Below are positions 1 to 32,675 of a stretch of 32,675 bases of DNA, piece by piece. Source of the stretch: Clostridiales bacterium. Lineage in GTDB: Bacteria; Bacillota; Clostridia; Saccharofermentanales; Saccharofermentanaceae. Location of the stretch: contig JAFWSW010000090.1 of the NCBI GenBank assembly GCA_017519205.1, positions 1 to 32,675 on the forward strand, given 5' to 3'. The translations under genes were made by a program, and so were the position numbers. Under the pieces are notes generated by a model, which searched no databases, was not told the DNA's origin, and was given only the letters and a program-made list of their open reading frames with translations. Every line of letters begins with the position of its first letter. The stretch's first letter is position 1.

Positions 1-819
1 AGTTCAGAAAAACTATCCCGTCCGATCACCATTACACCGCTTTTTTCCGGAAGTTCCGGTAATGCTATTTTGGTTTCCACCGAGGATACAAGGATCCTGG
101 TGGATGCCGACATGAACTGCAAAAAGATCGTAGAAGCGCTGAATATGGTTAGGATCAATCCCTTTGATCTGACTGCTATCCTGATCACACACGACCACTC
201 GGACCATATCTCCGGGCTGGATGTGTTTACCAGAAAATTCTCTATTCCGATCTATGCAACGAAGGATACCTGGTCCGGTATCCACCGCGCGGAGAAGAAA
301 CCGCATCTTCCGAGTCTTGACTTTGAGGTCATCCCGGAGCAGGGCTTTTCGATCGGAAACTTCGATATTATCGCATTTGATACACCGCATGACACAACAG
401 GATCCTGCGGATACTGCTTCTCCACGTGCTCGAACAGAGCAGCGATCGCAACGGATATCGGCTATATGACGCCGGTGATCTTCGATCACCTTAGAGGCTG
501 CGACGGTATCCTCCTTGAGGCGAATTACGATAAGGACATGCTCTGGAACGGCGAGTATCCGTATTATCTGAAGAAGCGTATCGACGGAAATAACGGACAT
601 CTATGTAACGATGACTGCGCCAGCACGATCGCGGCGCTCTGTAAAGCCGGTACGAAGCACTTTATCCTCGGACATTTAAGTAAGGAAAACAATCTTCCCC
701 AGGTTGCAGAGAGAACGGTACTCCGGGCACTGGAAGAAGCCGATCTCGTACGTGACAGAGACTTCACGCTGCGGATCGCGAACCGCTATGTGCCGACAGA
801 GCCGATGCAGCTGGGCTGA
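1..819 (+). CDS. walJ: WalJ/YycJ-like MBL-fold metallo-hydrolase, 5' end cut by window
   Basis: This is a metallo-beta-lactamase-fold hydrolase, probably the WalJ/YycJ type (family members act as DNA exonucleases or are linked to cell-wall and division control). The reading frame is open to base 1 and upstream of the TTG at position 70 it encodes the family's N-terminal FSGSSGN signature, so the TTG is not the start and only a few residues are missing. The metal-binding HDHSDH motif is encoded near 190-207, and further conserved histidines appear in DTPHD and in GHLSKEN near the C-terminus. It is followed 24 bases later by rlmH, a neighbour often seen with this family. The fold is certain; the exact nuclease role is inferred from family membership. 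Confidence 0.85.
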   Translation, partial: SSEKLSRPITITPLFSGSSGNAILVSTEDTRILVDADMNCKKIVEALNMVRINPFDLTAILITHDHSDHISGLDVFTRKFSIPIYATKDTWSGIHRAEKKPHLPSLDFEVIPEQGFSIGNFDIIAFDTPHDTTGSCGYCFSTCSNRAAIATDIGYMTPVIFDHLRGCDGILLEANYDKDMLWNGEYPYYLKKRIDGNNGHLCNDDCASTIAALCKAGTKHFILGHLSKENNLPQVAERTVLRALEEADLVRDRDFTLRIANRYVPTEPMQLG

Positions 820-843
820 CGCCCCGAAAAACGGAGAGAGCTT

Positions 844-1308
844 ATGAAACTTCAGATCGTTTGTGCAGGGAAAATCAAGGAGAAATGGCTCAATGACGGC
901 ATCGCCGAGTACGTCAAACGTCTGTCGAAATATACTTCGGTAGAGATCATCGAGGTACCGGATGCACCGGACTCGATCCCGGAAGCGCAGGCACTGGATC
1001 AGGAGGGAAAGAAGATCCTGTCGAAGATCAAGGACTCCTCCTATGTGATCGTTTTAGATCTTCATGGAAAAGAACTCTCCTCGGAAGAATGGTCGAAACA
1101 TGTGATCTCCGGTTATGAAAAGGGCGGCGCAGAGCTGGTTCTGGTCATCGGCGGATCGAATGGTCTGTCCCCGGAACTGGTTGCCAGAGCCAATGAAAGA
1201 CTGTGCCTTTCACCTATGACATTCACGCATCAGATGACCCGATTGATCATTCTCGAGCAGGTGTATCGGGCATTTAAGATCCACTACAGGGAAAAATATC
1301 ACAAGTAA
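844..1308 (+). CDS. rlmH: 23S rRNA (pseudouridine1915-N3)-methyltransferase RlmH
   Basis: RlmH is a SPOUT-class, SAM-dependent methyltransferase that modifies pseudouridine 1915 in helix 69 of 23S rRNA on assembled ribosomes. The 154-residue length matches the family (about 155-160). The C-terminal knot is clear: LVIGGSNGLSPELV followed by LSPMTFTHQMTRLIILEQVYRA and the terminal HYREKYHK-type signature. The start has a GGAGAG ribosome binding site eight bases or so upstream. It probably forms a transcription unit with the upstream walJ-like gene. Nothing is anomalous about the product. No strong terminator is visible behind it, only weak AT-rich hairpins before the next promoter. Confidence 0.96.
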   Translation: MKLQIVCAGKIKEKWLNDGIAEYVKRLSKYTSVEIIEVPDAPDSIPEAQALDQEGKKILSKIKDSSYVIVLDLHGKELSSEEWSKHVISGYEKGGAELVLVIGGSNGLSPELVARANERLCLSPMTFTHQMTRLIILEQVYRAFKIHYREKYHK

Positions 1309-1363
1309 GCGGGAAAAACTCAGAGAAACCGCAAAATTTCAAGAGATTTTTTAGGAAAAGTGC

Positions 1364-1392
1364 TTTTCACATAGAAATCGTTATTATACAAT
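1364..1392 (+). promoter_or_regulatory. Probable sigma-A promoter of the collagen-like gene
   Basis: A TACAAT -10 box (1387-1392) lies 17 bases after a degenerate -35 TTTTCA (1364-1369). It sits 31 bases upstream of the collagen-like start, and GGGAG before that ATG is the ribosome binding site. The -35 overlaps the recurrent AGTGCTTTT motif (1359-1367). Confidence 0.45.
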
Positions 1393-1423
1393 AATAGTTA
1401 GTGAAATTAGGGAGTGTCGGCAT

Positions 1424-2830
1424 ATGAGAGACTCAGTAAAAATCATTATTGCTTGTATTGTCTGCCTCGGCGTCGTTGGTGCCGCAGGTATTTACGTTTT
1501 CTTTTCCCGCAATAAGCAGGATAATTCACAGAAAAAGATGCAGTTCCGTCAAAATGGTGACATCGTCGAATACCGTTATGAAGGTGAAGATGATAACGCC
1601 TGGCAGGAATTCGTACAGGTCGAGGCTGTTGACCAAGGCGGAGACCTCGGTGATATCGAGTGGAAAGAAGAAGACGGTTACATCATGTATAAGAATGAAG
1701 ATGGCGAGTGGGTCAACTTCATGAAGAAAGAAGCATTTGTCGGTGCACAGGGTAAAGCCGGTGCTACAGGTGCTCAGGGTGCTCAGGGTCTGCAGGGTCC
1801 GAAAGGTGATCCGGGTGCAGATGGACGTGATATCGAGCTCCGTTCCAATGGCGGATACCTCCAGTGGCACTATACAAATGGCCGTGATCAGGAATGGAAG
1901 ACTCTCGTAGCTCTCTCCGCGATCTCCGGTATGGATGGTCAGGACGGACGCGCCGTCGAGTTTGATAATGTCGGCGGAACGATCTCCTGGAGATATAAGG
2001 GTGAATCCGATGCCGCATGGCGTCCGATCATGTCTCTCGCTTCTCTCCGCGGTGACGAAGGTCCGACCGGTATTCCGGGTGAGAAGGGTGATCCGGGTCC
2101 GACAGGTCCGCAGGGCCCGAGTGGTGAACCCGGTCCGACAGGTCCGCAGGGTCCGAGTGGTGAACCCGGTACTAACGGTACTAATGGTAGAGATGGTAAC
2201 GACGGTAAGCAGGTCAAACTCCAGAAGGGCAATGGCTATATCCAGTGGCAGTACGACGGTGATAGCGGATGGAATGATCTGGTTCCGCTTTCCGACCTCA
2301 AGGGTGACATCGGAATGGATATCGATCTGAAACTCGTTCCGCAGGTTCCGATCCAGTACGATAATACAGATCCGGATAACCCGGTACCGATCGCATGGGA
2401 AGACCAGATCCAGTGGAAGCCGAAGACTGCTGATGATACAGCATGGCAGAGACTGTGTGCTGCTCCTGACCTGAATGTTACGACTCCGACTCCGGCAGTG
2501 AAGGAAGCTCCGGTTCAGATTGCTGACGGCGGTTCTGCGACACTGACAGATGGAAAGCAGTATATCGTTACGATCACTATTTCCGGAACGAACACTACCA
2601 CCGGCTATGTTCCGGTAACCGGATCTTTTGCAGGTCAGTCTGTTGATGGCACATGGCTTCCGGGCAAGACCGAGACGCAGGATCCTAACGATCCGACGAT
2701 CACAATTACGACCGATCATCCGTTTACGGCTTCTTATTCCAAGTCCTTCCTGGTAACAGGAGACGGATCAACGTATAACGCTTCGGTAACTTCCGGATAT
2801 TCGATTTCCGTAGTCATTACAGAGGCATAA
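1424..2830 (+). CDS. Membrane-anchored collagen-like (Gly-X-Y) surface protein with repeated beta modules
   Basis: This 468-residue protein has one N-terminal membrane segment (residues about 6-28) without a cleavage site, so it is probably a surface protein anchored with its bulk outside. Collagen-like Gly-X-Y tracts occupy about 107-135 and 210-262. They alternate with about 30-residue modules ending in patterns such as [22 protein letters not shown]-like strings: about 39-69, 77-104, 136-168, 177-208, 263-293 and a diverged one at 311-350. Such Trp/Tyr modules next to collagen tracts are known from phage tail and bacterial surface proteins. The last 115 residues are Thr/Ser-rich and look like a beta-sandwich. 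The function is unknown; adhesion, a filament or a spore/cell-surface role are all possible. A six-base gap to dCMP deaminase suggests co-transcription. Confidence 0.85.
2096..2167 (+). repeat. Two tandem 36-bp copies inside the collagen-like tract
   Basis: The units 2096-2131 and 2132-2167 differ at a single base (cagggcccg against cagggtccg). Each encodes four Gly-X-Y triplets, [12 protein letters not shown]. The near identity points to a recent in-frame duplication, the usual way collagen-like tracts vary in length between strains. Confidence 0.95.
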
Positions 2831-2836
2831 GATCCT

Positions 2837-3325
2837 ATGGAACGTCGCGATAAGATCAATTATTATCTGGATCTCGCCGAGGTCGTCGCGAAGAGAAGTA
2901 CATGTCTTCGCAGACATTATGGTGCGGTCATCGTAAAGAATGATGAAGTTATTTCCACCGGTTATGTTGGTGCACCGAGAGGACGTGTGAACTGCACGGA
3001 CAGAGGCACCTGCGTAAGAGAGATGCTTCAGATCCCGAGAGGCGAAAGATACGAGCTCTGCAGAAGCGTTCATGCTGAGCAGAATGCGATCATCAGTGCG
3101 AGTCGTGACAAGATGATCGGCGGTACGATGTATCTGGCAGGATATGATGCTAAGACAGGAGATTATATCGCTCAGTCCAATTCCTGTTCCCTCTGCAAGA
3201 AGATGATCATCAACGCGGGAATCGAGAAAGTCATCGTCCGTGATAACAAGGATGAGTACAGAGAAGTTCTCGTACAGGACTGGATCGATAACGACGAATC
3301 CCTCGAGGGCAAGCGCGGATACTAA
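2837..3325 (+). CDS. dCMP deaminase (ComEB-type cytidine/deoxycytidylate deaminase family)
   Basis: This zinc enzyme probably deaminates dCMP to dUMP, feeding thymidylate synthesis. The 162-residue protein has the deaminase signature HAEQNAI (zinc His and catalytic Glu) and the distal zinc-binding pair in SCSLCKKMIINAGI. The N-terminal part with STCLRRHYGAVIV and the GYVGAPRG segment matches dCMP deaminases and ComE operon protein 2 rather than tRNA or cytosine deaminases. It starts six bases after the collagen-like gene and appears to be translated from the same message. No competence genes are nearby, so the ComEB name is only a family label. Confidence 0.9.
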   Translation: MERRDKINYYLDLAEVVAKRSTCLRRHYGAVIVKNDEVISTGYVGAPRGRVNCTDRGTCVREMLQIPRGERYELCRSVHAEQNAIISASRDKMIGGTMYLAGYDAKTGDYIAQSNSCSLCKKMIINAGIEKVIVRDNKDEYREVLVQDWIDNDESLEGKRGY

Positions 3326-3346
3326 GTCCGGCATTTCTTAGTAATC

Positions 3347-3421
3347 AAAACGAATAAAGCCTTACGGCACTGGTCCTCGGGCATAGCCTTGCGGAGGTGC
3401 CTGCAGGGTTTATTCGTTTTT
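3347..3421. terminator. Long nested palindrome between convergent genes (bidirectional terminator candidate)
   Basis: A perfect 12-bp stem (3347-3358 with 3409-3420) encloses about 50 bases that fold again: GGCAC 3366-3370 with GTGCC 3397-3401, then TCC 3374-3376 with GGA 3393-3395, then GGC/GCC around the ATA loop at 3383-3385. The right arm ends in TTTT. It lies between the plus-strand deaminase and the minus-strand phosphodiesterase, as expected of a two-way terminator, but the inner folding is richer than usual. Confidence 0.6.
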
Positions 3422-3472
3422 ATTGCATGGAAAACTGCCGGCCTTAATACCCGACCTTTTCTCGGAGTGTCA

Positions 3473-4018
3473 TTAGAGTTGTTTTTCGATGATGGTGTTG
3501 CCGTCGAGGTCTTTGAAGAGTGCTTTTTCCTCGGTAAGGATGATGTAGCCTCTGTGGGTGTCCTGCTTCGGGTAAGTAGGAGATCCGGGGTTCAGGTAGA
3601 GGATGCCGCCGGGGAGCTCCTCACAGGCAACGACATGAGTGTGGCCGGTAAGGAGAATGTCGCCTTTCTTCAGCGGCGGCAGGTGGGAAGGATTCCATAC
3701 ATGACCGTGAGTGCAGTAGACGAGGCGCTTCCCGAGAGAAAGCACGGCGTAGTCTGCCATGATCGGGAAGTCAAGGACCATCTGGTCCACATCGGAATCG
3801 CAGTTGCCGCGGACGCAGAGAAGGTCGTTTTTCCTTTCGTTGAGAAGAGCAATGACACCCTTCGGATCGTAGGTAGCGCCGAGAGGATTTCTCGGACCGA
3901 AGTAGAGGATATCGCCGAGAAGAACGAGTCGGTCCGCCTGCTCTCTGTCATAGGCGGAGAGGATCTTCTCACAGTATTCGGGATACCCGTGAATGTCAGA
4001 TGCGATAAAGTATTTCAT
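3473..4018 (-). CDS. yfcE: YfcE/MJ0936-family metallophosphoesterase
   Basis: This 181-residue metallophosphoesterase belongs to the YfcE/MJ0936 group, enzymes that hydrolyse phosphodiesters in vitro with a two-metal centre. All metal motifs are present: SDIHG (Asp8, His10), GDILYFGP (Asp36), GNCDS (Asn72), THGH and GHTH (His126, His128). I place the start at the ATG at 4018, because it overlaps the stop of the upstream DUF1294 gene as ATGA and has GGGGA upstream; a GTG five codons earlier is also in frame. The physiological substrate is unknown for this family. Confidence 0.9.
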   Translation of the reverse strand: MKYFIASDIHGYPEYCEKILSAYDREQADRLVLLGDILYFGPRNPLGATYDPKGVIALLNERKNDLLCVRGNCDSDVDQMVLDFPIMADYAVLSLGKRLVYCTHGHVWNPSHLPPLKKGDILLTGHTHVVACEELPGGILYLNPGSPTYPKQDTHRGYIILTEEKALFKDLDGNTIIEKQL

Positions 4019-4323
4019 GTTTTCGGTCCCCACTTAAAGACGAGATTGATGATGATCAGCTGGACGATCGCGAAGAACGGAACCAGCAGGAAGAACTTCG
4101 GTTTTCTGGTCTTATGGTGAAAGAGGATCATGCCGAGGATGCCGCCGAGGGCACCAAAGCATGCGGAAAAACCCAGAAGATCGCGCTCCGGGATGCGGAA
4201 GGCATTTTTCTCCGCTTTTCTTTTATCGGAGTGGAACAGGGCGAAAGTGAGAAGATTCATAAGAATGAAAGCCGCCAGAAACGGAATACTATACTGATAT
4301 ATAAATTCAAAAATGAACTTCAT
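4015..4323 (-). CDS. DUF1294 small membrane protein
   Basis: The 102-residue protein has three or four hydrophobic segments (about 10-30, 52-68, 77-96) and the DUF1294 signature: a DKRKAEKNAFRIPE segment followed by a small-residue helix and the FHHKTRKPKF motif. The function of the family is not known. It is the first gene of a two-gene minus-strand unit, and its stop overlaps the phosphodiesterase start by four bases, which implies translational coupling. No clear promoter stands out in the 80 bases shared with the divergent his promoter. Confidence 0.85.
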   Translation of the reverse strand: MKFIFEFIYQYSIPFLAAFILMNLLTFALFHSDKRKAEKNAFRIPERDLLGFSACFGALGGILGMILFHHKTRKPKFFLLVPFFAIVQLIIINLVFKWGPKT

Positions 4324-4403
4324 GCCCCTGCCCCTTATTCTGCGTCCGTTTTACCTACGCATTACTATCTTATCTCATTATACCGCGAATATACGGCAAT
4401 GCC

Positions 4404-4432
4404 TTGACAAATAAAGGTACCTCGCATACAAT
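4404..4432 (+). promoter_or_regulatory. Strong sigma-A promoter of the his operon
   Basis: A perfect -35 TTGACA (4404-4409), a 17-base spacer and a TACAAT -10 (4427-4432) lie about 130 bases before hisZ. This is the only strong promoter seen before hisE, so it probably drives the whole his-purC operon. Confidence 0.85.
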
Positions 4433-4440
4433 ACACACAT

Positions 4441-4483
4441 GGTGTTTTATCACTTTAGCAAGATAAAGCGATAAAGTGACACC
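4441..4483 (+). promoter_or_regulatory. Leader hairpin in the his operon 5' UTR
   Basis: GGTGT (4441-4445) pairs with ACACC (4479-4483) and CACTTTA (4451-4457) with TAAAGTG (4472-4478). The alternative pairing TTTATC (4446-4451) with GATAAA (4462-4467) competes with it. The hairpin lies right at the expected transcript start. No T-run, T-box sequence or His-rich leader peptide was found, so a regulatory role is only suggested. Confidence 0.45.
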
Positions 4484-4563
4484 GGGAAAGGTGAAACTGA
4501 ATAGGAAGTATCCTTTGCCGCAGCACAATTATTATATATGAAAAATATAGGGAGGACTACCTC

Positions 4564-5775
4564 ATGGGCAATTATAGATTCCACACTCCGGACGGCGTGA
4601 TCGACATCCTGCCACAGGACGCGAGCGTGAAAAGAGAGATCGAGAGCAATCTCAGAGAACTCTTCTCCGGCTACGGTTACAGCGAAGTTGAGACACCGGG
4701 CATCGAATACTACGATGTATACGCAAGTGAGAACTTCGTGGCCACAGAAGATCTTTATAAGATGACGGATATGGATGGTCGTATCATCTCTCTGCGCTAT
4801 GACGGTACGATCCCGGCAGCAAGACTCGCTGCGACTCTTCTGAAAGATGAGAAGCCGCCGCTTCGTCTTTCTTATATCGGCAACATGTACCGCTTCAAGA
4901 AAACTGGCGGTGGTAAGCTCCGTGAGTTCTCCCAGGCAGGCGTTGAGCTTCTGGGACTTCAGAACTCGGAAGCAGATGCCGAGGTGATCGCACTGGGTAT
5001 CCAGTCGGTCCTTCAGACAGGAATTACGGATCTTCAGGTCTCGATCGGTCAGGTCGAGTTCTTCAAGGGACTTGCCGAGGAGTGGGGACTCTCCGCAGAC
5101 GATGCATCGGAACTGTCCACCGCGATCGATCAGAAGGACATCGTCCGCATCGAGAAGACCGCAGAAAGACTGGGCCTTTCCGATAACGCGAAGGAGATCC
5201 TCGACATGATCTCCTCTAAGTTTGGAACCTACGATGTACTCGATGCTTTTGCCGAGAAGATCAATAACGATACTTCTAAAAAAGCACTTGCGAACCTTCG
5301 TGAGATCCTGGATGTTCTCTCCGATTACGAACTTCTGCAGTATGTCAGCATTGACCTCGGTATGCTCCGGAGCCTCGACTACTACACCGGCGTGATCTTC
5401 AAGGGCTTCACCTATGAGGTCGGCTTCCCGATCCTGTCGGGCGGACGCTATGACAAGGTGATCTCGACATTCGGAAGAGACCTCTCTGCTGTAGGATTCT
5501 CCCTGGGCATCAACCTGATCCTGATCGCACTCCGCCGTCAGGACAAGCTTCCGGAGTTTGTGGAGCTCGATGCCATCGTCGGATATGCCGAGGGTGAAGG
5601 AATGAGAAAGGCTGCTTTTGCTACGGCAAAAGAACTCCGCGCCATGGGCAATAAGGTTATCGTCGACACGGAACATCGAAGCGAGGAAGAGCTCGATGCT
5701 TATGCCGAAGAGCACGGGATCGACCAGGTGGTATTTATCGAAGAAGAGGAAGACACGGAGGAAGAAAATACATGA
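4564..5775 (+). CDS. hisZ: ATP phosphoribosyltransferase regulatory subunit HisZ
   Basis: HisZ is a catalytically inactive paralogue of histidyl-tRNA synthetase that assembles with short-form HisG to make the active, histidine-sensitive ATP phosphoribosyltransferase. The 403 residues show the class II synthetase-like core: the N-terminal [12 protein letters not shown] segment, the motif-2-like [14 protein letters not shown] region and the [24 protein letters not shown] block. It is identified as HisZ, not HisS, because the next gene is short hisG. A GGGAGG ribosome binding site precedes the ATG. Its TGA overlaps the hisG start as ATGA, suggesting coupled synthesis of the two subunits. The last 20 residues are very acidic. 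Confidence 0.95.
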
Positions 5776-6431
5776 TCACGATCGCATTATCTAAAGGCCG
5801 TCTGGCGGAAAAAGCACTGGACCTTCTCGAGGCTGCGGGATATGACGTCTCTGCGGGCAGAGAGGAATCCAGAAAACTGATACTGGAAGATGAGAAGACG
5901 GGACTCCGATTCATCATGGCGAAACCGTCGGACGTTCCGACATATGTTGAGTATGGTGCCGCAGATATCGGTGTCGTCGGAAAGGATACACTCCTTGAAG
6001 AAGGAAGAAACCTCTATGAGGTAATTGACCTCGGATTCGGCGCATGCAGAATGTGCGTATGCGGACCGGTTTCCCTGAAAGGCAAGCTCGACCAGATCCC
6101 GAATAAGCGTGTTGCTTCGAAATATCCGAACATCACACGTGCATACTTCGAGGGAACGAAGAAGGAGAGTGTCGAGATCATCAAGCTCAACGGTTCCGTC
6201 GAGCTTGCACCGCTCATCGGTCTGTCGGAGGTCATCGTCGATATCGTCGAGTCCGGCCGCACACTGAAGGAGAACGGACTGGATGTACTGGAAGTCGTTG
6301 CGGACATCAGTGCACGAGTCGTCGTGAACCGCGTATCCATGAAGATGAAGGAATCCGAGATCGTCCCGATGCTGGATGCCTTAAGAAAGCAGGTCGCGAT
6401 CAGAAACGCTGAGAAAGCGGCACAAAAGTAA
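5772..6431 (+). CDS. hisG: ATP phosphoribosyltransferase, short catalytic subunit HisG
   Basis: HisG catalyses the first step of histidine synthesis, joining ATP and PRPP to phosphoribosyl-ATP. At 219 residues it is the short form, which lacks the C-terminal regulatory domain and needs HisZ; hisZ lies immediately upstream with a four-base overlap. Recognisable features are the N-terminal [20 protein letters not shown], the [13 protein letters not shown] segment, [13 protein letters not shown], and the PRPP-binding [19 protein letters not shown] region. Feedback regulation would come through HisZ. Confidence 0.97.
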
Positions 6432-6447
6432 GATCATCCTCTGAAGC

Positions 6448-6470
6448 AAAAGCACCGCAGAAGTGCTTTT
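6448..6470 (+). promoter_or_regulatory. Intercistronic hairpin before hisD
   Basis: AAAAGCAC (6448-6455) pairs perfectly with GTGCTTTT (6463-6470) around a seven-base loop. It lies 14 bases before the hisD start and could act as a weak terminator, a processing or stability element, or a translation control. Its 3' arm is one of several AGTGCTTTT copies in the window. Confidence 0.6.
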
Positions 6471-6484
6471 AGAAAGGTATATAT

Positions 6485-7783
6485 ATGAAGTGTAAGAAAA
6501 TCAAAGCCCAGAAGGGCGACCTGAAGAAAATCTGTGAAGACCTCGGTATGCGCGGCAAGATGGAGCTCGGTCCGATCATCGACGTCGTCAACGATGTGCT
6601 CGATGATATTAAGAAGAACGGAGATGCTGCGGTCTTCAAGTACACGAAGAAGTTTGATAAGGCAGACATCGATGCGTCTAATGTCCGCGTGACCGATCAG
6701 GAGATCGCTGACGCGATCGCATCTCTTGATCCGAACCTGGTCGAGGTCATCAGGAAAGCGGCTGCAAATATCCTGGCCTTCCACGAGAGACAGGTCGAGA
6801 CCGGCTTTAAGATGGATGTGGCTAAGGGCGCTGAGATCGGTATGCGTGTCCGTCCGATCTCCGTTGCAGGTATCTATGTACCGGGCGGTACGGCTCCGCT
6901 TCCGTCGACGGTCCTCATGGACGTGATCCCGGCAAAAGCCGCAGGGTGCCCGCGTATTGTACTGTGCACACCTCCGCGTGCGGACGGAACGATCGCTCCG
7001 GTTATCCTGGCTGCGGCCAGCATTGCAGGTGCGACCGAGATCTATAAGGTCGGCGGATCCCAGGCGATCGGCGCGATGGCTTATGGTACAGAATCCATCC
7101 CGCGTGTGGATAAGATCTGCGGCCCGGGAAACATCTATGTAAATACCGCGAAGCGTCTGGTCTTCGGACAGGTCGATATCGATATGTTCGCAGGCCCGAG
7201 TGAGATCCTGATCATCGCGGATGATTCCGCAGTTCCGGAATTCGTGGCCGCGGACTTCCTGTCCCAGGCTGAGCACGATGTTCTCGCTTCCGCGATCCTT
7301 CTGACCACAAGTGAGAAACTGGCAGACGCTGTTTACGAAGCAGTAGACCGCCGTTCGGAAAAGAGCCTTCGAAAAGAGATCCTGTCCAAATCTTTGGACA
7401 CCTATTGTGCGATACTGGTCGTAGACGATATGGAAGCGGCTCTTGCATTCAGCGAAGAGCTGGCGCCTGAGCACCTGGAACTCTGTGTCGAGGAGCCGGA
7501 TAACTACATCGGCCGCATCAATAATGCCGGCGCGATCTTCGTCGGAAACTACACACCGGAGCCGCTGGGCGATTACTTCGCCGGCCCGAACCACACGCTT
7601 CCGACATCGGGTACCGCGAGATTCTTCTCGCCGCTCAATACGGGTGACTTCTTTAAGAAGATCTCCGTACTGCGCTATAACGAAGAATCTCTTCGTGAGT
7701 GCTACAAGGATGTCGCTGCATTTGCGGATGCCGAGGGCCTCGAGTGTCACGCCAGCGCGATCCGCGTAAGATTTGAAGAATAA
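6485..7783 (+). CDS. hisD: Histidinol dehydrogenase HisD
   Basis: HisD oxidises L-histidinol to L-histidine in two NAD-dependent steps with a zinc ion. The 432 residues match the usual length. Visible family blocks are VPGGTAPLPSTVLM, KVGGSQAIGAMAYGTESIP, the CGPGNIYVNTAKRLVFG signature, DMFAGPSEILI, the zinc-binding SQAEHD, APEHLEL, the GDYFAGPNHTLPTSGTARF block and the C-terminal ECHASAIRVRFE with the last zinc His. It follows hisG after a 53-base gap containing a hairpin. An AAAGG ribosome binding site precedes the ATG. Confidence 0.98.
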   Translation: MKCKKIKAQKGDLKKICEDLGMRGKMELGPIIDVVNDVLDDIKKNGDAAVFKYTKKFDKADIDASNVRVTDQEIADAIASLDPNLVEVIRKAAANILAFHERQVETGFKMDVAKGAEIGMRVRPISVAGIYVPGGTAPLPSTVLMDVIPAKAAGCPRIVLCTPPRADGTIAPVILAAASIAGATEIYKVGGSQAIGAMAYGTESIPRVDKICGPGNIYVNTAKRLVFGQVDIDMFAGPSEILIIADDSAVPEFVAADFLSQAEHDVLASAILLTTSEKLADAVYEAVDRRSEKSLRKEILSKSLDTYCAILVVDDMEAALAFSEELAPEHLELCVEEPDNYIGRINNAGAIFVGNYTPEPLGDYFAGPNHTLPTSGTARFFSPLNTGDFFKKISVLRYNEESLRECYKDVAAFADAEGLECHASAIRVRFEE

Positions 7784-7792
7784 TTCGGGAAG

Positions 7793-7871
7793 TCCGGTCC
7801 GCCTGAAAAATGCTTCGGGCGGCCGGATGACCGGAATGCCGGGGCAACGGATGGAGAATGACCCGCCCGGC
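7793..7871 (+). promoter_or_regulatory. Structured hisD-hisC intercistronic region (two hairpins)
   Basis: The 117-base gap between hisD and hisC holds a GC-rich hairpin, TCCGG/CCGGA plus CCGCC/GGCGG (7793-7827, one bulged T), and a second pairing GCCGGG (7838-7843) with CCCGGC (7866-7871). No T-run follows either stem, so they look like mRNA processing or stability elements rather than terminators. Confidence 0.5.
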
Positions 7872-7900
7872 AAAAGAATTAGAAATGAGGAAAAGAAACC

Positions 7901-8986
7901 ATGAGCCGTTTCTGGAATGAGAAAACGAGAAACATCGAGCCCTATGTGGCGGGCGAACAGCCGAAGCCGGGGCAGAAGATCATCAAACTGAATACGAATG
8001 AGAATCCTTATCCGGCATCTCCGAAAGTCCGGGAGGTGCTGGATACGGTCGATATACCGAAGCTGGCCAGATACCCGGAGACTTCTTCTCTGATCGTTAG
8101 GGAAGAGCTGGCAAAAGTACTTGGAGTGACCCCAGAACAGGTCTTCTGCGGAAATGGTTCCGACGAAGTCCTGGCATTTTCATTTCAGGCCTTCTTTGAA
8201 TCCGGAGAAGGAGCGGCCCCGCTTCTGGTCCCGGATATCTCCTACAGCTTTTATCCGGTCTATGCGGATCTCTACAGTATCCCGATCCGGAAGATCCCTC
8301 TGAAGGATGACTTCAGTATCGACGTGAGTGCTTTTTGCGAAGGAAACGGCGGCGGAGTAGCCTTTGCCAATCCGAATGCGCCGACATCGCTCCTTCTTGA
8401 ACTTTCCGATGTGGAGAAGATCCTTCAGGCAAATCCTGATCACGTCGTTCTCGTGGATGAGGCATACGCGGCATTCTCGGGAGTGACGGCCAGATCTCTT
8501 CTTCCGAAGTATAAGAATCTCCTGGTGACGGGAACCCTCAGTAAGTCCCACTCGCTGGCGGGACTCCGTCTCGGATTTGCCGTCGGAGATCCGGAATTGA
8601 TCGAGGGACTTACCCGGATCAGAGACTCTTTTAACTCCTATCCGGTCGACTGCATCGCGCAGAAAGTCGCGGCAGTCGCGGTCTCTGAGGATGCCTGGGT
8701 CATGGAGAACGTCAGAAAGATCTGTGCGACCCGTGACCGTATCGCGGATGAACTCCGTTCCCGCGGCTGGGATGTACTTCCTTCGAAGACGAATTTCCTT
8801 TTCGCCTCTCCGAAGGCGATGACCGCAGAAGCCATCTACACAAATCTTCGCGGGAAAGGTATACTGGTAAGGTATTTCAATAAGCCTCGTATCAGCGAGT
8901 ATCTCCGTATCACCGTCGGAACGGATGAGGAGATGGACGAGCTGGTGAAGGCGATCGATCAGATCACGGGAGGTATGGACGCATGA
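7901..8986 (+). CDS. hisC: Histidinol-phosphate aminotransferase HisC
   Basis: HisC is a PLP enzyme of aminotransferase class I/II that converts imidazole acetol-phosphate and glutamate to histidinol phosphate. The 361-residue protein has the N-terminal KLNTNENPYPASP, GNGSDEVL, the NPNAPTS segment (Asn158), LVDEAYAAF (Asp186 and Tyr189 contacting PLP) and the lysine motif GTLSKSHSLAGLRLGF with Lys215 as the Schiff-base lysine. It begins after a GAGGAAAAG ribosome binding site and overlaps hisB by four bases (ATGA), implying coupling. Confidence 0.96.
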   Translation: MSRFWNEKTRNIEPYVAGEQPKPGQKIIKLNTNENPYPASPKVREVLDTVDIPKLARYPETSSLIVREELAKVLGVTPEQVFCGNGSDEVLAFSFQAFFESGEGAAPLLVPDISYSFYPVYADLYSIPIRKIPLKDDFSIDVSAFCEGNGGGVAFANPNAPTSLLLELSDVEKILQANPDHVVLVDEAYAAFSGVTARSLLPKYKNLLVTGTLSKSHSLAGLRLGFAVGDPELIEGLTRIRDSFNSYPVDCIAQKVAAVAVSEDAWVMENVRKICATRDRIADELRSRGWDVLPSKTNFLFASPKAMTAEAIYTNLRGKGILVRYFNKPRISEYLRITVGTDEEMDELVKAIDQITGGMDA

Positions 8987-9573
8987 GCAGAAGCGCTTCT
9001 ACAGAAAGAAACACGAAAGAGACAAAGATCAAGGGTTCCATCGATCTTGACGGAAATGGTGTCAGTGATATCAATACCGGCATCGGTTTCCTCGATCACA
9101 TGCTCGACCTGCTGGCACGTCACAGCGGTATGGATCTGAGTATCCGCTGCGATGGCGACCTCAATGTGGACGGACACCACACGACCGAGGACATCGGTAT
9201 CGTGATCGGTAAGATGCTGGCCGAAGCTCTCGGCGAGAAGCGCGGCATTAACCGTTACGGTTTCGCATCCATCCCGATGGATGAAGCGTTGGCCCAGTGC
9301 TCGCTGGATATTTCCGGACGTCCGTTCCTGGTACTTCAGGCGGAATTCGGCGGTGAGTATGTCGGTGAATTTGCAACTGAACTCGTAGAGGAGTTCTTCC
9401 GTGCGGTATCCTTTAACGCCGGACTGACACTGCACCTCAAGTGCGAATACGGTGCGAACGACCACCACAAGATCGAAGCGATGTTCAAGGCTTTTGCCAG
9501 AGCGCTCCGCATCGCAGTCGGTATCGACGAGAAGTTCAAGGATCAGATCCCTTCCACTAAGGGAGTGCTCTGA
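8983..9573 (+). CDS. hisB: Imidazoleglycerol-phosphate dehydratase HisB
   Basis: This is a monofunctional IGP dehydratase (196 residues), which dehydrates imidazoleglycerol phosphate to imidazole acetol-phosphate using manganese. Both duplicated metal-binding motifs are clear: DGHHTTEDIGIVIG and NDHHKIEAMFKAFARALR. The GFLDHMLDLLARHSGMDL segment is also characteristic. No fused histidinol-phosphatase domain is present, unlike enterobacterial HisB. The start overlaps the hisC stop by four bases. Confidence 0.98.
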   Translation: MSRSASTERNTKETKIKGSIDLDGNGVSDINTGIGFLDHMLDLLARHSGMDLSIRCDGDLNVDGHHTTEDIGIVIGKMLAEALGEKRGINRYGFASIPMDEALAQCSLDISGRPFLVLQAEFGGEYVGEFATELVEEFFRAVSFNAGLTLHLKCEYGANDHHKIEAMFKAFARALRIAVGIDEKFKDQIPSTKGVL

Positions 9574-9575
9574 TC

Positions 9576-9980
9576 ATGATCGATAAGTATCCGTATAACG
9601 AAGATTTCGAAGCGTGGGAGGTCCCGTCGGACATCCTTGATGAGAAAGTCACGGTACTCGCGCAGGCGAGAGATGAACTGGAGTTTGTAAAGCGTACTGT
9701 GGAGCTCCGTCAGCGGATCGAGTGGCTGAACGGGAAAGGACAGGAGATCTGTGATCTTCTTTCTTCTTCCGATCTGACCGTGGACGATGACTCAAGATAT
9801 GAGCTCCGTCCCGCAGAGATCGCCGTACTCCGCTGCTACGCCGAGATGACGGATGACGGTATCGCGCTTGATATGATCGTCGGGATCGTGGCGAGCGGAA
9901 TTGAAAAAGAAGTCAGTATGTTTGTCGATGAGTTCGACAACATGGAGGTCCTTGGTGAGATCAAGGGCGAGGATGAATAA
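9576..9980 (+). CDS. Unknown small acidic protein inside the his operon
   Basis: I do not recognise this 134-residue protein. It starts two bases after the hisB stop and ends 29 bases before purC, and its composition matches its neighbours, so it is a genuine operon member. The protein is acidic and mostly helical. Residues about 35-65 look like an amphipathic or coiled-coil segment. Residues about 78-130, beginning LRPAEIAVLRCYAEM, have a spacing that could suit a winged-helix fold. No DxD or HD phosphatase motif is present, so it is not an obvious answer to the missing histidinol-phosphate phosphatase. A regulator or assembly partner of the pathway is possible. Confidence 0.75.
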   Translation: MIDKYPYNEDFEAWEVPSDILDEKVTVLAQARDELEFVKRTVELRQRIEWLNGKGQEICDLLSSSDLTVDDDSRYELRPAEIAVLRCYAEMTDDGIALDMIVGIVASGIEKEVSMFVDEFDNMEVLGEIKGEDE

Positions 9981-10009
9981 GTATTTTATTGAAAAGTGAG
10001 GATATAAAC

Positions 10010-10897
10010 ATGGCTACTTTAAGAGACACAGATTTTATCGATCTTCCGGTGTTCGTGAAGGGTAAGGTCAGAAACGTTTACGATCTGGGAGATTCTCTCC
10101 TGATGGTCGTTACCGACCGTATCTCCGCATTCGACGTCGTATTTGACGAGTGCATCCCGGACAAGGGCAAGGTATTAAGCTCGATCTCCGCTTTCTGGTT
10201 CGACTTCACCAAGGATGTCATCCCGAACCACGTCATCACCACTGACCCGAAGGAATACCCGATGGGACTGGATAAGTACGAGGAAGAACTCCGCGGCCGC
10301 TCCATGCTGGTTAAGAAAGTAAACATGCTTCCTGCAGAGTGCATCGTACGTGGATACCTCGAGGGATCTGCTCTTAAAGAGTACAAGGCGAACGGAACCG
10401 TCGGCGGCATGAAGATGCCGGAGGGCTTAAAGCAGGGCGATAAGCTCCCTGAGCCGCTCTTCACTCCTTCCACCAAGGCGGACGAAGGCCATGACATGAA
10501 TATCACCTACGAGCAGCTCGTTGATCTTCTTGGTGAAGAAGACGCAAAAGCTCTGAAGGACGCAGCTCTTGCTCTCTACACCAAGGTTTCCGAGTATGCG
10601 CTGACAAGAGGATTGATCCTTGCCGACACGAAGTTCGAGTTCGGTAAGATCGACGGAAAACTCGTCGTTGCCGATGAGATGTTCACACCGGACTCCTCCC
10701 GTTTCTGGGATCTTTCCGATTACGAGCCGGGCCGTGCACAGAAGAGCTTCGACAAGCAGTATCTGCGTGAGTGGCTGGAGACACTGGACTGGGATAAGAC
10801 CTATCCGGCTCCGACACTTCCGGAGGAGATCATTAACAAGACAGCCGAGAAGTACAGAGAGTGCTATCGCCTGCTGACCGGAAAGGAACTTGCATGA
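10010..10897 (+). CDS. purC: Phosphoribosylaminoimidazole-succinocarboxamide synthase PurC
   Basis: PurC (SAICAR synthase) condenses CAIR with aspartate using ATP in de novo purine synthesis. The 295-residue protein is the longer form of the family. Motifs include GKVRNVYDLGD, VVTDRISAFDVVF, the ECIVRGYLEGSALKEY block, TPSTKADEGHD and the DTKFEFG segment. I chose the ATG at 10010, preceded by GTGAGGA, over an in-frame TTG seven codons earlier. Its stop overlaps the hisH start as ATGA. A purine gene tightly coupled to hisH/hisF is notable because AICAR, the by-product of HisF/HisH, is made two steps after the PurC substrate. Confidence 0.97.
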   Translation: MATLRDTDFIDLPVFVKGKVRNVYDLGDSLLMVVTDRISAFDVVFDECIPDKGKVLSSISAFWFDFTKDVIPNHVITTDPKEYPMGLDKYEEELRGRSMLVKKVNMLPAECIVRGYLEGSALKEYKANGTVGGMKMPEGLKQGDKLPEPLFTPSTKADEGHDMNITYEQLVDLLGEEDAKALKDAALALYTKVSEYALTRGLILADTKFEFGKIDGKLVVADEMFTPDSSRFWDLSDYEPGRAQKSFDKQYLREWLETLDWDKTYPAPTLPEEIINKTAEKYRECYRLLTGKELA

Positions 10898-11499
10898 TCG
10901 CCATTATCGATTATGGAATGGGAAATTTAGGTTCGGTGCAGAAAGCACTGGCCTTTCTCGGATATGAAAGTGAGATCACGGATGACCCCGCCCGCGTGAT
11001 GAGCGCGAACGGTGTCGTGCTTCCGGGCGTCGGTGCGATCGGCGCGGCCATGGAGGCTCTGACTTCGAAGGGGCTCGATAAGGTCGTGCACGAGTATGTT
11101 GCGACCGGAAAGCCTTTCCTCGGGATCTGTCTCGGAATGCAGATGCTTTTCGATACTTCCGAAGAATCCTTCGGCGGCGAGCCGGTCAAAGGACTGTCGG
11201 TCCTTCCCGGTAAAGTCGTAAAGTTCTCCTCCGACATGGGACTTAAGATCCCGCAGATCGGATGGAATGAGCTCTCTTCGAAAAATGCGATCCTTCCGGA
11301 TAAAGAATATGTCTACTTCGTACACTCCTATTACTGTGTACCGGAGAGAGAAGAAGATGTTGCAGCAACGGTCAACTATGGTATCGAGTACTGCTGCAGT
11401 GTCAAAAGAGATAACGTGTTTGCCTGCCAGTTCCACCCGGAAAAGAGCGGTGAAGCGGGCCTTGCGATCTTGAACCGCTGGGCAAAGCAGACAAGATAA
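10894..11499 (+). CDS. hisH: Imidazole glycerol phosphate synthase, glutaminase subunit HisH
   Basis: HisH is the class I glutamine amidotransferase that supplies ammonia to HisF. The 201-residue protein contains the nucleophile elbow [12 protein letters not shown] with Cys79 and the partner residues in CQFHPEKSG (His181, Glu183). The N-terminus [14 protein letters not shown] is typical. The start at 10894 is supported by AAAGGA upstream and the ATGA overlap with purC; the longer in-frame extension upstream lies inside purC. hisF follows after 26 bases, as expected for heterodimer partners. Confidence 0.97.
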
Positions 11500-11525
11500 T
11501 CATTGTAAAAGAAAGGAAGAAGACA

Positions 11526-12701
11526 ATGCTCAGTAAAAGAATCATTCCGTGTCTGGACGTAAAGAACGGCCGTGTCGTAAAGGGCACGAACTTTATTGCG
11601 CTGCGCGACGCCGGAGATCCGGTCGAATGTGCCAAGGCCTATAACGAAGCGGGTGCGGACGAACTGGTATTCCTCGATATCTCTGCAACGGTTGAGGGCA
11701 GAGGTACTGTGGTCGATATGGTAAAGAGTGTGGCCGAGCAGGTCTTCATTCCGTTTACCGTAGGCGGAGGCATCCGCTCTCTGGAAGATATCCGCGAGAT
11801 CTTAAATGCAGGTGCAGACAAGATCTCCCTAAACTCTGCGGCAGTCAAGGATCCGGAACTGGTCAGACGTGCCAGTGAGAAATTCGGTTCCCAGTGTGTC
11901 GTCGTTGCAATCGATGTCCGCGGCAGGACCGGCGGTAAGATCCGTATCGCCGGAACCGATGCTGATTTCAAGGGCATCGATGAGAACGCCAGTGAAGAAG
12001 ATAACAGCAAGTTTCCGAGCGGCTATGAAGTCGTCGTTGCAGGAGGCACCAAGGCGACCGGTCTGGATGCACTGGAGTGGGCGAAGAAAGTCGAAGAACT
12101 TGGTGCAGGTGAGATCCTTCTTACGAGCCTCGACCGTGACGGCACGAAGAGCGGCTTTGACAACGTGATCACACGAATGATCGCAGACGCAGTATCCATC
12201 CCGGTCATCGCCAGTGGCGGAGCCGGAAAGATGGAAGACTTCTATGACGGCATTATCGACGGTGGAGCAGACGCGGTCCTCGCGGCAAGCCTTTTCCACT
12301 TCGGTGAGATCAAGATCGAAGACCTTAAGGAGTATCTGGAAGGCCGCGGCATCCCGGTAAGAAAACTGAGCCCGGCACTCAAGCTCTGGCAGTCCCTGAA
12401 GAAGGACAAGCAGGGCCTCGTTCCTGCGATCGTAGTCGAAGATTCCACCAAGGACGTCCTCATGATGGCCTATATGGACTACGAAGCTCTCGAGAAGACG
12501 ATGGAGACGAAGCTGATGTACTATCACTCCAGATCCAGAAACTCCCTGTGGCTGAAGGGCGAGACGTCCGGTCACTACCAGCATGTAAAGAGAGCATCTC
12601 TTGACTGCGACCGCGATACCCTGTTATTCTACATTGACCAGGACGGAGCAGCATGCCATACCGGCAACCACTCCTGCTTCTTTACTGATTTGGAGATCTG
12701 A
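11526..12701 (+). CDS. hisF: HisF-HisI fusion: IGP synthase cyclase subunit plus phosphoribosyl-AMP cyclohydrolase
   Basis: One 391-residue chain joins two pathway enzymes. Residues 1 to about 265 form the HisF (beta-alpha)8 barrel, with catalytic Asp11 in [12 protein letters not shown] and Asp130 in VVAID, plus TVGGGIRS and IASGGAG phosphate-binding loops. A stretch of about 16 extra acidic residues sits around 143-162 before the VVVAGG strand. Residues about 285-391 are a HisI domain with [19 protein letters not shown] and the zinc cysteines Cys361, Cys377 and Cys384. HisI opens the ring of PR-AMP (step 3) and HisF makes IGP and AICAR (step 5), so the fused steps are not consecutive. The open frame spans the junction without a stop or frameshift. 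Confidence 0.95.
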
Positions 12702-12706
12702 AATAC

Positions 12707-12745
12707 TGCACGAAGGATGCGCCGGGGGCGCGGCCGAGTGCTTTT
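12707..12745 (+). promoter_or_regulatory. Structured hisI-hisE intercistronic region
   Basis: The 68-base gap contains GCGCC/GGCGC around a three-base loop, enclosed by GCAC and GTGC, with the last arm running into TTTT (AGTGCTTTT at 12737-12745). An AAAGGATAT ribosome binding site for hisE follows. It resembles the element before hisD in placement and 3' sequence. Confidence 0.45.
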
Positions 12746-12769
12746 AGATAAGAAAGGATATGACAGACA

Positions 12770-13057
12770 ATGGATTCAAACAGCACAAACGTAAGCAAAG
12801 ACCTGTATAACCTGATCCTCGACAGAAAGGCCAACCCGGTAGACGGCTCTTACACCAACTATCTTTTTGATAAGGGAATCGAGAAGATCGGCAAGAAAGT
12901 CGGCGAAGAAGCGATCGAGGCGATCATCTCCGCATCCAAGGGCGATAAGGAGAATACCGTTCAGGAACTCGCTGACCTGTTCTATCACGCACTGGTCATG
13001 ATGGCTCAGCTCGGTATCACACCGGAAGAGGTCGAAGAGGAACTCAAGAAGAGATAA
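12770..13057 (+). CDS. hisE: Phosphoribosyl-ATP pyrophosphatase HisE
   Basis: HisE hydrolyses phosphoribosyl-ATP to phosphoribosyl-AMP and pyrophosphate, step 2 of the pathway. The 95-residue all-alpha protein has the MazG-like signature GIEKIGKKVGEEAIEAIISA, then ELADLFYHALVMM with the metal-binding Glu and Asp. It stands alone here, whereas many bacteria fuse it to HisI; in this genome HisI is fused to HisF instead. It is the last gene of the operon and is followed by an intrinsic terminator. Confidence 0.96.
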   Translation: MDSNSTNVSKDLYNLILDRKANPVDGSYTNYLFDKGIEKIGKKVGEEAIEAIISASKGDKENTVQELADLFYHALVMMAQLGITPEEVEEELKKR

Positions 13058-13092
13058 TTTCCGCTTCCGGAGAGTAAATCGACAGACACCAA

Positions 13093-13126
13093 AAGACTGC
13101 CGGACCAAGGCAGTCTTCTTTTCTTT
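13093..13126 (+). terminator. Intrinsic terminator of the his operon
   Basis: AAGACTGCC (13093-13101) pairs with GGCAGTCTT (13109-13117) around seven bases and is followed by CTTTTCTTT. Confidence 0.9.
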
Positions 13127-13180
13127 ATGAACGGGAAAGAAAGTTCCCTGAAAAAAAGCGTTCGAAATCTACATTTCTCG

Positions 13181-13209
13181 TTGACATACTATTGACTCTG
13201 TGGTAACAT
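13181..13209 (+). promoter_or_regulatory. Sigma-A promoter of the rpmG-secE-nusG-ribosomal operon
   Basis: A perfect TTGACA (13181-13186), a 17-base spacer and TAACAT (13204-13209). The 5' UTR of about 90 bases contains a hairpin CCGCGT/ACGCGG (13255-13260 with 13267-13272) before the GGAGGTG ribosome binding site of rpmG. Confidence 0.8.
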
Positions 13210-13303
13210 ATCCGTTGCTATCGCCGTTTAGGTCTATTTTTTATGCGCGAAAAACCGCGTGAGAAGACGCGGATAAGCACGATATTTTTGGAGGTGTTCG
13301 AAC

Positions 13304-13471
13304 ATGGCAACCAAAGCAGGAGCACGTGACAAGCTGACACTGGCTTGTGAAGAGTGCAAGCAGAGAAACTATCAGACATATAAGAATAAGAAGAACGATC
13401 CTGATCGTTTGGAAATCAAGAAGTACTGCAAGTTCTGCCGTAAGCATACTGTACACAAAGAGACCAAGTAA
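13304..13471 (+). CDS. rpmG: 50S ribosomal protein bL33
   Basis: This short gene encodes 55 residues, the normal length of bL33. Two Cys pairs, CEEC and CKFC, form the zinc-ribbon (zinc-binding, C-plus form). The start ATG has a GGAGGTG ribosome binding site eight bases upstream. The order rpmG-secE-nusG is the standard Firmicute arrangement. bL33 sits near the E site of the 50S subunit. Confidence 0.97.
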
Positions 13472-13509
13472 TTAATCGTTTCGTAGGAAACAAGTAGAGG
13501 GTATGACCA

Positions 13510-13872
13510 ATGGCTGACAAGAAGAAGAAACCGAACATCTTCAAACGTATAGCACAGAAGTTCAAGGATGTTCGCCAGGAACTCAAGAGAGTAATCTGGC
13601 CGACAAAGGAAAAGCTGATCCAGAATTCTGCTGTGGTTCTGGTCGTAATTGTTGTTTGCACGATCCTTCTGACTGCGATCAACAAGGGCGCCGGCTGGGT
13701 ACTTGAGAAAGTTGGATTCTACGATCAGGCGATCGAGACCACTGCTTCCGATACAGTACCGTCTGATTCATCCGATGCATCTGCTTCGGATACCACACCG
13801 GCTGAGTCGGCAACGGAGTCCACTTCTGAAGCGGCTGCTTCTGAAGAGACGACAGCACCGTCTGAATCTTAA
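13510..13872 (+). CDS. secE: Preprotein translocase subunit SecE with a low-complexity C-terminal tail
   Basis: SecE is the clamp subunit of the SecYEG protein-export channel. Residues 1 to about 70 are a normal single-span SecE: basic N-terminus, the amphipathic segment with DVRQELKRVIWPTKEKL and a membrane helix at about 38-58. The protein is 120 residues instead of the usual 60-75. The additional 46 residues (about 75-120) are almost only Ser, Thr, Ala, Glu, Asp and Pro. By SecE topology this acidic tail should lie outside the membrane. Its composition resembles the linkers of the lipoproteins in this window. The stop is followed by nusG after a structured 73-base gap. Confidence 0.95.
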   Translation: MADKKKKPNIFKRIAQKFKDVRQELKRVIWPTKEKLIQNSAVVLVVIVVCTILLTAINKGAGWVLEKVGFYDQAIETTASDTVPSDSSDASASDTTPAESATESTSEAAASEETTAPSES

Positions 13873-13885
13873 TAGTGTAGGTGGA

Positions 13886-13923
13886 GGAAAAGAACGGAAG
13901 GCTTCGGCCGGAAGTGCTTTTCC
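13886..13923 (+). promoter_or_regulatory. Hairpin between secE and nusG
   Basis: GGAAAAG (13886-13892) pairs with CTTTTCC (13917-13923), enclosing a GGC-TTCG-GCC tetraloop hairpin (13900-13909). The 3' arm contains another AGTGCTTTT copy. It may modulate nusG expression or mRNA processing. Confidence 0.5.
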
Positions 13924-13945
13924 ATGATAATAGTAGGAGCGAGAC

Positions 13946-14482
13946 ATGGCTGAAGAACAGGCATATGAGGCGAAATGGTATGTAGTTCATACCTATTCGG
14001 GATATGAGAACAAGGTGAAGAGCACGCTGGAAGCGGTGATCGAGAACCGTGGACTTCAGGAGATGATCCAGGAAGTTTCCATCCCGATGGATGAGAGCGT
14101 CGAGGTAAAGGACGGTAAGAAGAAGGTTACGCAGAAGAAGCGTTATCCGGGTTACGTTCTGATCAAGATGGTCTACACCGAAGAGATCTGGTACATCGTT
14201 CGTAACACACGTGGTGTTACCGGATTTGTCGGCCCGAATGCCAACAAGCCGCAGCCGCTCTCTGATGAGGAGCTCGCGCTCATGGGCCTCGAATCCAGCT
14301 GGGTTCCGTCCGTGGATTACGAAGTCGGCGATTCCGTACGTATCATCTCCGGTCCTTTCGGAGACTGCGTAGGAACAGTCGAAGAGATGAACCTCGAGAA
14401 GCACATGGTTCGTGTAAGAATCTCGATGTTCGGAAGAGAGACACCTGTAGAGATCGATTTCGCACAGGTCGTAAGAGTTTAA
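13946..14482 (+). CDS. nusG: Transcription termination/antitermination factor NusG
   Basis: NusG binds RNA polymerase and controls pausing, Rho termination and transcription-translation coupling. The 178-residue protein has the NGN domain (about 8-115, starting AKWYVVHTYSGYENKVK and containing KRYPGYVLIKM and VRNTRGVTGFVG) and a C-terminal KOW domain (about 125-178) with VGDSVRIISGPFGDCVGTVE. Length and motifs are typical. A TAGGAG ribosome binding site precedes the ATG. Confidence 0.98.
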   Translation: MAEEQAYEAKWYVVHTYSGYENKVKSTLEAVIENRGLQEMIQEVSIPMDESVEVKDGKKKVTQKKRYPGYVLIKMVYTEEIWYIVRNTRGVTGFVGPNANKPQPLSDEELALMGLESSWVPSVDYEVGDSVRIISGPFGDCVGTVEEMNLEKHMVRVRISMFGRETPVEIDFAQVVRV

Positions 14483-14489
14483 TTAATTG

Positions 14490-14537
14490 CTTATCACATC
14501 TCTTCGGAGATGAAAGAATATTCGGCACCGGGATAAG
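14490..14537 (+). promoter_or_regulatory. Candidate leader structure upstream of rplK
   Basis: A CATCTC-TTCG-GAGATG hairpin (14497-14512) lies inside a possible outer pairing CTTATC (14490-14495) with GATAAG (14532-14537). L1 autoregulates the rplK-rplA unit in E. coli by binding its mRNA leader, so a target here is plausible, but I cannot identify the L1 binding motif. Confidence 0.35.
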
Positions 14538-14575
14538 ACGGGCCGGCAAGAAATTTATTTGGGAGGTGGCCACTT

Positions 14576-15004
14576 ATGGCTAAAAAAGTTGTAGGGTACG
14601 TAAAACTTCAGATCCCTGCAGGCAAAGCAACACCAGCGCCGCCGGTTGGACCAGCCCTTGGACAGCATGGACTTAACATTGCCCAGTTCGTCAAGGAATT
14701 TAATGAAAGAACAGCAAAGGATGCAGGTCTCATCATTCCTGTTATCATCACAGTTTATGCTGACCGTTCTTATTCTTTCATTACAAAGACTCCGCCGGTA
14801 CCGGTACTGCTTAAGAAAGCTTGCAACATTGAGAAGGCTTCCGGTAAGCCGAACAAGGACAAAGTCGCTAAGATTTCGTTCTCTGAGTGCAAGAAGATCG
14901 CGGAGATCAAGATCGTTGACACAAATGCCGCAGACATCGACGCTTGTGCACGCATGGTAGCTGGTACTGCCAGAAGCATGGGTATCGTTGTTACTGAGGA
15001 CTGA
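14576..15004 (+). CDS. rplK: 50S ribosomal protein uL11
   Basis: uL11 forms the base of the L7/L12 stalk and the GTPase-associated centre with 23S rRNA. The 142-residue length is typical. Family segments include [21 protein letters not shown]-type N-terminal sequence, [23 protein letters not shown] and the C-terminal RNA-binding domain ending in [20 protein letters not shown] ribosome binding site precedes the start. rplA follows after 17 bases. Confidence 0.98.
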
Positions 15005-15021
15005 TTTGAAGGAGAGTTACT

Positions 15022-15711
15022 ATGAAAAGAGGAAAGAGATATACAGAGCTCGCTAAGCTCGTAGACAGATCTGTTTCTTACGATCCTTCCGAAGCAGTTC
15101 GTCTGGTTGTAGAAACAGGTAAAGCAAAGTTTGATGAGATGGTAGAACTTCACGTTCGTCTGGGTGTTGACTCCCGTCACGCTGACCAGCAGGTTCGTGG
15201 TGCTGTAGTTCTCCCTCATGGTACAGGCCGCACAAAGCGCGTACTCGTTATCGCTAAGGGCCCGAAGGCTGATGAAGCTCAGGCTGCTGGCGCAGAGTAT
15301 GTAGGTGCTGAAGAGTACATCGATAAGATCGCTAATGAGAACTGGTTCGATTTTGACGCTCTCATCGCGACACCGGACATGATGCCGAAGCTCGGCCGTC
15401 TTGGTAAGGTCCTCGGCCCGAAGGGCTTGATGCCTACACCGAAGGCCGGCACAGTTACCATGGATGTAGCTAAAGCTGTTACAGACATCAAAGCCGGTAA
15501 GATCGAGTACCGTCTCGATAAGACAAACATCATCCACTGCCCGATCGGCAAGGTTTCCTTTGGTCAGGAGAAGCTCGAAGAGAACTTCAAGACCATCATG
15601 GATGCTATCATCAAGGCGAAGCCGTCTGCTGCTAAGGGTCAGTATCTGAAGAACGTTTCCATCTGCTCCACCATGGGTCCTGGTATCCGTGTTAACGCAG
15701 CTAAGCTGTAA
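15022..15711 (+). CDS. rplA: 50S ribosomal protein uL1
   Basis: uL1 builds the mobile L1 stalk at the E site and is usually a translational repressor of its own operon. The 229-residue protein has the standard N-terminal [16 protein letters not shown], the [19 protein letters not shown] segment, [22 protein letters not shown] and [13 protein letters not shown] signature, and the IRVNAAKL-type C-terminus. A GGAGAG ribosome binding site precedes it. The L10 leader begins just after the stop. Confidence 0.98.
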
Positions 15712-15715
15712 GGAA

Positions 15716-15902
15716 TAGAACGTTCAGGGGGCGTATCCACTCCCTACTCGGAAAGAACATTCCGGGATGGATATCCTAACTTAATAAAATATCCACTGCT
15801 GAAGACAGCGGGAGAGCGATCGTAAACGTTAAGTCGTCCCGCCGAGGTGAGGAACCGTATTGAGTACTTGATACCCCTCGCGAAACAGCGTGGGGTATTT
15901 TA
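15716..15902 (+). promoter_or_regulatory. Ribosomal protein L10 leader with intrinsic terminator
   Basis: The long gap before rplJ carries the features of the Firmicute L10 leader. These are an upstream multi-helix region, the conserved GCGGGAG and CCCGCCGAGGTGAGG segments (about 15808-15853), and a terminator-like stem ATACCCC (15871-15877) with GGGGTAT (15892-15898) followed by TTTTA. In this known element the L10(L12)4 complex binds the leader and represses rplJL; here the terminator suggests control by premature termination. Boundaries are approximate. Confidence 0.85.
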
Positions 15903-15930
15903 GTAATCAATATAAGGAGGTAAAAAGATC

Positions 15931-16584
15931 ATGCCAAGTGAAAAGATTTTGGAAGCAAAGAAGAAGATCGTTGCTGATCTGGTAGCTAACTACAAAGAAG
16001 CTCAGTCCTTTGTTTTCGTAGATGCTCGTGGCCTGACAGTAGAACAGGATACTGCTCTTCGTTCTGAAATGCGTAAGAACGGCGTCTGCTACAAGGTTGT
16101 TAAGAACACGACACTGAATCTCGTCTTCAAGGAGCTCGGTATCGAAGGTCTGGACGATATGTTCAAGGGCCCGACAGCTGTTGCTTATTCCAAAGAAGAT
16201 ATGATGGCGCCTGCTAAGGTTAGCAAGAAGTTTGCTGATGATTTCGAGAAGCTCACAATCAAGGGCGGAATCATCGAGGGCAAAGTTGCAACTGTTGCAG
16301 AGGTCGAGGCTCTCGCAGCTGTTCCGTCCAAGGATGTACTGCTCAGCCAGATCGTCTATGCATTGCTCTTCCCTATTACAAAGCTCGCTATGCTCACCAA
16401 GGCTACTGCCGAAAAGCTCGAGGCAGAAGGCGGCGCTGCTGCTCCTGCTGCTGAAGAGGCTAAGGCTGAAGAGGCTCCGGCTGAGGCTCCTGCAGAGGAA
16501 GCTGCACCGGCTGCTGAAGAGGCTGCTCCGGCAGAAGAGCCGGTTGCCGTTGCTGCTGAAGCAACAGAAACACCTGCTGAGTAA
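15931..16584 (+). CDS. rplJ: 50S ribosomal protein uL10 with Ala/Glu-rich C-terminal tail
   Basis: uL10 anchors the L7/L12 dimers on the ribosomal stalk. Residues 1 to about 165 match the family: N-terminal LEAKKKIVADLVANYKEA, VDARGLTVEQ, LRSEMRKNGVCYKVVKNT, the DMFKGPTAVAYS segment and the C-terminal L12-binding helix. The protein is 217 residues, roughly 45-50 longer than usual; the extra tail from about 166 is almost only Ala, Glu and Pro. AAGGAGG precedes the ATG. It is controlled by the L10 leader upstream. Confidence 0.97.
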   Translation: MPSEKILEAKKKIVADLVANYKEAQSFVFVDARGLTVEQDTALRSEMRKNGVCYKVVKNTTLNLVFKELGIEGLDDMFKGPTAVAYSKEDMMAPAKVSKKFADDFEKLTIKGGIIEGKVATVAEVEALAAVPSKDVLLSQIVYALLFPITKLAMLTKATAEKLEAEGGAAAPAAEEAKAEEAPAEAPAEEAAPAAEEAAPAEEPVAVAAEATETPAE

Positions 16585-16670
16585 TCTCGGCACGCTGCGA
16601 TTCTCTATCGTGGCGACCTACTAGTTATGCCGTAAGGCTTTTATGAAAAAATTAATGGAGGAATAATAAA

Positions 16671-17051
16671 ATGGCTAGTGAAAAAATTACTAAGCTTCTC
16701 GAAGAAATCAAGACACTGTCCGTTATGGAACTGTTCGAGCTCGAGAAGGGTATCGAAGAAGAATTTGGCGTATCTGCAGCTGCTGTAGCAGTTGCTGCTC
16801 CTGCTGCAGGCGGTGACGCTGGTGCTGGTGCTGCTGCTCAGACAGAGTTCACAGTTAACCTCAAGAGTGCTGGTGCTCAGAAGATCGCTGTTATCAAGGT
16901 TGTTCGTGAGCTCACAGGTCTCGGCCTGAAGGAAGCTAAGGAACTCGTTGACAACGCTCCGAAGGCTGTTAAAGAGAACGTTTCCAAGGAAGAGGCTGAT
17001 GCAGCTGCTGCTAAGCTTCAGGAAGCTGGCGCTGAGGTTGAGATCAAGTAA
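16671..17051 (+). CDS. rplL: 50S ribosomal protein bL12 (L7/L12)
   Basis: bL12 is the flexible stalk protein that recruits and activates translational GTPases. The 126 residues show the N-terminal dimerisation domain (about 1-33), an Ala/Gly-rich hinge (about 35-57) and the globular C-terminal domain with [20 protein letters not shown] and [22 protein letters not shown] precedes the ATG. It ends the ribosomal unit: a strong terminator follows and rpoB is not downstream. The preceding 86-base gap holds no convincing element. Confidence 0.98.
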
Positions 17052-17085
17052 GATCCCCTTTCGCAATTATCTTGAAAGAAACGAA

Positions 17086-17123
17086 AAGAAGCTGTCTCCA
17101 TTTCGGGACAGCTTCTTTCTTTC
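17086..17123 (+). terminator. Intrinsic terminator after rplL
   Basis: AAGAAGCTGTC (17086-17096) pairs with GACAGCTTCTT (17107-17117) around ten bases, followed by TCTTTC. Confidence 0.9.
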
Positions 17124-17173
17124 GGGGGAAAGAAGCAACTTTGGAAAAGGGTGCAGGCAAATCAAGAAAATGC

Positions 17174-17202
17174 TTGACATCATGTGCTTCTGCTGATAAT
17201 AT
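17174..17202 (+). promoter_or_regulatory. Sigma-A promoter of the tRNA-Met/tRNA-Glu unit
   Basis: TTGACA (17174-17179), a 17-base spacer and TAATAT (17197-17202), 28 bases before the tRNA. Confidence 0.85.
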
Positions 17203-17230
17203 TTAATGGCGTCAAAAAACGCGAGAAAAT

Positions 17231-17307
17231 GGCGGCATAGCTCAGTTGGCCAGAGCGTCCGGTTCATACCCGGCAGGTCGTAGGTTCAAATCCCACTGCC
17301 GCTACCA
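17231..17307 (+). tRNA. tRNA-Met (CAT)
   Basis: The 77-base gene folds into a full cloverleaf with encoded CCA. The anticodon loop TTCATAC gives CAT. It lacks the C1-A72 mismatch and the GGG/CCC anticodon stem of an initiator, so it is an elongator methionine tRNA; a lysidine-modified isoleucine tRNA is less likely from the body sequence. The first acceptor pair is G1-U72. Confidence 0.93.
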
Positions 17308-17313
17308 TTTCTC

Positions 17314-17388
17314 GGCCCGTTGGTCAAGCGGCTAAGACAACGCCCTTTCACGGCGTAGACAGGAGTTCGATTCTCCTACGGGTCACCA
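17314..17388 (+). tRNA. tRNA-Glu (TTC)
   Basis: The 75-base gene starts six bases after tRNA-Met and shares its promoter. The stem CGCC/GGCG holds the loop CTTTCAC with anticodon TTC, and the acceptor GGCCCGT pairs with ACGGGTC before an encoded CCA. Confidence 0.95.
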
Positions 17389-17397
17389 GAAATGATT

Positions 17398-17431
17398 ACC
17401 TCGAAGCAGAAATGCTTCGAGGTATTTTTTT
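17398..17431 (+). terminator. Intrinsic terminator of the tRNA unit
   Basis: ACCTCGAAGC (17398-17407) pairs perfectly with GCTTCGAGGT (17414-17423), followed by A and seven Ts. Confidence 0.95.
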
Positions 17432-17550
17432 GCATTAAAAAATGACAAAATATGGTGTCTTTTCATTTGAGATTTTTCTCCGTATAATAGAGGAAGTGCA
17501 CGATGAGGGCGCTATGGGGGTAAGAAAATTCATATTTTGGAGGGAAACGT

Positions 17551-19881
17551 ATGAAGAAAATCGTGGCATTACTGCTTACGGTTTCCATGGTCGCAGGTAT
17601 TGCCGTCGGCTGTAAGAAATCGGAAAGCACAAAAGAGAGCACGACAGAGAGCATGGCTACGGATGAGTCCATCGAAGTTACGACTTCGGAGACGACCGCA
17701 GAAAGCTCAGCAGAACCGGAGGGCACGAAGCCGCCGGAGGATCCGGATGCAGGTACCCGTGCAACAGATGAGGTTGCAGACGGTAACTACATGATGGATG
17801 AGGCTTTTAGCGATCCGAGCACATTTACATGGCAGACCTATACCGAGTCCGGCGGAGAGTGGGAGCTCGTCTGCGAGGACGGTGAAATGGTCGCAAAGAT
17901 CTCAAACGTAGGCAGTAAGGAGTATTCCTGCCAGCTGTATTTTGATGGTGTGGCTCTCCTGAAGAATGCGAAGTATCAGTTTGATTTTGATATCAAGAGT
18001 GATGTTGCCAGAAAGTTTGAGTGGAGATTCCAGTTAAATGGCGGTGACTATCACGCTTATGCCGGTGAAAAGAATGTGGAGATCACCACTTCCTGGACAC
18101 ATGTAACGAAGGAATTCACCATGGAAGAGGACAGTGACCCGGCACCGAGATTCTGCTTTAACCTCGGTACAGACGGCACCGTCAGCGGAGCACATAACGT
18201 CTATATCGATAACGTTACACTGAAGATCCTTGACTGCTCTTCTGCAGAAAAGATCTCTAACGGTCCGGCGATCAATCCGGTATCCGTTAACCAGGTCGGT
18301 TATCAGCCGAAAGATCCCAAGACGGTTTTTGTTGACGGTACAATGAGTAAGACATTTAAGATCGTTGATGCCGACACATTTAAGACAGTATATGAGGGTG
18401 AACTGTCTGAACCGTTTGCATGTTCCGGCGCAGGCTCGGATATCGTTTCCGGTGATTTTACTGATTTCGAGACTCCGGGCACTTACTTTATCCGTACTTC
18501 TTCTTCCGGTGACTCATATAAGTTCACGATCGCCGAGAATGTATATGACGATGCACTGAAGGCAACGATCCTGATGCTCTATACACAGCGCTGCGGCTGC
18601 GAAGTAAAGGCAGACATCGGTGAGGCATATGCGGATTTCGTACATCCTGCCTGCCATACAGCGGAAGCTAAGATCTACGGCACCGATAAGATGATCGATG
18701 TCAGCGGCGGCTGGCACGATGCAGGTGACTACGGCCGTTATGTAGTTCCGGGTGCGAAGACCATCGCTGACCTATTCATGACATATCAGGACACCGGCTA
18801 TAAGGCTGACGACCTGGGTATCCCGGAGAGCGGCAACGGTGTACCGGATATCCTCGATGAGGCAAGATATGAACTCGAGTGGATGTTCAAGATGCAGGCA
18901 GAGGACGGCGGTGTATACCATAAGGTAACCTGCGATAACTTCCCGGCAACCGTTATGCCGGAAGAAGAGACCAACCAGCTCCTGGTTCTCCCGGTCTCCA
19001 CAACTGCGACAGGTGACTTCGCCGCTGTTATGGCAAAGGCTTCCGTCGTTTACAAGGACATCGATAAGGACTTCGCGGCAAAGTGCCTCGAGGCTTCGAA
19101 GAAGGCATATGCTTACATGGAAGCAAATGCGGCTAATGATACAACAGGATTCCTGAATCCTTCCGACGTATCCACCGGTGAATATCCGGATGCCGTAAAT
19201 AAGGATGAATTCTTCTGGGCAGCAGTAGAGCTCTATCTGGCTACCGGCGAAGAAACATATCTTGCCAAGGCAAAAGAACTGTACTCCGATTCCATGGAAC
19301 TTGGCCTCGGCTGGATCGAGATGGGTCTTTACGGTATCCACTCCTACTTAAGAACCGAGACTTCCTTCAAGAAGGATGCAGAGTTTACCGAGAAACTGAA
19401 GACCAGAGTTCTGGATAAGGCGAAAGCGGATCTCGAGCTCGCTTCGAAAGACGGTTACTACAGCGCTATGGGTACGAACTATCCGTGGGGCAGTAACCTG
19501 ACGGTTGCCAACAACGGTATCCTCTATAACCTGGCATACCTCATCTCCGGAGATAAGGCTTACAAGGATCTTTCTTCCTACCAGGTAGACTACATCATGG
19601 GTATGAACGTCTGCGGTATCAGCTTCCTGACCTGCTATGGAGAGAATTCGGCACAGCATCCGCACCACAGACCTTCTCAGGCAAAAACACACGCTGTTCC
19701 GGGTATGGTCGTCGGCGGACCGAACGGTGATCCGGCTGATCCGTACGCAATCAGTGTTCTTACGGGAAAAGCACCGGCACGCTGCTATTGCGATAACGAT
19801 ACGGCTTACTCGATCAACGAAGTAGCAATCTACTGGAACTCGCCGTTCATCTACGTTCTGGCGGCAAAGGCGGCGAAGTAA
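17551..19881 (+). CDS. GH9 endoglucanase (cellulase) lipoprotein with CBM4-like and Ig-like domains
   Basis: This 776-residue enzyme probably cleaves beta-1,4-glucan outside the cell while tethered to the membrane. It has a lipoprotein signal with Cys21 after GIAVG, then a Ser/Thr/Glu linker (about 22-75). A CBM4/9-like carbohydrate-binding sandwich spans about 78-230, the Ig-like N-terminal cellulase domain about 243-330 (from VNQVGYQPKDPK), and the GH9 (alpha/alpha)6 barrel about 331-776. GH9 active-site motifs are complete: GGWHDAGDYGRYV with Asp390/Asp393, HHRPS (705-709) and the acid Glu757 in INEVA. A GGAGGG ribosome binding site and a TATAAT at 17484-17489 lie upstream. No dockerin is present. 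The gene stands alone. Confidence 0.94.
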   Translation: MKKIVALLLTVSMVAGIAVGCKKSESTKESTTESMATDESIEVTTSETTAESSAEPEGTKPPEDPDAGTRATDEVADGNYMMDEAFSDPSTFTWQTYTESGGEWELVCEDGEMVAKISNVGSKEYSCQLYFDGVALLKNAKYQFDFDIKSDVARKFEWRFQLNGGDYHAYAGEKNVEITTSWTHVTKEFTMEEDSDPAPRFCFNLGTDGTVSGAHNVYIDNVTLKILDCSSAEKISNGPAINPVSVNQVGYQPKDPKTVFVDGTMSKTFKIVDADTFKTVYEGELSEPFACSGAGSDIVSGDFTDFETPGTYFIRTSSSGDSYKFTIAENVYDDALKATILMLYTQRCGCEVKADIGEAYADFVHPACHTAEAKIYGTDKMIDVSGGWHDAGDYGRYVVPGAKTIADLFMTYQDTGYKADDLGIPESGNGVPDILDEARYELEWMFKMQAEDGGVYHKVTCDNFPATVMPEEETNQLLVLPVSTTATGDFAAVMAKASVVYKDIDKDFAAKCLEASKKAYAYMEANAANDTTGFLNPSDVSTGEYPDAVNKDEFFWAAVELYLATGEETYLAKAKELYSDSMELGLGWIEMGLYGIHSYLRTETSFKKDAEFTEKLKTRVLDKAKADLELASKDGYYSAMGTNYPWGSNLTVANNGILYNLAYLISGDKAYKDLSSYQVDYIMGMNVCGISFLTCYGENSAQHPHHRPSQAKTHAVPGMVVGGPNGDPADPYAISVLTGKAPARCYCDNDTAYSINEVAIYWNSPFIYVLAAKAAK

Positions 19882-19919
19882 GCCCCGGATCAAAAATCGA
19901 AAAAGATTTTGAATTGAAG

Positions 19920-19969
19920 CTGAGTCTCTCGTTCTTGATTATTGAGAACGGGAGACTCAGTGCTATAAT
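19920..19969 (+). promoter_or_regulatory. 16-bp inverted repeat overlapping an extended -10 promoter
   Basis: The arms 19920-19935 and 19945-19960 are complementary over 16 bp with one G-T pair, around a nine-base loop. Four bases on is TATAAT (19964-19969), preceded by TG as an extended -10; TTGAGA (19942-19947) in the loop/right arm serves as -35 with a 16-base spacer. The palindrome may terminate the cellulase transcript, but no T-run follows, so it could equally be an operator for the HD-GYP gene. Confidence 0.65.
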
Positions 19970-20038
19970 GAGAGGTGAAAAATCAAAGAGTTTTAAGTCT
20001 TACCGAAGGATGAGAAGGTCCGACACGGGGGTAGAGGT

Positions 20039-22237
20039 ATGACTGAGAATGTAATGAATAAGAAAGGGCTCGGCCTAAGGCGGGTCCTTGAACTGGTTTT
20101 GGTATGCGCGATCGGCATCGCGGTAAACATGCTTTTGTCTTCCATGAGCACCAAACTGGAGCTCCCGTTCTATCTCGATTCTGTCGGCACCATCTTCGCC
20201 GCGGCAGTCGGCGGAACGCTTCCCGGCATTATCGTCGGATTAGCCACCAATCTTCTGAAATCCATTTCCGACTGGCCGTCGATCTACTACGGCACGCTGA
20301 ATGTCATGATCGCCGTAGCAGTGGCCAGCTTCACCTGGGACCGCTCGAAGAAGCGTATCCTGATCCCGTTGATCTTCGTACTGGCTTTTATAGGCGGCGT
20401 CCTCGGATCCATCCTGACATGGTTCCTTTTCGGATTTGCCGGAGAAGGTATCAGTGCGGATCTGGCGACCTGGTTCTATAACCATCTGTTTGCAAGTAAA
20501 ATCCTTTCGCAGATCACCGCTGACTTCTGCATCGATCTGGGCGATAAGGCGATCTCTGTAGTGCTTGCTTTCCTGGGACTTCTTCTGGTTCCGAAGAGTA
20601 TGATGAACAATCTCCATATCCACGGCTGGCGCCAGAAACCGTTGAGCTTCAAGGAACTTCGGACGATCAACAAGACCTCGGTCCGACAGATCTCACTTCG
20701 TACGAAGCTGCTTCTTCTGGTTTCTCTTGCCGTAACGGTCATCGCCGTAGTATCGATCGCGATCGGCTACTACCTGTTCCGCGAAACGACGATCAAGGAT
20801 CATACCGAGTTCGCACATGGGATCGTCAAGTATCAGAAAGACTGTATCGATCCGAACATGATCGATACCTACCTGGAGCAGGGAGAAAATGCTCCGGGAT
20901 ATAAGGAAGTTGCCGAGCAGTTGAAACTTACCTTCATCAGCTCGGAGAATATCCGTTTCATGTATGTATACCGCGTCGAGGAAGACGGCTGTCATGTCGT
21001 TTTCGATATGGATACGGAAGATGTTAAGGCAGATAAGGTCGGATCGGTCATCCGCTATCCGGAGGACATCGCGAAGAACATCGATAAGTTCCTGGCCGGC
21101 GAAGAAGTCGATCCGACGATCAGTAATGACAGCCGCTACGGATGGGTGCTGAATATCTATGAGCCGATGTTCGATGAAAATGGAAGATGCGTTGCCTATT
21201 CCTGCGTCGATATCTCCATGAACCAGTTATCTGATCTGACACATGCATATCTTGCCAAGGAGATCGCACTTTTCCTCGGTATCTTTATCATGGTACTCTG
21301 CCTCGTCGTATGGCTCGCGGATTATCACATCATTTATCCTCTGAACTCGATGTCACACGGGGCGAGTTCTTTTGCATATACATCGACGGAAGACCGTAAC
21401 GCGAGTGTCGAGCGGATCAAGGACCTCGACATCCATACCGGAGATGAGATCGAGAATCTCTACACTGCCTATGCGCAGACGACTGAAGAGAGTATGCAGT
21501 ATCTTAACGATCTCCGTAAAAAGTCCAGACAGATTGAGAAACTGCAGGGCGGACTCCTCATGGTACTTGCTGACATTATCGAGAGCCGTGATAAGTGCAC
21601 CGGCGATCATATCAGAAAAACAGCCGCCTACACGAAGATCATTCTGAATAAGCTCCGTGAGCAGGGCGAGTTTACCGATATCCTGACAGATGAATACATT
21701 GCTAACGTGATCCAGGCGGCGCCTCTCCACGATATCGGTAAGATCAATGTGCCGGATGCGATCCTGAATAAACCGGGCCCGGGAAGACTTACGGACGAAG
21801 AGTTCGAGATCATGAAGGGGCATACCAACGCCGGTTATGAGATAATCGAGAAGGCGATCGCGAATATGGAATATTCCGGCTACCTCGAAGAGGCTAAGCA
21901 GATGGCGCACTATCACCATGAAAAATGGGACGGTTCCGGCTATCCGCTGAAACTCTCCGGCGAGCAGATCCCGCTGTCGGCAAGAGTCATGGCCGTAGCG
22001 GATGTCTTTGACGCCTTGATGTCGAAGCGTTCCTATAAGCCGCCGTTTACCTATGAGGAAGCACTGAAGATCATTACTGACGGCGCCGGCAAGCACTTCG
22101 ATCCGAAGGTCGTAGCTGCATTTGAGGCGGCGATCGATGAGGTCAAGGCCGTATGCGAGAAGTTCAGTTCTGATGAATCCTACATGGGTGCTCCACAAAA
22201 AGAGGAAAAGGAAAAAGAGAAGGAGAAAGATGAATGA
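20039..22237 (+). CDS. HD-GYP domain membrane protein with ECF S-component-like N-terminus
   Basis: The 732-residue protein is probably a membrane sensor that degrades a cyclic dinucleotide. Residues about 14-190 form a multi-span region with ELPFYLDSVGTIFAAAVGGT and a small-residue-rich helix, resembling ECF transporter S components (substrate-binding membrane units). A membrane helix at about 222-246, an extracellular sensor-like region (250-400) and another helix (405-428) follow, then a HAMP-like linker and a short coiled coil. The HD-GYP domain occupies about 500-710 with the HD pair His564/Asp565 in PLHDIGKI, HHEKWDGSGYP (GYP 634-636) and ADVFDALMSKRSYK. HD-GYP domains hydrolyse c-di-GMP, but the substrate here is untested. 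The tail is a Glu/Lys repeat. The lipoprotein gene overlaps its stop by four bases. Confidence 0.9.
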   Translation: MTENVMNKKGLGLRRVLELVLVCAIGIAVNMLLSSMSTKLELPFYLDSVGTIFAAAVGGTLPGIIVGLATNLLKSISDWPSIYYGTLNVMIAVAVASFTWDRSKKRILIPLIFVLAFIGGVLGSILTWFLFGFAGEGISADLATWFYNHLFASKILSQITADFCIDLGDKAISVVLAFLGLLLVPKSMMNNLHIHGWRQKPLSFKELRTINKTSVRQISLRTKLLLLVSLAVTVIAVVSIAIGYYLFRETTIKDHTEFAHGIVKYQKDCIDPNMIDTYLEQGENAPGYKEVAEQLKLTFISSENIRFMYVYRVEEDGCHVVFDMDTEDVKADKVGSVIRYPEDIAKNIDKFLAGEEVDPTISNDSRYGWVLNIYEPMFDENGRCVAYSCVDISMNQLSDLTHAYLAKEIALFLGIFIMVLCLVVWLADYHIIYPLNSMSHGASSFAYTSTEDRNASVERIKDLDIHTGDEIENLYTAYAQTTEESMQYLNDLRKKSRQIEKLQGGLLMVLADIIESRDKCTGDHIRKTAAYTKIILNKLREQGEFTDILTDEYIANVIQAAPLHDIGKINVPDAILNKPGPGRLTDEEFEIMKGHTNAGYEIIEKAIANMEYSGYLEEAKQMAHYHHEKWDGSGYPLKLSGEQIPLSARVMAVADVFDALMSKRSYKPPFTYEEALKIITDGAGKHFDPKVVAAFEAAIDEVKAVCEKFSSDESYMGAPQKEEKEKEKEKDE

Positions 22238-23280
22238 AGAAAGTAGCAGCACTGTTTGCAGCAATTGTGCTCACGGTGTCTCTATGCGCCTGCAATAAAG
22301 AGAAGAAGGAATCAAAGAACAAGGGGAAGTCAAAGTCTGAGCCGACAGAAGAAGTCTCGGATACCGTAGATACTTCAACGACAGAACCCGATCCGGATGC
22401 AGAAGGGATCGAGGTCGTAAAGCAGGATCTGGAGAATCTGGGGTTTACTATCACGGATGGAACAGACGGTGTCGATACCGAAAACTATAAAGATGCGAAG
22501 AATGCTTTCTGTGCGAAAAAGGGCGAGGAGTTTTATTTCTACGGCGAATTTGAGACAGAAGAGAAGATCAAAGAAATCGATAATGAGGCTTTTCCTGATC
22601 CGTACTGCGGAAGGATCCGCGTCAACTTCGGCAAGGTGATCTGGCACTCCGACAGCAAAACACAGGGTGCTTTCCAGTATCTGGTCATCAATCCTCTGAA
22701 CTACAAGATCCTCTATTACAAAGGACCGGAAGACAAGGGAAGCCGCTGCAATGCGTATGCTTTTGAAATGGGAATTATCCCGGAAAACAATATTACCATG
22801 CCGTTCGCGGACGATCCGGACTATCCGGACGGAAAAGGGGTCTCAAGAGTCGCGAAGAAGGTCCCGCAGATCGACATGAAGAACGATGAAGCGAAGGCGC
22901 TTCTGGCCGATATGTATAAAGAGGGAAGTATCGTGGAGGAGATCCCCACACATGCTATGCAGGTGGAGGGCCAGACGAAGGATTCCCGCGGCTTCATGAT
23001 CCTGGGCGGAGGCGGAAAATACAAAGACGTCGTGCTGCTCATCTATATGGAGTCGAATACGACGGATCCGGATAAGACTTTTGAAGAACTGAAAGCGGCT
23101 CCTGAAGCTATCGACCTGACCTTCGAAGAAAGAGGCAGTCTGCGAGTCGCCATCGGGGATGGTGAACATGAAGGAATGGGCGTGATCTTCGATTATGACT
23201 CGGGTTATATCTTCCGTATCATAGCCGAAACAAAAGAAACCTGTTATAAATTGGCTAAATCTTGCGGATTTGAAGTCTGA
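22234..23280 (+). CDS. Lipoprotein of unknown function coupled to the HD-GYP gene
   Basis: I do not recognise this 348-residue protein. It begins with a lipoprotein signal (MKKVAALFAAIVLTVSLCAC, with the lipid-attached Cys at 20), then a Lys/Glu/Ser-rich linker to about 55, and a globular region to the end. Two regions, near LENLGFTI and YKLAKSCGFEV, might mark the ends of one fold. The start overlaps the HD-GYP stop as ATGA, so the two are probably made together; the lipoprotein could present a ligand to the extracellular part of the HD-GYP protein, which is inference. Confidence 0.85.
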   Translation: MKKVAALFAAIVLTVSLCACNKEKKESKNKGKSKSEPTEEVSDTVDTSTTEPDPDAEGIEVVKQDLENLGFTITDGTDGVDTENYKDAKNAFCAKKGEEFYFYGEFETEEKIKEIDNEAFPDPYCGRIRVNFGKVIWHSDSKTQGAFQYLVINPLNYKILYYKGPEDKGSRCNAYAFEMGIIPENNITMPFADDPDYPDGKGVSRVAKKVPQIDMKNDEAKALLADMYKEGSIVEEIPTHAMQVEGQTKDSRGFMILGGGGKYKDVVLLIYMESNTTDPDKTFEELKAAPEAIDLTFEERGSLRVAIGDGEHEGMGVIFDYDSGYIFRIIAETKETCYKLAKSCGFEV

Positions 23281-23290
23281 ACATTATAAT
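23262..23290 (+). promoter_or_regulatory. Promoter of the cobalamin-uptake operon
   Basis: TATAAT (23285-23290) lies 17 bases after TTGCGG (23262-23267), the latter inside the end of the lipoprotein gene, and just ahead of the riboswitch. Confidence 0.65.
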
Positions 23291-23299
23291 ATGCTGTGG

Positions 23300-23505
23300 C
23301 CGTCGGTGCCTTGTAACAGAGGAGAATAGGGAATGCGGTGAAAATCCGCAGCAGCCCCCACTACTGTAACCCGGTACGAAGTCCAGAAAAAAGTCATTGG
23401 CCAGGTGCTTTTGCCAAAGAAGCGGAAACGCGGGAGGGGGGGAAGCCGGAGGCTGAGAAGGCGAAGGACAGAGGGAAAACGGGTAAGTCAGGAGACCTGC
23501 CGGCG
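23300..23505 (+). promoter_or_regulatory. Cobalamin (B12) riboswitch
   Basis: The region carries the conserved blocks of the cobalamin riboswitch in order: CGGTGCC (about 23304), GAGAATAGGGAATGCGGTG (23322-23340), the B12-box-like GCAGCAGCCCCCACTACTGT (23348-23367), then a peripheral section and the closing GTCAGGAGACCTGCC (about 23487-23501). It lies directly upstream of a substrate-binding protein and its ABC transporter, which supports cobalamin as the substrate. A T-rich stretch follows at 23508-23520, and the final control could be termination or translation. Confidence 0.93.
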
Positions 23506-23563
23506 AGTTTTATTGTTTTTAGTTCTTTTCGGGGATGGGAAAAGGACGGAAATGGAGCAAACC

Positions 23564-24601
23564 ATGAAAAAATTAATGAAGGCAATGAGCCTGGCTCTTG
23601 TCGTCACTATGCTTTGTGCGTCTGTGGCTTGTAAGAAGTCCGATAAGAAAGAGACGACAAAGGAGACAGAGGCTGAGACCACTGTGTCTGAGACAACTGC
23701 AGAGAGTGAGACAGAGACAACTGCTGAGCCGACGACGGAAGCTTCTTCCGAAGAGACCTTTGCTGAAGGCTATCCGGTCGAGCTGACAGACATCTACGGT
23801 CAGAAGGCCGTAATCAAGGCTGAACCGCAGAGAGTAGTATCCTGCAGCCCGGCCTGCACAGAGATCATCTTCTCCCTCGGACAGGAAAGCAAACTGGTTG
23901 GACGCACCAACTACTGCAACTATCCGGAAGCTGCTGCTTCGATCGAGTCCATCGGTGATATCAATGCACCGGACGTCGAGAAGATCGTAAGCCTCAACCC
24001 GGACGTTGTTGTCGCTGATTCCATCTTCCCGAAGGAAGCATATGACAAGCTGACAGGTCTCGGTGTGACTGTCGTTATCCTCAACGAGGAAAAAGTAGTC
24101 GACGGTGTATATACCAAGATCGAGAACATGGGTAAGATCCTCGGCGCAACTGAGGAAGCTGCACAGGTTAACGCTGAAATGAAGGCAAAGATCGACAACG
24201 TGCAGGATGCACTCAAGGATCTCAAGAATCATCCGTCTGTTTACTATGTAGTCGGCTTCGGTGAGGGCGGCGACTGGACAGCTACCGGTGATACATTCAT
24301 CAACAACATCATTGAACTGGCCGGCGCGGAGAACGCTGCAAAGAGCGGTTCCGGCTGGGCTTACAACGTAGAGGATCTGGTTTCTCAGGATCCGAATATC
24401 ATCATCATCCCGTCCTGGGCAGATGGCACATTCCAGACAACAGCTCCGTATTCGGACCTGACTGCTGTTAAGGAAGGACATGTCATCGTTCTGGAAAGCA
24501 CAGACATGTTGGACCGCCAGTGCGCAAGAAACGCAGATGCAGTCGAGATGCTGGCTAAGCTTATTTTCCCTGAGTGCTTCGAAGAAGAAAAGGCAGCTTA
24601 A
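23564..24601 (+). CDS. btuF: Cobalamin ABC transporter substrate-binding lipoprotein (BtuF-like)
   Basis: This is a class III periplasmic-binding-type lipoprotein (about 345 residues) that should capture cobalamin outside the membrane for BtuC/BtuD. It has a lipoprotein signal ending ASVAC, then a Ser/Thr/Glu spacer of about 45 residues and the fold with PQRVVSCSPACTEIIFSLGQ, VGRTNYCNYP and SLNPDVVVAD. I chose the ATG at 23564 (GGAG six bases upstream); an ATG four codons earlier (23552) with AAAGGA upstream is nearly as good. The longer open frame to 23405 overlaps the riboswitch and is not coding. Cobalamin specificity is inferred from the riboswitch; siderophore or heme proteins share the fold. 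Confidence 0.9.
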   Translation: MKKLMKAMSLALVVTMLCASVACKKSDKKETTKETEAETTVSETTAESETETTAEPTTEASSEETFAEGYPVELTDIYGQKAVIKAEPQRVVSCSPACTEIIFSLGQESKLVGRTNYCNYPEAAASIESIGDINAPDVEKIVSLNPDVVVADSIFPKEAYDKLTGLGVTVVILNEEKVVDGVYTKIENMGKILGATEEAAQVNAEMKAKIDNVQDALKDLKNHPSVYYVVGFGEGGDWTATGDTFINNIIELAGAENAAKSGSGWAYNVEDLVSQDPNIIIIPSWADGTFQTTAPYSDLTAVKEGHVIVLESTDMLDRQCARNADAVEMLAKLIFPECFEEEKAA

Positions 24602-24612
24602 GCAGGATGAAC

Positions 24613-24629
24613 GATCGCTTCGGGCGATC
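24613..24629 (+). promoter_or_regulatory. Intercistronic hairpin between btuF and btuC
   Basis: GATCGC (24613-24618) pairs with GCGATC (24624-24629) around TTCGG. Hairpins after binding-protein genes often stabilise the upstream message and keep binding protein in excess over the transporter; that role is inferred. Confidence 0.5.
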
Positions 24630-24646
24630 AAGATGAAGGCAGTTTC

Positions 24647-25708
24647 ATGAAAAAAGAACCGCTTAAAAGATCGACATTCACAATGACCGGAGGGGGACTC
24701 GTTCTCCTTCTGGTCATTGTTGTCATTTGGGCCTCGGCAGTGGGGTCGGTGTCGGTTCCTTTTCTGCAGAGCGCGAAGATCGTAGCTTCCAAACTGCCGT
24801 TCGTAAACAAAGAAAAACTGCTCGAGGGGATCCCCCGGGCGAATAAACTGATCATATGGGATATACGCCTTCCGCGTGTGCTCCTGGCAGGACTTGTCGG
24901 CGGAGGCCTGGCGGCGGCAGGTGTCGTCATGCAGGCGCTTTTCCGAAATCCTCTGGCGGATCCGCAGGTGCTGGGCATCTCTTCGGGTGCGGCATTTGGT
25001 GCGGCGATTGCAATCGCCTTCGGCATCACATTTACCGTAATGGGAATAAGCAGTATCTGGATGTTCGCCTTCGTGGGCGCGATCCTGACGATGCTGCTGG
25101 TCTTCCGTATCGCAAGGATCGCAACATCGCGGTCGATCACGGGGATCCTTCTGGCTGGCATCGCATGTTCTTCGATGCTCACTGCGGCGATCACCCTTCT
25201 CATGATGTGGAACCGGCAGAAGCTTGAGCAGATCTATCTGTGGATGCTCGGAAGCTTCTCCGCGGCGTCGTGGATCAAGGTCGGCTTTATGACGGCCGTT
25301 CTGGTTCCGGCGGTCATCTGTTTCGGTATTCTGGGAAGAGATCTTGACCTTCTTTCCTTCGGGGATCAGGAGGCGCAGAGCATGGGCGTCGCCGTCAAAA
25401 GGACCCGCACGATCGCAGTGATCTCCACATCCCTTCTTGTCGCGGCAAGTGTATCGGTCAGCGGCATCATCGGATTTGTCAGCCTTATTATCCCACATAT
25501 CATGCGGCTTCTGGTCGGACCGAAGAACCGGCGCCTGATCGTGCTCTCACTTCTGGGCGGCGCGATCTTCATGATCCTCTGTGACATGGTATCCCGTACG
25601 GCAGTGCCGCCGACGGAGATCGCCGTCGGTGCGATCACGCAGGTCACGGGTGCACCGTTCTTCCTTTACCTTCTGTGGAAAGAAAGAAGAAGGGAGGAAC
25701 GCGAATGA
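24647..25708 (+). CDS. btuC: FecCD-family ABC permease, cobalamin importer (BtuC-like)
   Basis: The 353-residue multi-span permease belongs to the FecCD/BtuC family, which forms a homodimeric channel for vitamin B12 or iron chelates. Family blocks include WDIRLPRVLLAGLVGGGLA, GVVMQALFRNPLADPQVLG, SSGAAFGAAIAI, WMLGSFSAASW and the cytoplasmic SGIIGFVSLIIPHIMRLLVG coupling region, ending with the PTEIAVGAITQVTGAPFFLYLL segment. It overlaps btuD by four bases. Substrate assignment rests on the upstream riboswitch. Confidence 0.92.
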   Translation: MKKEPLKRSTFTMTGGGLVLLLVIVVIWASAVGSVSVPFLQSAKIVASKLPFVNKEKLLEGIPRANKLIIWDIRLPRVLLAGLVGGGLAAAGVVMQALFRNPLADPQVLGISSGAAFGAAIAIAFGITFTVMGISSIWMFAFVGAILTMLLVFRIARIATSRSITGILLAGIACSSMLTAAITLLMMWNRQKLEQIYLWMLGSFSAASWIKVGFMTAVLVPAVICFGILGRDLDLLSFGDQEAQSMGVAVKRTRTIAVISTSLLVAASVSVSGIIGFVSLIIPHIMRLLVGPKNRRLIVLSLLGGAIFMILCDMVSRTAVPPTEIAVGAITQVTGAPFFLYLLWKERRREERE

Positions 25709-26568
25709 GTCAGGAAAAGACCAACATGACAGCCGCTTCAGGTGGCGCATTGAATCAATGTAGTGCGGCATCCGGCATCGACGTACGCGAGCTGACCTAT
25801 CAGCCGGGATCTGCCAGAAAGCCGATCCTTGCCGATGTGTCGTGTTCCTTTGCCGAGGGACATATGACGGCACTTCTCGGACCGAACGGATCCGGCAAGA
25901 CCACGCTTCTCAAGCACTTCCTCTCGCAGATCAAGTGCCCGGAGGGTGCGGTGCTGATCGATGGGAAGGACACGCTCGACTATGCACCGAAGGAGCGTAG
26001 CCGGAAGATCTCGTGGGTACCGCAGAACAGCATCGGGGAGAGTGCTTTTACCGTGGAAGAAGTTGTTCTCATGGCCCGATACCCGTACAAAAGCACCTGG
26101 GAGGGCGACTCCGAGGAAGACCGGAAGATCGCGGAAGAAGCCATGCGGACAGTAGGCGTGTGGGAGCTTAGAAGAAGAAACTTTACTTCGCTTTCCGGAG
26201 GTGAACGGCAGCGGACCCTGATCGCCAGAGCGCTGGCGCAGACCACACCGTGGATCCTTCTGGACGAACCGACATCGAATCTCGACATCCGGCATCAGAT
26301 CGGGATCCTCGACCTTCTGAACAAGCGCGTCCGCGAGGGCGGGCTCAGTGTGATCGTCGTCATGCACGATTTCAATATGGTCGAGAGATACTGTGACCGG
26401 GCGGTCCTGCTGAAAGAAGGAAATCTTGTTGCCAAAGGCGAAACGGACGAGGTCCTTCAGCCGAATCTTATGCAGGACGTATATGGTGTGGAGTTCCAGG
26501 TCGTGGAGAAGGATGGAAGACGGCTGTTCTTCCCGGTACGCGAAGGCCCGCGGAATATGCTACAATAA
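25705..26568 (+). CDS. btuD: ABC transporter ATPase for cobalamin uptake (BtuD-like)
   Basis: The 287-residue ATPase powers the BtuC-like permease. All nucleotide-binding motifs are present: Walker A GPNGSGKTT (59-67), signature LSGGERQR (163-170), Walker B WILLDEP (183-189), D-loop SNLD and H-loop His221 in VVMHD. I place the start at ATG 25705, which overlaps the btuC stop (ATGA) and has GGAGG upstream, rather than the longer open frame from 25675. An unusual Ser/Ala/Gly-rich stretch of about 25 residues precedes the ATPase fold. Confidence 0.94.
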   Translation: MSQEKTNMTAASGGALNQCSAASGIDVRELTYQPGSARKPILADVSCSFAEGHMTALLGPNGSGKTTLLKHFLSQIKCPEGAVLIDGKDTLDYAPKERSRKISWVPQNSIGESAFTVEEVVLMARYPYKSTWEGDSEEDRKIAEEAMRTVGVWELRRRNFTSLSGGERQRTLIARALAQTTPWILLDEPTSNLDIRHQIGILDLLNKRVREGGLSVIVVMHDFNMVERYCDRAVLLKEGNLVAKGETDEVLQPNLMQDVYGVEFQVVEKDGRRLFFPVREGPRNMLQ

Positions 26569-26599
26569 TTGCAAATACGGCGGAAGGCGGACCGGACTC

Positions 26600-27259
26600 A
26601 TGGAACTGATCACCAAAGCGGAGAACTTCGAAGAGTATCTCGAAACAAGCGAATATATCAACCATAACAACGTCAAGGTCGTCATCGTGGCGAACTACCT
26701 GATGGAGAAGATCTTCAAGGACATGAACGACGGGAAAGAGATGGGCTATCTCGACCCGGAGATCGAGTTCGCGTCGCGTGCTTTTGAATTCGTAAGAGAT
26801 GAGATCTCGCACAGTAACGATGCCGGGCGAAAAGAACTCGTCCTTCGTGCATCGGACGTACTCGACAAGAGGACGGGCCTCTGCTTCGGCAAGTCGCACC
26901 TTCTCTGTGCACTTCTGCGTGCATCGGGGATCCCGGCGGGACTCTGCTATCAGTATCTGCGCCTGGATGAGAACGATGATTCCTCGCCCCTGATCCTTCA
27001 CGGACTCAATGCCGTATACTTCGCATCCCTTGGAAGATGGATCCGTCTGGATGCCAGAGGAAATAAAGAGGGCGTCGATGCGCAGTTCTCTCTCGATGAA
27101 GAAAAGCTCGCATTCCCGGTACGTCCGGGACTTGGTGAGACCGATCTTCCGTTTATATTCCCGCGCCCGGATCTCGGTGTGATCGGCGTGCTCAAACAGT
27201 ATGACAACGTGCAGGATGCCATGGCGAACCTGCCGACAAAGATCGCGGGCTCGTGCTGA
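26600..27259 (+). CDS. Transglutaminase-like cysteine protease-fold protein
   Basis: The 219-residue cytoplasmic-looking protein has a transglutaminase-like core with an intact catalytic triad: Cys95 in TGLCFGKSHLL, His134 in ILHGLNAVYF and Asp151 in IRLDARGN. No signal peptide is visible. Bacterial members are mostly uncharacterised peptidases or amidases, so the substrate is unknown. It follows btuD after 31 bases on the same strand, possibly as the last gene of the cobalamin operon, but no functional link is evident. The ATG at 26600 was chosen because the upstream extension lies within btuD. Confidence 0.85.
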   Translation: MELITKAENFEEYLETSEYINHNNVKVVIVANYLMEKIFKDMNDGKEMGYLDPEIEFASRAFEFVRDEISHSNDAGRKELVLRASDVLDKRTGLCFGKSHLLCALLRASGIPAGLCYQYLRLDENDDSSPLILHGLNAVYFASLGRWIRLDARGNKEGVDAQFSLDEEKLAFPVRPGLGETDLPFIFPRPDLGVIGVLKQYDNVQDAMANLPTKIAGSC

Positions 27260-27336
27260 CGGATTTTTCCAACGACGGCAAGTACATGCGATAAAGAAAT
27301 AGTATCAGTGCTTTTGCCATAAAATCATGGAAACAC

Positions 27337-27366
27337 TTGACGTAGGGCGGGTGAAGATGGTATTAT
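27337..27366 (+). promoter_or_regulatory. Promoter of tRNA-Cys
   Basis: TTGACG (27337-27342), an 18-base spacer and TATTAT (27361-27366) with a TG extended -10 (27358-27359), 22 bases before the tRNA. An AGTGCTTTT copy lies upstream at 27307-27315. Confidence 0.75.
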
Positions 27367-27388
27367 TTCATTCGCTGATTATGCAAAT

Positions 27389-27462
27389 GGCGCCATAGCC
27401 AAGTGGTAAGGCAGAGGTCTACAAAACCTTTATCCCCGGTTCAAATCCGGGTGGTGCCTCCA
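27389..27462 (+). tRNA. tRNA-Cys-like gene with ACA anticodon
   Basis: The 74-base gene folds as a full cloverleaf: acceptor GGCGCCA with TGGTGCC, D arm, anticodon stem GAGGT/ACCTT, T arm and encoded CCA (27460-27462). The body and the U73 discriminator are those of clostridial tRNA-Cys, but the loop CTACAAA gives anticodon ACA (27421-27423) where GCA is expected. It would read UGU. It has its own promoter and terminator. Loss of G34, a cysteinyl-tRNA synthetase identity base, may impair charging. Confidence 0.9.
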
Positions 27463-27468
27463 AATGAG

Positions 27469-27498
27469 AAGGAGTTATCGGAAGATGACTCCTTTTTT
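27469..27498 (+). terminator. Intrinsic terminator of tRNA-Cys
   Basis: AAGGAGTTATC (27469-27479) pairs with GATGACTCCTT (27484-27494) around GGAA, followed by TTTT. Confidence 0.92.
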
Positions 27499-27654
27499 GT
27501 CGCCCGGAAGAAGGTATCCTTCGCCGGCGGAGGGCGCGGATCCCTCCAAAGGTTATCAGACAATTTTGACGCGGGTGACAGGATAGTTAGGAGAATCAGG
27601 AAGACGCGATGCTAGAATACAGACGTGGAGCATTGGGACCGCAGAAAATAAAAA
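27499..27654 (+). other. Spacer with two small hairpins, no gene seen
   Basis: The 156 bases between the tRNA-Cys terminator and the next lipoprotein hold GAAGG/CCTTC (27510-27522) and GGAGGG/CCCTCC (27529-27547) hairpins. A TAGAAT at 27613-27618 could be a -10 but lacks a good -35. I see no coding potential. Confidence 0.4.
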
Positions 27655-28416
27655 GTGAGAATAAGAAAAGTGGCAAGCAAAAGATTTCAAAGAAGTGTCA
27701 GTGCACTGATCCTGACCGCAGTCCTCCTTAGCGGATGTCAGGCCGGTGCGCAGAAAAAGGGGAAAGATGGAAGTGGCGGTAACGCGGTCACTGACGGTTC
27801 GACCTCCGATATCAACAATACTTCTTCCGATACTCTAACCTCCGGAACAAGTGAAGAAACGCCAGCCAATACTCCTACGCCGGCTTTCACCCCCACCCCG
27901 ACACTTTCTCCCGCGCCGAAGTATGAGAACAACAGTACGAATGTGGACGGACATCACGAATTCCGGCCGCATGTTTTCAGTACGGTTTATCAGAATGAAT
28001 TCGGCGGAAAGACGAAAGAAGCGCTCTATGCGTATATCGATGCAGTGAGAAACGGGGATGATACGTTCCCGTGCCCGGATGAGAATACCTATAGATGGGT
28101 CATCGGACATCTGGCCTCGCATTTCTGCCCGGTGGGAGATTACTTTGTGGATGAGACTTTAGCAACAGGACCGTTGTATGAAAACGGGACGGGCTACATC
28201 TATTACACGATCCCGAAGGACACCTTCTGTCTCGGCGTGTATGGTGATGAGACCTGGAAACACATGACTTTCTCTGCAACGGATAATCGTTACGAAGAAC
28301 TCTGGGGCATAAGTCACGGCGGCGGAGCCATGTACGTCGGTATGGACAGAGAAAATAAGGATGTCATCTGCGAGGATTACTCCGGATATACATTCACATT
28401 CCACTACGGGAAATAA
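27655..28416 (+). CDS. Lipoprotein of unknown function
   Basis: I do not recognise this 253-residue protein. It starts at a GTG (another GTG five codons later is equally possible, and neither has a strong ribosome binding site). A basic N-terminus is followed by a lipoprotein signal with the lipobox LLSGC, then a Gly/Ser/Thr linker and a Pro/Thr-rich spacer (TPTPAFTPTPTLSPAP). The remaining 160 residues form a Tyr/Asp-rich globular domain without a motif known to me. It is probably exposed on the outer face of the membrane. It may form a unit with the next gene, 81 bases downstream. Confidence 0.75.
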   Translation: MRIRKVASKRFQRSVSALILTAVLLSGCQAGAQKKGKDGSGGNAVTDGSTSDINNTSSDTLTSGTSEETPANTPTPAFTPTPTLSPAPKYENNSTNVDGHHEFRPHVFSTVYQNEFGGKTKEALYAYIDAVRNGDDTFPCPDENTYRWVIGHLASHFCPVGDYFVDETLATGPLYENGTGYIYYTIPKDTFCLGVYGDETWKHMTFSATDNRYEELWGISHGGGAMYVGMDRENKDVICEDYSGYTFTFHYGK

Positions 28417-28497
28417 ATACGAATTCACAGTTTGCTTATATTACGTCAACATTCGTTCTTTAGAATGAAACTATCTAAAGGAACGGAGGTGCGGTAT

Positions 28498-29658
28498 ATG
28501 TTGACTGTGATCAGAAACGATCTGACCGGTGAGCCCCTGGCAAAGATGTTTATCCCGGAGGGTTGGGAAGCAAGAGGCCTTACCCTGGATATCTATCAGG
28601 GGATAGATAAGCCCTTCGTGGCACAGGTCCTGGCGAGGTCGAAAGACGGAAGTTCCAGTGTTCTGATACGGACCGGCGAGATGTTCCTGGATGTTCTCGA
28701 ATCCTTTGACCGTGTATCGCGGACGGATGCTTTTTCCGACGGAAAACTGAACAAGAATCTTCCGCTCATGATGCGTCGTCAGCTTCCGTTTTCCAACTAT
28801 ATGAATGCTTTTACGGCAAAAGCACTGAACGGCGGACCTCTGGAGGCGGTGGCGGATGCGCATCTCCCGAGCGTGTTCGGAAAGAATCCCGGGATCGCCA
28901 AGAAGCAGCTTCTGGCGAAGTTTGATTACCAGAAATCATGGGATATGGCGTATCCGAATCCTGTGTCCGAGGCAAGACTCCTGTCAGATCGGGAAGAATC
29001 CCTTCTTCGAAAATACAGAAGTAACGGCCGGGTCATCCTTGTAGGGATGGATCTGACTTCCATGGAATACGAGCAGAATATGACTTCAAGTGCAGCGGCC
29101 TATGGCATGATCGGTCTTCTTGCGATGGCGAGAAAATGGCATGGCCACTATGTGGTCTGGGGAAGTGAGAATATCTACATGTGCATGACTGATGCGGCTC
29201 ATGAGAATGAGGTAACGACAGCATATATGCAGATGGTCTCTTCCTTTACCTTTGATGAATCGATCTATAAGAAAAAGTTCCAGAAAGCGGATGAGTATAA
29301 CCAGGGGATGCTGGCGAAGAATCAGGCGATCCAGGCGCAGGTCGAGATCAACCGGCAGCAGCTGGCGATCAACCAGGCGCGTCTTCAGCAGACGCTTGCC
29401 GATAACAGCCGGGCGATGAGTGATATGATCATGGATTCGTGGGACAAGAAGATGGCTTCGGATTCGAGGATCAGTCAGGCCAGAAGTGAGGCGATCCGCG
29501 GAGTGAATACCTATGTGCGGACAGACGGCACGACCGTCGAACACTCTGTCGTTTCCGATCATGTATATCAGAATCAGTATGGTGATACGGTCGGTGTCAG
29601 CGGACCGGCGATCGACCCGAGCCTCATCCCGGACTGGACGGAGATCGGAAGACTGTAG
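28498..29658 (+). CDS. Unknown protein with coiled-coil region
   Basis: I do not recognise this 386-residue protein. The start at ATG 28498 is chosen for the GGAGGTG seven bases upstream; the frame extends 22 codons further up without such a site. No signal peptide or membrane helix is present. The N-terminal 200 residues begin LTVIRNDLTGEPLAKMFIPEGW; residues about 255-310 are Gln/Ala-rich and predicted helical (QAIQAQVEINRQQLAINQA). The C-terminus has a YQNQYGDTVGVSG segment and ends PDWTEIGRL, a pattern I associate only loosely with uncharacterised Lachnospiraceae proteins. An intrinsic terminator follows. Expression level and role cannot be judged. Confidence 0.8.
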   Translation: MLTVIRNDLTGEPLAKMFIPEGWEARGLTLDIYQGIDKPFVAQVLARSKDGSSSVLIRTGEMFLDVLESFDRVSRTDAFSDGKLNKNLPLMMRRQLPFSNYMNAFTAKALNGGPLEAVADAHLPSVFGKNPGIAKKQLLAKFDYQKSWDMAYPNPVSEARLLSDREESLLRKYRSNGRVILVGMDLTSMEYEQNMTSSAAAYGMIGLLAMARKWHGHYVVWGSENIYMCMTDAAHENEVTTAYMQMVSSFTFDESIYKKKFQKADEYNQGMLAKNQAIQAQVEINRQQLAINQARLQQTLADNSRAMSDMIMDSWDKKMASDSRISQARSEAIRGVNTYVRTDGTTVEHSVVSDHVYQNQYGDTVGVSGPAIDPSLIPDWTEIGRL

Positions 29659-29716
29659 TTCCGGTGCTTCTTCCGCTTCGGTGGATATGCAGTTGCCTCT
29701 GAAATGAACGAAAAAG

Positions 29717-29745
29717 AGGGCCGCCTTGCGGGGCGGTCCTTTTTG
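29717..29745 (+). terminator. Intrinsic terminator after the 28498 gene
   Basis: AGGGCCGCC (29717-29725) pairs with GGCGGTCCT (29732-29740, one G-T) and is followed by a T-run. Confidence 0.92.
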
Positions 29746-29755
29746 ATGCGAAAGA

Positions 29756-29764
29756 TGATATAAT
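29756..29764 (+). promoter_or_regulatory. Extended -10 promoter of the HEAT-like gene
   Basis: TGATATAAT is a consensus extended -10, 29 bases before the ATG; no good -35 is visible, and GGAGGTG precedes the start codon. Confidence 0.6.
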
Positions 29765-29793
29765 GCATAGGTAAGATTTCGCGGAGGTGCAAG

Positions 29794-30738
29794 ATGGAGC
29801 GCACGACACAGCTTTTTACCGAGTTTAATGAACTGATTTCGAAGGTCTGCGAGGAGTTTGCCGATAAGGTCTCTTCGAGCGAAGGCCCGACGGAAGCAGA
29901 GATGGCGGAACACTTTAAGGAATTCCGCCCATATATCGAGCAGAATACCGAGCCTTTCTGGAAAGAACCGAAAGACTATCTGGATGGAGCTACCGGTGAG
30001 GAGTTCATCGGCGCAATGGATATGGAGACGGCACTGGCGGCTTTTGACGAGGCGGCGATGCTGGTCGATGATGAAGCGACACCGTATCCGCTTGTGGACC
30101 GCCTGAAGAGTTTCGGCGAGCCGGCATGTGAAGTCCTTCTGAAGAAGGTGCTCGAGACTTCCTGGCAGCCGGAGGATGGCGAGGATGAGAATGAGTTCTT
30201 CGTGAAGTTCCAGCCGTGCGTATCCGCGATCCGTTTCTTCGGCGCCGCTGAGTATGAGCCGGCGATGGAACCGGTACTCGAGCGCTTCTGCAGTTTCGAA
30301 AGAACCCAGGAATATATTGCGGACTCCGTAAAGGTCATGATGCTCGGACTTGGTGATAAAGCCGTTCCGGTGCTGATCGACTTTATGCTGAACCGTTCGG
30401 ACGAGGATGTTTCCGGTCCGTATGAAGATATGATGATCATGCTGACCCACGTTGGCATCAAGCATCAGCAGAATGAGATCTACCAGGCACTTCGTGCCGG
30501 TTTCCGCCGCATGAAGAACAAGGTCATCGCCGTTATCTGTATCGGTGACTACGGTGATCCGAGAGGCATCGCACTTCTGAAGGGCTATCTCGACAGAAAC
30601 GTACACACGATCGATCGTGAAACTTTCTATGAGGCACTCTCGGCGATCCGACGTCTCGGTGGCGAGATCAATGACATTCAGGATCCGTTCCACGATTTCA
30701 CCAATAAGGTGCCGAAGAAGGATCAGGGAAAGAAGTAA
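29794..30738 (+). CDS. HEAT-repeat-like helical protein of unknown function
   Basis: The 314-residue protein is acidic and almost entirely helical. The second half shows HEAT-like pairs of helices: KAVPVLIDFMLNRSDEDVSGP, KNKVIAVICIGDYGDPRGIALLKGYL and ETFYEALSAIRRLGGEI. Such repeats build curved protein-binding scaffolds. No signal peptide or membrane helix is present and the C-terminus is a short basic tail. The function is unknown. hisA follows 70 bases later, on the same strand and without an obvious terminator or promoter between, so the two may be co-transcribed. Confidence 0.8.
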   Translation: MERTTQLFTEFNELISKVCEEFADKVSSSEGPTEAEMAEHFKEFRPYIEQNTEPFWKEPKDYLDGATGEEFIGAMDMETALAAFDEAAMLVDDEATPYPLVDRLKSFGEPACEVLLKKVLETSWQPEDGEDENEFFVKFQPCVSAIRFFGAAEYEPAMEPVLERFCSFERTQEYIADSVKVMMLGLGDKAVPVLIDFMLNRSDEDVSGPYEDMMIMLTHVGIKHQQNEIYQALRAGFRRMKNKVIAVICIGDYGDPRGIALLKGYLDRNVHTIDRETFYEALSAIRRLGGEINDIQDPFHDFTNKVPKKDQGKK

Positions 30739-30808
30739 TTTACGGGCGGTGGGCGCTTGAATGATGGAAGGCGCGGCCGCGGGCAGAACATAGCGAAGAG
30801 GAGCAGTA

Positions 30809-31603
30809 ATGGAATTTCGTCCGTGTATCGATATCCATAATGGAAAGGTCAAGCAGATCGTCGGCGGCACGCTCTCCGATTCCGGAGCGAAGGAGAACTT
30901 CGTGTCCGAGCGGGGCGCCGGTTATTTCGCACAGTACTATAAGGATCTTGGTATCACCGGCGGACATATCATTATGCTGAATAAGTTCGGAACTCCCGAG
31001 TATGAGGCGAGCCGTGCTGCGGCGATGGAAGCGCTGGATGCGTACCCCGGAGGACTCCAGGTGGGCGGCGGCATCAACGCCGACAATGCGGGTGCTTTTG
31101 TAGAAGCAGGCGCGAGCCATGTTATTGTTACCTCGTATGTTTTCTCGGACGGTAGAATCAACTACGATAATCTTCGGAAACTTGTGCGCGCAGTGGGCCG
31201 GGAACACGTGGTGCTCGACCTGAGCTGCCGAAAAAAGGAAGGCGAATACTACATCGTGACCGACCGCTGGCAGAAGTTCACGAGAACGAAGCTGACGGCG
31301 GAGGTGCTCCTGAAACTTCAGGAATACTGCGATGAGTTCCTCGTGCATGCTGTCGATGTCGAGGGAAGAGCAGCCGGCCCGGACCAGGTGCTTTTCGGGA
31401 TCTTCGGCGGATACTTCGATGCGGCTAAGGCGGCAGGTGAGAAGCCGCTTCCGGTGACCTACGCCGGCGGCATCCACTCCTACGACGACATCCGCGCACT
31501 GAAGAAGGTGTCCGGCGGAAAGGTCAACATCACTGTCGGTTCCGCACTCGATCTTTTCGGCGGAGAACTGTCGTGCGAGGAGATCCTTAAGATCTGTAAG
31601 TAG
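30809..31603 (+). CDS. hisA: Eukaryotic-type HisA (ProFAR isomerase)
   Basis: HisA isomerises ProFAR to PRFAR, step 4 of histidine synthesis. The 264-residue barrel starts with FRPCIDIHNGKVKQIVGGTL (Asp8), the signature of the eukaryotic-type family of which yeast HIS6 is a member, not the usual bacterial HisA start. Other blocks are QVGGGINADNA, VVLDLSCRKK (Asp137), HAVDVEGRAAGPD (Asp183) and the YAGGI and VGSALD phosphate loops. It is the only HisA in the window and is detached from the his operon by nearly 18 kb. GAGGAG precedes the ATG. The first unit of the downstream hairpin array serves as terminator. Confidence 0.93.
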   Translation: MEFRPCIDIHNGKVKQIVGGTLSDSGAKENFVSERGAGYFAQYYKDLGITGGHIIMLNKFGTPEYEASRAAAMEALDAYPGGLQVGGGINADNAGAFVEAGASHVIVTSYVFSDGRINYDNLRKLVRAVGREHVVLDLSCRKKEGEYYIVTDRWQKFTRTKLTAEVLLKLQEYCDEFLVHAVDVEGRAAGPDQVLFGIFGGYFDAAKAAGEKPLPVTYAGGIHSYDDIRALKKVSGGKVNITVGSALDLFGGELSCEEILKICK

Positions 31604-31629
31604 GGCGTTCGATTGTTTTAAGAAACGAA

Positions 31630-31676
31630 CCGTATGACTGGAGAGCAATTTCTCCGATCTGGTCATACGGTTTTTT
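31630..31676 (+). terminator. Terminator of hisA formed by the first array hairpin
   Basis: CCGTATGAC (31630-31638) pairs with GTCATACGG (31662-31670), with an inner GGAGA/TCTCC stem (31640-31644 with 31651-31655), and six Ts follow (31671-31676). Confidence 0.8.
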
Positions 31677-31942
31677 GCGTGTCGTATGACTGGAAGAACA
31701 AAACCTCTGTGTAGTCATACGGAAATCGGGAATTCATATGACTGGAGAAGAGTTTTTGTCCTGTGGTCATATGGCTGAAGGCAAATCATATGACTGGAAC
31801 GAAGTTTTCTCTGTCTAGTCATAAAAAACGTGCCCCGTCGTATGACTGGGGAACGATTTCTTCTCTCCAGTCATATAAACCGGAGTTTTTCGTATGACCA
31901 GAACGGTATTTCTTTGCTCCAGTCATACGGCAGACTGAAATG
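31631..31942. repeat. Six tandem 52-bp units, each an imperfect palindrome (hairpin array)
   Basis: Units start at 31631, 31683, 31735, 31787, 31839 and 31891, exactly 52 bp apart with no indels. Each has a left arm close to CRTATGACTGGA (columns 1-12), a variable purine-then-T/C-rich centre, a right arm close to AGTCATACGG (columns 31-40) and 12 variable bases. Arms are conserved while centres and spacers diverge. In unit 3 both arms change together (CATATGAC/GTCATATG instead of CGTATGAC/GTCATACG), a compensatory change that supports base pairing. The array fills the gap between hisA and the convergent tRNA-Gly. It is not CRISPR, and I know no matching family. Confidence 0.95.
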
Positions 31943-31962
31943 GAATAGAAAGCGAAAACAAA

Positions 31963-31990
31963 AAGTCCCCGATCTTCTGATCGAGGACTT
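31963..31990 (-). terminator. Intrinsic terminator of tRNA-Gly (minus strand)
   Basis: The arms 31963-31974 and 31979-31990 pair over 12 positions with one mismatch around TTCT. On the minus strand the stem is followed by TTTTTGTTTT, directly downstream of tRNA-Gly. Confidence 0.88.
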
Positions 31991-31997
31991 CTTTAAT

Positions 31998-32072
31998 TGG
32001 AGCGGGATACGAGATTCGAACTCGCGACTTTCACCTTGGCAAGGTGACACTCTACCACTGAGTTAATCCCGC
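31998..32072 (-). tRNA. tRNA-Gly (GCC)
   Basis: The 75-base minus-strand gene has acceptor GCGGGAT/ATCCCGC, anticodon stem CACCT/AGGTG with loop TGCCA giving GCC, and an encoded CCA. Its promoter and terminator are both recognisable. Confidence 0.95.
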
Positions 32073-32082
32073 GTGCTTGAAT

Positions 32083-32111
32083 ATTATATGGTCGACCTTC
32101 TTTTTTGTCAA
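32083..32111 (-). promoter_or_regulatory. Sigma-A promoter of tRNA-Gly
   Basis: On the minus strand, TTGACA (32111-32106), a 17-base spacer and TATAAT (32088-32083): a perfect consensus, 11 bases before the tRNA. Confidence 0.92.
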
Positions 32112-32166
32112 CAGCTTTTTTTAATCATTCTTCAATAACAAGAATCGGCAAGTTTTTTTGTCGATA

Positions 32167-32675
32167 TCAGTCGCTAATATTGCTGTCGAGGGCCATTTTG
32201 ATCTCATAACCGGGTACAGCCTTCTGAACATCCTCAAGTATGTGATTAAACAGCCCTTCCCGGTCTTCTTCGGCAAAGTCGATTACGACATCAAGAGAAA
32301 TCCTTTTCTTTGCTTCATCAATGTAGAAACCATGCATTTGAATAACGTGATCGTGGTCAACAACGAGCTTTGTGATCTTGCTTCTTATCTCCATGAGCTC
32401 ATCATCTCTCGTGTTGCGCGAATAGATTCCGACTGCCGTAAGGATTATTCCCGTCTCGTTGAACGCCTTTGTATTGATATCTCTTGTCAGAGCATCAAGC
32501 TTGTCAGCTGTCATGGTGTCATCGATCTCAATGTGAAGAGAACCCAGATAGATGTCAGGACCATAGTTATGGAGGATGATGTCATATACGCCATAGACTT
32601 CCGGGAATTCGAGCACGCATGCTTTGAGCTTCTTGGTAAGTTCACCTTCGACTCTGTGGCCGAGCATGTCATCAA
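32167..32675 (-). CDS. Cation diffusion facilitator (CDF) transporter, C-terminal part, cut by window
   Basis: The frame is open through the window edge, so this is the C-terminal portion (about 169 residues) of a longer protein, and the internal ATG at 32667 is not the start. The DDMLGHRVEGEL segment is the loop after the last membrane helix of CDF metal transporters, and the rest (VYGVYDIILHNYGPDIYLGSLHIEID and following) is the cytoplasmic ferredoxin-like dimerisation domain, followed by an extra C-terminal region of about 80 residues that repeats the same kind of fold. CDF proteins export Zn, Fe, Mn or Co in exchange for protons. The metal cannot be judged without the membrane part. Confidence 0.88.
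   Translation of the reverse strand, partial: DDMLGHRVEGELTKKLKACVLEFPEVYGVYDIILHNYGPDIYLGSLHIEIDDTMTADKLDALTRDINTKAFNETGIILTAVGIYSRNTRDDELMEIRSKITKLVVDHDHVIQMHGFYIDEAKKRISLDVVIDFAEEDREGLFNHILEDVQKAVPGYEIKMALDSNISD

What the first reader, a model, noticed from the sequence alone, without database searches (positions are those of the whole stretch)
27389..27462. tRNA-Cys body with an ACA anticodon
Seen: all arms pair, CCA is encoded, U73 is present and promoter and terminator flank it, yet the anticodon is ACA instead of GCA. Known: bacteria read UGU/UGC with a single GCA tRNA, G34 is an identity base for cysteinyl-tRNA synthetase, and A34-to-inosine editing by TadA is normally confined to tRNA-Arg(ACG). 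Inference: this is an extra UGU-reading tRNA, a new TadA substrate (inosine could also reach UGA), a non-canonical regulatory tRNA, or an assembly error. UGC codons are common in this window, so a GCA copy should exist elsewhere.
Basis: partly seen in the sequence, partly recalled or inferred. Interest (0 to 1): 0.7.

Follow-up and report, generated by a model that had tools for sequence, protein, structure and literature searches.

The report
Cysteine tRNA with one odd base
The only cysteine tRNA gene found in this draft genome differs from its counterparts in 21 related species at the first anticodon base (A instead of G), a change that should cripple cysteine decoding and is therefore most likely a single-base assembly error or a very recent strain variant, not a new decoding system.

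Summary
In detail: 27389-27462 is a complete tRNA-Cys (U73, encoded CCA, promoter and hairpin conserved in congeners) with anticodon ACA; the odd base is A27421. It is the only tRNA-Cys found in the draft genome (240 contigs, 89.9% complete). The orthologue in 21 congeners carries GCA; most differ from this gene only at this base. No other A34 was found among 99 further genomes of the phylum that match the pattern, nor in 5,373 E. coli tRNA-Cys genes. TGC is the main Cys codon (91 TGC, 43 TGT in the window), and usage matches congeners at aligned cysteines. Published E. coli work (PMC11066159) found that an ACA tRNA reads UGU, not detectably UGC, and is not edited to inosine. A cell relying on this gene alone should therefore decode cysteine poorly. 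The likeliest reading is a wrong or minority base in the consensus; a real recent mutation, with or without a hidden GCA copy, is not excluded. One coincidence keeps it open: this is the only one of 23 congeneric genomes without the standard CysRS (absent between cysE and mrnC), leaving a second-type CysRS, though its anticodon-contact residues look ordinary. Read support at 27421 would decide.

The parts
27337..27366 (+). sigma-70-like promoter TTGACG-18-TATTAT of the tRNA gene
   Evidence: consensus scan; closely similar hexamers in 7 congeners
27389..27462 (+). tRNA-Cys gene, 74 nt including encoded CCA, anticodon ACA
   Evidence: ARAGORN, Rfam 64.8 bits, 73/74 identity to most congeners' tRNA-Cys(GCA)
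27421..27423 (+). anticodon ACA; 27421 is position 34, which is G in every congener and in the 99 other genomes of the phylum compared
27466..27497 (+). terminator-like hairpin with T-run, conserved in congeners
   Evidence: RNA fold -18.7 kcal/mol, z -5.0; alignment

Best explanation
This is the ordinary, orthologous tRNA-Cys gene of the organism, apparently single-copy. The A at position 34 is most likely not the base in most cells: it is a wrong consensus base (sequencing or assembly error) or a minority-strain base in a fragmented draft assembly, over a true GCA anticodon. Shown: the gene, its orthology, and the invariance of G34 in relatives. Inferred: that the A is an error, since no reads were available.
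For: All 21 congeners in which position 34 could be read have GCA, and most differ from this gene only at this base. In an even sample of the phylum, every other copy matching the pattern, in 99 genomes, has G34. None of 5,373 E. coli genomes holds an exact match to an A34 version of its tRNA-Cys. A scan of 84,980 genomes gave only two other genuine tRNA-Cys(ACA) genes of similar body. It is the sole tRNA-Cys found. TGC is used about twice as often as TGT (91:43), and at aligned cysteines usage is 64% TGC here versus 65% in congeners. Published: an ACA tRNA reads UGU but not detectably UGC in E. coli and is not inosine-modified (PMC11066159); G34 is a major identity base for CysRS (PMC9976931; PMC12684709).
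Against: No reads were seen. The contig otherwise looks clean: 33 genes without an internal stop. The same genome alone lacks the canonical cysS of the genus, an independent oddity in cysteine translation; if the base were random error, landing in that one of 23 genomes has about a 4% chance (counted after the fact). An isolate, Scopulibacillus daqui DSM 28236, also shows a tRNA-Cys(ACA) and no other tRNA-Cys was found there, so the base may be tolerated in some setting. The published decoding test used a foreign tRNA body competing with native G34 tRNA.
Confidence: 0.6

Rival explanations
1. A real, very recent G34A mutation in the only tRNA-Cys gene, tolerated because unmodified A34 reads UGU well and UGC weakly; the cell charges it with the second-type CysRS after loss of the canonical enzyme.
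For: Sole tRNA-Cys found. Canonical cysS absent between cysE and mrnC, leaving one second-type CysRS. In B. subtilis unmodified A34 in tRNA-Arg(ACG) still reads all four CGN codons (PMC10454642).
Against: No UGC-to-UGU shift. ACA does not detectably read UGC in E. coli (PMC11066159). The residues aligned to the E. coli G34 contacts are of the same kinds in the canonical and second-type enzymes (R, K, F or Y, D), and congeners with both enzymes keep GCA.
Confidence: 0.18
2. The A is real, but a second tRNA-Cys(GCA) lies in the roughly 10% of the genome missing from the assembly, so this copy was free to mutate and now reads UGU at most.
For: Assembly is 89.9% complete; the tadA region falls in a contig break, so essential genes are missing.
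Against: Congeners, several 94-99% complete, each show one tRNA-Cys by blastn (one is split over a contig break), and this copy sits at the conserved locus with promoter and hairpin intact.
Confidence: 0.13
3. Position 34 is edited A to I by TadA, making a three-way reader of UGU, UGC and UGA.
For: Only the resemblance of the ACA loop to the TadA substrate ACG; two tRNA-Arg(ACG) genes are present, which implies a TadA.
Against: ACA was not inosine-modified in E. coli (PMC11066159). By wobble rules I34 would also read UGA, which ends 13 of the 33 window genes counted.
Confidence: 0.03

Closest known systems
Single-copy bacterial tRNA-Cys(GCA)
   Same: Body, U73, encoded CCA, locus, promoter and hairpin; 73 of 74 bases in most congeners
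   Different: A instead of G at position 34
tRNA-Cys(ACA) genes in Scopulibacillus daqui (L098), an Acidobacteriaceae MAG (L099) and a viral contig (L100)
   Same: tRNA-Cys with ACA anticodon
   Different: Different bodies and contexts; L098 is on an 8.3 kb contig with plasmid-like genes, L100 lies in a viral tRNA array; not orthologous loci
Bacterial tRNA-Arg(ACG), the classical TadA substrate
   Same: A34 and C35
   Different: Four-codon box, different loop and identity; an ACA anticodon was tested elsewhere and not edited

Membership tests
tRNA-Cys | cloverleaf with U73 and CCA end | tested here: met
tRNA-Cys | orthology with the tRNA-Cys of related species | tested here: met
   73/74 identity and synteny
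tRNA-Cys | GCA anticodon (G34 identity base) | tested here: not met
   A27421 in the assembly as given
tRNA-Cys | charging by CysRS | not testable with these tools
   needs an aminoacylation assay
TadA substrate tRNA | A34 converted to inosine | not testable with these tools
   needs tRNA sequencing; published negative for an ACA anticodon in E. coli (PMC11066159)
TadA substrate tRNA | tadA in the genome | tested here: inconclusive
   no TadA hit in G000, but homology stops at the very end of contig C220, in the addA-like gene next to tadA

The most novel reading that the evidence does not exclude
A living bacterium that decodes all its cysteine codons with a single unmodified A34 tRNA-Cys, after its standard CysRS was replaced by a second-type enzyme.
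Probability: 0.1. Interest if true: 0.7.

Novelty: not a real feature. Interest (0 to 1): 0.2.

Why it matters
If the A were real and the gene the only tRNA-Cys, it would break the rule that two-codon boxes ending in U or C are read by G34 tRNAs and would test how far an unmodified A34 can read C-ending codons in nature. More likely it is a caution that one wrong base in a draft genome can mimic a new decoding rule.

Tried and rejected
Second tRNA-Cys in the genome: none among 43 tRNA hits; the truncated hit at C118 carries a CCA anticodon (tRNA-Trp). Absence of TadA as an explanation: withdrawn, because the homologous contig ends just before tadA. CysRS adapted to A34: the residues aligned with E. 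coli R423, R427, W432 and D436 are R, K, Y, D in this genome's enzyme and R, K, F, D in the congeners' enzymes of both types that were read. Codon-usage adaptation: none. GenBank phages and plasmids: only partial-identity matches, best 94.6%. A literature search for tRNA errors in MAGs returned nothing. One genome-contig hit (L097, Leucobacter) is not a tRNA by ARAGORN.

Full report
What is there. ARAGORN and Rfam both call a complete tRNA at 27389-27462, a tRNA-Cys with anticodon ACA. A TTGACG-18-TATTAT promoter-like site ends 22 bases upstream of the gene, and a 14-pair hairpin with a T-run follows it. The RNA folds with acceptor, D, anticodon and T arms.

Only tRNA-Cys found. The genome (G000, 2.52 Mb in 240 contigs, 89.9% complete) gives 43 tRNA hits. 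I read the anticodon of all of them; only this one is a tRNA-Cys. One truncated hit that ARAGORN did not call has a CCA anticodon and is tRNA-Trp.

Orthologues. In 21 congeners in which position 34 can be read the gene has GCA, and in most of them this is the only difference in 74 bases. No match was found in G003 (79% complete). The upstream transglutaminase-like gene, the promoter hexamers and the hairpin are shared in the seven congeners aligned. In a sample of 398 genomes from the phylum, 100 match the pattern with any base at position 34; this genome alone has A, and every copy in the other 99 has G. Searching 5,426 complete E. coli genomes with an A34 form of the E. coli tRNA-Cys (written from memory) gave 5,373 genomes, all in the 95-99% identity band and none exact. 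The rows printed show 98.6%, that is one mismatch.

How rare is A34 elsewhere. A scan of 84,980 species genomes for a similar body with ACA gave three hits, two of which are tRNA-Cys: one in Scopulibacillus daqui DSM 28236 and one in an Acidobacteriaceae MAG. A viral scan added one contig. The S. daqui gene sits on an 8.3 kb contig with plasmid-like genes (weak RepL and MerR-type hits). No GCA gene was found in that genome, but only 150 of 201 tRNA candidates were scored there, so absence is not proved.

Would it work. TGC is the main Cys codon: 91 against 43 TGT in 33 window genes. At cysteines aligned with congeners, usage is 185 TGC / 104 TGT here against 189 / 100 (the same own codon is counted once per relative), so codon usage has not moved. 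Schmitt and others (PMC11066159) tested an ACA anticodon on an orthogonal tRNA in E. coli: it read UGU (3.6%), UGC was below detection, and no inosine was seen. G34 is a major CysRS identity base (PMC9976931; PMC12684709). Against this, unmodified ACG reads all CGN codons in B. subtilis (PMC10454642), so poor reading of C-ending codons by A34 is not universal. A strain living on this gene alone should be badly impaired; hence an error or minority base is the best reading. This last step is inference.

An oddity that keeps the question open. In congeners the canonical cysS lies before mrnC and rlmB (after cysE in G004). Here cysE is followed directly by mrnC on one contig. The only CysRS found is a second type (439 bits against 559-579 for the canonical form) that some congeners carry in addition to the canonical one. 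In the search of 23 genomes, only this one has no canonical match; in G003, G011 and G019 the matches that are not second-type are in pieces, and I assigned them to the canonical gene by score and position without checking each. The canonical gene could still lie in the missing 10% here. Nothing in the second-type enzyme's anticodon-contact residues suggests A34 use, and congeners holding it keep GCA. I treat the coincidence as weak evidence for a real change.

TadA. No TadA hit was found here, but homology to the addA-tadA-rpoD region stops at base 3136 of contig C220, which is that contig's last base. This is an assembly gap, not evidence of a loss.

Verdict. Observation confirmed; the decoding novelty is probably not real. 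Without reads the base cannot be settled.

Noticed in passing
L264:3522-3950 (G000 contig C20) and L123 (G000 contig C55:6773-8173): The canonical cysS is absent between cysE and mrnC; the only CysRS found is a second type, also present in some congeners beside the canonical enzyme.
   Followed up: partly
L098:1501-2198 (Scopulibacillus daqui): A tRNA-Cys(ACA) lies directly upstream of an ORF with a cysteine-rich C-terminal part whose eight Cys codons are all TGT; no Pfam family and no relative in the plasmid collection.
   Followed up: partly
23287-23518: Cobalamin riboswitch (108 bits) upstream of a lipoprotein-like substrate-binding protein and a permease/ATPase pair (gene names judged from the translations).
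   Followed up: no
1424-2830: ORF with collagen-like Gly-X-Y repeats behind an N-terminal hydrophobic segment.
   Followed up: no
L137:6435-6506 and L140:2132-2203: Viral tRNA arrays hold tRNAs that ARAGORN reads with a four-base anticodon (tcgt).
   Followed up: no
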